From Planctomycetota bacterium (GTDB taxonomy: Bacteria; Planctomycetota; Planctomycetia; Pirellulales; Pirellulaceae): a stretch of 64,000 bases of DNA. Both the position numbers and the translations under genes were made by a program. This document shows, in pieces, positions 1 to 64,000 of the stretch (position 1 is the first letter of the stretch; every line of letters begins with the position of its first letter). The DNA lies in NCBI GenBank assembly GCA_026692905.1, contig JAPLNL010000033.1, positions 1 to 64,000 of the forward strand. The letters run 5' to 3'. Below the pieces are notes generated by a model. That model was not told where the DNA came from. It saw only the letters and a list, made by a program, of their open reading frames with translations, and ran no database searches.

Positions 1-102
1 CTAAGAGGGGCGAGGGGAGCAATGTCAAAGAGTTGTGGGGCTGAAGGCGGTATGACAACAACGCGCCGCCTGAAGGCGGTACACCAAACTTACACGAGCT
101 CG
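1..102. repeat. Partial GC-rich intergenic repeat and short direct repeats
   Basis: Bases 1-32 read, on the minus strand, as a T-rich stretch followed by a GCTCCCCTCGCCCC block. The same arrangement occurs near 12241-12297 and 17322-17365, so this is probably the cut end of a dispersed intergenic element. Two copies of CTGAAGGCGGTA follow at about 41-52 and 70-81. No gene is seen before the rfbA stop codon. Confidence 0.5.
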
Positions 103-960
103 TTACACGATGGATTGCAAGTAGTCTCGGTACTCGTTGACGTATTCGTTCGCTAGCTGCTTTAGCTGGGCTGCGTCTATGAAGCCACACACGTAAGCTA
201 TCTCCTCTGGGCACGCTATCTTCTGACCATGCCGCTTCTCTATCGCCGCTACAAAATTGCAAGCGTCTAACATCGAGTCCTTGGTCCCTGTGTCAAACCA
301 CGCAAACCCTCGCGAAAACATCTCGACCGACAACTCGCCTCGCTGCATATACTGGCGTATGACATCCGTGATCTCCAGCTCCCCTCGCTTCGAGGGCTTC
401 AACGCAGCGGCGATCTCAACCACCCTACGATCGAAAAAGTACAAACCGGTCACCGCGAAATTCGATTTGGGCGCTATCGGTTTTTCTTCAATCGAGATCG
501 CTGCCCCTCGCTCGTCCAACTCCACCACGCCGTAACGCTCGGGATCGTTCACTCGATATCCGAAAATCGTCGCGCCGGTCACTTTGGCCGCCGCTTCAGC
601 AAGCACTTTTCGAAACCCCTGACCGTAAAAAATATTGTCGCCCAGCACCAATGCCACTTGATCGTCCCTGATAAACTCGCGGCCAATCACAAACGCTTGT
701 GCTAATCCGTCCGGCTTTGCCTGTTCTGCAAATTGAAAACGCATTCCCCATTGGGTGCCATCGCCTAACAATCGTTGAAACGATGGCAAGTCATTGGGCG
801 TTGAGATGATCAAGACCTCTCGTATCCCTGCCAACATCAAAGTTGATAGCGGATAGAAAATCATCGGCTTGTCGTAAATGGGTAACAACTGCTTGCTGAC
901 GGCACGCGTAATGGGATGCAAACGTGCGCCCGAGCCGCCTGCTAATACGATACCTTTCAT
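103..960 (-). CDS. rfbA: Glucose-1-phosphate thymidylyltransferase RfbA/RmlA
   Basis: This cytoplasmic enzyme makes dTDP-glucose from dTTP and glucose-1-phosphate, the first step towards dTDP-L-rhamnose for surface polysaccharide. The protein opens with the nucleotide-binding signature [14 protein letters not shown], followed by the family stretches [11 protein letters not shown] and [13 protein letters not shown], and ends at the usual length of about 285 residues. The open frame extends 31 codons further upstream, but homologues start at the MKGIVLAGG methionine, so I place the start at base 960. No rfbB, rfbC or rfbD is nearby. The gene is divergent from guaA across about 210 bases that contain an inverted repeat. 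Confidence 0.95.
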
Positions 961-1037
961 TGTGTTCTTCCAAGTTGCGATTGAGGATGCTTTGGCGAAG
1001 GGGACGTATGGTTCTACGGCATAACGAGGATCGGTGT

Positions 1038-1078
1038 CTAGCACGACGCGCAAGTTTTGAAGTTGCGCGTCGTGTTAG
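1038..1078. repeat. Inverted copy pair of the GCACGACGCGCAAG repeat
   Basis: Two 16-base arms (1038-1053 and 1063-1078) with one mismatch form a hairpin with a 9-base loop, in the shared upstream region of rfbA and guaA. The arm sequence CTAGCACGACGCGCAA recurs at about 31.35, 45.85 and 47.2 kb. It could affect transcription of either gene, but no promoter motif is obvious. Confidence 0.75.
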
Positions 1079-1172
1079 GCTAGCCGAGCAACCAAAAGTC
1101 GCTATACTCTGGGGTTTTCCGACATTTGAAGAACTGGCCTAAAATCGGCCAGCACTTTTGGCTTGCTCATCC

Positions 1173-2774
1173 ATGAATAACAGTTCCCCAGCGGCTTCGA
1201 ATTCCGGCCCGTCTTCTTCCGCCGCGTCCGATCTTCTCAGCGAGCGCGTGCTCGTTCTCGACTTCGGGGCTCAGTATGCTCAACTCATCGCCCGGCGCGT
1301 TCGCGATCAAAACGTCTACTGCGAATTGATTCGGCATGACGTTTCCGCAGAAGTCATAATGGCTCGCAAACCGTCGGCAATCATTTTGTCGGGCGGTCCG
1401 GCCAGCGTTTACGAAGCTAACTCGCCGAAATGCGACCCGCGAATTTTCTCGCTTGGTATTCCAATCCTCGGTATTTGCTACGGAATGCAACTGGCTTCTC
1501 AAGCGCTCGGTGGTGCGGTTGAAAAGTGCCCTGCACGTGAATTTGGTCGCTCGCGACTTGAAATCGCCTCGATGGAAAAGCTCTTCGCGGGCTTCCCGCA
1601 CGAAATCGATGTCTGGATGAGCCACGGTGATCAAGTGCACGCGTTGCCTGACGATTTCGAGACTCTCGCCTCCACCTCGACTTGCCCGTTCGCTGCCGTC
1701 AAACACAAAACGTTGCCGATCTACGGTTTGCAGTTTCACCCCGAAGTTTCGCATACTGCCCTCGGTGGAACCCTCATTCATAATTTCCTGTACAACATCG
1801 CTAACTGCGAAGGCAAATGGCACTTGAGCGATTTCGCACAACGCTCGATCGAACAGATCCGAAGTGTCGTCGGCAAAGATCGTGTCATTTGCGGTTTGTC
1901 CGGCGGCGTCGATTCGGCCGTGACTGCCGCTCTGATTTACAAGGCCATTGGCCCGCAACTCACTTGCATTTTGATCGACAATGGCTTGCTGCGCAAGGAT
2001 GAGCAGGGTGCCGTCATCTCCGAGTTTACCAACCACTTCAAAGCCGACTTGCGAGTCGTCGATGCGAGCAACCGGTTCCTCACTGCACTTGCTGGCATTC
2101 GCGACCCGCAGGAAAAACGCCGTCGCATCGGACATGCCTTCATCGATAGCTTCAAAGAAGAAGCCGAAAAGATCAACGGCGCCAAGTTTCTCGCGCAAGG
2201 CACGTTGTACCCAGACGTGATCGAAAGCGGAGCGGCCGCGGATGGCCCCTCGGCAACCATCAAGCTACACCACAACGTGGGTGGGCTACCCGAAAAACTG
2301 GGCTTCGAACTGATCGAGCCGCTGCGGGACCTGTTCAAAGACGAAGTTCGCAAGCTTGGTGTCGAGCTTGGGTTGCCCGAGCATCTCGTTTGGCGACACC
2401 CTTTTCCAGGACCGGGATTGGCCGTTCGCTGCCTTGGCGACATCACGAAAGAAAAACTCGACGTCCTACGCGAGGCCGACGCGATTGTCGTTGGCGAAAT
2501 CAAAAACGCAAACCTTTATCGCCAAACGTCCCAAGCATTTGCGGTACTTCTGGAATCGCAAAGCGTCGGCGTGATGGGTGACGCGAGGACTTACGAAAAT
2601 GCAGTTGCGGTTCGTTGCGTCAACACAGACGATTTCATGACGGCGGATTGGAGCCATCTGCCTTACGATTTGCTCGCACGGATTTCCACACGAATCATCA
2701 ACGAAGTGCGCGGCGTGAACCGAGTTTGCTATGACATCAGCTCCAAACCACCAGCCACCATTGAATGGGAATAG
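1173..2774 (+). CDS. guaA: GMP synthase (glutamine-hydrolysing)
   Basis: GuaA aminates XMP to GMP using ATP and glutamine, the last step of de novo guanine nucleotide synthesis. The N-terminal class I glutaminase has the nucleophile in GICYGMQLA (Cys at about residue 102) and its histidine in [10 protein letters not shown]. The ATP pyrophosphatase domain has the P-loop [10 protein letters not shown]. The C-terminal dimerisation domain ends in the conserved [12 protein letters not shown] choose the ATG at 1173; a TTG five codons upstream is in frame but has no support. The Ser/Ala-rich first 20 residues are an extra tail compared with most homologues. Length is about 533 residues, close to the family's usual 515-525. 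ettA begins nine bases after the stop, so the two genes may be co-transcribed. Confidence 0.97.
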
Positions 2775-2783
2775 TAATAATTC

Positions 2784-4457
<1,674 letters not shown>

Positions 4458-4561
4458 TTTGGATTGGGGCGTGACTTGGACGCCTTCACCGCGGAGCGGT
4501 GGCATTTGAAAGCCACGGATGAAATCCTCATCTTCACCCACATTTTGATTCAATCTGCAAA

Positions 4562-4727
4562 TCTAATCCCCTTGAAATCAAACGAAAACCCTGCGATTTC
4601 CTCCCCCTCGCCCCGTTTCGGGGAGAGGGGGCCGGGGGGACGAACTGCCAGAGATAAGTCTCCGGTGCAGTTGTTTGTTTAGACCTTTTAGGCATAGCAT
4701 GGAATTGATAGCGAAGTCAAAATCCCA
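4562..4727 (+). repeat. About 170-base dispersed intergenic element, copy 1
   Basis: This stretch aligns along its length with the reverse complement of 17407-17580. Shared landmarks in order are CCTTGAAATCAAACGAAAAC, a C-rich/G-rich hairpin around CGCCCCGTTTCGGGG, a CTCCGGTGCA segment and GAAGTCAAAATCCCA. It carries no open frame of note and follows ettA. It may act as a terminator, but it has no T-run. Confidence 0.7.
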
Positions 4728-4823
4728 CCTGGCATGATGGATCAATCAATGCGTTTGATTGTGGTATGACATACCGGCCAATGCCGCTCCTTCAGAGCTC
4801 TGGAATCAATGGGGGCCGGTGTA

Positions 4824-4979
4824 CCTGGGGTTGCGTTCGCGGTGCGAACTTACCCCAGGCTGAAAAATGCCATCGCATTCGCGATTGAATCGCAAGGATG
4901 CACCGTCGATGCCATCGCGTTCGCGATTGAATCGCAAGGATGCACCGTCGATGCCATCGCGTTCGCGATTGAATCGCAG
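4824..4979. repeat. Hairpin followed by 42-base tandem repeats
   Basis: A hairpin with arms starting CCTGGGG (4824-4840) and ending CCCCAGG (4844-4859) is followed by a direct repeat of period 42 starting at 4869, 4911 and 4953. There are two full copies and one 27-base partial copy; the two full copies differ at one position. Each unit contains GCGATTGAATCGC, a 6+1+6 dyad. The rest of the 4458-5072 gap holds the element at 4562-4727 and no gene that I can support. Confidence 0.85.
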
Positions 4980-5072
4980 AACGATCTCTCGATTCACTTT
5001 TCCCTAAGCCAATGCAATTCCAGTGATTCGGGCAACGTGTATCAAGATCGACATAGCGATCATCTTCTCTTT

Positions 5073-6164
5073 TCACTCTTTTCGTTTTTTTGGGCCAATC
5101 GTTCCTGCTATGTCGGATATTTGTGCGATTCTTCCTTCGGAACCGCAGGCCCAAATCGAACCGTCTGGAGCTATGTTTACAACATGGAAGCCGACATCGG
5201 ACATGGGCAACCAGTCTTCGCCCGACACACTCCATTCACAACCGCTTGGGCCGCAGGTTAACCAAAAACTCGGAAGCTCCTCTGCCTTGCTCGCAGGGAT
5301 CGCGATGACACAGGAGCGAAAGCCGCGCGGTCGCTTACCCGTGATCGGCTGCCAGCTCACGCCACCGTCGTTCGTTGTTGAGATGTTTTGTGTGCCAACG
5401 GTTGGCTTCTCGTAGTCTCCCCCAACTGCGACACCTTTCTTGTCGCTTTCAAACGTCACGGAAAAGATCCCGGACGACTTGCCTCGCTCAATCGATGGAA
5501 CCCTATGCGGCGACCAGTTTGCGCCGCCATTTTGAGTTCGGAAGATACGGCTTGGCCCTTCGCTGCCGCCGCCGAGCCCAATCCATGCGAGCTCCTTTCC
5601 GAAAGCATGAAGGCTTGAATTGCTGGCAGCAAAGCCAGCTTCGCCCGAATCCACTTTAGGAATGACCGAGGGAGCAATCGCTTTCCAGGACTCGCCAGCA
5701 TCGTCTGTTTTGAGAATCAAAAGACCGCCGTCGATCGGGTCGCTGAATGCGAAACCCGTTCGATCGCTCGAAAACTTCATGCCATCGATGAAGGCTTCAG
5801 GAGACTGGTTCTCGTAGGTTGTTTTCCAAGTAACGCCTCGATCGACCGTTTTCAAAATAAGAGCAGGCTGACCCGCCGTGGCAACGATGGCTCGATCGGC
5901 ATCCCAAGCGTGGATCGATCGGATCTCGACTTGAGGTAGATTCGGAATCGAATGCTGCTTCCAGCTCTTGCCACCGTCGACGGTTTGTACCAGCGTTGAT
6001 TTGCTACCGCAGGCCCAAGCGACTTCCTTGTTGACCGCCGCCAAACCTCGCAGGCTGGCTTTGGTTCCGGTATCAAAAATCCGCCAAGCATCGTCTGCCT
6101 GCGTAGGCTTCATCAGTGCAAAGGTTGCAGCGGATATTGCAAATAGAGCAAGAACCAAACGCAT
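5073..6164 (-). CDS. Exported YCF48/BNR-like beta-propeller protein
   Basis: The protein has a signal peptide (MRLVLALFAISAATFALMKP, cleavage probably near QADD) and then repeated Trp- and Gly-rich blades: GGKSWKQHS, GVTWKTTY, GESWKAIAP, GANWSPH, GVSWQPI. This spacing of DGGxxW motifs is that of the BNR/sialidase-type propeller of the YCF48/HCF136 group. Many planctomycetes encode such proteins as presumed extracytoplasmic oxidoreductase-like proteins, and no reaction is established. The open frame runs 58 codons upstream of my start. I place the start at base 6164 because the signal peptide and a GAGGAAC ribosome site lie there. Length is about 363 residues. No sialidase catalytic set is evident. 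Confidence 0.85.
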   Translation of the reverse strand: MRLVLALFAISAATFALMKPTQADDAWRIFDTGTKASLRGLAAVNKEVAWACGSKSTLVQTVDGGKSWKQHSIPNLPQVEIRSIHAWDADRAIVATAGQPALILKTVDRGVTWKTTYENQSPEAFIDGMKFSSDRTGFAFSDPIDGGLLILKTDDAGESWKAIAPSVIPKVDSGEAGFAASNSSLHAFGKELAWIGLGGGSEGPSRIFRTQNGGANWSPHRVPSIERGKSSGIFSVTFESDKKGVAVGGDYEKPTVGTQNISTTNDGGVSWQPITGKRPRGFRSCVIAIPASKAEELPSFWLTCGPSGCEWSVSGEDWLPMSDVGFHVVNIAPDGSIWACGSEGRIAQISDIAGTIGPKKRKE

Positions 6165-6337
6165 GGAAGTTCCTCGTTCTTCGAATGGGACAGACGCGGC
6201 CAAACCTTTCGACGCATCAAAATGGGCAAGGCCACTAGGATAGTTGCCAACGTAATTTGGGCAACAGATGATGCCCAACGTGCGACAACGTGCACAAGTA
6301 TCGCCGTCCGATGAATTCGCAGTTATTGGTATTGTCA

Positions 6338-6405
6338 AGCGGCTTTCGCCGCGGTTCTCGACGAATGTCGAGCGAGGAAACCGGGTCTAGTAGCGCCCAA
6401 CGGCT
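6338..6405. repeat. REP-like hairpin element, family A (degenerate copy)
   Basis: The core GGTTCTCGACGAATGTCGAG, with its internal stem CTCGAC-GAAT-GTCGAG, is flanked by imperfect arms related to TAGCGCCCAACGGCT. Other copies are at 12161, 23757 and 29063. It lies between the start of the propeller gene and the end of rsmH. Confidence 0.75.
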
Positions 6406-6438
6406 CAGAAACTGGTAAATCGCACGGCGTGCCGTATT

Positions 6439-7392
6439 TCAAACACGCTCCGCGATGCGAAGTTTGGCGCTGCGGCTGCGAGGGTTTTCGTAGGTTTCCG
6501 CGTCGCTGGGTAGTACCGGCTTTTTGGTCAGCACTTGCAGACGATCGCATTCTCGCATCGCATGCTTGACGATTCGATCTTCCAACGAATGAAACGAGAT
6601 GATCAGCAATCGGCCGCCTGGAGCGAGGCAGTCGGGCAAGCGTTCGATCGCAGTCTTTAAGTGTTCGAGTTCGTTGTTGACCGCGATGCGAAGGGCTTGG
6701 AATGTTCGTGTCGCACTATCAATTCGCCCATGGACCCTGCCACCCGGAACACAACGATGCACCAAGTCCGCCAAGTCTTCGGCTGTGCGAACAGGATTGC
6801 TGCGACGGCGTTCCACAATGGCTCGGGCAATACGACGGCTAAATTTTTCTTCACCGAACTGATAGATAATATCTGCTAGTTCCTTTTCATCGATCTTAGC
6901 CAAAAGATCGGCCGCCGAAATTCCATCGTCGGTACAAAATCGCAAGTCGAGTGTACCACCCGTACGAAAGGAAAAGCCACGCGTGGTGTCTTCGAGCTGA
7001 TCGCTCGATAGTCCCAAGTCCAACAGGATACAATCGGCCTTGGGGATGTCGTGCTCGACCATCAACTTGGGTAGTTCGCGATAGGAACTTTGGATCAACC
7101 GCACACGGCACGTGGAGCGAGCGACAGTGGAATTCGACTCTGAGTCCTGCTCGGTATTTGGGGGTAAGAGCCGGTCGAAGAGTTCCGTGACTCGATCAAT
7201 TGCGCCTGCGTCGCGATCGATGCCGACGAGAAAATCCTGTGGCTTTAAGGCTTGGATCAAATGCCAAGCGTGACCGCCGCCCCCCAGTGTGCCGTCAATG
7301 ACCGTCCTATTGTTCGTGGATGGACGCTCCAAGCCAGACCATTGGATGACTTCTTGGAGCAGGACAGGAATGTGAACGGTAGGTGGGACCAT
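6439..7392 (-). CDS. rsmH: 16S rRNA (cytosine(1402)-N(4))-methyltransferase RsmH
   Basis: RsmH methylates N4 of C1402 in the ribosomal P site using SAM. The start HIPVLLQEVIQW, SAM-binding motif DGTLGGGGHAWHL, the stretch DCILLDLGLSSDQLEDTTRGFSF (conserved DLGxSSxQxD), RxFQALRIAVNNEL and the ending ISFHSLEDRIVKHAMR are all family signatures. Its 317 residues match the usual 300-320. In most bacteria this gene (mraW) opens the division and cell-wall (dcw) cluster after mraZ. Here neither mraZ, ftsL, ftsI nor mur genes are adjacent. Confidence 0.96.
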   Translation of the reverse strand: MVPPTVHIPVLLQEVIQWSGLERPSTNNRTVIDGTLGGGGHAWHLIQALKPQDFLVGIDRDAGAIDRVTELFDRLLPPNTEQDSESNSTVARSTCRVRLIQSSYRELPKLMVEHDIPKADCILLDLGLSSDQLEDTTRGFSFRTGGTLDLRFCTDDGISAADLLAKIDEKELADIIYQFGEEKFSRRIARAIVERRRSNPVRTAEDLADLVHRCVPGGRVHGRIDSATRTFQALRIAVNNELEHLKTAIERLPDCLAPGGRLLIISFHSLEDRIVKHAMRECDRLQVLTKKPVLPSDAETYENPRSRSAKLRIAERV

Positions 7393-7940
7393 GCTGAGTT
7401 GAATAAACCGAAAGGCTGTTTCATCGCGTTGATCCCGCGCAGAGGCGGGGCTAGAAAACAGCAGGCAAAAAAATAGCCGGTCGGCCCGTTCATCTCAGTA
7501 AACCATCGCAGCATGCACTCCGAGTTTCCTTACAATCGCGCTGTGCTGGGTCTTAGTGCACGTTTGAGTGTGCTACTTCGTTCATGAGCTGAATGTCGCT
7601 AAGTCGTTGAGGAGGCAACCGATTACTGCTTCTAATCAATTGACGGAATTGAGCCCGTGGCCGCTAGGCTCAGCTCCTACCTTTCAAAACTCAGCCACAC
7701 ATCGCTTCGATGGTGAGATGTCACGGGGCCCGACCGGCTTAAGGTCGTGTCTTTGCGACGGACTCTACGATACCCGAAAGAGTGTCGACTTGGCTACTCT
7801 CTTTTCTGTGAACTTTCCTAGGAATCCCCTGCGATTTCGCTAATTTGATATCATTACGGTTGCTCATGGTGGAGTTGTAGGCTTGGTCGTCCCGTCCTAA
7901 ATCATTTCATCGTTGTGACTTAGCGAGTTTCGCACCCAAA
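7393..7940. other. Intergenic region with no supported gene
   Basis: About 550 bases between the divergent rsmH and the plsC-like gene. The longest open frame (7568-7843, plus strand) has no recognisable domain and no ribosome site, and I do not support it. A Gly/Ala-codon-free, GC-mixed stretch around 7650-7680 (GCCGCTAGGCTCAGCTCC) resembles planctomycete intergenic repeats, but I find no second copy in this window. Promoters for both flanking genes presumably lie here; none can be pinpointed. Confidence 0.5.
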
Positions 7941-8813
7941 ATGCCGCAAACAATGACTTCATTGATGTTTCTAATAACGCTTGCTTGCATCGCCTTCGCT
8001 TATGCTGCGGCCAGTCTGTTTGGTCCTGGGCGATACACGCCGTGGGAGCGAGTTCTGTACGCGCCCGTGTATGCCCTAGCGAGGGTGCTATGGCGAGTGG
8101 AGATCGAGTGGCGGGGTGAGCTCGGAGCGCCGACAAGTGGTTTTTCGGAGGACAGAAGGGACCGTCTTTTGGGTGATCGCATGGCCGGGGGAGCTATTTT
8201 GGTTGCGAATCATCGTTGTTCCGTGGATCCCTTTTTTGTTCAGCTAGTGGGTGGAAGGCGGGTACATTGGATGGTAGCCGGCGAGTACTTCAAGCATTTC
8301 TTGTTTGGCCCGATCCTGCGATCGTTTCAAGCGATTCCAACCAATCGGGGTGGCGTAGACACGGCATCCACGAAACGAGCCATTGCGTTAGCCAAGAGTG
8401 GACGGTTTGTCGGAATGTTTCCAGAGGGTCGCATCAATCGCACCGACAGCCCATTGCTCACCATTCGGCCAGGTGCTGCAATAGTGGCACAGCGAGCCAA
8501 TGTGCCACTGGTGCCGATTTGGATCGAGGGTGCGCCTGCGGGTTGGGCGGTCTATAGCGCCTTGTTTATACCGGCCCGAGTTCGGATTATCGTAGGGACC
8601 CCAGAGCGCTTTGAGGCAAATGGTCAAGAATTGGCCGCATCGTCGAATACAGTGAATGAGGCTGGAGAACTTGAAAATGTGTCATATGATCGTACACAAT
8701 CGAGAAACGATGCCGTCGCATGGCTCTCCCGCGTGATGGGGAAATCGTTGAGAATGGGTGGTCACTCACCAGACGATGTTGGGATAGCAGGGAAAAATTG
8801 GGTGGACAATTAG
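7941..8813 (+). CDS. 1-acyl-sn-glycerol-3-phosphate acyltransferase family (PlsC-like)
   Basis: PlsC-type enzymes transfer an acyl chain to lysophosphatidic acid at the inner face of the membrane, giving phosphatidic acid. An N-terminal hydrophobic helix (FLITLACIAFAYAAASLF) is followed by the acyltransferase motif NHRCSVD (HX4D), the FPEGRINR block and VPLVPIWIEGAP. The order and spacing fit the LPLAT/PlsC superfamily, but the exact acceptor is not shown. The 290 residues are longer than typical PlsC because of a C-terminal tail after residue 230 with no known motif. The next gene starts 43 bases downstream, so it may be the first gene of the PspA-associated group. Confidence 0.9.
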   Translation: MPQTMTSLMFLITLACIAFAYAAASLFGPGRYTPWERVLYAPVYALARVLWRVEIEWRGELGAPTSGFSEDRRDRLLGDRMAGGAILVANHRCSVDPFFVQLVGGRRVHWMVAGEYFKHFLFGPILRSFQAIPTNRGGVDTASTKRAIALAKSGRFVGMFPEGRINRTDSPLLTIRPGAAIVAQRANVPLVPIWIEGAPAGWAVYSALFIPARVRIIVGTPERFEANGQELAASSNTVNEAGELENVSYDRTQSRNDAVAWLSRVMGKSLRMGGHSPDDVGIAGKNWVDN

Positions 8814-8856
8814 TCCAAATCGGATATTACACAACTCGAGGAGGGCGAACTTCGCC

Positions 8857-10392
8857 GTGTCGAAAACAAAAATCATACTGGCTGCACTTGTTTGGTTGGT
8901 CGTGTTGGCTGTGGGCGTTTCGATTTGGAAACTGGTAATCGATCCGGTTCGCGCTCAAAAGAGCCAAGCCGAAGCGAAAAAACAAGTGGAAGCTGCGGTC
9001 GCGGCCACGACTGGAACCAGTCTTTTTAGCCAAGAGATATCGATTGGGGTGGATAGCTTTTCGGGTTATGCCATTTTTCGAACGACCGACTTTCAAACCC
9101 AGCTATCGAATCGAGGTATCAAACTCAAACTCGTCGATGATGGTGCCGACTACTCAGCCCGAGCGACAGCCCTAGAGAAAGGCACATTGCATTTTGCGTT
9201 GTTCCCGGCCGATGCTTTGCTGAAGGCGTTTTCCAACCTCGACTATCCGCCGGCCACCATCATTGCGGTCATCGATGAAACGCGAGGGGCGGATGCAATG
9301 TTGGCTTACAAAAAGAAATATGAGAACGTCGATCGACTGAACAATGCAGAGACGCGATTCGTGCTCGTTGGGGATTCGCCAAGTGAGACATTGGCGCGAG
9401 TTGTGATGCAGGACTTCGGACTGTCCCAAATCAGTAAAGACGCAATCGTCCCAATGGCTTCACCGGAGAAACTTATCGAACGATACAAGGCAGCGGATCC
9501 AACCACGAACGACGTGTATGTCGTTTGGGAACCCTTCGTCAGCCAAATGCTCAAGAATGACGCGTTGCATGTACTGACAGATAGCTCCAAGTTTACTGGC
9601 TATATTGTGGATACGCTGGTCATCAATCGCGACTTCTTGCTTAAGCACGAACCGGTCGCGGAAGCAGTGCTCGAAAGCTACTTCACCGCACTTTTCAATT
9701 ATCGCGATGCTGCGAAGCAATCGCAGTTGATGCTCGACGATGCCAAGTTGACCAAGCTGAGTTTAGAACCGGATCAAGCCGCAAAAATGGTACAGGGAAT
9801 CCAGTGGAAGAACACGCAGGAAAACTTTGCCCATTTTGGCTTGCGACCCGGTGCGATCATTCATATGGATAACATCTTGGAACGCATATCCAAGGTGTTG
9901 CTGTCGACAGGAGCAATCAAACATCCGCCGGCGGATGGCAAATGGAACCGGCTCTACTTTGACCGTCCAATGAAGCAAATCATGTCTCGCAACTTCTATC
10001 CCGGCGTTCAATCCGAATCGATACGTGAGGAGACGACGCTCAAGGAACTGACGGACAAACAATGGGGGGAATTGACCAGCATTGGCACTTTGAGTGTCCC
10101 AGAGTTGGTTTTTTCCCGAGGAAGTTCCGCGTTGACAGATCGAAGCCAGTTGATCCTCAAGGAGCTCGCGGAAAGGCTTCAGGTATGGCCGCAGTATTAT
10201 TTGTTGATTCGTGGCAATGCCTCCAATTTGGGGGATATCGAGGCAAACAAAGACCTAGCTGCCAAGCGGGCGTTGGGTGCATTACAATACCTTGAATCTG
10301 CGGGGATTCCAAAGCAGCGCATGCGAACGATTCCTGGTGATATCACTGGAGAAACGAGAGTTACGTTTGGAGTCGGTGAGATTCCGTACTGA
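8857..10392 (+). CDS. Membrane-anchored substrate-binding protein fused to an OmpA C-terminal domain
   Basis: An N-terminal membrane anchor (about 5-27, IILAALVWLVVLAVGVSIWK) leads to a periplasmic binding-protein-like region (about 55-390). This resembles the NMT1/SsuA class, as in VVWEPFVSQML and DTLVINRDFLL. An OmpA-type peptidoglycan-binding domain (about 405-511) completes it, with a strand-start VFSRGSSAL and the helix region KDLAAKRALGALQYLESAGI. The start is a GTG with a strong GAGGAGG-like site 8-14 bases upstream. No transport permease or ATPase is adjacent. It is followed after 44 bases by a membrane coiled-coil gene. A tether between inner membrane and cell wall that senses a small molecule is an inference; the ligand is unknown. 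Confidence 0.85.
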   Translation: MSKTKIILAALVWLVVLAVGVSIWKLVIDPVRAQKSQAEAKKQVEAAVAATTGTSLFSQEISIGVDSFSGYAIFRTTDFQTQLSNRGIKLKLVDDGADYSARATALEKGTLHFALFPADALLKAFSNLDYPPATIIAVIDETRGADAMLAYKKKYENVDRLNNAETRFVLVGDSPSETLARVVMQDFGLSQISKDAIVPMASPEKLIERYKAADPTTNDVYVVWEPFVSQMLKNDALHVLTDSSKFTGYIVDTLVINRDFLLKHEPVAEAVLESYFTALFNYRDAAKQSQLMLDDAKLTKLSLEPDQAAKMVQGIQWKNTQENFAHFGLRPGAIIHMDNILERISKVLLSTGAIKHPPADGKWNRLYFDRPMKQIMSRNFYPGVQSESIREETTLKELTDKQWGELTSIGTLSVPELVFSRGSSALTDRSQLILKELAERLQVWPQYYLLIRGNASNLGDIEANKDLAAKRALGALQYLESAGIPKQRMRTIPGDITGETRVTFGVGEIPY

Positions 10393-10436
10393 GTGCTCGA
10401 TCTGTTTTTCAGAAAAGCGAAGCCGGGTGCGCGCCC

Positions 10437-11219
10437 TTGTTCAAATGCGATTTGGGCCTTAAAAAATATCATTTTCAACTCGAGAACCAAACATTGAAAG
10501 ACTTTAGGTCCAGAATCGCTAGCGAACTACTTTGGGCACCATCCGTGGCATTACCCTTGGTTTCTGGCGCTTCGGCTTGGCTTATCTCCTGGGCTGCCAA
10601 CGGAGTGACTTCCCTCAATATCGCGGGCCTCGCCCTCGTATTGGGCGGAATTGGCTGGATGGCCACACGCTTCATTTTCTTCACGGACGACATTGCAGCC
10701 AAAATATTGCGCGAAGAATCCGAGAAGATTGTCAATGCCGAGGAAGAGAAACTGGATCAGCTGCAATTTCGACTTCGGTCCGACCGCGATTACCGAACCA
10801 AAGACTATCTGACGTTGCTCAGAACCTGCCGTAGCGACTTCGAGGAGTTTGCAAAGCGGCCGGGCATCGTGATTCAAAGCCAGGAGATCATCAAGCAAGT
10901 GCGACAACTGTTTTGGTCGGCAACCGATCAGCTAGAGCAATCGCTGAAACTGTATAGACTCGCCGAAAGTTTAACCGGCGACGAAAAGAAAAAGATTCAG
11001 GCTCAGCGAGAAAACACTCTCGAGGAAATAAGAGTTAGTATCGACCACATGCAGTCTGCGGTAAAGCACTATCAAGAACTAATGAACAAGGAGCAACAGA
11101 GCGACTTGGGCAGTTTGCGAGACGAACTGGATGCATCCCTTCGAATTGCAAAGCGCACGGAGGAACGCATGCGCGAACTGGAGGGCTCAATCGATTACGA
11201 TGCAAACTTGAAAAACTAA
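10437..11219 (+). CDS. Two-helix membrane protein with long C-terminal coiled coil, unknown function
   Basis: I do not recognise a family. Two adjacent hydrophobic segments (about 35-57 and 62-82, ending in GGIGWMATRFIFF) form a hairpin in the inner membrane. About 170 charged, helical residues follow with heptad-like spacing (EEEKLDQLQFRLRS, LRDELDASLRIAKRTEERMREL), predicted to face the cytoplasm. The start is uncertain: TTG at 10437 or TTG at 10494, neither with a convincing ribosome site. It sits between the SBP-OmpA gene and the PspA-like gene, so it may anchor or recruit the PspA-like protein, a role played by PspB/PspC in proteobacteria. Confidence 0.7.
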   Translation: MFKCDLGLKKYHFQLENQTLKDFRSRIASELLWAPSVALPLVSGASAWLISWAANGVTSLNIAGLALVLGGIGWMATRFIFFTDDIAAKILREESEKIVNAEEEKLDQLQFRLRSDRDYRTKDYLTLLRTCRSDFEEFAKRPGIVIQSQEIIKQVRQLFWSATDQLEQSLKLYRLAESLTGDEKKKIQAQRENTLEEIRVSIDHMQSAVKHYQELMNKEQQSDLGSLRDELDASLRIAKRTEERMRELEGSIDYDANLKN

Positions 11220-11310
11220 AATCGCGGGGCAGCTCGTGCTGTTGGGCGTCGTATTGTCAACCATAACCTTTTACCCATTTCAATAGACCATTAACCGGAG
11301 TAGATTTTTA

Positions 11311-12120
11311 ATGTTCAGAGCTATTGGCCGTTTCTTTCGTGCGATCGGATACATGTTCACCGGCAAAGTGAATTCAGCTGCCGATTCGATGAGCAACAAT
11401 CCAACCGTGATCTCAGCTACCTTCGATAAGATCATCGAAGAAAAGAAGAAGCGGCTCAATGAGTACAAAGATGCGATCAGCGCCATGATCGCTCAGGAAG
11501 AGAGCAAAAAGGACAAGCTCTCAACTCTGACGGCAGAGGTCGAGAAGCTTGAGAAGCTCAAGTCGGGGGCAGCCGCCCGCGCAAAGCAGATCGCAGACAA
11601 GTACAACGGCGATGCAACTGCGGTTCGCAACGATCCGGAGTACCTCAAGTGCCAGTCGGCCTACAAAGACTTCACCAGCACATTGGCGGAAAAACAACAA
11701 AGGGCTCACGAACTGGAAAACGACTTGAAGCAGTTGATGAGCAACGTCAATGGTCACAAGAGTCAAATTCAATCCTTGATGCGCGACTTGGACAAGCTCA
11801 AAGAAGAGAAGCACGATGCGGTTGCAGACATTCTTTCGGCAACAGAGGAAAAGCAAATTGCGGACATGGTCAACGGTATTTCCAATGACCGAACGAATGA
11901 AGAATTGCACCGTTTGCGAGAGTTGCGACAAAAGGCTGGCGCCAACGCGAGAATTTCGCGTGAGCTTGCAGGGATGGACAATAAGAAAGCGGAATCCGAA
12001 TTCTTGGAGTACGCTCAAAAGAGCGCAGCCGATGACGAGTTCGACGCACTGATCGGCTTATCTGCGAAAAAGGAATCGACCGAATCCGCAGCCAAAGAAT
12101 CGAAGATTCCAGAGGCCTAA
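11311..12120 (+). CDS. PspA/IM30-like (ESCRT-III superfamily) protein
   Basis: The protein is almost wholly alpha-helical and charged. It has a short amphipathic N-terminal helix (FRAIGRFFRAIGYMFTGK) like the membrane-inserting helix of PspA and Vipp1/IM30, then a long coiled hairpin (about 45-200). The NNPTVISATFDKIIEEKKKRL segment matches the PspA helix 1-2 region in character. PspA proteins oligomerise on damaged or curved membranes. The 269 residues exceed the usual 220-230 by a C-terminal extension (after about 215) that is acidic and low in complexity. Assignment rests on architecture and local pattern, not a clear signature. The ATG at 11311 has a CGGAG site upstream. Confidence 0.72.
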   Translation: MFRAIGRFFRAIGYMFTGKVNSAADSMSNNPTVISATFDKIIEEKKKRLNEYKDAISAMIAQEESKKDKLSTLTAEVEKLEKLKSGAAARAKQIADKYNGDATAVRNDPEYLKCQSAYKDFTSTLAEKQQRAHELENDLKQLMSNVNGHKSQIQSLMRDLDKLKEEKHDAVADILSATEEKQIADMVNGISNDRTNEELHRLRELRQKAGANARISRELAGMDNKKAESEFLEYAQKSAADDEFDALIGLSAKKESTESAAKESKIPEA

Positions 12121-12160
12121 TGTGGCACCTATGCGCATCGCCGCGTAATTTACGGGATAA

Positions 12161-12232
12161 TTAGCCGGCGGGCGCTAGCCCCGGTTTCCAAGATCGCTCG
12201 ACATTCGTCGAGAACCGCGGCTAGCGCCGTCG
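12161..12232. repeat. REP-like hairpin element, family A, copy 2
   Basis: Arms TTAGCCGGCGGGCGCTAGCC and GGCTAGCGCCGTCG surround the CTCGAC-ATTC-GTCGAG stem, here in the orientation opposite to the copy at 29063. It lies between the PspA-like gene and the SBP lipoprotein gene. Confidence 0.8.
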
Positions 12233-12240
12233 TAATGCTC

Positions 12241-12304
12241 ACATCTTTTTGACTTTGCTCCCCCCGCCCCCCTCTCCCCGAAGCGGGGCGAGGGGGAGTA
12301 ATCG
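12241..12304. repeat. GC-rich hairpin repeat
   Basis: A T-rich leader (ATCTTTTTGACTTTGCTCC) precedes a C-rich/G-rich hairpin around CCCCGAAGCGGGGCGAGGGG. The same leader plus hairpin recurs at 17322-17392 and, reversed, at the left edge of the window. It could terminate transcription between the PspA-like gene and the following lipoprotein gene, but lacks a T-run after the stem. Confidence 0.65.
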
Positions 12305-12355
12305 CCCTAGTTAACGGGCTAATTCACTCCAAATTCTTTACGAAAGTACTCAACG

Positions 12356-13426
12356 ATGAAACGAATCAATTGCCTGAAATGGATTACGCTACTCGCGGTA
12401 TCCTCTGCTTTTGTCGGTTGCGAAAGCAAGCCTGCGAACAACGCTGCAAAACCAACTGCTGCACCGAAGTTCATGTTGGCTTGGAGCGAATACCCATCCT
12501 GGAGCATTTTCGGGGTGGCAAGCGACGTGGGGCTTATCGATGGCGAAGCTGGAAAAATGGGATCCATCGAAAAGAAACATAACGTTGATATCGTCCTTAA
12601 GCTGGTTGACTACGATAGTTGCATTTCCCTTTACGGCAATTCCGAAGCCGATGCAGTGTGTATCACCAACATCGACATCCTCGGGCCGGCTGCCTCGCGA
12701 AAGAGCGTTGCAATCATGCCGACTTCGACTTCGAACGGAGCTGATGCGTGTATTGTTTCCGGAATCGACTCAGTCGATGCTTTGGCTGGCAAGTCGACGC
12801 ATGGGTTGGAGAAGAGCGTGTCCCAGTATTGCTTCGACCGATGCTTGGTCAAGCTCGATCAAGATCCCTCGAAATTTCCCTTCTTGAACATGGACCCCGA
12901 AAAAGCGTCGCAGGCTTTCGAGCAAAAGACAGGCAACATGCAGTCGATCATGGTTTGGAACCCCTATGTCATGCAATCGCTCGCGCGACGTCCTGATGCG
13001 AAAGTGCTGTTTGACTCTTCGGCTATTCCAGAAGAGATCATCGACATGGTTGTGGTCGGTGCAGATTCGCTAAAGAAACCAGGTGGAAAAGACTTTGCGG
13101 CAGCCATTTTGGAAACCTTCTACGCCATGAACAAGCGGATGGCAGATCCGGCGACCTCCGACAAAACACTTATGGGCATCGGCGAAAAATTTGCAAAACT
13201 GGAACTTGCCGACATGAAAAAGGTCGTGACGCAAACCCGATTCTATGGCGAACCTTCAGAGGCGATCGCTTTGTTTGGAAGCGACAAGTTTCGCAAGGAA
13301 ACCATGCCAGTCGTCAGCAAGTTTTGTGAGAAGTATGGATTGACACCAAAGCCAACCCCCTTGTCCTTCGGAACGGGTGAGGGAATGGTCGACTTTGACG
13401 ATTCGTTTCTCAAAGCTGTCAAGTAA
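12356..13426 (+). CDS. Substrate-binding lipoprotein, NMT1/SsuA-like
   Basis: A lipoprotein signal (MKRINCLKWITLLAVSSAFVGC, lipobox VGC) is followed by a two-lobed periplasmic binding-protein fold: LAWSEYPSWSIFGVASDVGLI near the start, VDYDSCISLYGNSEADAVCITN in the ligand region, and SIMVWNPYVMQSL later. The last segment resembles VYVVWEPFVSQML of the SBP-OmpA protein at 8857-10392, and both continue into a DSS...D(M/T)(V/L)V block, so the two are probably paralogues. Such proteins usually serve nitrate, sulfonate or taurine ABC importers, but no permease or ATPase gene is present nearby. The ligand is unknown. Confidence 0.85.
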   Translation: MKRINCLKWITLLAVSSAFVGCESKPANNAAKPTAAPKFMLAWSEYPSWSIFGVASDVGLIDGEAGKMGSIEKKHNVDIVLKLVDYDSCISLYGNSEADAVCITNIDILGPAASRKSVAIMPTSTSNGADACIVSGIDSVDALAGKSTHGLEKSVSQYCFDRCLVKLDQDPSKFPFLNMDPEKASQAFEQKTGNMQSIMVWNPYVMQSLARRPDAKVLFDSSAIPEEIIDMVVVGADSLKKPGGKDFAAAILETFYAMNKRMADPATSDKTLMGIGEKFAKLELADMKKVVTQTRFYGEPSEAIALFGSDKFRKETMPVVSKFCEKYGLTPKPTPLSFGTGEGMVDFDDSFLKAVK

Positions 13427-13446
13427 CCGTCTAGACCGGCCTAGAC

Positions 13447-13610
13447 ACCCTCCCGCTGTAAACATCTTTGCAAAGTCAATTCCATTGCAAACCTTAGGGA
13501 GGGCGAGGCTCCTGCCGAGCCAACGGTGCAAAGGTTCGGCAGGAGCCTCACCGTCCCGAGCAATGAATGACTTAGTAAAATCGTTGGAAACATGTTTACA
13601 GCGGTAGGGT
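13447..13610. repeat. Nested inverted repeat of about 165 bases
   Basis: Outer arms ACCCTCCCGCTGTAAACAT (13447-13465) and ATGTTTACAGCGGTAGGGT (13591-13610) match except for one extra base. Inside, GAGGCTCCTGCCGA (13505-13518) and TCGGCAGGAGCCTC (13536-13549) form a perfect inner stem. No open frame of note is inside. The structure resembles a small non-autonomous element, but no target-site duplication was established. Confidence 0.75.
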
Positions 13611-13710
13611 GAAGTGCCAACAACTATGGCACAAGTCAGTTCACCCTCCCCGGGCCGAAGGCCCGACCCTCCCCGAGCCTCCCCGACCCTCCCCGAGGGA
13701 GGGTGACTTT
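13611..13710. repeat. CACCCTCCC-type repeat, copy inverted relative to 17682-17743
   Basis: Bases 13611-13672 are, apart from a few mismatches, the reverse complement of 17682-17743. The repeat contains the stem GGGCCGAAGGCCC and is followed by degenerate iterations of CCTCCCCGA up to about 13710. The two copies flank the GlnE-like gene. Confidence 0.8.
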
Positions 13711-13793
13711 AAACCCCTATAAAACAATCCCAGGCTAACGCCCATCGGCTAATTGAACGGCAAAACAGACTAGTGGTGCGATTCTAAGTTAAC

Positions 13794-13851
13794 GTGGGAT
13801 AGGCTTCCAGCCTGTCGATACTGCGTTTGACAGGCTGGAAGCCTATCCCAC
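13794..13851. repeat. Perfect 23-base inverted repeat
   Basis: Arms 13794-13816 and 13829-13851 are exactly complementary (GTGGGATAGGCTTCCAGCC... and its reverse complement) around a 12-base loop. It could form a strong RNA hairpin or be a small mobile palindrome. The rest of the 13427-14168 gap has no supported gene; the open frame 13888-14088 lacks any family features. Confidence 0.9.
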
Positions 13852-14091
13852 ATCCTCAGACTCAGGTTTTTTAATCAAGGTCAATTAGTGAAAACGGCAC
13901 TAGGGCAAGACGACTTGGTTCGGGCGCGGCCATTTGTGCGTCCATTCTCGATTCAAACTGTAACCGGCAAATTTGTAGCAGGTCCGAACGCATTCAAAAA
14001 ACACCTCCCCTCAGGTAAGATAATGCGGTTGTTTCCACAACACGCGAGATCGTCTTGCGTTGGGTTTTCAGTCAATACCGTTCAATGATTT

Positions 14092-14156
14092 GTTTAACAG
14101 TCAGCCGAAGGCTTACTCGGCACCGTTGGAAGTACGCCTACGCCTGACTGTTAAAC
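14092..14156. repeat. 13-base inverted repeat just upstream of the GlnE-like gene
   Basis: GTTTAACAGTCAG (14092-14104) pairs exactly with CTGACTGTTAAAC (14144-14156), 12 bases before the first possible start codon of the downstream gene. If transcribed it would form a leader hairpin, otherwise it could be a protein-binding dyad. Confidence 0.75.
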
Positions 14157-14168
14157 GAATTTTCATCA

Positions 14169-17100
14169 TTGCGATCAAGCGAATTGAGCCACAAGATTAG
14201 CAACACCGAAAACCATCTGTGGCAGGACTTAGCGTTAAGTGATTCTGGTAGGATCGCGATCGCTGATTTGTTGATTCTAGCCTCCGAACCTGACCTCCAA
14301 GAAAGCTTAACAACTCAGCTCGTTCCGCTGCTTATCCAATTCCCTCATCTTCAGCGGGGGCTGGCTCCATTGCTGCGTTTCCTCGAGAACACGCGAAATC
14401 CATCTAGCTTTCTCGTGTTTCTAGACCGCGATCGGGACGCGATGCCGCCCCTGTTGCAGATCCTATCGATCGAGTCGGCAGCCGTCGAATGGCTCGTTTC
14501 GGATCCAGACAGTTTTGATTGGCTACGAATGAGCGCCGGCCAATCGGTCGATGCCACTCATCTCAAAGATATCCTACTAGGCGAGATCCAAAACCTCGAG
14601 GAAGAAGGTCAAATTTTAGCGAGCATGCAAAGGTTTCGGCGACGTGAAACTCTACGAGTCATCTGCGCATTCTGCCTACAAGACATGTCACCAAGCACTG
14701 TCACACAACAACTGTCTTGGATCGCAGATGCGGGCATTACGGCCTCGCTCGTTGTCGCCAATGCCGAACGCAAAAACGACCGGCGAACGAAGGCGAATCC
14801 ATTCGGCTCCGCTTCCGAATTATCGGACCTGCTTTGCGTCCTGGGGCTTGGAGCTCTGGGTGGGCAAGAACTCGAACTCGATGGTCCGCTTGATCTCGTT
14901 GTCTTGACTGACACTGAGCTGTTGCCCGACGAGTCTCGCGAATCGTATGTAATGGATGAATTGCAGCGAGTACTTCAGCGAACCGTCTCCATTCTTTCTC
15001 ATCCCGACGGGCTCAACTATTCGGTCGCATTTCCATGCCATCCAGAGGACAAAGCAACCGGCGAAGTTCACTTGCATGACTTCCGAAGATGGATTCAGAC
15101 GATCGAAAATCAAGGTCGAACATGGCAACGGCTTACACTCCTCAAGGCACGGTATTTGGCGGGAGGTCCGAAATTAGCTGCGAGGTTCTTGGAAGAAATT
15201 CCATCGCTGGTCTATCGCCGATTTTTGACACGGGCAGACATTGCTGGGATCGGCGCTCTAAAACGGAAGATTGACCGCGAAGGAAAGGCGATGGAATCGA
15301 CCCAACCCGACCAGCCAGTTTGGTCGTTTGAGTTGCTCCTGCGATGGAGGCGAGAGATCGAGTTTTTAACGCAGTTTTTACAGCTGATCAACGGCGGAGA
15401 ATTGCCTCAGATTCGGATCGCTAACACGGTGCAATCACTCGATGCATTAGCTCAATCCAACTGCTTAACCGACCAAGAAAGAGCGATCTTGGTCGCTGCT
15501 TACAACCGCTTTTCGCAAACCATTTTTGCTATCCAGCTTCGAAATCCACTGTCGAAGACAAAGCAAAAAAAGGTTATGGATGCAGAGTCAAAGATCGCGT
15601 TGATACAACAACTCGCGTATCAAGGCGATCGTGCGGAAGAACAATTGGACGCCGACTTGACAGAGTCCTGGAATCGGGTCAAGCAGATACGAAATCACTT
15701 GCGAGGCGAAGTGTTTGCCGATGAAAACCAGGCGTCCGAAGAAACGGACTTGATTCTCGATCCGAACCCACAGCCCGAATGGATCGATGCCTTATTGGCA
15801 AAGCATGGCTTCAAGAGATCGAACGCGGCCTATCGGTTCCTGTTGGAGCTCTCGCGCGAGGAGGTCTCGATGCTTTCGACGCGGCGCTGTCGCCATTTCC
15901 TGGCCAGCATCGCAACGCAATTGCTATCCAAGATCAGTCGCACGCCGGACCCAGACTTGACGCTCGAAAATCTCGCGGTTAGCTGCCGATCTCTCGGCGG
16001 CAAAGGGGTGCTGTGGGAACTTTTCAGCGTCCATGAACCTTCGATGGATCTCTACATTCGCCTGTGCGGCGCAAGCCCCTACTTAATTGGGATTCTCACC
16101 AGCAACCCTGGAATGATCGATGAGCTGCTGGACTCGTTGATGCTCAATCGGTTGCCGACGGAACAACAGATGGGCCTGATGCTCCACGAATTGTGCCGAG
16201 GTGCTGAAGACATCGAACCCATCCTTCACTCGTTTAAGAATACGAGGCACCTCAACGTCGGCGTGCGAGATATCCTCGGCAAAGAAAGCATTATCGACAC
16301 ACATAGAGCATTGTCAGATATAGCCGATGTATGCCTCCATCAAACGGTCGATTGGCAATATGGACGGCTGGCAAAACGGTTTGGAGTTCCAACAGCGAGC
16401 GATGGGGAACTCTGTCGCTATGGGGTGATTGCAATCGGTAAATTGGGGGCCCGCGAACCCAATTATCACAGCGATGTGAATTTATTGTTTTTGTATGACT
16501 CCGATGGCACCACAAAACCCATTGGATCTGGCCGGCACCACGAACCGATTTCAACGCAATACTTCTTTCTCCAACTCGCTCAAAAAGTTGTTCAAGCGGC
16601 CAATCGCGTTTGGCGAAGCGGCAGGCTTTATGAGACGAAAAATTGGATTTTGTCAGCCAATCGCAACACAACGCTTGCCTGGAAACTCGACGAACTCAGG
16701 CAGTTCTTTCTCGAAACCGATGGACTTGCGCTGCAACGCCAGCAGCTTTGCAACGCTCGATGCATTCTTGGTTCCACACCTTTTCAACGCTCCGTAGATC
16801 AAGCCATACAGGATATTCTTCGGCTCCGGAGTTGGACCGAGGCCGACGATCAACAATCGCTAGCCGCACGCAGGCAGTTAGAAAGCACCGCAAGTCCATT
16901 CAACCTGAAACGAGGCGTCGGCGGCACGGTGGATGTTGAGTCGATCGCCCAACTGCTTACGCTTCGCAATGTCGCCGCGAAACCAGAACTTTTCGCGTCT
17001 GGGACGTTGGACGCGATCGAGCGACTTCGGCTCGCTGGCCTAGTCTCACCAGAGGATGCGGACGCGCTAAAAGAAGGATACAACTTCCTTCGAGGAGTGG

Positions 17101-17276
17101 AGTCGGGATTGCGATTGATGAACACTCAAGCCCGACATGATCTCCCAACATCAGAAAATGAGCGTTCCCGATTGGCGTACGTGCTCAATCTAAGAAGCGG
17201 TCTCGAACTCGTCGAACAGTGCGAAGTTCATCGCCAAAAACTTCGGCAACTCTACGTCAAGTATCTTGGCACCTAG
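14169..17276 (+). CDS. GlnE-like glutamine synthetase adenylyltransferase homologue with altered active sites
   Basis: GlnE adds and removes AMP on glutamine synthetase through two nucleotidyltransferase domains, each needing a GKLGxxE...SDxD metal motif. Here the first motif (about 14844-14910) reads GLGALGGQELELDGPLDLVV: the Lys is Ala and the first Asp is Pro. The second (about 16436-16495) reads GKLGAREPNYHSDVN: the second Asp is Asn. The length (about 1030 residues), the two-domain layout and the C-terminal GGTVDVESIAQLL and FLRGVESGLRLMN blocks still identify the family. The start is TTG at 14169 or at 14184. Whether this is a working enzyme or a regulatory pseudoenzyme is unclear. No glnA or glnB is nearby. 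Confidence 0.86.
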   Translation: MRSSELSHKISNTENHLWQDLALSDSGRIAIADLLILASEPDLQESLTTQLVPLLIQFPHLQRGLAPLLRFLENTRNPSSFLVFLDRDRDAMPPLLQILSIESAAVEWLVSDPDSFDWLRMSAGQSVDATHLKDILLGEIQNLEEEGQILASMQRFRRRETLRVICAFCLQDMSPSTVTQQLSWIADAGITASLVVANAERKNDRRTKANPFGSASELSDLLCVLGLGALGGQELELDGPLDLVVLTDTELLPDESRESYVMDELQRVLQRTVSILSHPDGLNYSVAFPCHPEDKATGEVHLHDFRRWIQTIENQGRTWQRLTLLKARYLAGGPKLAARFLEEIPSLVYRRFLTRADIAGIGALKRKIDREGKAMESTQPDQPVWSFELLLRWRREIEFLTQFLQLINGGELPQIRIANTVQSLDALAQSNCLTDQERAILVAAYNRFSQTIFAIQLRNPLSKTKQKKVMDAESKIALIQQLAYQGDRAEEQLDADLTESWNRVKQIRNHLRGEVFADENQASEETDLILDPNPQPEWIDALLAKHGFKRSNAAYRFLLELSREEVSMLSTRRCRHFLASIATQLLSKISRTPDPDLTLENLAVSCRSLGGKGVLWELFSVHEPSMDLYIRLCGASPYLIGILTSNPGMIDELLDSLMLNRLPTEQQMGLMLHELCRGAEDIEPILHSFKNTRHLNVGVRDILGKESIIDTHRALSDIADVCLHQTVDWQYGRLAKRFGVPTASDGELCRYGVIAIGKLGAREPNYHSDVNLLFLYDSDGTTKPIGSGRHHEPISTQYFFLQLAQKVVQAANRVWRSGRLYETKNWILSANRNTTLAWKLDELRQFFLETDGLALQRQQLCNARCILGSTPFQRSVDQAIQDILRLRSWTEADDQQSLAARRQLESTASPFNLKRGVGGTVDVESIAQLLTLRNVAAKPELFASGTLDAIERLRLAGLVSPEDADALKEGYNFLRGVESGLRLMNTQARHDLPTSENERSRLAYVLNLRSGLELVEQCEVHRQKLRQLYVKYLGT

Positions 17277-17284
17277 CCAAGTGC

Positions 17285-17392
17285 TTTACGGGGCAATTAG
17301 CCGGCGGGCGCTAGCCTTGTCATTACCCATATCTTTTTGACTTTGCTCCCCTCGCCCTTTTAGGGGAGAGGGGCTGGGGGTGAGGGGTCTTG
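17285..17392. repeat. Half of a family A element plus GC-rich hairpin repeat
   Basis: TTAGCCGGCGGGCGCTAGCC (about 17297-17315) equals the left arm of the family A element at 12161, without its right arm. It is followed by ATCTTTTTGACTTTGCTCCCC and a C/G-rich hairpin with CCTTTTAGGGG, as after 12232. The same pairing of two repeat families at two sites suggests that they moved or were duplicated together. Confidence 0.7.
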
Positions 17393-17406
17393 CACTGTGT
17401 TTTGAT

Positions 17407-17580
17407 TGGGATTTTGACTTCGGTCGCAATACCCTGCCTTGCTTAAAGGGGCTAAACAAGTCATTGCACCGGAGTCCTGTTGCTGGCAATTCTACCCCTC
17501 ACCCCCCGACCCCCTCTCCCCGAATCGGGGCGAGGGGGAGAAAATCGCATTGTTTTCGTTTGATTTCAAGGGAATTAGAA
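17407..17580 (-). repeat. About 170-base dispersed intergenic element, copy 2
   Basis: Reverse-strand copy of the element at 4562-4727, with the same ordered landmarks: GAAGTCAAAATCCCA, CTCCGGTGCA, the CCCCGAATCGGGGCGAGGGG hairpin, and the CCTTGAAATCAAACGAAAAC end. Scattered substitutions and small indels separate the copies. Confidence 0.7.
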
Positions 17581-17663
17581 TTCTAAATTGCATCGAGATG
17601 TGGGTAATGACAAGGAGCGTTAGCCCCGGTTTGTTCTACAGGATTTTAAGTCCTGCAGGGATT

Positions 17664-17785
17664 TAAGTCACCCTCCCTCCGGGAGGGTCGGGCCTTCGGC
17701 CCGGGGAGGGTGAACTGACTTGTGCAATCGTTGTTGGCACTTCACCCTCCCCTCGCTACGCTCGACCCTCCCAGCGGGAGGGTGT
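17664..17785. repeat. CACCCTCCC-type hairpin repeats abutting the MtfA-like stop codon
   Basis: Three short stems lie in a row: CCCTCCGGGAGGG, GGGCCTTCGGCCC and CCCTCCCAGCGGGAGGG. The stretch 17682-17743 is the inverted partner of 13611-13672. The last stem ends at about 17783, directly next to the stop codon of the minus-strand gene, so it could terminate or protect that transcript. Confidence 0.75.
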
Positions 17786-18583
17786 CTATCGAACCATATC
17801 CGCCATGTCCGTCACGTAGAATTGCTTGAGCAGCAAGTAAACGTTTGGGTGGTATTCCGCCAATTCAATCGAGCGTTGGAAGTAGAGTTCACTGGCAACC
17901 GCAAAGAACTCGCTTTCTTGAGTTAAGCCGTAGTCAGGCATTAGAATCATATACCCCTGGCTAACCATTTCTTGCGCTCGCTGATACTCACCCTTCATCG
18001 CGGCAAGCCACGCCCTTTCGTCCACGTTTCCAGGTAATGGTGGTAAGCCATCAGCCGATGGACCATTGATCATGTCGAGTTGGTGGGAGAATTCGTGAAT
18101 CACTAAATGGTGGCCATCGTTTGGACTTTGTGCTGCGATCTCGATGTCATGCGAGTTCAAGACGACGGGACCGCGGTAAATGGTTTCGCCCGCTCGATAA
18201 AACTCGCCAGCCATCTCGGTTCCATTGGTCAGTGCCGAATGCTGGGCTGTCACGGTTACTTTGTAGGCTTGCGGATGAATAAGGATGGTAGAGGTTTTGT
18301 CGAAGTACCAGTCTGGATAAGCGAGTACCATCAAGCCTGCGGCCGCGGCCACCTTCCACTGGACGTCCTCTGTGATTCTGACTCCATTGCAACCTTCCCA
18401 AGTTTTCTCAGCAATAAAAACGCGGGACCATCGGATGATCTGTTCACACTGGCGATCTTCAAGAAAGGAAGATTGCCAGATCGAACGACGCAGTTTATCT
18501 CGTTCGTCGGGTTGGACCTCTTTTTTAAGCAACTGCTTTCGTCGTCCAAAAAGCCATTCGAGCATAAACGGTGGAACCGCCAA
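17786..18583 (-). CDS. MtfA-like zinc-dependent peptidase (M90 family)
   Basis: MtfA of E. coli is a cytosolic zinc peptidase that binds the repressor Mlc and so affects glucose uptake. This protein shares the layout: a central VVLNSHDIEIAAQS stretch (compare VLNWLDIQ), the zinc motif HEFSHQLDMINGPSADGLPPLP, where the two His and the Glu bind zinc and act in catalysis, and a later ESEFFAVASELYF segment that supplies the third ligand. Length is 259-265 residues, as usual. The start is either TTG at 18583 or ATG at 18565 (MLEWLFGRRK); neither has a clear ribosome site. No pts or mlc gene is nearby, so the partner is unknown. Confidence 0.88.
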   Translation of the reverse strand: MAVPPFMLEWLFGRRKQLLKKEVQPDERDKLRRSIWQSSFLEDRQCEQIIRWSRVFIAEKTWEGCNGVRITEDVQWKVAAAAGLMVLAYPDWYFDKTSTILIHPQAYKVTVTAQHSALTNGTEMAGEFYRAGETIYRGPVVLNSHDIEIAAQSPNDGHHLVIHEFSHQLDMINGPSADGLPPLPGNVDERAWLAAMKGEYQRAQEMVSQGYMILMPDYGLTQESEFFAVASELYFQRSIELAEYHPNVYLLLKQFYVTDMADMVR

Positions 18584-18736
18584 TTCCGAGCGAGAAGAAT
18601 AAAGAGTCGGACATCATGACGCCGTTAAATGCTCGCTTCGTTAGAGCGTCTTGTCCAGCCGAAATCCACCATCAGCAATACTCATCATCCTGTTTTCTTT
18701 CGTGTCTTACGTGGTTACCTATCTCGCGGCAGCAAT

Positions 18737-21700
18737 TTAGATTCTACGTTTTCTCGTGGATATTCGCTCTTCCTCGAGTTGAGTGTATGCGGCGAGCCAA
18801 GCAGCGTCGTCCAATTCAGATCGAACCATTTCCTTCGATAGAAGTACCGAGTCAAACGAAGAGTCATGAGGCTCGCGTGCCGACTCGCCCTCGCCGCCCG
18901 CGCTTCCGTTGATCGTATTGATGATCGAAAGAACATCGAGCGGACTGATCGCACCGTCGCCGTCGACATCATAGTCAGGCAAGTCAAGCGTGCTGGCGGG
19001 TCTTGGGAACAGCAATTGAGTTCTCCCCTCATTGACCGCATTGATAATTGCTAGCGCGTCCAATGGGTTAACACCGTCAACCCGATTGACATCCTGAGGG
19101 TTGAGCCGGTTTTGCCAAGGGGTCCTGTTCGAGATTCGGTTCACCGTAATGTTTAAGTTGTAAGACCTGCCATCAGCGCCAACCTCCGTGACAATAATGG
19201 GAACGGAAATCTGAAGTGGGTCGGTTTCGCTAACAAACTTCCCGGGCGCCAGGATCAATTTACCATCCTGAATCGCAAATCGGTCATCACTGGTAAGGAT
19301 CGTGTAATTTTGTCCGACATCTTGATCGGCGATCGAAATGGCTCCAAGGCTCAGTTCCGTTACGTTCGATAGCACCTTAGGCGTCGCAACAGAAGCTGCT
19401 GTAGGTGGGTCGTTGGCATCTAAGATGGAGATAGCAATAGTTTTTCGAGTCTGACGTTGCGGTGTACCTGAATCCTGGGCAATCACGACAATAGAATCGA
19501 CCGCGCTTCGTTCGAAATCAAAGAGTCCTGGACTATTCAATGACAGGTCGCCGGTCGTGGGGTTGATCGTGAATCTTGTATCGCTGCTCGGCAACGAGAA
19601 GCGGATCGTCTGACTGGAATCTCCATCGATCGCAGTTATTTTTGAGAACGAAGTACCCGCCACTTGGCGTTCGGAGAGAGAGATCGGTCCACTTGTAATT
19701 TGTGGATCGAATTCATTGACGTCTGTTACATTCAGAGTAAGCGAGGAGGTTGTCGTCAGTGGAGGAAGACCGTCGTCGAATGCGTCGACAAAGAATTGAT
19801 AGGAGGCCGCGGACTCGTGATCCAGCGATGCGTCAGGCTTAAGTGAAAGTCGCCCGGTGTTGCCATCTAACTTGAACAAGGTAGGTGGAGTTCCATTGAA
19901 ACGAAAACGAACTCGGTTGGTGGTGTCCTTATCTGGGGCCACTAAGAAACCGATGTCCGCGCCACCCAGGGTTGACTCAGGGATATTAAAAACGGTCGGT
20001 CTCAGGCCTGGTGCAAACTCATTCACGTCAAGAACTTCAATCGTTTTTGTCAGTCTAAGCGACAAAGGAGGCGTGCCACTGTCGGTCACTTGAATTTGGA
20101 TGTCCACCAAAGGCGTTTCTTCGAAGTTGAGCCTATTCCCGGAAGCCAGAAAAAGTTGGTTTCCAATAATTGCGAATCGCTGATCAAGCACTTGCCAAGT
20201 GAACTGGTCGCTCCGGTCCTTGTCTGTCGCGAACACGGTTCCAATGAAAACCCCAGTCGCATTCTCAGTCACCGTTGTGCCTATTAGTTCGATATTGGAT
20301 GGAGTGTCGTTGACATTGATGACAGACAACTGAAAGGGCAAAGTCGTAAACAGTCCCGCAGCGTCAGCGGCCTTTATCAACAGACTGTAGTCACCCACCT
20401 CCTCGTTGGTCGGGATGCCTATCAATTGACTTGTTGTTTCATCAAACGAAAGCCATGTAGGTGGTGGATTGCCGTTGGCTGAAATGATCGTGTAGCTCAA
20501 TGTCGCGTCATCCACGTCGGTGAACCATCCAGCTGGGATAGTCAAGCTAAATAAGTCGTCTTGGTTGACGCTAAAGGATTGGGGGGGAACTGTAGTTACC
20601 GGAGGATCGTTTACCGGCGAAATTTGAATGCTGATGCTCGCTCCTAACAAAGCGATTGGCCCATTCGAAGTAGCGTCGGCAACGTTGATTAGAGCTCTAC
20701 TGGACGTGGTAAAGGGACCAACATAGGAGTTATCTAGTGCTCGATAGCCAATAGGAATGGGGGTTCCGAAATAGTTTTTAGCTGGCAAAAACCGGAGCGA
20801 TGTTGATGCCGCTAAAACCAGACTATTCGCTGGACTAACGCTGCCAATGGGCAACCAAACGATCGAATTGAGGGAGTATTGCCAAACCCCAGTTGTCGAT
20901 GGGGCCGAGTTGGAGCTAACCGCGATTCCAGAAAGAGAACTTGAACGGTCGGGATCTTGAAAGGATGGACCGACTAGTTGCGTAATCGTTCGCCCTGCAG
21001 GATTTAGATTGTCTTCGCTAATCGTTGTTAAGGAGGCGTTGCCAGAAACAGGGGCGTCGTTGACTGGAATGACATTGACCAGAACCGTAGCTCGGTTGCT
21101 CGCTCCATTTAGCCCATTATCAAGGAATGCGGTCACCGTTCGCGGGGTAGGGGAAGGATCCTCACTTGTGTTCACAAAGGAAATCTGTGTCAAAAGCCGC
21201 TTGATGGCAGATGCATTTACCGCGGAATTGAGAGTGATGTTCAGCGATTGCCCTGGCCCTGAGTAATTGCCGATGAGTGCTCCGCCTAGCAGAATCTGAT
21301 CCCCACTGGTCGAGATTTCGTCCGGGGCCGTACCTGTATTGATAATATTGAGAACATCACCAGCCTCGACGTTACTGCCAATCATTACCGACAGCGACCC
21401 ACCGGCGTAGCTCGTGACGTTGAGATCCGTCACCGTGGCAGCGGGGGCAATGGCTACCGGCGCACTGTTTTCCGTATAGGTCACAATAGGACCCAAGTTG
21501 ATATCAATAACTTTCGTTGCAGGTACGATCGTGAAGTTGGTATTTGAAATATCAAAAAAGATATTCGAAGTTCCTTGAACGCGTACGCGCGCACTGGTGG
21601 TGGGAGTGTTTGGAATACGAACGATGGCAGTGCCGTTGTTTGGAGTCCTGGCCGCAACAATGTTCGGGTATGTTAGACCGCCGTCGGTAGAAATGCTGAT

Positions 21701-23479
21701 GTCGACCAATGCAGAGTTGATACCGTTTCCTGTTGTTCCCGCAACGTTCCACTCGATCGTTTGGAAAGTCAATCCTTCCCATGTGACATTTGTATTTGGA
21801 GTTACGACGGCGAACGGTGCTCCGGTATCAATAACCGAAATTCGCATGTTGTCATCGTCGAACGCTCCGCCAGCTGCGCGATTGTCGCGAGCTACCACAC
21901 GGAAATTGAGTTGTCGCGTAGTGGTCGGCAATCGCTCGCCAATGACCGTGGTGTTGTTCACGAGATCGGTCAAACGTGGCAATGTTCGAGTCGGATTGGC
22001 AGTTGGCGAAAAAACGCGAAACAGTGGGCCGACACCGTCGTCGCCAAGGGTCACCGAGCGAGCAGGTCCAAGGTCCCGTTGCTGCCAATCGTAAGTCAGT
22101 TGATCGCCGGCATTGAGATCGGATCCGGTCGCGGTCAATTCGAAGGGAGTACGTGCAGGAATCACGTAATCCGCCCCAGCACTGATCGTGGGGATGGAGT
22201 TGCCGCTGAGCACCCTAGTGCCGACGTTTGGAATGACCGAATCAACATGCTGCACGATTTCATCCAAGCTCACCGAGTGGAAATACGGATCGCTGTGTGG
22301 CTGCAGATCGTCAGAATTGCAAATGCCTGCGTAAGCTTGAATCGTAGTGCCGCTGCCGGGTTCGTAAGCTGTGCTGCCATTGCGTGCTGGGCAATTGCCA
22401 TCAACGCCATTGAAAGAGTGGTTGCCGCCAAATTGATGGCCCATTTCGTGAGCTACGAAGTCAACATAAAAATCGTCGCCAATCGGAGTTGGTAGGCCTG
22501 TCACTCCTTGCGCCTTTCTCGAGTTCACGCCGACGCTGCCAAGCGAAGCGACGCCTCCGCCACCGGTGGAAAAAACGTGGCCAATATCGTAGTTGGCATT
22601 GCCGATTATTCTGTCGACGATGGCTTGGTTTTCGCCCAACATTGTGCCACCGTTGTTGTTCGTATACCCGTCGGTGTTTGCATCGGTAAAGACGAGTCTG
22701 TCATTGTTCGCAACCAATTGAAATGCGATCGAAAGCTCCGTTTGATAGATGCCGGAGACACGATTCACGGCGGTAACAATGGCCGCTTGTCCCGACGCGA
22801 CAGTACCACCGTGGAATTTTGTATATTCCCCGGTCGCAGCCACAGCCATGCGATACGTTCTTAATTCGGTACCGCTACGGGGTTGTGATGAACCTAAATT
22901 GGATGGGTTGCTTCCGGAGGAGATGCCGCCGCCCTTTTGTTGGCCGATGTCTGCCTCAAGCTCTTGAAAGCCAGGGGCCTCTTTTGCGGAGCCTCTGGCA
23001 TAAACAGCATAGAAGTCCGAGGGGAGGTTGGAATACGGATCGACATAGTAGGTTCCCTCGGGAGAAATGACTTGTGCGTGAAAGCCCTGCGGAGTTAAAT
23101 CCAACCGAATCGTCGACGCCGCGTTATCGATTCCTTGACCAGCATATGTCTGAATCTCAGGAAACTTGGCCGCCAGTTCCGGTGCCATAATCGAGGAAAC
23201 GAAAATGCTGAAACGCTCCATGGTCCCATTCGGTTTAGGGACACTCAAGATCGAACTTTCCGTAGGCACCGGACTTAGATGGGCGGGAGCGGCCGCGAGT
23301 TGACTTCGAAGAGCATTGGAATCAAGTGTTGCCAGCTTGAAGTCTCGTGTACGTAGGAACGAGGGCAAACCAGCCGGGATATCCGAGTTATCGGCGTAAT
23401 TCCAGAGCCCTGCAAGCATTTTTCGTGCCTCCAGTTGTTCTATCGTGAGTCGCTTCTTTGTTTTGGAATGGGTTGTCAT
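18737..23479 (-). CDS. Giant exported metalloprotease with cadherin-like repeats and dockerin-like C-terminus
   Basis: About 1580 residues. The N-terminus carries the planctomycete export-associated motif KKRLTIEQLEARKMLAG in place of a classical signal peptide. A reprolysin/M12B-type catalytic domain has FVAHEMGHQFGGNH, with zinc ligands His344, His348 and His354 and catalytic Glu345. After that come beta-sandwich and cadherin-like modules (repeated DVNEFxPxI, ILDANDPP, VTDVNEFDP; about 450-1430). Two calcium-loop dockerin-type repeats (DVNRVDGVNPLDALAIIN and DVDGDGAISPLDVLSIIN, about 1455-1525) lie near the end. I start at base 23479 (MTTHSKTKK) with a GGGAAG site, not at the further upstream methionine. 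A large extracellular, calcium-dependent, surface-attached protease is likely. Confidence 0.9.
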   Translation of the reverse strand: MTTHSKTKKRLTIEQLEARKMLAGLWNYADNSDIPAGLPSFLRTRDFKLATLDSNALRSQLAAAPAHLSPVPTESSILSVPKPNGTMERFSIFVSSIMAPELAAKFPEIQTYAGQGIDNAASTIRLDLTPQGFHAQVISPEGTYYVDPYSNLPSDFYAVYARGSAKEAPGFQELEADIGQQKGGGISSGSNPSNLGSSQPRSGTELRTYRMAVAATGEYTKFHGGTVASGQAAIVTAVNRVSGIYQTELSIAFQLVANNDRLVFTDANTDGYTNNNGGTMLGENQAIVDRIIGNANYDIGHVFSTGGGGVASLGSVGVNSRKAQGVTGLPTPIGDDFYVDFVAHEMGHQFGGNHSFNGVDGNCPARNGSTAYEPGSGTTIQAYAGICNSDDLQPHSDPYFHSVSLDEIVQHVDSVIPNVGTRVLSGNSIPTISAGADYVIPARTPFELTATGSDLNAGDQLTYDWQQRDLGPARSVTLGDDGVGPLFRVFSPTANPTRTLPRLTDLVNNTTVIGERLPTTTRQLNFRVVARDNRAAGGAFDDDNMRISVIDTGAPFAVVTPNTNVTWEGLTFQTIEWNVAGTTGNGINSALVDISISTDGGLTYPNIVAARTPNNGTAIVRIPNTPTTSARVRVQGTSNIFFDISNTNFTIVPATKVIDINLGPIVTYTENSAPVAIAPAATVTDLNVTSYAGGSLSVMIGSNVEAGDVLNIINTGTAPDEISTSGDQILLGGALIGNYSGPGQSLNITLNSAVNASAIKRLLTQISFVNTSEDPSPTPRTVTAFLDNGLNGASNRATVLVNVIPVNDAPVSGNASLTTISEDNLNPAGRTITQLVGPSFQDPDRSSSLSGIAVSSNSAPSTTGVWQYSLNSIVWLPIGSVSPANSLVLAASTSLRFLPAKNYFGTPIPIGYRALDNSYVGPFTTSSRALINVADATSNGPIALLGASISIQISPVNDPPVTTVPPQSFSVNQDDLFSLTIPAGWFTDVDDATLSYTIISANGNPPPTWLSFDETTSQLIGIPTNEEVGDYSLLIKAADAAGLFTTLPFQLSVINVNDTPSNIELIGTTVTENATGVFIGTVFATDKDRSDQFTWQVLDQRFAIIGNQLFLASGNRLNFEETPLVDIQIQVTDSGTPPLSLRLTKTIEVLDVNEFAPGLRPTVFNIPESTLGGADIGFLVAPDKDTTNRVRFRFNGTPPTLFKLDGNTGRLSLKPDASLDHESAASYQFFVDAFDDGLPPLTTTSSLTLNVTDVNEFDPQITSGPISLSERQVAGTSFSKITAIDGDSSQTIRFSLPSSDTRFTINPTTGDLSLNSPGLFDFERSAVDSIVVIAQDSGTPQRQTRKTIAISILDANDPPTAASVATPKVLSNVTELSLGAISIADQDVGQNYTILTSDDRFAIQDGKLILAPGKFVSETDPLQISVPIIVTEVGADGRSYNLNITVNRISNRTPWQNRLNPQDVNRVDGVNPLDALAIINAVNEGRTQLLFPRPASTLDLPDYDVDGDGAISPLDVLSIINTINGSAGGEGESAREPHDSSFDSVLLSKEMVRSELDDAAWLAAYTQLEEERISTRKRRI

Positions 23480-23837
23480 GGTGTGTTCTTCCCTCTCATT
23501 GAATCTCAATCAAGCCAAAAAACCGAACCCATCGACTCAGGACGCGGATCGCTAGGCGTTCGTTTCACTGCGTTTAATGAAGGATAGAGTCGTTTAAAAG
23601 TATAATGGCGAACCGTGTCAAATAAAGACCCGTTACCGCAAAACGGATGAAACTTGAGTGTAGCCATTTGGTGGTTTAAAAACCCGCAAATACTCAGAAA
23701 AAGTTCCGCAATTTAACAACAACCCAAAAAAGTTAGTGTCGACAATCAAGAAGCTCCTAGCCGTGGTTCTCAACGAATGTCGAGCATTTTAAGAAACCGG
23801 GGCTAACCGCCCAATGGCTTATTCATTTCCTCCGTTC
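23480..23837. other. Intergenic region between the giant protease and the MBL gene
   Basis: About 360 bases upstream of the giant protease gene. It holds the degenerate family A hairpin at 23757-23820 and an AT-rich stretch (23600-23750) that may include the promoter of the protease gene. No open frame worth supporting was seen. Confidence 0.5.
23757..23820. repeat. REP-like hairpin element, family A, copy 3 (degenerate)
   Basis: The core GTTCTCAACGAATGTCGAG has one change in the inner stem relative to the 29063 copy. The right arm AACCGGGGCTAACCGCCCAA is kept; the left arm is shortened to TAGCCGTGG. It lies 17 bases from the stop codon of the MBL-fold nuclease gene. Confidence 0.75.
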
Positions 23838-25223
23838 CTAAAGAGCTACGCCCTCTTTGCGTTTCGGTGCACGCACGTCTTCGAATCCCATTTCACGAAG
23901 TTGTTTCTCTAGGGCAAGCATCTGGGGCGGTTCGCCGTGTACGAGGCGGACTTTGCCTGTTGCCTCGACTGCCCCGCCAAGCAACGCAGCAAAGTCTGCT
24001 TCATCGGCGTGCCCTGAGAAACCTCGAACCTCTGCCACGTCGATCCACTTGTTCCATTTTTGTCCTTGAAAGGTTACTACAGGAATGGGTGATAACAACT
24101 TATGTCCCAACGAATCTGGTGCTTGATAACTCACCAAGACTATCGTAGATCGCGGATCGTCGATGTGAGCTCGCAAGTGCTGAACGATCCGGCCTCCCTC
24201 GCACATTCCGCCTGAAGCGATAATGATACATGGCTCGCGCTGCGTCGTGCACATCCAAGCGTCTTCTTCTGTTTCAAGCCACTCGCTTGGAATCTCGTCG
24301 GCCTCGGGTAACAGTACGCTTTGGTACTGTTGACATACGAAGTCGATTTCTTGAGCGAGCGGGCTATCCACGTAGATCGGCACACGAGGCAATTGTCCAC
24401 TTGCCATCCACTGTCGGATGTAATGGAGCACTAAATGGGTGCGGCCAAGACTAAACGCAGGTATGAGAACTTTCCCGCCTCTAGCAATCGTCTTATGAAC
24501 AATAGCAGCCATCTTGGCGGCCATCGTTTCGAGCGAGTCGTGCATCTTACCGCCATAGGTGCTCTCGCAGATAATGAGATCGGCGGCCGGGACGGGCGAC
24601 GGCTCTGCTACGTAGGGAACTCCGCGACGTCCCAAATCTCCAGTGAAGGTAATTGTGTATTGGCGATCGTCACTCTTCATTCGGACGCAGACCATAGCGC
24701 TCCCGAGAATATGACCAGAATCGATAAAGCGGATCTGGACGTCTGGGTTAACATCGATCGGCTGCAAATAGTCAACACCAACACAGGCTGCGATCGTGTC
24801 CTCAACGTCCTCAAACGTAAAGAGCACAGGCGGCTTGCCTCGCATGTTTCGTCCACCAAACCGAGCAAATTCGTTTTCTTGAATCCGAGCCGAGTCCATC
24901 AGCATGACTTCGGTCAAGTCGCGTGTTGCGTTCGTGCAGTAGATCGGTCCCGAAAAGCCCTGCCGCACCAAATTGGGCAGATTGCCACAATGATCCGCGT
25001 GAGCATGGCTCAAAAAAACAGCATCAATCGTTGTCGGATCAAACGGGAAATTTGCGTTTCGCAGTCTGGCTTCTTCGCGAGGGCCACGAAATTGGCCGCA
25101 GTCCATTAAAAACCGATAAGGCCCCGCCTCTAGCAGGTGCATCGAGCCGGAAACAGACTGTGTGGCTCCTAGAAAAGTGACGGTCGGCGCGGTTGCAATA
25201 CGGGCATCGGAAAGCTGATTCAT
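23838..25223 (-). CDS. MBL-fold beta-CASP RNA-processing exonuclease-like protein
   Basis: The protein belongs to the metallo-beta-lactamase/beta-CASP group related to CPSF-73 and Ysh1, which cut RNA with two zinc ions. The metal motif is LSHAHADHCGNLP (His73, His75, Asp77, His78). A beta-CASP domain follows (about 200-330), with VLIPAFSLGRTHLVLHYI and YVDSPLA. The C-terminal RNA-specificity region has ASGGMCEGGRIVQHL and the final zinc-ligand block VRGFSGHADEADF. Starting at ATG 25223 gives about 461 residues; the 54-codon upstream extension looks non-coding. It is divergent from queC. Bacterial members are poorly studied, and the substrate RNA is unknown. Confidence 0.93.
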   Translation of the reverse strand: MNQLSDARIATAPTVTFLGATQSVSGSMHLLEAGPYRFLMDCGQFRGPREEARLRNANFPFDPTTIDAVFLSHAHADHCGNLPNLVRQGFSGPIYCTNATRDLTEVMLMDSARIQENEFARFGGRNMRGKPPVLFTFEDVEDTIAACVGVDYLQPIDVNPDVQIRFIDSGHILGSAMVCVRMKSDDRQYTITFTGDLGRRGVPYVAEPSPVPAADLIICESTYGGKMHDSLETMAAKMAAIVHKTIARGGKVLIPAFSLGRTHLVLHYIRQWMASGQLPRVPIYVDSPLAQEIDFVCQQYQSVLLPEADEIPSEWLETEEDAWMCTTQREPCIIIASGGMCEGGRIVQHLRAHIDDPRSTIVLVSYQAPDSLGHKLLSPIPVVTFQGQKWNKWIDVAEVRGFSGHADEADFAALLGGAVEATGKVRLVHGEPPQMLALEKQLREMGFEDVRAPKRKEGVAL

Positions 25224-25385
25224 GTCAGCATTGTACCGTATAGTCAAAAGAAAAGTGGCCAGATCGGGCGTATTGACCTTCCATGGCAAGGGTAGCGTGA
25301 TGAAAATCGAATCTCCTTTCCAAATCCAAGTAGAACCCGCTCCCTTCAAAACAACTATTTCCAGAACTGTTTCGTTTTCATCCAA

Positions 25386-26078
25386 ATGACTTCACCTCTT
25401 AAACCCGCTGTGGTTTTACTCAGCGGTGGCCTTGACTCCGCCACGTGCTTAGCGATTTGCAAAGATCGCGGATTTGCTCCTTACGCGATCAGTTTTCGAT
25501 ACGGCCAACGCCATGCGATCGAACTGACAAAAGCTGCGGCCATTGCGAAACAAGCTGGCGTTGCGAAACATGTTGTCATCAATATCGACTTGGGCGCGAT
25601 CGGCGGCAGCGCACTTACCGACAATAGCTTACTAGTTCCTAAGCATGACCTGGTTTCGGACATTGGCGCCGAAATTCCACTCACGTATGTCCCTGCTCGA
25701 AACACCGTTTTCCTGGCCTATGCGTTGGGTTGGGCGGAAGTGCTGGGGGCGCTGGATATTTTTATCGGCGTCAATGCATTGGACTATAGCGGCTACCCGG
25801 ACTGCCGGCCTGAATTTATTGCCGCTTTTGAAACGATGGCCAATCTGGCAACCAAGGCTGGAGTTGAGGGTAAGTCGCTCAAAATACACACCCCCCTCAT
25901 CGACATGACCAAAGCCGAAATCATTAGACTAGGGCTGTCATTGGGAGTCGATTATTCGCAGACCTTCTCCTGTTATGACCCTGACGAGAGTGGAACCGCT
26001 TGCGGCCATTGCGATTCATGCCTATTGCGTCTTCGCGGCTTCGAACAAAACCACATGAAAGATCCGGCGCTATTGTAA
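25386..26078 (+). CDS. queC: 7-cyano-7-deazaguanine synthase QueC
   Basis: QueC converts 7-carboxy-7-deazaguanine to preQ0 with ATP and ammonia, on the way to the tRNA base queuosine. The P-loop [15 protein letters not shown] is at the N-terminus, [12 protein letters not shown] follows, and the zinc site is [17 protein letters not shown] (Cys196, 206, 209, 212). Its 230 residues fit the family. queD, queE and queF are not adjacent. It is divergent from the MBL nuclease gene with a 162-base gap. Confidence 0.97.
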
Positions 26079-26143
26079 AAAGGTATGTGCCGGGGACGCT
26101 AGCCTCGCCACTTAATCGACAGAATGCACGTAACTTAGCTGAT

Positions 26144-26203
26144 TGGTAACCCGATGCGTAAGCGAGGAATTCGGCATGTCCTCGCTCACGCCTCGGGCTA
26201 CCA
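26144..26203. repeat. 25-base imperfect inverted repeat between queC and the thioredoxin gene
   Basis: Arms 26144-26168 (TGGTAACCCGATGCGTAAGC...) and 26179-26203 match at 22 of 25 positions across a 10-base loop. The arm consensus TAGCCCGAGGCGTGAGCGAG resembles intergenic palindromes common in planctomycete genomes. It may end the queC transcript. Confidence 0.8.
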
Positions 26204-26268
26204 AAAATGCATAGCCAGCACGAATCGCCAACCGACACCCATCCCAAACCCCACGCAAAGCCTCAACC

Positions 26269-27465
26269 ATGAAAAAACATTCCTTCGTCTTACTCGCCAT
26301 TCTGATATCCGTTGGTTGCCAACCGAGTGCAACCGATCGCGTTAAGTCGGTTAAGAGCGCAACCCCAGAACCTCAGGCGGTGCAGATGACGGCCGGTGCA
26401 CCTGACTCGCTGATTGCTCCTCGCTATTCACCACCGGGTAAAGGACTCGAACTGAAACCTATCGAGATACCGGCGTCTCAAGGATTCGATGGCCTTGAAA
26501 CCGAAGTGGTCCTAGGTTCGCCTATTGAGAAGCAAACGCCAATCAAAATGCTTATCTCCCGAGCAGCTGCCGGTGAAGCCTATACGAAGCTCACGATTGA
26601 CTCCAACGGAGATGGAAAGTACGACGAAGAGGCGATCATGATTAAAACGACGGAGTCGCGAGGCAATATTTGGTCCAGTTTTTCGGCAACGCTTAAGGTC
26701 AATTACATCGCTGACAAAACCACTACGGAAGACTACCCGGTTACACTATGGATCGCAGTCGCCTCGCTTGATGAGCAACCTAAAGTCCTTCGAATATCGC
26801 GTCGCGGGTTCAAGTTCGGAGAGTTGCAAGTAGGTAGTCAAAAAGTAACCGTTGTCATAAGTGACTCAAACAACGACGCCATTTATGGCGAAGGGGATTG
26901 GTGGGAGTTGCGATCCATGGATGGACCTGCAAAGAGCTCCGAGATGCGGAGAGTTGGCGAATATGCTTGGCTGGGTGAATCCGCTTACAAGCTCGAAGTG
27001 AACGATGTGCGGGGCAGTTCAGTCAAACTCGCTGCGTTTGACCCGGGAATAACGCGTGCGGAGGACGCACTTGCTCGCGACCCGTATGGTGCCGACAAAA
27101 AGGCAATTAAGGCTGACAAGCCGCTTGAGTTCCGTCACGATATCGACGCCGCGATTGCAGAAGCGGTCGACAAGAAGCAACGATGTTTTATCAAGTTCGA
27201 AACAACTTGGTGCGGCCCATGCCAAATGATGACGCAAAACGTATTCACGGCCAAGGATGTGGTCGATGCGTCCAAAGATGTGGTCTGCGTGAAGATCAAC
27301 GGCGACCAGCGGCGCGATTTAGTCGAGCGATATGCCGTCAAGGCGTACCCGACCGGACTTATGATCGCAGCTGATGGAACAGAGGCAGCACGCTTTGTAG
27401 GCTACCAAAAAGTTACCGACATGACCGATTTCCTCAAAGAAAAGAAAGCGGAACCAACGAAGTAA
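26269..27465 (+). CDS. Thioredoxin-fold lipoprotein with large N-terminal domain
   Basis: A lipoprotein signal (MKKHSFVLLAILISVGC, lipobox SVGC) anchors the protein. A domain of about 250 residues without a family I recognise follows; it contains aspartate-rich loops (DSNGDGKYDEE, DSNNDAIYGEGDWW) that look like calcium-binding turns. The last 120 residues form a thioredoxin fold with the active site TTWCGPCQMM and the cis-proline region KAYPTGLMI. It probably reduces or shuttles disulfides outside the cytoplasm. It stands alone, with no partner gene beside it. Confidence 0.88.
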   Translation: MKKHSFVLLAILISVGCQPSATDRVKSVKSATPEPQAVQMTAGAPDSLIAPRYSPPGKGLELKPIEIPASQGFDGLETEVVLGSPIEKQTPIKMLISRAAAGEAYTKLTIDSNGDGKYDEEAIMIKTTESRGNIWSSFSATLKVNYIADKTTTEDYPVTLWIAVASLDEQPKVLRISRRGFKFGELQVGSQKVTVVISDSNNDAIYGEGDWWELRSMDGPAKSSEMRRVGEYAWLGESAYKLEVNDVRGSSVKLAAFDPGITRAEDALARDPYGADKKAIKADKPLEFRHDIDAAIAEAVDKKQRCFIKFETTWCGPCQMMTQNVFTAKDVVDASKDVVCVKINGDQRRDLVERYAVKAYPTGLMIAADGTEAARFVGYQKVTDMTDFLKEKKAEPTK

Positions 27466-27532
27466 CACGATCGCCGCAGTTCTCGACGAGTAAAACACAC
27501 GGCGATTTGCTTAGGATCGCAAGGCTAATTGC

Positions 27533-28783
27533 TCATCGCAGCACTTTGAGCTTTGGTAGTTTGGCTTGCAGCTCCGTAACCGCTGTTTCGCTAACTTGAG
27601 TGTTGTTCAAGATCAGGTCCTTTAAGTTGGCCAGAGAACCCAACCCACCAATACCCGTATCGGTAATGGATGTCTTGCCTAAATGCAGAAATTCCAATGA
27701 CTGCATCTTTGCGAGGTGAAGCACAACTCCATCGTCGATCGCTTGAATGTCGTCCAGATTGAGTCGCTTGAGTTTCAAACTCGTGAGGGAAGCGACTCCC
27801 GCATTGGTCACTTTCGTCCGCAATAGATTCAGATCTTCAAGCTTCTTCATTTTGCTGATCGCTGCCAAAGCCTTGTCGTCTGTCTCAGTTTCACCCAAGT
27901 CGATCGACGTAACGCTTTCAAATTTGGCGATATGATCTATCAAACCCTGTTTGGTGACGCCTGAAGCGCGAAGCTTCAATTTCGCCATCTCCCTACCTTG
28001 GGAGAGGACTCGCAAAGCATTGTCGCCTGCTGGCGTTTTGTAAATGTCGAACTCCTTTAGTTTGGTCATCCCAGCGAGCGCGTCGAAGGAAGCATCCGTA
28101 ATCGAACACTCTTTAAGGGAGATAGCCACCATGTTGGTCAAATTGCGTAGCGATGGCATTCCGGCATCGGTTATACCGGGCCCGCCTAGGCTAAGATTTC
28201 GCAATTTGGTCAACCCCTGCAAGTGAACTAAGCCTGCACTGGTCACCTGAGCGCAGTCCGATATGTCAAGCAACTCCAACTGCGCGAGAGCCTTGATTTG
28301 AGCCAAACCGGTGTCTGAAATCTTAGTCTTGGCCAATCGCAATCGTTTGATCGACAAGCTACCAGCGATGCTTGAGAGAGCGGCATCCGATATGGAGCAT
28401 CCGTCAAGATTCAGCTCTTCGAGCTTCGCGAAATTGGAAATGGCGGCGACCGACTCGTCGGTAGCGCTCGACAGATCAAGTCGCAACGCTTTTAGATTCG
28501 GCAATGCCGCAAGAGCCAAGATGCGTTCGTGAGTGGCCTTGGAACCAGTCATGGAAACGCTTTGAATCGTAGGGATTTCGAGAAGCTGAGGAAAGGCATC
28601 GACCCAACTATCTCCGCACTTGCGAAAATCGACGGCAACCAGTTCGCCGTCTTTCTCAGTGACAACCACCCCACCAAGAGACTTGATTTTACGTGTATTC
28701 GCGGTGTCCGCTTTTTGTCCAAATGCGAACGTTGCGGATAGGGAGACGAGGCAGAGCAAAGTCAACTTGATTGGGATTCGCAT
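27533..28783 (-). CDS. Exported leucine-rich-repeat protein
   Basis: A signal peptide (MRIPIKLTLLCLVSLSATFAFGQ) is followed by about 13 leucine-rich repeats of 23-25 residues of the cysteine-containing/RNI type, for example LEELNLDGCSISDAALSSIAG and LKRLRLAKTKISDTGLAQIKAL in shape. Such repeats form a curved binding surface, and no catalytic domain is present. The open frame reaches 73 codons further upstream, but that part translates an intergenic GC-rich repeat, so I start at base 28783. Planctomycetes encode many such proteins; the partner is unknown. Confidence 0.9.
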   Translation of the reverse strand: MRIPIKLTLLCLVSLSATFAFGQKADTANTRKIKSLGGVVVTEKDGELVAVDFRKCGDSWVDAFPQLLEIPTIQSVSMTGSKATHERILALAALPNLKALRLDLSSATDESVAAISNFAKLEELNLDGCSISDAALSSIAGSLSIKRLRLAKTKISDTGLAQIKALAQLELLDISDCAQVTSAGLVHLQGLTKLRNLSLGGPGITDAGMPSLRNLTNMVAISLKECSITDASFDALAGMTKLKEFDIYKTPAGDNALRVLSQGREMAKLKLRASGVTKQGLIDHIAKFESVTSIDLGETETDDKALAAISKMKKLEDLNLLRTKVTNAGVASLTSLKLKRLNLDDIQAIDDGVVLHLAKMQSLEFLHLGKTSITDTGIGGLGSLANLKDLILNNTQVSETAVTELQAKLPKLKVLR

Positions 28784-28934
28784 TGGATTCTGCAGACGTG
28801 GGAAAGGTAAAACTCTGGAAGCCGGTTCTGGACACCCCAAAATGATAACAAGAATGGTTTTGGATTTCTGGTGGCAATCCATCGTTGCGGAAGTGTCCAG
28901 CGAGAGCAAAAGACAGGCTGAAAGGGCCCGATAT

Positions 28935-28985
28935 CCTAACTCCCCTTCTCCTCCTCGGGAGGAGAAGGGGCTAGGGGATGACGAG
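28935..28985. repeat. GC-rich hairpin repeat near the LRR gene start
   Basis: CTCCCCTTCTCCTCC and GGAGGAGAAGGGG form a hairpin (about 28941-28975) of the same type as at 4600 and 12255, although not the same sequence. It lies about 150 bases upstream of the LRR gene in the gap before the HD gene. The rest of 28784-29253 contains the family A element and no gene. Confidence 0.6.
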
Positions 28986-29062
28986 GTATGCGTTTCAGAC
29001 ATCCGTTGGATTTAAAAGCGAGTTTGGCTTCTAAGCACATCCGCATTTGTTTTTCGTATCAA

Positions 29063-29135
29063 TTAGCCATTTGGCGTTAGCCCCGGTTCTCGACGAATGT
29101 CGAGTGAAAAACCGGGGCTAGCGCCCAATGGCTAA
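29063..29135. repeat. REP-like hairpin element, family A, best-preserved copy
   Basis: The outer arms are 26 bases each (TTAGCCATTTGGCGTTAGCC... and ...GGCTAGCGCCCAATGGCTAA) with two mismatches. Between them is an inner hairpin with stem CTCGAC/GTCGAG and loop GAAT. The total is 73 bases, ending in TTAGCC/GGCTAA. It lies in the divergent region between the LRR and HD genes. Confidence 0.88.
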
Positions 29136-29253
29136 AGGTTTGTTTCACTTGAAGACTCATGTCGAAGTGCCCTCCCCATTTGCCCCATGCTACAATCGTT
29201 TTGTCATTTTTGAAACCAATTGTCTCGAAAAGCCCCCTTAATATCCAATTCGA

Positions 29254-29805
29254 ATGAACCGAAACGACGCGCTAACGTTAATGCATGAGTATGTTCAGAA
29301 CGAGTCTCTTAGGCGTCACATGCTTGCTGTGGAGGCCGCAATGCGGGCTTATGCGGTATCGCTCGGTGAAGATGTCGAGAAGTGGGGCATGGTCGGATTG
29401 CTGCACGATTTCGACTACGAACGTTGGCCCAACCCTCCGGATCACCCCACCAAGGGGAGCGAGATCTTGCGACAAAAGCAGTATCCCGAAGATGTCATCT
29501 ACGCGATCCTTTCGCATGCGGACTACTTAACGGACTACCCACGCGTTGCTCGCTTGGACAAAGCGCTTTATGCGTGCGATGAACTGAGTGGGTTTTTGGT
29601 GGCGTGCGCCTTGGTACGTCCCGAACGCTTGATCGGTCTTGAGCCCAAGAGTGTTCGAAAGAAACTCAAGAACGCCAATTTCGCTGCCGCCGTGAATCGC
29701 GAAGATATCACGCGTGGTGCCGAGGATTTTGGTGTTGAATTGGACACGCACATTCAACTCTGCATCGCGGCGCTGAGCGGTATTTCGAAGGACCTATTTG
29801 GGTAG
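29254..29805 (+). CDS. HD-domain protein (predicted metal-dependent phosphohydrolase)
   Basis: A single HD domain covers most of the 183 residues: His at RRHMLAVE, the HD pair in GLLHDFDYERWPNPPDHP, and a later Asp in ALYACDELSGF. The family hydrolyses phosphoesters such as nucleotides, and the substrate here cannot be told. The segment LVRPERLIGLEPKSVRKKL is a feature of a widespread subfamily annotated only as HD/HDIG. An inverted repeat starts right after its stop codon. Confidence 0.88.
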   Translation: MNRNDALTLMHEYVQNESLRRHMLAVEAAMRAYAVSLGEDVEKWGMVGLLHDFDYERWPNPPDHPTKGSEILRQKQYPEDVIYAILSHADYLTDYPRVARLDKALYACDELSGFLVACALVRPERLIGLEPKSVRKKLKNANFAAAVNREDITRGAEDFGVELDTHIQLCIAALSGISKDLFG

Positions 29806-29882
29806 AGTGTCGAACAATTGTCGCTATTGTTCCTGCAACGATTGGGATACTCCAGCGACGATTGAGACAATCGTGCGACACT
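29806..29882. repeat. Inverted repeat directly after the HD gene stop codon
   Basis: Arms 29806-29822 (AGTGTCGAACAATTGTC) and 29866-29882 match except for two or three bases. The arm recurs at about 61298-61314 (AGTGTCGAACGATTGTC) after the molybdoenzyme gene, again close behind a stop codon. It may be a post-gene hairpin that ends or stabilises transcripts. Confidence 0.7.
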
Positions 29883-29968
29883 AAGTTTATGGTAAATCAA
29901 TTCGGGACTATGTTGCGGGCTTTGACCTGTTTTTGTTGTGAAAAGCGCCGAGGCTCGTTGAACTTCCT

Positions 29969-31351
29969 GTGATGCAATGCGACAATCGAGCTAACGTCCG
30001 TTGCCGCTCCGCTTGCCAGGAAATCCCTTTGAACGCTAGTCTTTTTCGTGCCGACATTCAACGTTGCGGCCGATCCGAACTCCAATGCATCCAACTTGAG
30101 AAACTGAATGCGCTCTTAGCCAAAGTCCTGCCGAATAATCGATACTACCAAGAACGGTTTGGCTGTTCTGCGCTGCGGCTGGACTCGCTTGCCGACTGGT
30201 CCAAGATGCCAACCTCGAAAAAGTCGGATTGGTTGGGAGATGACGCGAGTGGTCTAGCGATTCACCATTCCTTTCCACAGGACCAGTACCGGCGTTACCA
30301 TCGAACCAGTGGAACCAAGGGCAAACCGATGGTGATCTTGGACACTGCTGAAGACTGGCTGTGGTGGCTTGCGACGTGGCAGTATGTTCTGGATGCAAGC
30401 GGGATCCAGGCACACGATCGGATCATGATGGCTTTTTCGTTTGGTCCGTTTATCGGTTTTTGGAGCGCACACGATGCATGTTTGCAGCGAGGCTGTATGG
30501 TCATCCCGTGTGGAGGCATGTCGACTGCGGCTCGAATCGATTTGATTCAGTCAGCCAAACCGACGGTGCTTTTCAGCACTCCGAGTTATGCTTTGCATAT
30601 GGCGGACGACGCGGCCAATCGCGGGATCGATTTGGTCAGCTCGTCGATTCGTCAAGTCTTCGTCGCGGGCGAACCGGGCGGTAGTGTCCCCGCGATTCGT
30701 ACCAAGATCGAGTCTGCCTTTGGTGCGCAGGTTATGGACCACGCAGGAGCGACTGAGGTGGGCCCATGGGGCTTTGGCTCTCGCGATGGTCGAGCCATCC
30801 ACGTAATTGAAAGCGAGTTCATCGCCGAGTTCTTGCCTTGGGAGTCGGGGCCAGTTGAGGAGAATAAACCAGCAGGATCGGGGCTTGGCAGTGGCGTTTT
30901 CGAATTGGTACTGACGGCGTTGGGCCGGGTTGGCGCTCCCGTTCTCCGTTATCGAACAGGGGACCTTGTTCGCCCGACGTTTGTGGAGGGAAGTGACTGC
31001 AACTTTGTGAGGCTAGAATCGGGAGTCGTTGGACGAACCGATGACATGATTGTGGTGCGGGGCGTGAACATTTTTCCGTCGAGCATTGATACAATCGTAC
31101 GCTCGTTCCCGGCGATAACGGAGTACAGGCTAACTGTGTCCAAGCGAGGAGCGATGGATGAGTTGTTACTGGAGTTTGAGTCGAGCGAAGACACGGAACG
31201 AAATGTCTCAGAGGAGCTGGCCGAAAAGTTATCGATTCAACTCAACTTGAGATTTGAAGTGACCCGAGTCGACAAAGGAGTACTTCCCCGTTCGGAGGGC
31301 AAAGCGAGACGTATGTTTGACTTGAGAACGGCAGGCATAAAACGCCCATAG
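29969..31351 (+). CDS. Phenylacetate-CoA ligase (PaaK)-like adenylate-forming enzyme
   Basis: The protein has the PaaK layout: KLNALLAKVLPNNRYYQERFG near the start, the phosphate loop YHRTSGTKGKPM (usually TSGTTGxP), the acyl-acceptor region DHAGATEVGPWGFG, YRTGDLVRP and the C-terminal GRTDDMIVVRGVNIFPSSID. It should activate a carboxylic acid as acyl-AMP and then acyl-CoA; the acid is unknown. The start is uncertain: GTG 29969 or ATG 29972 precede about 20 atypical residues, and a later TTG near 30029 would also fit. The last five codons and the stop lie inside a 49-base tandem repeat. Confidence 0.87.
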   Translation: MMQCDNRANVRCRSACQEIPLNASLFRADIQRCGRSELQCIQLEKLNALLAKVLPNNRYYQERFGCSALRLDSLADWSKMPTSKKSDWLGDDASGLAIHHSFPQDQYRRYHRTSGTKGKPMVILDTAEDWLWWLATWQYVLDASGIQAHDRIMMAFSFGPFIGFWSAHDACLQRGCMVIPCGGMSTAARIDLIQSAKPTVLFSTPSYALHMADDAANRGIDLVSSSIRQVFVAGEPGGSVPAIRTKIESAFGAQVMDHAGATEVGPWGFGSRDGRAIHVIESEFIAEFLPWESGPVEENKPAGSGLGSGVFELVLTALGRVGAPVLRYRTGDLVRPTFVEGSDCNFVRLESGVVGRTDDMIVVRGVNIFPSSIDTIVRSFPAITEYRLTVSKRGAMDELLLEFESSEDTERNVSEELAEKLSIQLNLRFEVTRVDKGVLPRSEGKARRMFDLRTAGIKRP

Positions 31352-31437
31352 CACGACGCGCAAGCTAGTGAATTGAGCGAAGGGCATAAAACGCCCATAG
31401 CACGACGCGCAAGCTAGTGAATTGAGCAAAGGGCATG
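31334..31437. repeat. 49-base tandem duplication spanning the PaaK-like stop codon
   Basis: Two copies start at 31334 and 31383, differing at only a base or two, and a third partial copy (GGGCAT) follows. Each contains GCACGACGCGCAAGCTAG, also found at 1038, 45848 and 47174. The first copy encodes the final residues GIKRP and the TAG of the upstream gene. Confidence 0.9.
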
Positions 31438-31477
31438 ATCGCTTTCACTCTCGTTCCAGGGCTCTGCCGGCTTGTTC

Positions 31478-31584
31478 TAGCCACAAAAAAACACAGAATA
31501 CACAAAAAGCAGGAGCCGTTTCTTGGTCTTGCCCAAATAGAACACTTACGTGTCTTTTGTGCTTTTTGTGCCTTTTCGTGGCTA
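31478..31584. repeat. Imperfect inverted repeat, A-rich/T-rich arms
   Basis: The left arm from 31478 (TAGCCACAAAAAAACACAG... to AAAAAGC at 31510) pairs imperfectly with 31551-31584 (GTCTTTTGTGCTTTTTGTGC... to GTGGCTA). Arms end in TAGCCAC/GTGGCTA. Nothing that looks like a gene lies between. It lies between two convergent genes, so a role in bidirectional termination is possible. Confidence 0.7.
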
Positions 31585-31779
31585 ACTGATTCCAGGCTTT
31601 GACGGAAAGCACGAAAAGTCAGAGCAATAGAGGCTGAGCCGAGAAACGAGTTCAATCCGCATTTCAATGGTCCATGAGGTAGGTTTGCCGAAATAATTGC
31701 GGCGGCGAATTAGGATGCAATATCGAAAAGAGTTATGATTCCAGGATAAGCGAATGGCACATGCAAAAGAATGTTTGTG

Positions 31780-32928
31780 CTAAATTGCATTCAATTGTTC
31801 GAGCCGTGAAAAAATTCTCGCTCGTTGGTCGGGTGACGCGTTGCTCACTTGATCGAAACGGCCATTGAGTGCATCACGAGCGTCGTCTAGGAACCATTCA
31901 TAACATTCTGCGCCACGGTTTATCAGCAGATCAAATACTTTGTCTGAACCAGCGACCACTGCCCAACCGGCGGGCGAGTTGTTGTGTATTTTCCCCGATC
32001 TTGCGTTGATGTCGGCGCCGACATCGAGAAGCGCCTCGGCCGAAACAGGGCAGTTGCTCCAAGCAGCGGTGTGCAACGGAGTCGCTTGATCGTAGCCGCC
32101 GCGAATGTCGGGCATTAAGCCTCGATCTGCCAACATGCAAACCGATTCGCGTCGATCGCTTTTTGCGGCAGCGTGCAACGGAGTGGCATCGACTCCGATC
32201 GAGAAATTCAAAATGTTATACACATCATGTTCGTTCCCAGGCGGAAAGAACGACTGATTGATTCGAGCATGAATGAGGCCTGGATTGGCGTTCATAAGTT
32301 TGTCCAGGGTATCCATGCTTCCGCAGAGTACCGCGGAAAAGATGTCGGGTGATGCCCCTTTGCTCAAGAGGAAACGGGCTACCTCTGGACGCGTGCTACA
32401 AAGGTATTGCACGGGGGTGCTGTAGTGGTCGATGCATCTACCGTCCATTTCGGCGCCGCGTTCGAGCAGGAGCTGTGCCACGTCGGCTGTGTCTGCAAAA
32501 TGGAGAGGATGGCATCCATCGCCTCCCCTTTCCACCACACGAGAAGGATCATCATCAAGCAATCGTGCGACCTCGCTGTATCGGCCCAAGCCTGCTGCCG
32601 TATGGACGTCCATGGTTGCGCCATGGGAAAGCAGGTACTCAGCCATGCGATTGTCTCGCCGGAAGAGTGCGCAATGGAGTGGGCTCCAAGGCCCCATGCT
32701 CCAGTCGCTCTTCCTATTTGGATCGGCCCCCATCTCGATTACCGCTTCGACAATTGCTGGACGATTGCTGAAGCAAGCCGCAGTTAGCGGTGTCGCTCCA
32801 AAATTGCGATAGTCAAAACTATCGAGTACTCCTGGGACATTTGCAACGGATGCGAGCATTCGCTCGATGTTTCCGACGGCAAGTGCATTGAAGAAAGCAA
32901 TTTGGTCTGGTGTATTGTGCTTAACCAT
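31780..32928 (-). CDS. Ankyrin-repeat protein
   Basis: About nine ankyrin repeats fill most of the 382 residues, for example FGATPLTAACFSNRPAIVEA, SPLHCALFRRDNRMAEYLLS, TPLHAAAKSDRRESVCMLAD and ATPLHTAAWSNCPVSAEALL. There is no signal peptide or enzyme domain, so it is probably a cytoplasmic protein-binding scaffold. The final 40 residues fall outside the repeats. A small open frame ends seven bases upstream and could be co-transcribed. Confidence 0.9.
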   Translation of the reverse strand: MVKHNTPDQIAFFNALAVGNIERMLASVANVPGVLDSFDYRNFGATPLTAACFSNRPAIVEAVIEMGADPNRKSDWSMGPWSPLHCALFRRDNRMAEYLLSHGATMDVHTAAGLGRYSEVARLLDDDPSRVVERGGDGCHPLHFADTADVAQLLLERGAEMDGRCIDHYSTPVQYLCSTRPEVARFLLSKGASPDIFSAVLCGSMDTLDKLMNANPGLIHARINQSFFPPGNEHDVYNILNFSIGVDATPLHAAAKSDRRESVCMLADRGLMPDIRGGYDQATPLHTAAWSNCPVSAEALLDVGADINARSGKIHNNSPAGWAVVAGSDKVFDLLINRGAECYEWFLDDARDALNGRFDQVSNASPDQRARIFSRLEQLNAI

Positions 32929-32935
32929 CTCGATC

Positions 32936-33235
32936 CTACGATTTGCAAACGATGCCTACCAAAAAGGGAATAGGTGCTCCTGCCTCTTTTTCTGACTCGC
33001 AGGGATTGTCTGCCAAACTTTCTTCCATCCTATCCAGTCGTGCGACGATTTGTGGTATCAACTGGCTGAGCGGCGTCAGCTTTTTTCGCTTTTCGAATTG
33101 AATCAAGCCCGGAACCAGTCGAGCGGGCCTTAGGTTTTTACGGTTACTTCGGTACCATTTCCATTTGAAATTTAACTTCGATGCTTCGGCTAAAAGTGGC
33201 TTATGGCAGTTTTGACTCAACCTATTAAATGGCAT
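32936..33235 (-). CDS. Possible small protein overlapping the start of the DNA methyltransferase gene
   Basis: A 99-codon frame that is basic at the start and acidic near the end (LIPQIVARLDRMEESLADN). It ends seven bases before the ankyrin gene, which would suit an operon, but it overlaps the opposite-strand methyltransferase by 33 bases unless a shorter start is used. There is no recognisable family or ribosome site. It may be a chance frame. Confidence 0.3.
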   Translation of the reverse strand: MPFNRLSQNCHKPLLAEASKLNFKWKWYRSNRKNLRPARLVPGLIQFEKRKKLTPLSQLIPQIVARLDRMEESLADNPCESEKEAGAPIPFLVGIVCKS

Positions 33236-34084
33236 GGCGGCAAATACTATCTACGCAAGTGGATTGTTGGGCTGATGCCTCCGCATCTTCATTACGTGGA
33301 ACCATTCTTTGGTGGTGGTGGTATTCTATTGGCCAGAGACCCTGACAGAGATTGGATGTCAACCGAAACCGAGAAGCCGCCGACGGGAAAGCTGCCGGCT
33401 GCGTTGCAGGGGAGCAGTGAGGTTGCGAACGATCTTCATGGTGAGTTAATCAACTTTTGGAGAGTCTTGCAGAATCCCGATGACTTCGAAGGTTTTCGGA
33501 AGCGAATCGAATTGACTCCTTTTAGCGAAGCGGAGTTCGACGATGCTTTGGAGATCTCGCGCTCCGGTAAGCCGGCCAGCAACGTTGAGCGAGCGGTTCG
33601 ATTTTTTATCCTTGCACGCCAGTCGAGACAAGGACTGATGAAGGACTTTGCAACGCTTTCACGAAATCGAACCCGAAGTCGGATCAACGAGCAAGTTTCG
33701 GCTTGGTTGAATGTGATCGAGGGCCTACCAGATGTGCACCAGCGACTCCGCAATGTCGTAATTTTGAATCAAAGCGCTTTTGACGTCATTCGTAGACAAG
33801 ATGGAGAGAACACGTTGTTCTACTGCGACCCGCCGTATGTCCATGAAACTAGGTCCACTACGGGGGAATATGCCTTTGAGATGACTGAGGAACAGCATCG
33901 CGAGTTGCTGGACTTGTTGGCTGGGATTTCCGGTAAATTTATGTTGAGCGGCTACCCGAGCAAACTCTATCAAGAATGGGAAGTCCGACACGGTTGGAAA
34001 CGGCACGAGTTTTTAATCGATAACAAAGCCTCAGCTGGCAAAGTTAAGGAAACGATGACGGAATGTCTTTGGTGCAATTTCTAG
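33203..34084 (+). CDS. D12-class N6-adenine DNA methyltransferase (Dam-like)
   Basis: The enzyme methylates adenine in a short DNA target using SAM. The order is that of the Dam/DpnM group: start KWHGGKYYLRKWI, SAM motif VEPFFGGGGILL, NDLHGELINFWRVLQ, and catalytic motif DPPY in FYCDPPYVHETR. About 30 residues after the FGGGG motif (DRDWMSTETEKPPTGK) form an insertion. Its 293 residues are within the usual range. No restriction endonuclease is nearby, so it is an orphan, of a type often of phage or regulatory origin. The target cannot be read from sequence alone. Confidence 0.93.
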   Translation: MAVLTQPIKWHGGKYYLRKWIVGLMPPHLHYVEPFFGGGGILLARDPDRDWMSTETEKPPTGKLPAALQGSSEVANDLHGELINFWRVLQNPDDFEGFRKRIELTPFSEAEFDDALEISRSGKPASNVERAVRFFILARQSRQGLMKDFATLSRNRTRSRINEQVSAWLNVIEGLPDVHQRLRNVVILNQSAFDVIRRQDGENTLFYCDPPYVHETRSTTGEYAFEMTEEQHRELLDLLAGISGKFMLSGYPSKLYQEWEVRHGWKRHEFLIDNKASAGKVKETMTECLWCNF

Positions 34085-34363
34085 TAGGAATGAATGATCG
34101 ATTCGCACACCGAGTATATTGCGAACATTTGGCACAATGCCCAAGTTCACTGCGGTCCGTGGAGCTCGAGCTTGCGAGGGGCAGCGACTGGTGGGCTTGC
34201 CCCGCCAAAGTCGCCAATGCTTGGCGTGCTACACGTCAGTCCGGTGCGAAAAAGCACTCGTGCAATTCGACTCCAAGGTGGATACAATGAGAGGGACTGC
34301 ATTGCTTCGATTCCCCCGTTCCCGTCCCTCCCATTCCCCCATCCCTCGATCTGAGGTCCTGCT
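34085..34363. other. Intergenic region upstream of the PQQ-propeller operon
   Basis: About 280 bases with no gene I can support. The long five-gene operon starts at 34364 with a GAGG site just upstream, so its promoter should lie here. No clear -35/-10 pair or operator dyad is visible. Confidence 0.4.
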
Positions 34364-37300
34364 ATGTGGCATCGTATTTTCATTGGTGCGCTGTGGATGT
34401 GTTTCGGCCTTTTGCTGATTTCCCCCGATCGAGTCTTTGCTGATAGTCACCAGGACGCCACCGAAATCCTCAAGCAAACGGGGGTGACCGGCGGTTTCAT
34501 CGTCCATCTCGGTATTGGCTCGGGTGAATTGACGGTCGCCCTGAAACACGGAGATGGCGTCCAAGTTCAAGGCTTAGATCGCGATTCGGAAGTCGTCCTT
34601 CGCGCTCGTAAACGAATTCAGGCCCTTGGAATTTATGGCGACGTGGCGGTCGACCAGCTCGAGGGCGCGCAGTTGCCATACATCGACAATTTGGTCAATC
34701 TCATGGTCATCGAAAACCAAAGCAGTATCGCGGACGAAGAAGTGCTCCGGGTGCTGGTACCAAATGGAGTTGCCTATCGAAAAGAGACTGATGGCAAGTG
34801 GAGCAAAACGGTTAAGCCGCGTCCTAGCAACATCGATGAATGGTCACACTATCTTCATGATGCGAGCGGAAACTCGGTGGCACATGATGATGTCGTGGCG
34901 CCACCTCGGCATTTGCAGTGGGTAGGGAGTCCGCGGTACTCACGCCACCACGATCGCATGGCTAGCATGAGCGCTTTGGTCTCAACCGGCGGACGCATGT
35001 TTTATATTATGGACGAAGGGAGTCGTATCTCGATCCAGTTGCCATCAAAATGGAAACTGATTGCGAGAGATGCTTTCAATGGTACCGTCTTGTGGAAACG
35101 AGACATCAACAACTGGCAAAGCCATCTGTGGCCCCTTAAGAGTGGTCCAACCCAGTTGTCCCGACGACTGGTGTCAACCGAGGATACTGTTTTTGCAACC
35201 TTGGGAGCAGATGCACCATTAACCGCCATCGACGCCGCGACCGGCAAAACCGTTCGAACCTACGAGGGAACCGACGGGACCGAAGAGATCGTTAACACCG
35301 AGGGGCTGTTGTTTCTGGTCGTTCGAAAAGGTAAACGTCAACTTGCGGACTACGCTCCTTTGAACGGGACCGTCGGCGATCAAGCTCTTGCACGCGAGAT
35401 GTTTTGGGATGAAGATCCTCGCGTTTTAATGGCCGTCGATGCGAAAACGGGCAAGACGCTATGGGCCAAGCAAACCAAGATATCGCCGCTAACTTTAGCG
35501 GCTGACAAGTCACGGATCTATTTCCACGATGGCGAAAAATTGATCAGCGTAGAACATCAAACCGGCATGATCGCTTGGGAAACGAACCCTGTTAGCCGTC
35601 GCAATCAATTCACCTTCAACTTCGGGCCTCGGTTGGTGGTAGACGAGGAGGTAGTGCTCTATGCCGGTGGCGACGGCAAGATGATCAGCGTGTCCAAGGA
35701 GAACGGGCAGAAGCTCTGGGATTCGGTTCATCCTAATTCTGGCTATCAATCACCGCAGGACTTGTTGGTCATGAACGGACTCGTTTGGGTTGCCCCCACA
35801 ACCTCTGGAAAGGACACAGGCGTTTACACAGGCCGAGATCCTAAGACAGGACAGATCAAGAAGGAGTTTGCGCCGGACGTTGACACCTATTGGTTCCATC
35901 ACCGCTGTTATATCGCCAAAGCGACGGATAACTTCCTGATTCCGTCTAGGACTGGAACCGAGTTTGTGAGCCCCGATACTAAGCATTGGGATATCAACCA
36001 CTGGGTGCGCGGCGGTTGCCTTTATGGTGTCATGCCCTGCAACGGTCTGACTTACGCGCCGCCTCATAATTGTGCGTGCTACCCGGAAGCCAAGTTGTTC
36101 GGTTTCAATGCGCTCGCACCCCTCGCGCCGACGCGTCCAATTCCAACAAACGTCACCGAAGAAGGGCGATTGCAAAAAGGGACCGAGTTCTTGACGCCAT
36201 TGGAGGAGGTTGCTGATGCAAAGCGGGGTGACTGGCCCACATTCCGACACGATGGTTCGCGAAGCGGTTCGGCTTCGGAAATGATACCACCAGCGGTTGA
36301 TCGAAAGTGGAGTATCGATCTCGGCGGTCGATTAACGCCACCCGTCATCGCAAGCGGGAAAGTCTATGTCGCCAAAATGGACGCGCACACGTTGTACGCA
36401 TTAGACGAAACCAGCGGCAAGGAAATCTGGTCGTTTACCGCTGGCGCGCGAATCGATTCGCCTCCGACCGTACACCGGGGCAAGGTCGTTTTTGGTGGAA
36501 CCGATGGATGGGTGTACTGCTTGCAAGCGTCGAACGGAAAATTGGCTTGGCGATACCGAGCAGCTCCGATGGATCGACGAACGATGACGTACGAACAACT
36601 TGAATCGCTTTGGCCTGTTCACGGCAGTGTTTTGATTCAAGACGATGTCGTGCATTGTGTTTCCGGTCGCTCTAACTTCTTGGATGGCGGTCTTAGATTG
36701 ATTCGATTGGAACTTGCAACCGGCAAGAAACTGACGGAGAACATCATGGACGAAACCAATCCTGAAACCGGCAACAACATCCAGGAAAAGATTAAGGTGC
36801 TGCAGATGCCGGTCGGGCTGCCAGATATCTTGTCGACGGATGGCAAGTTCGTTTACATGAAATCGCAGAAGTTTGACATGGAAGGGAACCGACTTGAGAT
36901 CGGCCCAAATTCGGGAGACTTTATCGGACAAGCCTCGGTACAGCGAGGCGAGTCAGCTCACTTGTTTGCCCCCATGGGCTTTTTGGATGACTCTTGGTTC
37001 CATAGGTCATACTGGGTGCTTGGCCAGAGCTTTGCCGGAGGGCATGGTGGATACTATCAGGCAGGTCGATTTGCACCCTCGGGCCGCATCATGGTCAATG
37101 GCAACGGTTACGTTTATGGATACGGACGCAAGCCCGAGTATCTTCGATGGACAACGACGATGGAACATCAGCTGTTCAAAGCGGACCCAAACCCGCCGGA
37201 GATCCCCGCTAATTTTATCAAGACGCCCAATGCCAATGCGGTCGCTGGGAGTTCCTATGCTCAATTTCAGAAGGCACCGAGCCTAAACCCAACAGGAAAG

Positions 37301-38341
37301 GCAATCACGATCGAGGCTTGGGTGACAGCAACGAAGCCCAATGGCGTGATTGTTGCCAGAGGTGGTCCAGCCGAAGGGTTTGCTCTTATTCTCGAAGAGG
37401 GAGCTCCAACGTTCCTCGTTCGATCGGACGCAAAACTGAGCAAGGTAAAAGGGCCGAACCGAATCGTCGGTGGTTGGCACCATGTGGTTGGTGTACTGAC
37501 TGAGGATAAAAAAATGCGACTGTTTGTCGATGGTGAACGAGTTGGAGAGGCAACGGCTTCAGGCCTTCTTACCAAAGATCCGGCACAAGGATTGGAAATT
37601 GGCGTGGACGCAGGCTCTGCGGTGGGTGAATACGAGACCCCCAATTCTTTCGCCGGAGTCATTGACGAAGTACGGTTTTACTTGAATGCAACCGAGGACG
37701 AAGCGATCGCTGAACGGTTCAAAAACGGTTCCGAACTCGGCAATGATCCCAAACTAGTCATCACCTTTGACGATGGTACTGCTCGTGATTTTTCGACACA
37801 TCGAAACAACGGCACACTCGAAGGTGGCGCCGTGGTCGATGGCAAGATCGGCAAGGCGATTCAGTTCACAGCAAAGAAGGCCGCTGGCAAGAATTCGCCG
37901 GCTTCCAAACCGGGTGCAGCAGCCAAACCGGGTGCTGCCGGGAGCGCAACTGCAGACAAGGAGGGGGACGAGAAGCCGAGTAATAGTCTCATCAAGCCAA
38001 AGTGGGCGAACGATGTACCCATTTATGTCCGAGCGATGGTTTTGGCTGGCAACAAACTGTTCATCGCAGGACCACTCGACATCATCGATGAGGAAGAGAC
38101 TTTCAAGAAGTTATCTGAAAAAGACGAAGAAGTCCAAAAGTTGTTGGCCGATCAAGACGAGGCATTGGAAGGCAAAGTAAGCGGACTTTTGTTGGCAATC
38201 AATTGTGACAGCGGCCTTGTCGAGCACCAAATCGATCTCGGTACTTTGCCTGCCTGGGACGGAATGGCAGGTGCAAACGGAAAACTGTACCTTTCCACGA
38301 TTGACGGAAGACTCATGTGCTTCGGCAGGGAACGCGAATGA
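34364..38341 (+). CDS. Exported methyltransferase-like / PQQ-propeller / LamG-like fusion protein
   Basis: The 1325-residue protein has four parts. A signal peptide ends near FADSHQ. A Rossmann segment resembling a SAM methyltransferase follows (about 40-140: GFIVHLGIGSGELTVALK, then LRVLVPNGVAYRK). A PQQ-type WD-like beta-propeller (about 170-950) has blades such as GKTVRTYEG, GKTLWAKQT, GQKLWDSV, GKEIWSFTA and GKLAWRYRA. A concanavalin/LamG-like module (about 964-1140: ITIEAWVT, GWHHVVGVL, MRLFVDGERVGEA) is inserted before the closing blade. A methyltransferase fold outside the cytoplasm is unexpected, since SAM is not available there. The gene overlaps the next one by four bases (ATGA). 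Confidence 0.9.
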   Translation: MWHRIFIGALWMCFGLLLISPDRVFADSHQDATEILKQTGVTGGFIVHLGIGSGELTVALKHGDGVQVQGLDRDSEVVLRARKRIQALGIYGDVAVDQLEGAQLPYIDNLVNLMVIENQSSIADEEVLRVLVPNGVAYRKETDGKWSKTVKPRPSNIDEWSHYLHDASGNSVAHDDVVAPPRHLQWVGSPRYSRHHDRMASMSALVSTGGRMFYIMDEGSRISIQLPSKWKLIARDAFNGTVLWKRDINNWQSHLWPLKSGPTQLSRRLVSTEDTVFATLGADAPLTAIDAATGKTVRTYEGTDGTEEIVNTEGLLFLVVRKGKRQLADYAPLNGTVGDQALAREMFWDEDPRVLMAVDAKTGKTLWAKQTKISPLTLAADKSRIYFHDGEKLISVEHQTGMIAWETNPVSRRNQFTFNFGPRLVVDEEVVLYAGGDGKMISVSKENGQKLWDSVHPNSGYQSPQDLLVMNGLVWVAPTTSGKDTGVYTGRDPKTGQIKKEFAPDVDTYWFHHRCYIAKATDNFLIPSRTGTEFVSPDTKHWDINHWVRGGCLYGVMPCNGLTYAPPHNCACYPEAKLFGFNALAPLAPTRPIPTNVTEEGRLQKGTEFLTPLEEVADAKRGDWPTFRHDGSRSGSASEMIPPAVDRKWSIDLGGRLTPPVIASGKVYVAKMDAHTLYALDETSGKEIWSFTAGARIDSPPTVHRGKVVFGGTDGWVYCLQASNGKLAWRYRAAPMDRRTMTYEQLESLWPVHGSVLIQDDVVHCVSGRSNFLDGGLRLIRLELATGKKLTENIMDETNPETGNNIQEKIKVLQMPVGLPDILSTDGKFVYMKSQKFDMEGNRLEIGPNSGDFIGQASVQRGESAHLFAPMGFLDDSWFHRSYWVLGQSFAGGHGGYYQAGRFAPSGRIMVNGNGYVYGYGRKPEYLRWTTTMEHQLFKADPNPPEIPANFIKTPNANAVAGSSYAQFQKAPSLNPTGKAITIEAWVTATKPNGVIVARGGPAEGFALILEEGAPTFLVRSDAKLSKVKGPNRIVGGWHHVVGVLTEDKKMRLFVDGERVGEATASGLLTKDPAQGLEIGVDAGSAVGEYETPNSFAGVIDEVRFYLNATEDEAIAERFKNGSELGNDPKLVITFDDGTARDFSTHRNNGTLEGGAVVDGKIGKAIQFTAKKAAGKNSPASKPGAAAKPGAAGSATADKEGDEKPSNSLIKPKWANDVPIYVRAMVLAGNKLFIAGPLDIIDEEETFKKLSEKDEEVQKLLADQDEALEGKVSGLLLAINCDSGLVEHQIDLGTLPAWDGMAGANGKLYLSTIDGRLMCFGRERE

Positions 38342-39333
38342 CGACGCATCGCTTTTGGATTCAAGCAAGCATGGCGGCGGTGATCGCCATTAGTTCCACA
38401 GTGGCGATTGCTTGCAACGTTCCCGTCTTTCGATATGCGCTGGAACGTTGGCGACCGGACCTTTGCCAAGTGATCGTTTTTCACGCAGAGGGATTAACGA
38501 CTGAGCAAGAACAAGAGCTGCAAACGCTGGGTAAAGCAACCATCGCGCAAGGTGGTATCGCGAACGCAGAAATCATTCAGAGCAAAATCGGATCAGAAAC
38601 AGATCGAGGTAGAAAGGAGCTTTGGGAGGCCTTGAGCCGTCAACCCAATGTCCGCTTACCGTTTGTTGTCATGCGGACCTCGTTAGGGACTGGCGAACTC
38701 GTCACGCACTGGAGCGGGCCACTTCAAGAAGTATCGAAAGCTCATTTGGTCGATTCGCCTATTCGCCGCGAGCTAGCTCGTCGTCTGTTGGTTGGCGATT
38801 CCGTTGTCTGGCTCATGTTGAAATCCGATGACGCGAGCAAAAACAAAGCGACTCGTGATTTATTGGCGACCGAGCTTGAACGATTAGGTAAGACATTAAA
38901 GCTACCTGATGGAATCGGTTTGCCTGGTTCCGAGCTCTATTCCGAAGTCCCCCTGTTTTTGAAGTTTACGATTCTTGAGCTGGACCCTAAAGACCCCGCC
39001 GAACAACTGCTGGTCCGGTTAATGTCGGGCTTCGAAAAGGATGCTAACAACGAGCCACTTCTTGCCCCGGTGTTCGGTCGAGGGCGAGCGCTCGAGGTCA
39101 TCTCGGCCAAGCAATTGAATGCAGGCCTCATCGAGGACCTTACGATGTTTTTGTGCGGAGCTTGTTCCTGCCAAGTGAAAGAAAGAAACCCAGGATTTGA
39201 CCTGTTGCTCGCGACCAATTGGAATAGTGAGCTGTACGGTGAGGATGGAGAGGCACCACCGCCGGTGGCCAGCTTGGAACGGACACCGACGAAGCCGACA
39301 CCATTGACCATACCACCGGGAAGAAAAAGATAA
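38338..39333 (+). CDS. Conserved-looking exported protein of unknown function
   Basis: I cannot name the function. A signal sequence (MAAVIAISSTVAIAC) ends at a cysteine that could be lipidated or exposed, and the mature protein begins CNVPVFRYALERWRPD. I believe related proteins beginning this way occur widely in planctomycetes and some verrucomicrobia. Near the end is a cysteine cluster, FLCGACSCQVKERNPG, which could bind metal or form disulfides. I start at ATG 38338, whose ATGA overlaps the upstream stop, implying translational coupling. Twenty-five bases separate it from the binding-protein gene downstream. Confidence 0.85.
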   Translation: MTTHRFWIQASMAAVIAISSTVAIACNVPVFRYALERWRPDLCQVIVFHAEGLTTEQEQELQTLGKATIAQGGIANAEIIQSKIGSETDRGRKELWEALSRQPNVRLPFVVMRTSLGTGELVTHWSGPLQEVSKAHLVDSPIRRELARRLLVGDSVVWLMLKSDDASKNKATRDLLATELERLGKTLKLPDGIGLPGSELYSEVPLFLKFTILELDPKDPAEQLLVRLMSGFEKDANNEPLLAPVFGRGRALEVISAKQLNAGLIEDLTMFLCGACSCQVKERNPGFDLLLATNWNSELYGEDGEAPPPVASLERTPTKPTPLTIPPGRKR

Positions 39334-39358
39334 TGGGGTTACAGGTGGAGCGCCTTCG

Positions 39359-40885
39359 ATGAATCGCCAGAGTCTCGTCTTGGTTGGATCGGGTGTTGTG
39401 TTTATTGCAATGCTGTGGTTGATGAATGCGTCAACATCCCCAAAGCCGTCTCGTAACAGCACCGAGAACGAAAAGGTGCCGCTGGTCGTATTCTGTGCGG
39501 CAAGCAATCGGGCTGTCATGGAATTGATTCGAACGCAGTACGAAAAGGAGTATCATCGGCCTATTCAAATTCAGTATGGAGCCTCTCAGACTCTGCTTTC
39601 TGCGATGGAGGTTAGCGGTACTGGAGATATTTATCTGCCAGCGGACGATAGCTTCATCGAACTGGGTACTACCAAAAGTTTGGTGAGCGAAGTGTTTCCG
39701 TTGGCTACGATGAACGGAGTCGTCGTTGTTCGCCGAGGGAACCCTAAAAACGTGAGGACGTTTTCCGATTTGTTGCGACCTGAGATACGATTGGTTCAGG
39801 CAAGTCCAGAGGCGTCTGCAATAGGCAAACGAACGAAGATAGCACTTTCGGAAGAGAAGCTGTGGGCCCCACTAGAGGCCGCAACCATTGCATTTCGAAC
39901 GACTGTGAGCGATGTCGCGAACGACTTGGTGGTCAAGTCAGCGGACGTTGGAATCGTGTACGACGCGATTTTGAAATCGTATCCGGATCTGGAATCGATC
40001 CAATTGCCGGAGCTTAAAGGGATCGTTTCTAAGGTCTCTCTGGGGGTCATATCGAGCTCAAAGCAACCGCAGGCTTCTCTGCATTTTGCACGCTACTTGG
40101 CAGCAAAGGATCGTGGCTTGAAGCACTATGAGGAACAAGGATTTCAAATTGGAAGCGGTGATACTTGGAGCGATGTTCCTGAGCTTTCGATTTTTGCGGG
40201 TTCGATGCTTCGCCCTGCTATCGAAGATACGTTGGTGGCGTTTGAAAAACGGGAAGGGGTGCGAGTGACTCGGGTTTACAATGGATGTGGAGTTTTGGTG
40301 GCGCAAATGAAAGCCGGCCAGCGACCAGATGCTTATTTTGCGTGCGATCGTGAATTCATGTCTCAAGTGACTGATCTTTTCCCAAAGCCAATGGATGTAT
40401 CGATGAACGAATTGGTCATTTTGGTACAAAAAGGGAACCCCTTGAGAATCAACTCATTGCGAGATTTAGCAAAGAAGGGGCTGCGAGTGGGGATCGGTCA
40501 TGAAAAGCAGTGTGCCATGGGGTGGTTGACACAGAACACACTCCGTCAGGGAGGTTTACAAACAGAAGTGATGGAGAATGTAACCGTTCAATCGCCGACG
40601 GGAGACATGTTGGTAAACCAGATGCGAGCTGGGGCGTTGGATGCTGCGGTAGCTTATTTGAGCAACGCGGCCGGTTCCGCAGAACATTTGGATGCAATTC
40701 CTATTGAGGGACTATCTTGTTCGCTCGCGATTCAGCCGTTTGCGGTTGCACAGGGCTCACCTAATGCTCAATTAGCGCAACGTTTGTTTCACAAGCTTTG
40801 TTCGGTAGAGTCCCAGGAAATCTTCGAGGCCGAAGGTTTCCGTTGGCAAAACCCACTGTCGTCGGCCAACCAGTTAGCGCCCTAA
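39359..40885 (+). CDS. Tandem molybdate/tungstate-type substrate-binding protein (two ModA-like domains)
   Basis: After a hydrophobic N-terminal segment (VLVGSGVVFIAMLWLMNA) two homologous binding-protein domains follow. Domain 1 (about 40-270) starts LVVFCAASNRAVMELI and contains GASQTLLSAMEVSGTGDIYLPAD. Domain 2 (about 277-495) starts LSIFAGSMLRPAIEDTL and contains CGVLVAQMKAGQRPDAYFACD. Both match the ModA-type fold. Fused pairs are unusual, since a typical ModA has one domain of about 230 residues. The gene has a GGTGGAG site and its stop TAA overlaps the modB start by one base. The ligand is inferred to be molybdate or tungstate from the permease and ATPase that follow. Confidence 0.88.
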   Translation: MNRQSLVLVGSGVVFIAMLWLMNASTSPKPSRNSTENEKVPLVVFCAASNRAVMELIRTQYEKEYHRPIQIQYGASQTLLSAMEVSGTGDIYLPADDSFIELGTTKSLVSEVFPLATMNGVVVVRRGNPKNVRTFSDLLRPEIRLVQASPEASAIGKRTKIALSEEKLWAPLEAATIAFRTTVSDVANDLVVKSADVGIVYDAILKSYPDLESIQLPELKGIVSKVSLGVISSSKQPQASLHFARYLAAKDRGLKHYEEQGFQIGSGDTWSDVPELSIFAGSMLRPAIEDTLVAFEKREGVRVTRVYNGCGVLVAQMKAGQRPDAYFACDREFMSQVTDLFPKPMDVSMNELVILVQKGNPLRINSLRDLAKKGLRVGIGHEKQCAMGWLTQNTLRQGGLQTEVMENVTVQSPTGDMLVNQMRAGALDAAVAYLSNAAGSAEHLDAIPIEGLSCSLAIQPFAVAQGSPNAQLAQRLFHKLCSVESQEIFEAEGFRWQNPLSSANQLAP

Positions 40886-41748
40886 TGTCGGACCCAAAAT
40901 CAAGTGGAATGAATCCAGTGCAAAACACCAACTGGACTCCTCGACGCCGCTCGGATGCATTGTTCTTCTTAATCATGGGTGGCATTTCGGCCTGTTTCGT
41001 CTTGCTCATCGTCTTGTTGTTAGCAGCGGATATCATGTTTACGACTCCCCGTCATTTTTACGAAGCGCTTGCAAAACCTGAGATACGCGCTGCACTTCAA
41101 TTGACATTATTTTCGTGTACGGCTGCTGCTATCCTGTCTATTTGGGTTGGGACTCCGCTGGGTTATTTGCTTTCGCGTTACTCATTTCGAGGGCGTTGGC
41201 TGGTCGATACCTTGGTCGATATTCCAATTGTTTTGCCACCGCTGGTACTGGGGCTTAGTTTGTTGATCCTGTTTCATCAGCCAATATTTGGGCTGCAGTT
41301 GGAGAGCACCTTTCGCGATGCGATAGGCTTTCCTGTTACCTATCGTTGGCCAGCGGTGGTGCTTGCGCAATTCTCTGTCGCCTGCGCATTTTCCATTCGA
41401 ACGATGCGGGTGACTTTTGACCAGATGAACCCGCGAGCGGAGGAGGTCGCCAGAACGCTCGGCTGTACCCGAGGACAAGCGTTTTGGCAAATTGCACTTC
41501 CACAAGCACGCCGAGGCATCATTACAGCCTTTACGATTGCATGGGCACGGGCACTTGGAGAATTTGGGCCGATCTTGGTCTTTGCTGGTGCAACGCGAAT
41601 GCGAACCGAGGTCCTTTCGACATCGGTTTTCTTGGAACTGAGCGTTGGCAACTTGGATGCCGCGGTTGCCGTTTCGCTCTTGATGGTGATTTTAGCCGTG
41701 ATTGTTCTCCTGATTTTGCGAGCTTTCGGAACAGGGTTGAACACGTGA
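40885..41748 (+). CDS. modB: Molybdate-type ABC transporter permease ModB
   Basis: An inner-membrane permease with about six hydrophobic helices, for example FFLIMGGISACFVLLIVLLLA and VVLAQFSVACAFSI. The coupling EAA loop reads EEVARTLGCTRGQAFWQIALPQARRG, the standard contact to the ATPase. About 30 extra cytoplasmic residues precede helix 1. The start ATG (40885) overlaps the upstream TAA, and a second ATG at 40909 is possible. Its TGA overlaps the GTG that would have started modC. Confidence 0.93.
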   Translation: MSDPKSSGMNPVQNTNWTPRRRSDALFFLIMGGISACFVLLIVLLLAADIMFTTPRHFYEALAKPEIRAALQLTLFSCTAAAILSIWVGTPLGYLLSRYSFRGRWLVDTLVDIPIVLPPLVLGLSLLILFHQPIFGLQLESTFRDAIGFPVTYRWPAVVLAQFSVACAFSIRTMRVTFDQMNPRAEEVARTLGCTRGQAFWQIALPQARRGIITAFTIAWARALGEFGPILVFAGATRMRTEVLSTSVFLELSVGNLDAAVAVSLLMVILAVIVLLILRAFGTGLNT

Positions 41749-41768
41749 TCTAACTTCGCAATGTCACG
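41745..41768 (+). pseudogene. Expected modC N-terminus, cut off by a stop codon
   Basis: A GTG at 41745 overlaps the modB stop (GTGA), as in many ABC operons. Read in frame it gives V-I-stop-L-R-N-V-T, then joins the ModC protein without a break (V-K-S-G-A-F-V-L). The residues LRNVT are the normal first beta strand of these ATPases. A TAA at 41751-41753 replaces what would be an amino-acid codon such as GAA or CAA. Confidence 0.7.
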
Positions 41769-42404
41769 GTGAAGAGCGGAGCGTTTGTCTTGGGCGGAAT
41801 CAACTTGATTGTGCCATCAGGCCAGTATGCTGTATTGATGGGATCGACCGGGCGTGGCAAGACCACGTTGCTGGAGAGTATTTGTGGGTTGCGAAAGGTT
41901 TCTGCTGGACAGATTTTGATCCATGGCCAAGACGTGACGCACTGGAACCCAGCCGACCGACAGATTGGTTACGTACCGCAAGACTTAGCATTGTTTCCAA
42001 CATTGACGGTTCGGGAGCATCTTGAGTTTGCGATGCGACTTCGCAAGAAATCAAGTGCCGACATGGCTACAAGAACCTGTGAGTTAGCGGAGGTTCTCGG
42101 AATCACGCATTTGTTGAAGCGATCGATCGCTGGGTTGAGTGGTGGCGAATCGCAACGCGTCGCATTGGGCCGTGCACTGTCATTTAAGCCGCCGTTATTA
42201 TTGTTGGACGAACCCTTGAGCGCATTGGACGAAGCCACCCGAAATGACATGCATGTTTTGTTGCGACGCGTAACAGAAACCTCAGGCGTAACAACGCTCC
42301 ATGTTACGCACAGTCAGGTTGAATCGGAGTTTCTAGCCGATCACAAGTTGATGCTAACCCACGAGGGAGTCAAGGAAGTGGAGATGAACGACCAACGGAG
42401 CTAA
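41769..42404 (+). CDS. modC: Molybdate-type ABC transporter ATP-binding protein ModC (N-terminus affected)
   Basis: The ATPase of the importer has Walker A GSTGRGKTT (25-33), Q-loop VPQDLALFPTLTV, signature LSGGESQRVALG, Walker B LLLLDEPLSALDE and switch His in VTHSQ. The open frame begins at GTG 41769, which lacks the first strand and any clear ribosome site. The natural start was probably GTG 41745, but an in-frame TAA intervenes. It is about 211 residues long, without the C-terminal mop/TOBE domain of E. coli ModC. Function may be reduced unless translation restarts here. Confidence 0.85.
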   Translation: MKSGAFVLGGINLIVPSGQYAVLMGSTGRGKTTLLESICGLRKVSAGQILIHGQDVTHWNPADRQIGYVPQDLALFPTLTVREHLEFAMRLRKKSSADMATRTCELAEVLGITHLLKRSIAGLSGGESQRVALGRALSFKPPLLLLDEPLSALDEATRNDMHVLLRRVTETSGVTTLHVTHSQVESEFLADHKLMLTHEGVKEVEMNDQRS

Positions 42405-42693
42405 CGGGAACCGTCGAGCGCAATTGGAATAGCCATGCGAGCGAGTGATGCGTGTCTAGAAACTCGCAAACCAGAATCCCCAAGCCGAATTGCCTTCGTT
42501 AACTGACTGGACCGGCCGGATTTGCTCAAGCATTGTTGATCCGATTGCCGAACCTTTAACGACAGGAACAGTTTTTCTAACGCTGGAATGCAATCAAACC
42601 AGCACGGCGTTCACTTTTGGTGATGCAGAATAAGCGATTTAATTCATGACGGCCCCACGAACTCACGTCCATCAGACTAAGCTAGCGATCCAA

Positions 42694-43821
42694 ATGCGTC
42701 GAAGGTTTACGATTGCTACCATTACCAGCATCGCATTTGCCATGACGGGGTGCACGACATCTCCCGGTAGCCGTCCCTCCATTTGGCCGACACGTACTGC
42801 AAGTTCACCGAGCTCGTTATCCCCAAGCTCAACGACCGGTATGGCGGGCACCTTTGCAACTACGACACAGGCGGTGAAAGGCCAGTTCTCGTCAATGGGG
42901 ACTGCCGTCACGTCCGCATACGGCAAAGCCAAAACGGCAATCACGTCTCCGTTTACAGGAACCACGGAAGGGGGAGGATCGGGGGACGCGATAGCTCTTA
43001 GCAACAAGCCTTCGATAGATCCCGAACTGAATATTCTGAAAGGGAACCTTGATGAGCAGCAAGGAAACTATGCGAAGGCACTGGATAGCTATAGCAAAGC
43101 CTTAGAGGCGGAACCGAAAAACCCGACTGCTTTACTGAGTACCGCGAGGTTGTACGATCGTCAAAACGAAAAAGATAAAGCGGTCGAGTTCTATCAAAAA
43201 GCTGGTGCCGTTGCCCCGAACAATGCAGCCATCTTTGCGGACCTTGGTAACCTCCACGCTCGGACTGGAAACTTGCCTGCCGCCCGAGCCGAATTGCAAA
43301 AAGCCGTCAACCTTGACCCGAAGAGCACTTCCCATCGTTCCTCCTTGGCGGGTGTGATGCTCGATTCCGGAAATGCGGATGCTGCCCTGACCGAGCTCGG
43401 ACAGGTCCACAGTCCGGCCATGGCGAATTACCAAATGGCTTACCTGCACTTCAGTCGCAAAAACGTCCCGGCAACACAGCAGTATTTAAGTGCAGCTCTT
43501 CAAATTGACCCCAACCTCAAGCCTGCTCGAGATTTGATGGCGAGCATGGGTGGAGCTCAAAAGATCAATCAAATGGCTCAAGGCGGACAGCAGGCTGTTC
43601 AACAAGCGCAAGGAATCTATCAGCAAGCCGGTGCCATCGGAAGCAACATTCAAGGTCTCTTCAATGGTTCTCCAGCATCCTATCAATCGAGCCCTGCGAT
43701 GGACATGACATCTGCCCCACAGCTACCACCTGCCGCACCAGCCGCGAACGCTGGGCTAATGGGATTGCCTGCGTATTCGCAAGCAGCAGGGGCACCTCCC
43801 AGTGCATTGATTCCACGCTAA
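42694..43821 (+). CDS. TPR-repeat lipoprotein
   Basis: A signal with lipobox (MRRRFTIATITSIAFAMTGC) suggests the start at 42694; the frame is open 16 codons further upstream from ATG 42646. A Ser/Thr-rich linker follows, then about five tetratricopeptide repeats (about 110-280), for example GNYAKALDSYSKALEAEPKN, NEKDKAVEFYQKAGAVAPNN and GNLPAARAELQKAVNLDPKS. The C-terminal third is Gln/Ala/Pro-rich and disordered. It probably acts as a scaffold in the cell envelope. Confidence 0.87.
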   Translation: MRRRFTIATITSIAFAMTGCTTSPGSRPSIWPTRTASSPSSLSPSSTTGMAGTFATTTQAVKGQFSSMGTAVTSAYGKAKTAITSPFTGTTEGGGSGDAIALSNKPSIDPELNILKGNLDEQQGNYAKALDSYSKALEAEPKNPTALLSTARLYDRQNEKDKAVEFYQKAGAVAPNNAAIFADLGNLHARTGNLPAARAELQKAVNLDPKSTSHRSSLAGVMLDSGNADAALTELGQVHSPAMANYQMAYLHFSRKNVPATQQYLSAALQIDPNLKPARDLMASMGGAQKINQMAQGGQQAVQQAQGIYQQAGAIGSNIQGLFNGSPASYQSSPAMDMTSAPQLPPAAPAANAGLMGLPAYSQAAGAPPSALIPR

Positions 43822-45809
43822 GGTGCTGAGGGGAGGTCGATAATAAACGAGCTCCCTCCACCCTCTTTTGGTGCGTAACTTAGTGTCCCTTGGTGGTCCT
43901 CGATAATCCCACGACTAATTGCCAGTCCCATACCCAAGCCATTTGTTTTCGTGGTAAAGAACGCATCAAACAATCGTGATCGTTGTGACTCATTGACACC
44001 ATTTCCCGAGTCAAGGACCGATATCCTAACCCGTTTCGGGCTGGACTTGATTTCGATCGTTGCAATTTTTTGCGTTTTGGGGTGATCGACCATCGACTCA
44101 AGCGCATTGATAACTAGATTCACCAAAACCTGTTGCAAACGGACGGGGTCGCCAAGCACGACGGAGTTCTTTTCGACGTCCACAATCTGGATGGTCAATC
44201 CACGCCGCCGAGCCTCTCCTTTTAGCATCGCGGCTGTATCAGCCGCCAATTCGGAAAGATTCAATCGTTCCGATTGGTGTTTGCCTGTCGATACGAAATC
44301 GCGTGTTCGGCGAATAATCTTTGCTGCCCGCGTAATCTCATCTGAAAGTCTTGTCAGAACATGCGACGCTGCTTCGGAAACGGGAGACATCGCCAAAATT
44401 TGCGTCAGGCTAGATACATAATTTTGAATCGCGTTCAGCGGTTGGTTGAGCTCATGGGCCAACTCGCCTGACAATCGTCCCATCACACTCACGCGAGAGA
44501 AATGGGATAGTTGAGCACGTTTTTCCTCAAGCAGCTCTTCAGCATGCTGGCGATTTTCGATTTCGTTAAGGAGCGAATCATTCACGCTCACCAACTCCTG
44601 AGTCCGTTCGTTGACGCGTTGTTCAAGCATCAAGTTATAGTGTTGCAAAGCTTCTTCTGCTTTTCGACGATCGGTGATGTCGATGGTATGTCCTGCCACC
44701 CCAATTGGCTTGCCGTCGATGGAGTGGATTTGCTGGCAATTGCTGAGCATCCACAGCCATTCGTTGTCTTTGCCCTTCATTCGGAATTCATGGCTCGCCG
44801 TTTGCTGCTCTCCGGAGAGTATGGTCCGCAAGCTGGCTACTGTTTTCGGGAAGTCCTCTTCGTGAATCCAACTTTCCCAGCTTTCCCCCAAGGCTGCTTC
44901 GGTTGGTTCTCCGGTAATCGTGCAAAAATAATCGCTGGTGAACACACACTGTCCATCCATGGTTAACTGCCAAATGATGGCAGGGACAGATCGCGTTAGG
45001 TCTCTCATCAGGCTTGCTTTTTCTCGTAGCTCTTGCTGAGCAGCTAAGCGATAGGTGAGATCAACGATGCTCCCGATGTACGAAACGGTATTGTTGTGCG
45101 TGTCCGATACGCGATTGAGGGAGAGCTCAACCGTGCACTTGTTTTCCCCTTCTAGTGTGCAGTCGATTCGGTCACCTCCAGGCTGCGAATCCGCGTTGCC
45201 TTGAAGATGTTTTACCAGTCGTTGCTGATCCTTGGCGACGAGCTCATTCCAATGCTTGCCGGCAACTTCGTTGAATGTTAAGCCAGTGATTCTTTCCCAT
45301 TCCGGATTAACATAGCTTAGCTGATGGCATGGGTCGCATTCGAAGATACCGACGGGGCACGTTTGTGCTAATGCGGTAAATCGCTTCTCGTTTTGCTCAA
45401 ACAACAGAAAGGCTTGTTTGATATGCGAGATATTCGTATAGCAGGTGATAACACCAACACACCGCCCTTCCGAGCCACGTATGGGGCTCCTCGAGACCAG
45501 GAGCGTTCTTTGTTCGTATCCCAAATCCCAAGTTTCTTCGATCGATTCCGCTTTGCCGGTAGAAATGACATATTGATCACGCTCGCGAATCGATTGCGCT
45601 AATGCCCTTGGCAAGAACTCGTACGAATCACGGCCTGGCAAATCATCCACGGAACACTTGAGAAACTCCGCGACTCTTTGGCTCCCAATGAGAACGATTC
45701 CATCGCAATCTTTGATAAGAATGGCTTCGCTCGAGGAATTGAGTGCCAGCACCAGCAGTTCTTTGGTCAGACGAATCTGCGGGTGACGCTTGAAGGACGT
45801 GTTTGTCAA
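43818..45809 (-). CDS. PAS-domain sensor histidine kinase, FixL/NtrB-like
   Basis: No membrane segment is visible, so the kinase is probably cytoplasmic. Three PAS-type domains come first (about 15-125, 140-260 and 270-400; for example TFNEVAGKHWNELVAKDQ and PTEAALGESWESW). Then come a HisKA domain with the phospho-acceptor HELNQPLNAI (His about 452) and a HATPase_c domain with the G-boxes DSGNGV and TKTNGLGMGLAISR. I choose TTG 45809, preceded by AAAGGAAG. The open frame extends 18 codons upstream into a dispersed repeat. It overlaps the end of the TPR gene by four bases, tail to tail. No response regulator is adjacent. Confidence 0.9.
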   Translation of the reverse strand: MTNTSFKRHPQIRLTKELLVLALNSSSEAILIKDCDGIVLIGSQRVAEFLKCSVDDLPGRDSYEFLPRALAQSIRERDQYVISTGKAESIEETWDLGYEQRTLLVSRSPIRGSEGRCVGVITCYTNISHIKQAFLLFEQNEKRFTALAQTCPVGIFECDPCHQLSYVNPEWERITGLTFNEVAGKHWNELVAKDQQRLVKHLQGNADSQPGGDRIDCTLEGENKCTVELSLNRVSDTHNNTVSYIGSIVDLTYRLAAQQELREKASLMRDLTRSVPAIIWQLTMDGQCVFTSDYFCTITGEPTEAALGESWESWIHEEDFPKTVASLRTILSGEQQTASHEFRMKGKDNEWLWMLSNCQQIHSIDGKPIGVAGHTIDITDRRKAEEALQHYNLMLEQRVNERTQELVSVNDSLLNEIENRQHAEELLEEKRAQLSHFSRVSVMGRLSGELAHELNQPLNAIQNYVSSLTQILAMSPVSEAASHVLTRLSDEITRAAKIIRRTRDFVSTGKHQSERLNLSELAADTAAMLKGEARRRGLTIQIVDVEKNSVVLGDPVRLQQVLVNLVINALESMVDHPKTQKIATIEIKSSPKRVRISVLDSGNGVNESQRSRLFDAFFTTKTNGLGMGLAISRGIIEDHQGTLSYAPKEGGGSSFIIDLPSAP

Positions 45810-45848
45810 AGTGACTTCCTTTAGTCGAGCGGCGAGTTCCAAAATACC

Positions 45849-45907
45849 TAGCACGACGCGCAAGCTAGTGAATCCACCATTATTACACTAGCTTGCGCGT
45901 CGTGCTA
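45849..45907. repeat. 22-base perfect inverted pair of the GCACGACGCGCAAG repeat
   Basis: Arms 45849-45870 and 45886-45907 pair without mismatch around a 15-base loop. The arms carry TAGCACGACGCGCAAGCTAG, the dispersed repeat seen at four places in this window. It separates two minus-strand genes (prenyltransferase-repeat, then kinase) and could act as a terminator of the first or an attenuator for the second. Confidence 0.9.
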
Positions 45908-45942
45908 TGGTGGTCATGCTGCCGCTCGCCATACTGGTACCG

Positions 45943-47037
45943 TTACTTGAGATAAGCCAGTGTAAGCAAAACATAGCCCGTAACAAGGTTTGGGTCACCT
46001 TCCATCCAGCGTGCATCTGGATTGGTCCACGATCCATTTTCCTTTTGGGTATTTTTCAGTTGGATCAATAGCTCCGCTTTCCAGTCGCGATTTCCATCCT
46101 TGGTGCCGAATTCTTTTTCACCTAAAGCATCCAATGCTTTGGCCATCGTATGTTGATAGTAGTACAACCCCGAGCTTCCCATACCGGGATTGGTCGACAC
46201 GGAATAGTTGTTGTACAAAAATTTCTTAGCTGCTTTAACGCGAAAATCTTCTTTGTCGACCCCGGCGAAGATCATGCTCTTCATCCCTGCGTAAGTCATC
46301 GAAGCATAGGACCGCAACCCACCGTTTTCATCTTTGCCGGCCATCGAATCACCGCCTGCGGCAGGTGTGTAGTAAAACCCACCGTCATTGATCTTCGATG
46401 CGAACTCGGTCCTGTTGTTGGCGGACTCTAAGTTCTGGCAGCGAGATACAAACGCGAGAGCCTTCTTTATGGCTTCATCTTCCTCGCTCACACCTGCACT
46501 GCGTAAAGCATCGATCAAGAACGCCGTGTTTGAAAGATCGGGACGCGATTTGCTGCCGTAGCCTGCTCCACCATAAGCTAAATCATCGGACTTGATACCT
46601 TCTCCTTCGTCCCATTGCTGCAATTTGACAAACTTCTCAGCCCCACGAATCAGTTCGTTGTATTTGCCATCCTGATTCGCTTTCGAAAACGCCATAATCG
46701 CCAAACAAGTCTCATAATTTGCATGAGTCGACTTGGGCGCGTACAAACCGCCATCTTCGTGCTTTGTGCTTTGCAAGTACTTTAATGACTTCGCTACAAC
46801 AGGATGTTCTGGCGGTAGATCGACCGAAAGAAGCCCCGCAACCACCAATCCAGTCACCCCTGGCCCGGTCTTGCTGCTGAACGAGCCGTCCTCGGCTTGG
46901 CCAACATCTCTGAGATAGCCGACCGCTTTTTTGACCATTTCCTGCCGCTCGGCTGGTCCTTGGGCCTCAAGAAACGAAAAGGACGAGAGCATCCACATCA
47001 CGACGAGGGCCAAGGACCAAAGGCTTGTTAGTTTCAT
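45943..47037 (-). CDS. Exported prenyltransferase/squalene-cyclase-type repeat protein
   Basis: A signal peptide (LWSLALVVMWMLSSFSFLEAQG) precedes 364 residues made mostly of alpha/alpha-toroid repeats with the signature G-G-(F/W/L): EDGSFSS, EDGGLYAPKS, NDGGFYYTP, ENGSWTNP. This fold is used by squalene cyclases, prenyltransferases and complement-like proteins. The DxDD cyclase acid motif is not present, so it is probably not a terpene cyclase. Planctomycetes encode many such proteins without known function. The start ATG is at 47037. Confidence 0.9.
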   Translation of the reverse strand: MKLTSLWSLALVVMWMLSSFSFLEAQGPAERQEMVKKAVGYLRDVGQAEDGSFSSKTGPGVTGLVVAGLLSVDLPPEHPVVAKSLKYLQSTKHEDGGLYAPKSTHANYETCLAIMAFSKANQDGKYNELIRGAEKFVKLQQWDEGEGIKSDDLAYGGAGYGSKSRPDLSNTAFLIDALRSAGVSEEDEAIKKALAFVSRCQNLESANNRTEFASKINDGGFYYTPAAGGDSMAGKDENGGLRSYASMTYAGMKSMIFAGVDKEDFRVKAAKKFLYNNYSVSTNPGMGSSGLYYYQHTMAKALDALGEKEFGTKDGNRDWKAELLIQLKNTQKENGSWTNPDARWMEGDPNLVTGYVLLTLAYLK

Positions 47038-47137
47038 TAATTCGACTCACCAAGGTAACGAAATTCGCATTGACTCAAACAAATTATAGACTAGCACGAC
47101 CTCGCCACCACGCTATCGGACGCACATTTTTTGTCCT

Positions 47138-47330
47138 AGCACGACCCATAAGCGGGTGAATTTGGCGTCGAATTCACTAGCTTGCGCGTCGTGCTAGGAA
47201 AAAGAGCGTCGAATTCACTAGCTTGCGCGTCGTGCTAGGAAAAAGAGCGTCGAATTCACTAGCTTGCGCGTCGTGCTAGGAAAAAGAGTGAATTTGATGT
47301 CGAATTCACTAGCTTGCGCGTCGTGCTAGG
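47138..47330. repeat. Tandem array of the GCTTGCGCGTCGTGC repeat (four units)
   Basis: Units start at 47165, 47206, 47247 and 47296. The first three have a period of exactly 41 bases; the fourth is preceded by a variant spacer. Each contains CACTAGCTTGCGCGTCGTGC. A half copy in the opposite orientation (CTAGCACGAC) lies at 47138. There is no open frame through the array. It lies between divergent genes, close to the start of the GH10-like gene (33 bases). Confidence 0.92.
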
Positions 47331-47362
47331 AAAACAGCTGCCTCTGGACACTGGAAAGGAGA

Positions 47363-49069
47363 TTGAATCTGACGCCCCAAACGCATGACAAATTGCTGAT
47401 CGACTCGGCATCGAGTACACTTCCCCTCCCACGACCACCCCATAACAATTTTTCCTTTACCGAATTCCCTGTCGAGTTTTGCATGGGTCAACTGCGATTT
47501 CGAGTGCCGGATCCTGAGAGCTACGACGCGCGAATATGGGGTACCGCGTTCGTATCTGGCATCGAAGGGATACCATGGGCAAGCAAAAATCGAGTTGAAA
47601 AAGACTGCTTGATCATCGAGCGGGCTGTCAACGAATCCGGGAAATTGTCGATCGTTTGGCCGACCGAAGAGTACGGGCCGATCATGCTTTCAACCGCGTC
47701 TCTACGATGCCAAGAAGCTCCTTATCTCTTACACCTCGAACTCGCCCGGGGAACAATCCATCGCATTCGTGGCCGGGGAATCGATTGGCAACGACTCGGG
47801 CTCAAATTGCCGGAAGCATTTACTTCACTCATGGATCGCGCTGTCTCAGCGTTTGTCCAAGCGATCCTAGCGGCGGACGATTTAGACCGTTGTGTCCTGC
47901 TCGCTCAGACGGCCATCGATTTTGCCGTAACCGCATCCAAACCGCTATCTCGTGCATTCATTTCTCAGTCGCTGCATGCACGTCATCAATCCGAGAAGCA
48001 ACTCAGCACTCTCTTGGGTATTAAACTCGCGCCATCGCAAGCCTGGGAACAAGATGTAGAAGCGGTCCTACCTGCTATCAACACCATCAATATCTCGATG
48101 GAAATGGGCCAACTCGAGACCGAGTCCAAAGAATCGGCGCTCGCCGTCATCGACTCACAACTCCAGTGGGCTCGACGCAATTCGCTTCGAATCTTCGGAG
48201 GCCCGCTGCTTAATCTTCAGTCACATGCGGTGCCCAAGTGGCTTTACCTCCTCAGCGATTTCCCCTCGATGTACGAGGCTGCTTGCAAGCATGCGACAAT
48301 GATGGTCGAGCGTTACCGCGGTCAAGTTCACTTGTGGTCGGCTGCGGCTGGTCTGAATGCCCCCAACACATTGGGCATCACCGATGAACAAGTATTGCAC
48401 TTGGCGGTCGGTGTTATTCAAGCCGTCCGTAGAAGCGATCCGAAGACGCCGGTTGTGCTCACCATCGATGCGCCGTGGGCTGAATACTTGGGGCAAAAGC
48501 CCGATGGCATTAGCCCATTGCACTTTGCCGATGCTCTCATCCGTGCAGATTTAGGCCTTTCAGGATTAGGTCTCGAACTCAATTTCAACTACTGGCAGGG
48601 CGGGTCGATGCCGCGTGATCTGGTCGATGTATCCGATTTGATCGACCATTGGAACATTCTGGGGCTGCCTCTATTGGCTCACGTCTCCGCGCCCTGCCAT
48701 CTGCAAACCGACCCCATGGCAACCGCCAAATCCGAATTGGTTTCGAATTGGCGTTACCCAAACTACCCCTGGTGGGATCAGTCGCAAATGTCCGACAGCG
48801 GATCGATCGAACTCCCAGCCGGCGCCCCCATTGCACCGGTTCTGGCCAGCATGAATTCGGCTCAAGCAATCCGAGTACGCATGCCGGTAAACGGTTTAGA
48901 AGTAATCCAGATGCTGCTCGCCAAAAGCAATGTTCACGGAATCTTCTGGAATCAATATTCGGATCGAGAAGACCATGTCTACCCAAACGCAGGACTAGTC
49001 GCCGCCAGCGGTAAACGTCGCTCTCTGCTCGATGGACTTAGCCGCCTCAGACAATTGCATGTGCATTGA
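47363..49069 (+). CDS. GH10-like (xylanase-fold) protein lacking the catalytic glutamates
   Basis: The second half matches the layout of glycoside hydrolase family 10: FGGPLLNLQSHAVPKWLY (usual RGHxLVWHSQxPxWL), VERYRGQVHLWSAAAGLN (usual HWDVVNE), LSGLGLELNFNYWQ, NILGLPLLAHVSAP (usual LPIxITELD) and NVHGIFWNQYSDREDHVYPNAGL. The acid/base Glu of WDVVNE is Gly or Ala, and the nucleophile Glu of TELD is Val. The N-terminal 190 residues have no family I recognise. No signal peptide is seen. The start is TTG 47363 with a good GGAAAGGA site. It is probably a non-catalytic sugar- or protein-binding relative, or a new class using other residues. Confidence 0.8.
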   Translation: MNLTPQTHDKLLIDSASSTLPLPRPPHNNFSFTEFPVEFCMGQLRFRVPDPESYDARIWGTAFVSGIEGIPWASKNRVEKDCLIIERAVNESGKLSIVWPTEEYGPIMLSTASLRCQEAPYLLHLELARGTIHRIRGRGIDWQRLGLKLPEAFTSLMDRAVSAFVQAILAADDLDRCVLLAQTAIDFAVTASKPLSRAFISQSLHARHQSEKQLSTLLGIKLAPSQAWEQDVEAVLPAINTINISMEMGQLETESKESALAVIDSQLQWARRNSLRIFGGPLLNLQSHAVPKWLYLLSDFPSMYEAACKHATMMVERYRGQVHLWSAAAGLNAPNTLGITDEQVLHLAVGVIQAVRRSDPKTPVVLTIDAPWAEYLGQKPDGISPLHFADALIRADLGLSGLGLELNFNYWQGGSMPRDLVDVSDLIDHWNILGLPLLAHVSAPCHLQTDPMATAKSELVSNWRYPNYPWWDQSQMSDSGSIELPAGAPIAPVLASMNSAQAIRVRMPVNGLEVIQMLLAKSNVHGIFWNQYSDREDHVYPNAGLVAASGKRRSLLDGLSRLRQLHVH

Positions 49070-49089
49070 TCGACGCCCAGCGATCGCGT

Positions 49090-50004
49090 CTATGCTGCCC
49101 GGCGATTCTCGTTGGTCTGAACCCTACTTCGTTCAGTCTCCATCGCCGAACTAGCCAACTCTAAGCGGCTTTGAACAGAGCGAACGAAGGTTCTGTCGCG
49201 GATGCCCATCACCCAACCCAGTCGCTCGGCCACTGTCTTGGGGCTCATCAATCCACCAGCCAGATGTCCAAGCCGCCGTGCAAGAGAATCGATAACGACT
49301 CCACTCTCTTCAATCGAGGAATACGCACATGCCAATTGTCCGCAGGCACGGCCAATTTCGTATCCCGATTCTTGACCAGCGGCAACTCGTTTCGGAGCTT
49401 GAATCGTGACTTCTTCCGCCGCCTCAATTTCGAAGTCCATGGCGGAACCCAGAAGAGCAAATTCGACTTCGGCAACCTCTCGCGTGCAAGGCTCAAGCCA
49501 TCCCCCAATACTCTTTAAAATGCGTTTGCGAAAAACTCCTCCGCAAAGCAACGGAGCGGCAACGACATCAGCGGAGTCCGTGACCCGACGATGTGGCAAT
49601 GATTCGCCAGAGAGCCCAAGATAGAGCTGTTTCGTAGCTGAGTCACCGATGGGTTGGCATACTGCAGATACCGTTCTGTCCTGCAACAAATGGAGAGCTT
49701 CCTCGCACCAATGTGCGTCCACCACCGAGCCTGGTAGCAGAACTTGGACAATTGGCGAGCACGCGGAAGCGACCGCCAAATTGAGCTGTTGGGAAAAACT
49801 GGCTCCTTGCTCCGACTCGATTAAAATCAATTCGTCTTGATCCAAGCCGTAAGGGTCGTTGTAGCGACCATCGTGAGCTAATAGGACTTCGAAATCGCTC
49901 TCTCGGTTCTCAAGAATTGAGAGGAGAGTGAGTTCGAGACCAGAATCATCGTGAAGGTGAGGAACAATGATTGAAAGACGCGGCACTTCGATGGACTCCA
50001 GCAA
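49090..50004 (-). CDS. Glycosyltransferase family 2-like protein
   Basis: The N-terminus has the GT-A pattern LSIIVPHLHDDSGLELTLLSILENRESDFEVLLAHDG, then SQQLNLAVASACSPIVQVLLPG in place of the usual N-x-G...D-x-D segment, so the metal-binding DxD is not evident. A C-terminal helical region (about 205-300) has no family. The start is TTG 50004 or GTG 49986, neither with a strong ribosome site. It is tail-to-tail with the GH10-like gene, 20 bases apart. It may be an inactive or unusual sugar transferase. Confidence 0.72.
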   Translation of the reverse strand: MLESIEVPRLSIIVPHLHDDSGLELTLLSILENRESDFEVLLAHDGRYNDPYGLDQDELILIESEQGASFSQQLNLAVASACSPIVQVLLPGSVVDAHWCEEALHLLQDRTVSAVCQPIGDSATKQLYLGLSGESLPHRRVTDSADVVAAPLLCGGVFRKRILKSIGGWLEPCTREVAEVEFALLGSAMDFEIEAAEEVTIQAPKRVAAGQESGYEIGRACGQLACAYSSIEESGVVIDSLARRLGHLAGGLMSPKTVAERLGWVMGIRDRTFVRSVQSRLELASSAMETERSRVQTNENRRAA

Positions 50005-50320
50005 ATCGCGATTGGGCGAACTGAATCAACCTGAACTCTAGCATCGATCGGCCAGATTGAAACCGAAATTCAGCCATTTGGACGTTTGCCAGTTAGTTAA
50101 GCCTGGGTGACTTTGACGGATGCGTTGTTTTGTCAACAGGGTGATATCATTGAAGCGGTAGTGCCTTGAATGCAACTCCAGCCCATTGTGGGATAGATCT
50201 TGAAAAACACACAACGACTTTCTTGGATTTATGCGGCTTCGTTTCACCCGTTACAATGTTGTGATCCAATTGCTAGCTTATCGAAACCAAAGATTCCATC
50301 CTTTTTAGAGCAACGATACC
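50005..50320. other. Intergenic region upstream of the LmbE-like gene
   Basis: About 315 bases between the divergent glycosyltransferase-like and LmbE-like genes. It contains short AT-rich stretches and no repeat matching the other families in this window. No gene or clear promoter was seen. Confidence 0.4.
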
Positions 50321-51070
50321 ATGCCGTCCGTCCTCGCGCTTTTTGCACACCCAGATGATATTGAGTTCGTTGCCGCGGGAACTCTCCTCCTGCTCAAAGA
50401 ACTTGGTTGGGATATCCACTACTGCAATGTAGCGAACGGATGTTGCGGTTCCACCGTAACCGATCGCGACGAAACAGCGGCGATTCGTGGCGTCGAGTCA
50501 GAACGCTCGGCGAGGCTTTTGGAAGCGCACTACTATCCACCTTTTTGCGATGATCTCGAGATTTTTTACAATCGCGAAAATTTAGCTAAAGTCGCAGCTA
50601 TCGTCAGGCAAGCTAAGCCCAACGTCGTGCTGACACACGCTGCTAACGATTATATGGAGGACCACATGGAAACCTGCCGCCTTGCAGTCACCGCTGCATT
50701 TGCCAAAGGCATCCCAAACTTCAAAAGTAATCCAAGTGAACCTAGTTTCGATGGTGATGTTGCGATCTACCACGCGCAGCCCCACGGAAACCGGACACCA
50801 TCCGGTGAAACCGTTATACCGAAATTAGCCATTCCAATCGACAAGGTACTCGAGCGAAAACTGGCAATGCTGGATTGTCACCAATCACAGCAGCAATGGC
50901 TTCAAGCAACCCAAGGAATGAACTCTTACCTGCAGGCCATGCTAGAGCTTGGAGGAGAAGTGGCAAAACTTGCAAATCTCGAATGCAAAGTCGCCGAAGG
51001 TTGGCATAAACATCTCCATCTAGGATTCGGTCCAATCGAATACGATCCGCTCTCGCAATTGTTTGGTTAA
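50321..51070 (+). CDS. LmbE/PIG-L family zinc deacetylase
   Basis: The family removes acetyl groups from N-acetyl sugars such as GlcNAc-inositol. The N-terminal metal motif is ALFAHPDDIEF (His10, Asp12, Asp13) and the second is THAANDYMEDHMET, whose HxxDYxxDH spacing supplies another histidine. HLHLGFGPIEYDPL near the C-terminus is typical. Its 249 residues fit well. The substrate is not shown; it may be a bacillithiol-like, mycothiol-like or lipid-linked sugar. The end of the gene is inside a 22-base tandem repeat. Confidence 0.93.
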   Translation: MPSVLALFAHPDDIEFVAAGTLLLLKELGWDIHYCNVANGCCGSTVTDRDETAAIRGVESERSARLLEAHYYPPFCDDLEIFYNRENLAKVAAIVRQAKPNVVLTHAANDYMEDHMETCRLAVTAAFAKGIPNFKSNPSEPSFDGDVAIYHAQPHGNRTPSGETVIPKLAIPIDKVLERKLAMLDCHQSQQQWLQATQGMNSYLQAMLELGGEVAKLANLECKVAEGWHKHLHLGFGPIEYDPLSQLFG

Positions 51071-51124
51071 TCAGACGGCATTGTTTGGTTAATCAGACGG
51101 CATTGTTTTGTTAATCAGACGGCA
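51059..51124. repeat. 22-base tandem repeat over the LmbE-like stop codon
   Basis: Three copies start at 51059, 51081 and 51103; the third differs at one base. The first copy spells the last codons and stop (TTG TTT GGT TAA) plus TCAGACGGCA. Each later copy therefore repeats a stop codon in the untranslated region. Confidence 0.93.
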
Positions 51125-51269
51125 GAGTGAAGCGTGTCTATTGCGTTGAACATCACATGTGGTTCATTCGGCACAACCCCACAAACACCGTTTTGCTCTA
51201 GCCCTGCCGTTGCCAACGACGATAGCCGTAACAAAGGGTTTTCTCGGCTACAGAAAAGATTCAAACGCT

Positions 51270-51557
51270 ATGGACATCGATCGAAACCGATATTTTATGT
51301 TCGGCGTCATACTGTTCCTCCTAGGGTTACAGTTTCGCCTCGTCGACTCGTTTGTGCTCAACGAGAATAGCACTCGCGCGTTATACCGATTCGCTCAAAA
51401 ATCGAACCTCGCCGACAACAGTGTGGCTACGAATACCTACATGCAAGTAGGCACTCCGAAGAAGAACATGCGTCCACCGAACTGGTTGGGGTTTGTGCTT
51501 CTCACCGTCGGTGGCGTCATTTCCTTGCATGCCATGGTATTGCCGCGACGCCAATGA
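51270..51557 (+). CDS. Small membrane protein, two predicted helices
   Basis: I do not recognise a family. From ATG 51270 it has 95 residues: helix 1 (YFMFGVILFLLGLQFRLVDSF), a soluble loop of about 40 residues (ALYRFAQKSNLADNSVATNT) and helix 2 (WLGFVLLTVGGVISLHAMVL). The frame is open 37 codons further upstream, but those residues look non-coding. The codon pattern and the adjacent exported-protein gene (51607) suggest that it is real. It may pair with that protein. Confidence 0.6.
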   Translation: MDIDRNRYFMFGVILFLLGLQFRLVDSFVLNENSTRALYRFAQKSNLADNSVATNTYMQVGTPKKNMRPPNWLGFVLLTVGGVISLHAMVLPRRQ

Positions 51558-51606
51558 GCTTGCGATGGATTCCAATAAAATTCCGTCTCTCTGAGAATCA
51601 TGAATC

Positions 51607-52002
51607 ATGCAAGTGCTAAAGTCTTCTTCGTTTTGGGTAATTTTGACGGCACTCGTTCTTGCAGCTTACGTGAACCTCAGCGGCGAGCTCAATCAGTCCA
51701 ATACGATCATGGCGAGCGATCGACCATCGTTGGCTCAGATGTCGAAGCAAGACTCCTTGATGCGCGAGGGAACACCGCTTACCGACATCAAAGGTCGATT
51801 CAAAAAGCAGGGTGATCGATTTTTGTTCGTCGAGGACGGTACGACCAAGTTTTTCAAATGCTTGGAAAATCTTTGCTTGCAGCGTGTGACTACGAATTTA
51901 CAGGATGACGATCGCGCCGCTACCTGGTTGATCTCGGCCAAGTTCACGGAGTTCAACGATACAAACTATTTGCTGGTAGAAAAAGCCGTTCGAAGCAGAT
52001 GA
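51607..52002 (+). CDS. Small exported or membrane-anchored protein, unknown
   Basis: It has 131 residues with an N-terminal hydrophobic stretch (SSSFWVILTALVLAAYVNLSG) that could be a signal or anchor. It is followed by a compact beta-rich domain with two nearby cysteines (KFFKCLENLCLQRV) that may form a disulfide. I see no match to a named family. It starts 49 bases after the small membrane protein gene, so the two may be one operon. Confidence 0.7.
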   Translation: MQVLKSSSFWVILTALVLAAYVNLSGELNQSNTIMASDRPSLAQMSKQDSLMREGTPLTDIKGRFKKQGDRFLFVEDGTTKFFKCLENLCLQRVTTNLQDDDRAATWLISAKFTEFNDTNYLLVEKAVRSR

Positions 52003-52176
52003 GAATTCGTTCCTAGGCTAGCAATCCTTGGTCGCCGCTCTCTGGGACATTGACTTCGCACCCCCGACGGACGATCATTCTACATTAGCAATCGCGTCGC
52101 ACTCGCTGGCTACTCGGGCCGAAGCTGAGGTATACTTGCCGCTGGTTGTCCCCACCCACCGCCGAGGATCTCGATC

Positions 52177-55100
52177 TTGACGCTCCAGCATTTTCAATTC
52201 TTGCCTATCCTCTTTTGGTTTTGCGTATTTTACGCTTCTGATTGCCAGTTCGCGTTTGCGGACGAAAAAATTGACTTCAATCGCGACGTTCGGCCGATCT
52301 TGTCCGACAAATGCCTCACCTGCCACGGAGCTGATCCAAAACATGTGGAGGCAGGATTGCGACTTGATCTATCGGAATCTGCTTTCGCTACGCTCGAAAG
52401 TGCCAAACATGCGATCGTCCCTAGCCATCCTGACGACAGTGAGTTGATTCGGCGAATTCGTTTGCCGGCGAGCGATGAGCTGCGCATGCCGCCGGTCCAA
52501 TCGCATAAGAAATTATCTTCTGCAGAGATCGAAATCCTCGAACGCTGGATCGCTCAAGGAGCGGAATACAAAAAGCACTGGGCCTTTATCACTCCCGTGA
52601 GATCGAGTGTGCCGCCTGCATCAAAGCAATGGGGTGTGAACGACATCGATGCCTTCGTGTTAGCCAAGCTCAAATCGCAAGACCTATCGCCGTCCCCTGA
52701 AGCAACTCGCGAAACTCTCATTCGTCGTGCATCGCTTGATTTGACCGGCTTACCACCCTCCGGCGCTGAAGTTGAAGCCTTTGTCAAAGACGATAGTCCA
52801 ACCACGATCGCTTATGAAAAGGTAATCGATCGACTCCTGACTTCCCCCCGCTATGCGGAACGCATGACCATGTGGTGGCTCGACGGTGCGCGCTACGCTG
52901 ACAGCAATGGCTTTCAATCAGATGACCAGCGGTTCATGCACGGATGGAGAGATTGGGTTCTCAGTGCCTTCGATAGGAATATGCCATTCGACCAGTTTAC
53001 CATCGAACAGCTTGCTGGCGATTTGCTTCCGGATGCAACCATAGAACAGAAGATCGCAACCGGTTTTAACCGAAACAATCGCCAAAATAGCGAAGGCGGT
53101 TTGATCGCCGAGGAATGGCGGATAGAAGGGGTCATCGATCGTGTCGAGGCAACATCCGCTGTCTGGATGGCGTTGACGATGGGCTGCGCTCGATGCCACG
53201 ATCACAAATATGATCCGATCTCGCAAAAGGAAATGTATCAGTTTTTCTCCTACTTCAATAATGTCCCAGAGTCCGGTGTCGCATCCGCTGGCAACACCGC
53301 TCCATTGCTCCAAACTCCCGGTCTAACAGAAGTCACCAAACTCAAAGAACTCGACGGAGCCATCACATTAGCGCAACAATCGGTTCAAGATGCGGAAGGG
53401 ATGCTGGTCCCAGCCGCTTCTGCATGGGCCACGAACATCGGCCCCAGGTTGCTGCAAAGCACCAACCGTTGGCGAGTACTCGATGGCGAGTTGGCCAGCA
53501 AAGGTGGCTCGAACCTAAAATCGCAAGCGGACGGCACGATTCAAGTCTCAGGTAAAACACCCGCCTTGGATGTCTATTCTCTCTCACATAAAGCGACTCA
53601 GCCGAAAAAGGTCTCTGCTTTTCAACTTGAAGCCATCCCACACGCATCCTTGGCTGCCAACGGTTTTGGAAGAAAAGGGAACGGAAACATCGTCTTGGGT
53701 GAAGTCGAGGCGGAAATGACAACTGCGTCAAATCCCGATATTGTTGTTCCTGTCAAAATCGCTAGAGCCTTCGCGGACTATTCGCAGGCAAACTGGAATA
53801 TCTCGGCAGCAATCGATGGCAACCCTGCGACAGGATGGGCCTTGGATGGCCTAGACCCATCAAAACAAATGACACGACACGCGGTGTTTGTTTTCAGCGA
53901 ACCCGTTGCACTCGATACAGGAAGTCGTCTAACCATCCGTTTGAAACAAGAGACGCTCAGCAACCATAGCTTAGGATTATTTCGTCTTTCGGCTACAGAC
54001 GAGACAGAGATAGACGAAGCGATCTTGAGCCCATTGCCAGAACCGCTCGTCGCCGCAATCTTGGTGCCAGCAGAGAATCGTTCCGAGGAACAAAAGAAAT
54101 CGATCGTCGACTACTATCGAACGCTCTCGGAAAGTCCGGTTGCCAAAGCGACCGCAACTCGTGCGGCTGCGACAAAGGCCAAAGCAGACTTCGAAAGAAA
54201 CATCCCAACCGTGATGGTGATGCAAGAAACACCGCAACCCCGCGATTGCTTTGTGCTCGTTCGAGGGCAATATGACAAGCCAGGTGAACAGGTCTCGGCC
54301 TCGCTACCTTCGGCTCTACCACCACTGCCAAACGGAGCACCGAACAACCGGTTGGGAGTTGCGAAATGGCTCGTCGACCCATCGCATCCATTAACCTCGC
54401 GGGTCCAAGTCAATCGGTATTGGGAACTGTTCTTCGGCGTGGGAATCGTCAAGTCGAGTGAAAACTTCGGCATGCAATCGCAATTCCCAAGCCATCCAGA
54501 ACTCCTCGATTGGCTGGCAACCGAGTACATTCGACTTGGCTGGGATACCAAGGCAATGTTAAAGACCATTCTCATGAGTGCGACCTATCGGCAATCATCC
54601 AATGTCACCCCCGACTTGATGACTCGTGATCCCGAGAATCGATTGCTCGCTCGTGGGCCAAGGTTTCGTCTGCAGGCGGAACTGGTTCGGGACAACGCAC
54701 TGGCGATCAGCGGACTGTTGGTTGAGAAAGTGGGTGGTCCGCCAGTTCGACCTTATCAGCCCGAAGGGATCTGGGATGAGATCAATGTCTATGGCAATCT
54801 TCGAAATTACAAACACGACAAAGACGCCGGACTCTATCGGCGAAGTATGTATACGATCTGGAAGCGGACTAGCGCGCCGCCGAACATGTTGATCTTCGAT
54901 ATGCCAGGCCGTGAAATGTGTGTCGTCCGTCGATCGCGAACCAACACGCCCCTTCAAGCGCTCTCGCTGCTCAACGAAGTGACCTACGTCGAAGCCTCGC
55001 GGGCACTTGCCGAACGCATGCTCACCGAGGGTGGTTCGTCCAGTCAGGAACGCATTCGCTTTGCCTTTCAACTCGCGACCGCTCGTATGCCCACCGAGAG

Positions 55101-55293
55101 AGAAATCAATACCCTGTTGGCTGGTCTCGAACGGCGAAAAAAGAGCTTCGAAGCCGATCCGGAATCTGCGAAGAAACTGCTAACCGTCGGCGAAAAGAAG
55201 TCAAACGGCAATCTCGATCCGTTGGAACTAGCGGCCTACACCATTACCGCCAGCGTAATCTTGAACTTGGACGAAACGGTAACTAAGGAATAG
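52177..55293 (+). CDS. PSD1 and planctomycete cytochrome c domain-containing protein (DUF1549/DUF1553), first copy
   Basis: A signal peptide ([20 protein letters not shown]) is followed by the planctomycete cytochrome-like domain with CLTCH (Cys46, Cys49, His50), DUF1549 (about 150-360) with a second haem-like [13 protein letters not shown] (Cys337, Cys340, His341), a carbohydrate-binding-like middle part (about 430-640) and DUF1553 (about 715-1000: [52 protein letters not shown]). The start is TTG 52177. The exact role is unknown; such genes are abundant in planctomycetes and usually sit next to DUF1501, as here one base upstream. Confidence 0.95.
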
Positions 55294-55294
55294 C

Positions 55295-56761
55295 ATGAAC
55301 CATCAAAACCAACTGCTAAATCTTCAAGACGTCATCAATCGCCGATCGTTTTTGTCCAATGGAGCGGGCGGTCTTGGGCTCGCTGCGCTCGCTGGGCTAG
55401 CCTCAAGCGATGCCAAGGGGGACCAAGCAACACGGAATGCCGGTGGGCTCTCCGACTTGCCTCACATGGCAGCTAAAGCTAAACGTGTGATTTACTTGTT
55501 TCAGTCCGGCGCACCATCCCAAATGGAGTTGTTTGACTACAAACCGACACTGGAAAAGTATCGTGGCGAAAGTTTGCCGGACAGCATTCGCAATGGCCAG
55601 CGATTGACCGGGATGTCGTCCGGACAAACGACGTTTCCGGTCGCACCCTCCATTTTCAAATTTTCGAAAAAGGGAAAGTGCGGAACGGATTGGAGCGAAC
55701 TGATGCCGTTCACAGGCGAGTTGGTTGACGAACTCGCAATCGTTCGGAGCATGAACACCGAAGCCATCAATCATGATCCAGCCATCACGTTCTTTCAGAC
55801 GGGTAACCAATTGCCCGGCCGACCAAGCATTGGCTCGTGGTTAGCATACGGATTGGGAAGCGAAAACCAAGACTTGCCGGCCTACGTGGTTTTGACAAGC
55901 AAGGGGACCGGACGAACCGACGATCAGCCTCTTTACGATCGGCTTTGGGGGAGTGGCTTTTTGCCAACTCAGTATCAGGGAGTGAAGTTCCGAAATGCGG
56001 GCGATCCGGTACTCTATCTTTCTAACCCACCTGGCGTCGATCGTGACCTGCGACGGGCTATGCTCGATGAAGTGCGAGAGCTCAACGAACAAAAACTATC
56101 GTATTCCGGCGATCCCGAAATCACGACTCGCATCGCACAGTACGAAATGGCATTCCGAATGCAGACCAGCGTTCCTGAGTTGGCCAACGTCAAAAGCGAA
56201 CCGCAACACATTCTCGATTTATACGGCCCTGAGGTGAATATGCCGGGCAAGTACGCAGCCAATTGCTTATTGGCCCGACGCTTGGCTGAACGTGGAGTTC
56301 GGTTCATCCAGTTGTTTCATATGGGCTGGGACCACCATGGAAATCTACCCAATGCCCTCAAAGGACAATGCAAAGACACGGACCAACCCACGGCCGCCCT
56401 CATCCAAGATCTCAAGCAACACGGACTCTTGGACGATACGCTCATCATTTGGGGCGGCGAGTTCGGTCGGACGGTCTACACTCAAGGTGCATTGACGGAG
56501 AGTTACGGTCGAGACCATCATCCGCGGTGCTTCAGTTTGTTCCTCGCCGGTGGTGGCATCAAGCCTGGCATTACCCATGGGGAAACGGACGACTACTGCT
56601 ACAACATCGTCAAAGATGGAGTCCATGTTCGCGATTTGCATGCCACGATCCTGCATCAATTGGGCATCGATCATGAACGCTTCACCTATCCTTTCAATGG
56701 ACTCGACGCCAAACTAACAGGCGTCGAACCCGCTCGCGTCGTCACGGAGATTTTGGCCTAA
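55295..56761 (+). CDS. DUF1501 protein with Tat-type signal
   Basis: The N-terminus has a twin-arginine motif ([20 protein letters not shown]). The body matches DUF1501, a family with an alkaline phosphatase/sulfatase-like fold: [47 protein letters not shown] and [21 protein letters not shown], whose His and Asp residues fit a two-metal site. No reaction is established. It lies one base after the first PSD1 gene and overlaps the second by one base (TAATG), so all three should be made together and probably work in one envelope complex. Confidence 0.95.
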
Positions 56762-59700
56762 TGAGTCCTGCATCATCGTTGATACATAGGAGCCGTGGGG
56801 TTCTTGGGATTTGTTCATTCGCATGTGCGCTGGTTTTTAACGTTGGATTCATTTGCTCGTTGCGAGCCGACGATGATCTGTCAGCTAAGGCAGTTAAGAT
56901 CAGTCCAGCAGAGCTCGCATTCTTCGAAGAGCACATCCGCCCTCTGCTTCAAAATCGCTGTTATAAATGCCATAGCGCTGAGGCAAAAGAACTGCATGCC
57001 AATCTTTACCTGGACAATCGACCGGGTTGGCAAAAAGGTGGAGATAGCGGTCCTGCAATCGTACCAAGTAAGCCTTCAGAGAGTCTGTTTGTGCAGGTCA
57101 TTGGCTATTCTGAGGCTGCTCCAACGCAAATGCCTCCCGAAGGAAAACTGCCCGACAGAGAAATTGCACTGCTGACCAAGTGGATCGAAATGGGCGCACC
57201 GGACCCTCGAAGTGAAGCGTCAAAACATGCCAAGCAGCGAACGATCGATCTCGAATCCGAACGCCATCATTGGGCTTATCAACCTCTCAAAATCGAAACA
57301 CCACCGAGCGTTGAGCAACTCGCGGGCAGCGATCCAAGATGGTTTACAACCCCAATCGATCGATTTCTTTTGGCGAAACTCAACGAACGGGCCGTCGTAC
57401 CAAACGATCCAGCAGACAAAGTAAAGCTTATTCGGCGAGCTTATTTTGATTTGCTTGGTTTGCCGCCACCACCTTCCGAAGTGGACGCGTTCCTCAATGA
57501 TGCGGATCCGAAAGCGTATGAGAAAGTACTCGATCGATTGCTCGGCAGTCCGCACTATGGTGAGCGCTGGGGGCGACACTGGCTCGACCTCGCTCGCTTT
57601 GCCGAAAGCCACGGGTTTGAACAAGACTACGATCGACCGAATGCGTTCCACTATCGCGATTTCGTCATCCGTGCGTTGAATGAAGATATGCCCTACGACC
57701 AGTTTCTCAAATGGCAACTGGCGGGTGATGAGTTTGCACCGCGTGATCCGCTCGCGCTGGCGGCAACCGGATTCTTGGCGGCTGGCGTGCATGCGACTCA
57801 GATCACAGCCAACCAAGCCGAAAAAGAACGGTACGATGAGTTGGACGATATGGCGAGAACCGTTGGCACGACGATGCTCGGCTTGACCGTCGGATGCGCT
57901 CGCTGCCACGATCACAAATTCGATCCTATTTCCAACGCGGACTACTACGGGATGGTGAGCGCGTTCACCAAGACGGTCCGAAGCGATTTCGATGTCCCCA
58001 CCGATCCTGAGGGGGATAAAGCAAAACGCGCGACCTACGAAGCAGAGCATGCTCCCTTGGTCGCTAAGCTCGAATCGTTTGATCGAGATGAACTAGGCGA
58101 TCGTTTTGATCGTTGGCGCAAAGACAATACGGTCGTTAGCAGTGCAACATGGCTTATTCTCGAACCGATGACAGCGACTTCGTCCGGCGGCGCGACGTTA
58201 ACCAAGCAAATCGATGGCTCGTTTTTAGCGACGGGCAACAATCCCAAGTTCGACACCTACAAGTTCGTTGCTAGAACGGCCCAGAAAAGTATCACGGCGA
58301 TTCGCATCGAAGCCTTAGCGGACCCATCGATGGCGAAGAACGGACCAGGCAGAGCACCCAATGGCAACTTTGATTTAACCAACGTTAGCTTGGTTGCTCG
58401 CCCGACAAACGGCTCGGAAAAACCTCTTTCGGTCACATTGAAGAACCCGCAAGCAACCTTTGAACAAGGTGCTAACCTCAGGGTCGCATTGGCGATCGAT
58501 GATGATCCCAAAAGTGGATGGGCGGTCGACCCGCAATTTGGAAAAGACCACGCCGCGGTCTTCGAAACGAACGAAGATATTGGATTCGAGGGAGGGACGG
58601 AGTTGGAACTCACGCTGGAGTTCAATGGCAATGATCAACACAACTTCGGCAAGACGAGACTCAGTATCACAACAGCACCCAGACCAGCCAAGATTGAAAT
58701 CGGTGGCGATTTGATCGCGATCCAGGAAGCGTTCGTAGCAATTGGTGAGATGCCTATCGCGAAGGCCACTGAGTCGCAGCGTCAGTTGCTGCTCGATTGG
58801 TACAAGACGCGCGATGAAGTCCGAAAGGCTTTGGCTAAGGCCGTTGAGATGCATGCAGCCGCGAAGCCGAAACCAACATTGGTCAAGATGCTCATTTCCA
58901 GTGAGGGGGTACCGGCAGTCCGGCTGCACACGCAAGGCCCAGACTTCTACGAGAAGACATTTATCCTCAAACGAGGTGACCCAAATCAGAAGACATCCGA
59001 GGCTGAACCGCGATTCTTGACAGTGTTAACCAAACACACCGATGGTCCGAATCATTGGATTTCGGCTCCACCGTCCGGGGCAACGACGAGCTTTCGTCGA
59101 TCGGCATTGGCCAACTGGCTCACGGACACCGATAACGGAGCGGGCATGCTCGCAGCGAGAGTCATCGTCAATCGCTTGTGGCAACATCACTTTGGAAGTG
59201 GGCTCGTCGCCACCCCAAGCGACTTCGGCACGCAAGGTGCTCGGCCGACGCACCCCGAACTACTGGATTATCTGGCAAGCGAACTGATTCGTGGCGGTTG
59301 GAGACTCAAGGAGATGCATAAGCAGATGATGCTATCAGCAGCCTATCGTCAATCCTCGAAGGGCGACTCGGCAAGATTGTTGGCCGATCACGACAACACA
59401 ATGCTTTGGCGATTCACTCCACGTCGGCTAGAGGCAGAGATCATCCGAGACTCGCTGTTGTCGGTGAGCGGCAAGCTAGACGCGAAGCAGTTCGGTGCCG
59501 GAACATTGGACATGAAAATGAATCGTCGAAGCATTTACTTTTTCGTAAAGCGTAGTCAGTTGATTCCGATGATGAGTCTCTTTGACTCTCCAGACACGTT
59601 GCAGGACTTAGCGATCCGAAGCAACACGACTGTCGCACCGCAGGCGCTACTAATGCTAAACAGCCCAATCGTTCGAGAGTATGCCGAGGGTTTGGCTGGC

Positions 59701-59925
59701 AAAGCCAAGGGAGCGGGCAGTGATCTTGAGGCACAAGTGCGTGCCGTGTACCGCGAGTGTTTGTCACGAAGCCCGACGGCCTTAGAATCAACGATCGCGA
59801 TCGACTTTATTGGCCAACAACAAGCGGACTACATTACCTCCGGTGAGCCAAACGGGCATGAGTTAGCGCTCACCGATTGGTGCCAATCCATTCTGAGTCT
59901 CAACGAGTTCGTCTTCGTGGAGTGA
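56761..59925 (+). CDS. PSD1 and planctomycete cytochrome c domain-containing protein (DUF1549/DUF1553), second copy
   Basis: The layout is the same as the first copy and only moderately similar to it. A signal peptide is followed by CYKCH (Cys67, Cys70, His71), DUF1549 (about 200-400) with [13 protein letters not shown] (Cys379, Cys382, His383), a middle lectin-like part (about 480-640) and DUF1553 (about 770-1020: NRLWQHHFGSGLV, FGTQGARPTHPELLDYLA, MLSAAYRQSS, VAPQALLMLN). The start ATG overlaps the DUF1501 stop. Two diverged PSD1 genes around one DUF1501 gene is less usual than one pair. Confidence 0.95.
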   Translation: MSPASSLIHRSRGVLGICSFACALVFNVGFICSLRADDDLSAKAVKISPAELAFFEEHIRPLLQNRCYKCHSAEAKELHANLYLDNRPGWQKGGDSGPAIVPSKPSESLFVQVIGYSEAAPTQMPPEGKLPDREIALLTKWIEMGAPDPRSEASKHAKQRTIDLESERHHWAYQPLKIETPPSVEQLAGSDPRWFTTPIDRFLLAKLNERAVVPNDPADKVKLIRRAYFDLLGLPPPPSEVDAFLNDADPKAYEKVLDRLLGSPHYGERWGRHWLDLARFAESHGFEQDYDRPNAFHYRDFVIRALNEDMPYDQFLKWQLAGDEFAPRDPLALAATGFLAAGVHATQITANQAEKERYDELDDMARTVGTTMLGLTVGCARCHDHKFDPISNADYYGMVSAFTKTVRSDFDVPTDPEGDKAKRATYEAEHAPLVAKLESFDRDELGDRFDRWRKDNTVVSSATWLILEPMTATSSGGATLTKQIDGSFLATGNNPKFDTYKFVARTAQKSITAIRIEALADPSMAKNGPGRAPNGNFDLTNVSLVARPTNGSEKPLSVTLKNPQATFEQGANLRVALAIDDDPKSGWAVDPQFGKDHAAVFETNEDIGFEGGTELELTLEFNGNDQHNFGKTRLSITTAPRPAKIEIGGDLIAIQEAFVAIGEMPIAKATESQRQLLLDWYKTRDEVRKALAKAVEMHAAAKPKPTLVKMLISSEGVPAVRLHTQGPDFYEKTFILKRGDPNQKTSEAEPRFLTVLTKHTDGPNHWISAPPSGATTSFRRSALANWLTDTDNGAGMLAARVIVNRLWQHHFGSGLVATPSDFGTQGARPTHPELLDYLASELIRGGWRLKEMHKQMMLSAAYRQSSKGDSARLLADHDNTMLWRFTPRRLEAEIIRDSLLSVSGKLDAKQFGAGTLDMKMNRRSIYFFVKRSQLIPMMSLFDSPDTLQDLAIRSNTTVAPQALLMLNSPIVREYAEGLAGKAKGAGSDLEAQVRAVYRECLSRSPTALESTIAIDFIGQQQADYITSGEPNGHELALTDWCQSILSLNEFVFVE

Positions 59926-60011
59926 TAGCGAGAATCATTGATCATTGTCAAAGCCTTTACCACGAAACACTCGATCCGCCTTGAGGCCCAATTTTCTTCC
60001 TGAGGATTGCG

Positions 60012-61286
60012 ATGGACCATAAAGAATTCGCTGACGAACACATTTCCCTCGCGAGAAGGTACTTTTTGCAGCTTGGGTTATGTGGCGTGGCTCTCACTCC
60101 GACAGCCGTATTGGCGTTGGCAGGCGATAACGTGACAGCCACTCCCCCAAAGAAACAGAAGCCGGACAAAGCTGGCGCTCGTCGCGAACCCTATCTCACA
60201 CCCCAGGACGAATTCCGCGACGTCTCGCGAGGGAAACCGTTACCCCATTCCCTCTCGGAGGAAAAGAAACGTTCCGTCGGATTGACGCGTGAGACTTGGA
60301 AGCTCGAAATTCTTTCGGACCCTGACCACCCAGCCTCGGTTGGCAAGCAGTTGAGCAAGGCAGATGGCACTGCCCTCGATTTTGATGCATTGCTGAAGCT
60401 TGGAGAAAAGCACTCAATACGTTTCCTGAAAGTAATGACCTGTTTGAATTTAGGCTGCCCGCTTGGGATGGGGCTGTGGGAAGGCGTTCCGCTGCGAGAA
60501 GTGATTTGGCTGACCCAACCCAAAGAGAATATTCGGAGGGTGCACTATCATGGGTACCACAATGACGATCCAAAACAAATTTTTCGTAGTTCGCTACCTA
60601 TCGGACGTGTGTTGGAAGATCCGTTTGATTTGCCACCTGTGATTTTGTGTTATAAGCTGAATGGCGAGTGGCTCGATTCCGAACGTGGCGGGCCGGTTCG
60701 AATGGTCGTGCCTGAGGCGTACGGTTTTAAGTCGATCAAGTGGTTGTCGCATGTTGTGTTGACGAATCTTGCCCATGCCAATGACACATACGCAGAGCAA
60801 AACAACGACGTCGATAGTATGCTCAAGACGTATGCTGCAACGCTATCTATTCCGAAGGAGGTTAAGGCTGGTGAACCCATTCCAATTTCCGGTTACGCTC
60901 AAGTCGGAGCATCGGGATTGGCGCGAGTGGAAGTTTCATTGGAATCCAAAACGTTGGTGCGAAGCGAGAGCGATCCTCACTTCACTCAATGCTCTTGGAG
61001 CGATGCGCAAATGCTAGCAGCACCCCAACGTTGGGACGGACTCGTTGATGAGAAATTGCCCGCAATTACACATGGCATTGATGGGAATGGAAAACCAAAA
61101 TCTTGGCCAATGCGTTTCACCAATGCGCATTGGGCGGTGGTGCTTCCAGGTGTTGGACCGGGAGAGTATACGTTTCGATGCAGGACAATCGACGAAAAAG
61201 GCAATGCCCAACCCCTTCCACGGCCTTTTCGAAAAGGCGGTCACGCAGCAATCGAATCGATTGCAGTAACGGTAAAGGATGCCTAG
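60012..61286 (+). CDS. Tat-exported sulfite-oxidase-type molybdopterin oxidoreductase
   Basis: The N-terminus has a Tat motif (LARRYFLQLGLCGVALTP, Arg15-Arg16). The molybdopterin domain contains VMTCLNLGCPLGMGLWEGVPLREV, where Cys144 is the likely molybdenum ligand, and GGPVRMVVPEAYGFKSIKWL, a family hallmark. A C-terminal Ig-like dimerisation domain (about 275-420) has GYAQVGASGLARVEVSLE. The substrate may be sulfite or another small compound; SoxC-like and YedY-like enzymes are alternatives. It follows the PSD1 gene by 86 bases. A molybdate-type importer lies 18 kb away. Confidence 0.92.
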   Translation: MDHKEFADEHISLARRYFLQLGLCGVALTPTAVLALAGDNVTATPPKKQKPDKAGARREPYLTPQDEFRDVSRGKPLPHSLSEEKKRSVGLTRETWKLEILSDPDHPASVGKQLSKADGTALDFDALLKLGEKHSIRFLKVMTCLNLGCPLGMGLWEGVPLREVIWLTQPKENIRRVHYHGYHNDDPKQIFRSSLPIGRVLEDPFDLPPVILCYKLNGEWLDSERGGPVRMVVPEAYGFKSIKWLSHVVLTNLAHANDTYAEQNNDVDSMLKTYAATLSIPKEVKAGEPIPISGYAQVGASGLARVEVSLESKTLVRSESDPHFTQCSWSDAQMLAAPQRWDGLVDEKLPAITHGIDGNGKPKSWPMRFTNAHWAVVLPGVGPGEYTFRCRTIDEKGNAQPLPRPFRKGGHAAIESIAVTVKDA

Positions 61287-61297
61287 AGGTGTGGAAA

Positions 61298-61325
61298 GTG
61301 TCGAACGATTGTCCTCAATCGTTTA
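61298..61325. repeat. AGTGTCGAACGATTGTC repeat after the molybdoenzyme gene
   Basis: The sequence AGTGTCGAACGATTGTC (61298-61314) is nearly identical to the left arm of the inverted repeat at 29806-29882, here without an evident partner arm of the same length. It lies 11 bases beyond the stop codon. Confidence 0.6.
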
Positions 61326-61427
61326 TGCACCGGAGATAACTGACCGTTGTCGCAATGAACACGATTCGCTTGGTGTTACAATATTAGATGCGTCGCAACG
61401 ATTTGCTTTGAACAATTGGGCAGGATT

Positions 61428-64000
61428 ATGAAAGATTTCAATCGGTTTTTTTTGTTTGTCGTCGTGGCAGTGTTTGCAATCTTTCTCGAAGCCGCCAAGT
61501 GTGCTGCGGACTCTCGGCCGAATATTGTATTGATCTTTGCCGACGATCTTGGTTGGAAGGACGTCGGGTACCAAGGTAGTGATTTCATGGAAACACCCAA
61601 CCTGGATCGCCTTGCTACGGAAGGAATGGTATTTCCGTCCGCTTATGCTGCAGCCGGGAATTGTGCGCCCAGTCGTGCTTGCTTGCTGTCGGGCACGTAC
61701 ACACCCCGTCATCACGTGTACGCGGTTGGCAGCACAGATCGCGGCCCGAAGCTGCAGCAACGCCTTGTTCCGATTTCTAACAAATCAGGTCTGCCGGTAG
61801 AAAACGTCACGTTCGCCGATGCGTTGAAATCGGCGGGTTACGCGACCGGACATTTTGGCAAATGGCATCTAGGCGGAAAAGACGGCGCCAAGCCGAAGCA
61901 GCAAGGGTTTGACGTATCTGCTGAGACGTCCGGCGATGACCGAGAAAGTGAGGGGGGCGAAACGAAAAAGAATGGTCTTAATGCCGATCCGAAAGGGGCA
62001 TTCTCGTTAACGCAGAAAGCTTGCGAGTTCATCGAAGCCAACCGGAAGGGGCCTTTCTTCTGCTACCTAGCTCACCATGCGATCCACAGTCCACTCCAAG
62101 CGAGACCGGAAACGCTTACCAAATTCAAGGCCAAGAAGCCCGGTTCGCAACATAGCAATCCCCTTTACGCAGCTTGCACCTACGACTTAGACGAAAGTGT
62201 CGGCATCCTCATAGCCAAACTCAAGCAACTCGGCTTGGATCAGAACACGTTACTCGTTTTCACAAGCGATAACGGAGGGACGCAGCAGTCCTCCCAAGAA
62301 CCTCTCCGCGGCAACAAAGGATGTTACTACGAAGGTGGAATTCGCGAGCCATTTATCGTCCGTTGGCCGGGTGTTACCCAACCTGGAAGCGTTTGCAAAG
62401 AGCCTGTCGTCAACATCGATTTGTTTCCGACCTTTCTTGCTGCGGCAAATGCAAAGGTGCCCGAAGGCAAAACGCTCGACGGCGAAAGCCTCTTGCCCTT
62501 GCTCAAAGGTAACGGGACTCTAAATCGAAAATCGATCTTCTGGCACTTTCCTGGCTACTTAGACGCTCCCGTTATCCGCGGACGCGAGTTGGATGTGCGA
62601 ACCGGTTTCCGAAGTCGTCCGGTTAGTGTTATCCACAAGGGTGATTGGAAGCTACATATGTACCACGAAGAGTGGCAACTCGATGGCGGTCGTGACAAGA
62701 TAGAAACGAACCAAGCGATTGAACTTTATGATCTTGCGACGGATATTGGCGAGCGAAACAACCTTGTGTCGAAGAATCCAGGCAAACGCGATGAGCTGCT
62801 CGACGATTTGATTGCTTGGCAAAATAGTACGGATGCATTGCTACCCAATGAGGTGAACTCACAATACGACCCTACGACAGCCAGTAAAAAGCAGCGAAAC
62901 GAAGAGCAAGAGCAAGTTCTCGCTTTGAGTAGATTGACAGTTGCACCAGAAATGAATGCCGCCGACGGGTTCGCAGACGATGGCGAACTCAAAGCGATTT
63001 TTTACGACGCCTTACCGTGGCAGGGGAAACCGACGAAGGTGTTTGCATGGCTGGGAATTCCCAAGAATCGAACAGGCAAAGTGCCTGCCGTCGTGCTCTT
63101 GCATGGCGGTGGTGGCACTGCGTTCAAAGAGTGGGTACGGAAGTGGAACGAGCGTGGCTATGCAGCGATCAGTATTGCTGTCGAAGGGCAAACAGATACA
63201 GTTGATGCTGCATTCAAGGGGCCAGACAATCCAGCGGGTTGGAAGCGGCATGCATGGCCTGGTCCGAATCGCAAAGGCATCTACGCGGACTCAGGAGTTT
63301 CGCTGAAAGATCAATGGATGTACCATGCCGTCGCGGATACGGTACTTGCAAATTCTCTCTTGCGATCGTTGCCTGAAGTAGACTCGAGCCAAGTTGGCTT
63401 GATGGGGATCTCATGGGGTGGCGTTATTGCCAGCACGGTCATTGGAATTGACGACCGGTTTGCATTCGCAATTCCGACTTATGGTTGTGGTCATTTGTAT
63501 GATTCGGACAACCAGTACGGCAAGGCTCTTGGTCAGAATTCTCTGTATCGTGAAGTCTGGGATCCGATGGTGCGTATGAATCGAGCCACGATGCCGACGC
63601 TTTGGTTTTCATGGCCCGAGGAGACGCACTTTCCATTGGACAGTCATGCAGCGAATTACAATGCAGCACCTGGGCCGCATATGGTTTCGTTGATTCCTCG
63701 CATGGGGCATGGGCACGAACCACCTTGGAACTTGCCCGATAGCTATGCGTTCGCCGATAGTGTCGTTCGCGATGGCAAGCCATGGTGCGTACAATCCAAA
63801 CGAAAGCATACAAATGGCATAGTTGAATGTGAGTTCATGTCCACAAAGTCACTTGACGTTGGTGTGCTCGTTACGACGACCGATACCGGCTTTACCGGCA
63901 GTCGAAAGTGGATCGAGACTCCTGCTACGTTAACGAAACAGGGGGATACGTGGCTGGTAACTGGCACTTTGCCAGCTGGTACGACAGCTTGGTTTGCAAA
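61428..64000 (+). CDS. Sulfatase fused to an alpha/beta hydrolase (partial at window edge)
   Basis: The frame has no stop before the edge (857 codons so far). After a signal peptide (FFLFVVVAVFAIFLEAAKC) comes a formylglycine-type sulfatase: ADDLGWKDVGYQGSD, the CxPSR motif CAPSRACLLSG (Cys79 becomes formylglycine), HFGKWHLGG, FTSDNGG and WHFPGY. A linker near 480-520 leads to an alpha/beta-hydrolase of the dienelactone hydrolase/acetyl-xylan-esterase type, with AVVLLHGGGGTAF, nucleophile GISWGG (Ser662) and a late GHGHEP histidine. It would remove sulfate and then ester groups from extracellular polysaccharide. Residues beyond 64000 are missing. Confidence 0.92.
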   Translation, partial: MKDFNRFFLFVVVAVFAIFLEAAKCAADSRPNIVLIFADDLGWKDVGYQGSDFMETPNLDRLATEGMVFPSAYAAAGNCAPSRACLLSGTYTPRHHVYAVGSTDRGPKLQQRLVPISNKSGLPVENVTFADALKSAGYATGHFGKWHLGGKDGAKPKQQGFDVSAETSGDDRESEGGETKKNGLNADPKGAFSLTQKACEFIEANRKGPFFCYLAHHAIHSPLQARPETLTKFKAKKPGSQHSNPLYAACTYDLDESVGILIAKLKQLGLDQNTLLVFTSDNGGTQQSSQEPLRGNKGCYYEGGIREPFIVRWPGVTQPGSVCKEPVVNIDLFPTFLAAANAKVPEGKTLDGESLLPLLKGNGTLNRKSIFWHFPGYLDAPVIRGRELDVRTGFRSRPVSVIHKGDWKLHMYHEEWQLDGGRDKIETNQAIELYDLATDIGERNNLVSKNPGKRDELLDDLIAWQNSTDALLPNEVNSQYDPTTASKKQRNEEQEQVLALSRLTVAPEMNAADGFADDGELKAIFYDALPWQGKPTKVFAWLGIPKNRTGKVPAVVLLHGGGGTAFKEWVRKWNERGYAAISIAVEGQTDTVDAAFKGPDNPAGWKRHAWPGPNRKGIYADSGVSLKDQWMYHAVADTVLANSLLRSLPEVDSSQVGLMGISWGGVIASTVIGIDDRFAFAIPTYGCGHLYDSDNQYGKALGQNSLYREVWDPMVRMNRATMPTLWFSWPEETHFPLDSHAANYNAAPGPHMVSLIPRMGHGHEPPWNLPDSYAFADSVVRDGKPWCVQSKRKHTNGIVECEFMSTKSLDVGVLVTTTDTGFTGSRKWIETPATLTKQGDTWLVTGTLPAGTTAWFA

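Follow-up and report, generated by a model that had tools for sequence, protein, structure and literature searches.

A four-gene planctomycete locus is a fragment of a conserved nine-gene operon with probable roles in membrane maintenance and solute uptake

Excerpts of a published survey list an operon that combines PspA with TM-Snf7, AAA+, ABC ATPase, permease and PBPB-OmpA proteins, OGG56892.1 being one example (Ravi et al. 2024, PMC11237479). The same excerpts describe the N-terminal AAA copy of the AAA+ protein as inactive and treat the manner in which bacterial PspA polymers come apart as an open question. In OmpA-like domains, the Asp of a GHTD motif and an Arg bind diaminopimelate (PMC6572160).

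The window analysed here is a 64,000-nucleotide stretch of the genome of a planctomycete from the Pirellula group (GCA_026692905.1, contig JAPLNL010000033.1). A sequence-only reading had proposed that four same-strand genes in it form a PspA-type envelope module with two related substrate-binding proteins (SBPs) and no transporter. An open reading frame check of the window confirmed all four genes on the plus strand, with the following features.

8857..10392, plus strand: SBP-OmpA1, 511 aa with a GTG start; TM anchor at the N-terminus, then a type-II binding-protein domain in the periplasm and an OmpA-like domain at the C-terminus.
10111..10329, plus strand: OmpA-like domain of SBP-OmpA1, residues 419-491 (PF00691, 40.6 bits against a cut-off of 27.2).
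10213..10224, plus strand: GNAS of SBP-OmpA1, where the canonical motif is GHTD, from sequence comparison with relatives.
10494..11219, plus strand: CC, two hydrophobic helices followed by a long coiled coil, 241 aa, predicted cytoplasmic.
11311..12120, plus strand: divergent PspA/IM30-like protein, 269 aa.
12037..12060, plus strand: EFDALIGL, a last-helix motif conserved in the PspA-like family.
12103..12117, plus strand: KIPEA, a conserved C-terminal tail after a variable linker and a candidate AAA+ docking motif.
12171..12228, strand not assigned: inverted repeat in the 235-base gap upstream of SBP2.
12356..13426, plus strand: SBP2, a TIGR03427-like lipoprotein binding protein of the NitT/TauT type, 356 aa with lipobox Cys22.

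The reading frame of CC is open from 10437, and the start common to relatives, a TTG at 10494, yields the 241 residues listed. Each of the four genes had orthologues in 27 of 60 relatives, and all four are under strong purifying selection, with dN/dS of 0.03–0.11 against the nearest relative. Promoter and terminator scans of the locus stayed at shuffle level. SBP2 may form a transcript separate from the upstream genes, as suggested by the inverted repeat in the gap.

In relatives, the four genes were found to belong to a larger set with the order SBP-OmpA2, vWA, SBP-OmpA1, CC, PspA-like, SBP2, ABC permease, ABC ATPase and double-AAA+ ATPase. All nine genes lie in one same-strand operon in G153 (L248), while the operon is near-complete in G063 (L246), G180 (L245) and the cultured Botrimarina colliarenosi Pla108 (L233) and partial in Ca. 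Hydrogenedentota (L236), L229 and L234. The proposed co-occurrence in planctomycetes was thereby borne out, the neighbourhood being kept in many relatives and the larger set recurring outside the family and also in Ca. Hydrogenedentota. The genome of the window retains all nine genes at four loci, with SBP-OmpA2 and vWA on C30, the permease and ABC ATPase in trans on C100 and the AAA+ orthologue on C18. The four genes accordingly make up a portion of a nine-gene operon for membrane maintenance and solute uptake; the module is real and conserved, but it is no transporter-less novelty because other loci of this genome encode the transporter and the motor protein. We consider it reasonably likely that the window carries a fragment of a single-operon system in which AAA+-driven remodelling of the PspA-like protein would be tied to a NitT/TauT-type importer. 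The dispersal could also reflect a loss of joint action among the parts in this lineage.

It is rather unlikely that the operon merely joins two independent neighbouring systems, one being a NitT/TauT importer of the ordinary sort with its accessory SBPs, the other a membrane-repair set of PspA-like, CC and AAA+ proteins. Such independence would agree with genomes whose PspA-like and AAA+ genes have no SBP genes beside them at that locus (G006, G026, G138, G203, G170 and G185), in three of which flotillin/YqiJ-like or DUF3686 ATPase genes adjoin, and with the 90 kb that separate the sets in G030. The joint operon, however, recurs across several families and another phylum, a distantly related operon is composed in the same way, and where CC is duplicated (G023, G024 and G030) one copy stays with each gene set.

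The binding proteins were then considered in the light of the single-operon reading. The local likeness between them (VVWEPFVSQML and MVWNPYVMQSL) proved to be true homology, since profile–profile comparison of SBP2 and SBP-OmpA1 gave an E value of 1.8e-9 at a probability of 96% over ~230 residues, and the fusion of this binding domain to an OmpA domain was upheld by the PF00691 score. TIGR03427 was matched by SBP2 at E 4e-42 and by SBP-OmpA at E 3e-8, both under the cut-off of the model. SBP2, the permease and the ABC ATPase all scored below equivalog cut-offs and matched the NitT/TauT importer at family level only; for this reason no ligand is named for the SBPs, and the attempt to deduce one from SBP, permease or ATPase was dropped. 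That the OmpA domain holds the wall, as had been proposed, is doubtful because the peptidoglycan-binding Asp is missing from SBP-OmpA1. The diaminopimelate-binding Asp of GHTD was absent in every lineage seen, the motif being replaced by GNAS, GNVR, GHAR or GNTR, and the Arg (R471) was kept. SBP-OmpA2 carries RGHSD.

A distinctly unlikely alternative is that the binding proteins are transporter-free sensors, with SBP-OmpA1 bridging inner membrane and wall and the PspA-like protein answering the signal. The TM anchor and OmpA-like domain of SBP-OmpA1, the splitting of the sets in some relatives and a local module that does indeed hold neither permease nor ABC ATPase would all suit such sensors. 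Against this, the wall-binding Asp is missing and both transporter genes are still in the genome, the orthologous permease being kept by almost every relative with the SBPs. Lack of a transporter could not be upheld as a feature of the system, since the permease and the ABC ATPase come directly after SBP2 in sister operons and persist in trans here, and true absence was rejected. The two genes are part of the operon in G153, L229 and L234, unlike in the genome of the window. A transporter-less locus may thus, as a warning, be just one piece of a dispersed operon.

The assignment of the 11311..12120 product to PspA/IM30 leans on structural matches, on which two aligners differed, and fell short of the curated profile cut-off. 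Its match to PF04012 was weak and missed the cut-off (23.9 against 33.9 bits); among 23 close members of the family 15 reached E≤0.01 (best 2.3e-6), and distant members searched against PF04012 gave no match. A search of PDB sequences with the family profile returned Vipp1/PspA at E 0.2–1 only, alongside chance coiled coils. The predicted structure was of moderate quality (pLDDT 70) with the helix order of PspA, and Foldseek placed full-length Vipp1/PspA at ranks 1–8 (E ~4e-3 to 2e-2, probability 0.97–1.00), although coiled coils yield weak structural matches that are easily confounded. VIA-align was uninformative, as coiled coils from SMC, dynein-stalk, chemoreceptor and PI3K proteins took up its list. 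A separate bona fide PspA in the same genome scored 135.7 bits. It is very improbable that the gene encodes some generic coiled coil with no relation to PspA. The sub-threshold PF04012 results, an hhalign probability of only 16% and the generic coiled coils ranked first by VIA-align point that way, but they are opposed by the Foldseek ranking and helix order, by a profile score of 28.2 against the PspA of the related operon that exceeded all 60 block-shuffled controls (maximum 24.0) as well as reversed controls, and by the gene order, in which it takes the place of PspA next to the AAA+ gene.

CC scored 34.0 against its TM coiled-coil counterpart in the related operon, more than any of the 60 shuffles (maximum 22.9), at a probability of 34–41%, and is a candidate for the Snf7-type partner. 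A paralogous relation of CC to PspA was rejected as no profile similarity was seen, and a fold search of the PDB with its weak model (pLDDT 65, TM part below 50) gave no convincing match. TelA/XpaC stress operons may also combine SBP-OmpA with two-TM coiled-coil proteins; this candidate was rejected, there being no PF05816 (TelA) match in the genome and no literature support.

In the AAA+ protein, Pfam detected the C-terminal AAA domain alone (residues 366-485; PF00004, 57.7 bits), which carries the Walker motifs; no MIT domain was detected in that search, AAA being the sole match. The motifs GPIGGGKT, FVDEAD and RRPGR were present in the sequence, and the best named relatives of the active domain were CDC48 and CdvC. 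The PspA-like gene and a strong AAA+ orthologue occurred in exactly the same 8 of 199 genomes of the phylum, from 5 families. Among the genus relatives, G006 and G026 are without SBPs or the orthologous permease and yet keep PspA-like, CC and AAA+. An (I/L)PE C-terminal tail was found in 41 of 42 PspA-like sequences and may dock the AAA+ protein. The motor protein probably acts on the putative membrane-coating protein.

In the proposed mechanism, a small periplasmic solute would be captured by SBP2, SBP-OmpA1 and SBP-OmpA2, which would serve a NitT/TauT-type ABC importer whose permease and ATPase are encoded at another locus here. At the cytoplasmic face, the two-TM CC protein would recruit the PspA-like protein, which in turn would form an ESCRT-III-like membrane coat. 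The double-AAA+ ATPase, its N-terminal domain inactive and its C-terminal domain active, would grip the PspA-like protein by the (I/L)PE tail and disassemble or remodel the coat. Coat assembly would be set by solute occupancy or envelope state, as reported via the membrane proteins.

More tentatively, the system may possibly represent a bacterial ESCRT-III/Vps4-like pair, in which a diverged PspA polymer, docked through its (I/L)PE tail, would be taken apart by an exclusive double-AAA+ ATPase, and periplasmic solute binding would exert control by way of an ABC importer and an adaptor formed by the TM coiled-coil protein. A dedicated coat-disassembly ATPase is commonly described as restricted to archaea and eukaryotes; if true, the pair would place one in planctomycetes and Hydrogenedentota. 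As the exactly co-occurring PspA-like/AAA+ pair and the conserved tail are present in the cultured B. colliarenosi Pla108, disassembly of PspA is directly testable.

Compared with known systems, SBP2, permease and ATPase are of the same families as NitT/TauT importers (TauC/SsuC/NrtB, TIGR03427) but below equivalog level, and SBPs here also occur as fusions with OmpA-like domains and are linked to PspA/AAA+. The present system resembles the ESCRT-III/Vps4 system of archaea and eukaryotes in having a candidate polymer of the ESCRT-III superfamily, a dedicated AAA+ of classical type and a short C-terminal tail motif; it differs in the inactive AAA domain in front, in that no MIT was found and in the coupling to solute binding and ABC transport. 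The PspA-like protein is similar to PspA/Vipp1/IM30 (PF04012) in length, helix order and best structural matches, whereas its score is sub-cut-off and it has its own EFDxLIGL motif and (I/L)PE tail. As described in the excerpts of Ravi et al. (PMC11237479), the related operon shares with the present one the PspA-type protein, the TM coiled-coil protein, the ATPase with two AAA domains, of which the N-terminal one is described as inactive, the permease, the ABC ATPase and SBP-OmpA, and its fusion of a PBPB domain to OmpA is found in SBP-OmpA1. On the basis of these excerpts the present set is a divergent, dispersed variant of the published kind: the family is far diverged, the vWA protein, a second SBP-OmpA and the lipoprotein SBP are added, and in this lineage the genes are spread over four loci. 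What appears new is the dispersal with full retention and these extra partners, together with, as read from sequence, the conserved (I/L)PE tail of the PspA-like protein and an OmpA domain in the window that has lost its peptidoglycan-binding Asp.

Four open reading frames had been claimed at 8857-13426, and all were found to be placed as the sequence-only reading described:

8857-10392, + strand, SBP-OmpA1, a substrate-binding protein (SBP) fused to an OmpA domain
10494-11219, + strand, CC, a two-TM coiled-coil protein
11311-12120, + strand, PspA-like protein
12356-13426, + strand, SBP2, a second binding protein

SBP-OmpA1 has a hydrophobic stretch at its N-terminus and a binding-protein domain, and its OmpA domain passes the Pfam cut-off. 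SBP2 starts with the lipoprotein signal AFVGC and matched TIGR03427 with an E-value of 4e-42, under the model's cut-off. The two binding proteins are homologous, as had been proposed. Comparison with relatives gave TTG at 10494 as the best start of CC, because a product of roughly 241 residues is common to them. Against the nearest relative, dN/dS was 0.031 for SBP-OmpA1, 0.112 for CC, 0.031 for the PspA-like gene and 0.090 for SBP2, and all four are therefore functional genes. A PlsC-like 1-acyl-glycerol-3-phosphate acyltransferase gene (7941-8813, + strand) lies 43 bases upstream of SBP-OmpA1, a position kept in five genus members (G021, G022, G017, G009 and G002) and not in the others.

Each of the four families was present in 27 of 60 relatives. 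The neighbourhood was conserved in part: the genes adjoin in G021, G022 and G007, but the SBP and PspA sets are separated by 90 kb in G030 and lie on separate contigs in G023 and G024, with one CC copy per set. An ABC permease directly follows SBP2 in G019, G007, G023, G030 and G050, the last three of which also carry an ABC ATPase downstream, and in G030 a gene for a large AAA+ protein follows the PspA-like gene.

The full operon was observed in other lineages. G153 encodes SBP-OmpA2, vWA, SBP-OmpA1, CC, PspA-like, SBP2, permease, ABC ATPase and AAA+ on one strand. The order is the same in G063, where the permease was not called separately, while in G180 and Botrimarina colliarenosi Pla108 the AAA+ gene lies at the opposite operon end. 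A Ca. Hydrogenedentota contig carries SBP-OmpA2, vWA, SBP-OmpA1, CC and PspA-like before it ends.

The claim that the module lacks a transporter fails for the window genome, as contig C100 encodes, at about 21115-22897, a paired permease and ABC ATPase that share 78% and 69% identity, respectively, with in-operon relatives. The AAA+ gene is found on C18, and on C30 a second SBP-OmpA adjoins a vWA gene. These loci all sit well within their contigs, so the separation reflects dispersal rather than a break in the assembly, and the close relative G021 has the same split into four. In G022 a 1746-residue protein (locus L207, 7719-12959), whose N-terminus is like the DUF3686 ATPase of locus L249, is encoded about 1 kb from the dispersed transporter pair.

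Three intergenic inverted repeats (13497-13557, 13794-13851 and 14088-14160; arms 23-30 bases, loops 11-13 bases) occupy the gap where relatives carry the permease. Together with a nearby 10-base tandem repeat, CCCGACCCTC, at 13662-13696, they look like dispersed palindromic elements. Elsewhere in the window, 4867-4978 holds 2.7 tandem copies of a 42-base unit (98%), and tandem repeats at 47165-47334 and 31334-31436, far apart and in opposite orientations, have the string CACTAGCTTGCGCGTCGTGCTA in common.

In a sample across the phylum the PspA-like family (E<=1e-12) was detected in 8 of 199 genomes, and a strong AAA+ orthologue (at least 537 bits) in the same 8, spanning 5 families. Such exact overlap has a chance of about 2e-14 if genomes are independent, a figure that overstates the case, as they are not. 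Among the 60 relatives, 26 of the 27 PspA-like-bearing genomes had a strong AAA+ orthologue, the exception being G011, in which the AAA+ is in fragments; G016, a fragmented assembly, has the AAA+ without a PspA-like gene. In G138, G170, G185 and G203 linkage is limited to these two genes, which in all but G185 have flotillin/YqiJ-like or DUF3686 ATPase neighbours. The flotillin-like neighbours gave no Pfam match and were identified by gene order and sequence appearance. In other planctomycete families a flotillin-like/YqiJ-like/DUF3686 giant ATPase cluster is found next to the pair (loci L249, 9740-17949; L251, 1-7910; L247, 9526-13537), an arrangement resembling a second published PspA association.

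Almost every one of the 42 PspA-like sequences compared ends in (I/L)PE plus at most one residue, after a linker of variable length and sequence; the exceptions are one VPEA and a Poribacteria sequence ending in ELPL. Given the conserved tail, variable linker and constant AAA+ companion, the tail is a candidate docking or pulling handle for the AAA+ protein. This exclusive pair with its conserved tail is the most valuable lead and is testable in a cultured strain.

Grouping with PspA/IM30 was supported only partially. The protein scored 23.9 bits against PF04012, below the 33.9 cut-off; a separate, ordinary PspA elsewhere in the genome scored 135.7. A profile of diverse members nevertheless scored 28.2 against the PspA of a related operon, above the maximum of 24.0 among controls (reversed profiles and 60 block-shuffled profiles). 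The predicted structure has helices in PspA order, with a well-predicted long hairpin and poor ends (pLDDT 70), and its best 8 structural matches in the PDB were Vipp1/PspA chains, at near full-length coverage and modest E-values. The protein probably belongs, in diverged form, to the PspA/ESCRT-III superfamily.

That the OmpA domain holds the wall is doubtful for SBP-OmpA1, which has GNAS at the peptidoglycan-binding consensus GHTD. The Asp is lost in every lineage compared and the Arg retained; in A. baumannii OmpA these two residues bind diaminopimelate (PMC6572160). As SBP-OmpA2 retains RGHSD or RGHAD, wall binding is more likely its job than that of SBP-OmpA1.

Ravi et al. 2024 (PMC11237479) describe operons with PspA, TM-bearing Snf7 homologues, AAA+, ABC ATPase, permease and PBPB-OmpA, the AAA+ having an inactive N-terminal AAA copy. 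An intact operon of this type, ordered PspA, AAA+, SBP-OmpA, permease, ABC ATPase and TM coiled coil, occurs within the window's order in G029, G043 and others. Its AAA+ is about 26% identical to that of the window family, and its TM coiled coil matches the window-family CC above all shuffles. On these sequence comparisons the window family is distantly related to the operon type of Ravi et al., whose published set may already include its branch.
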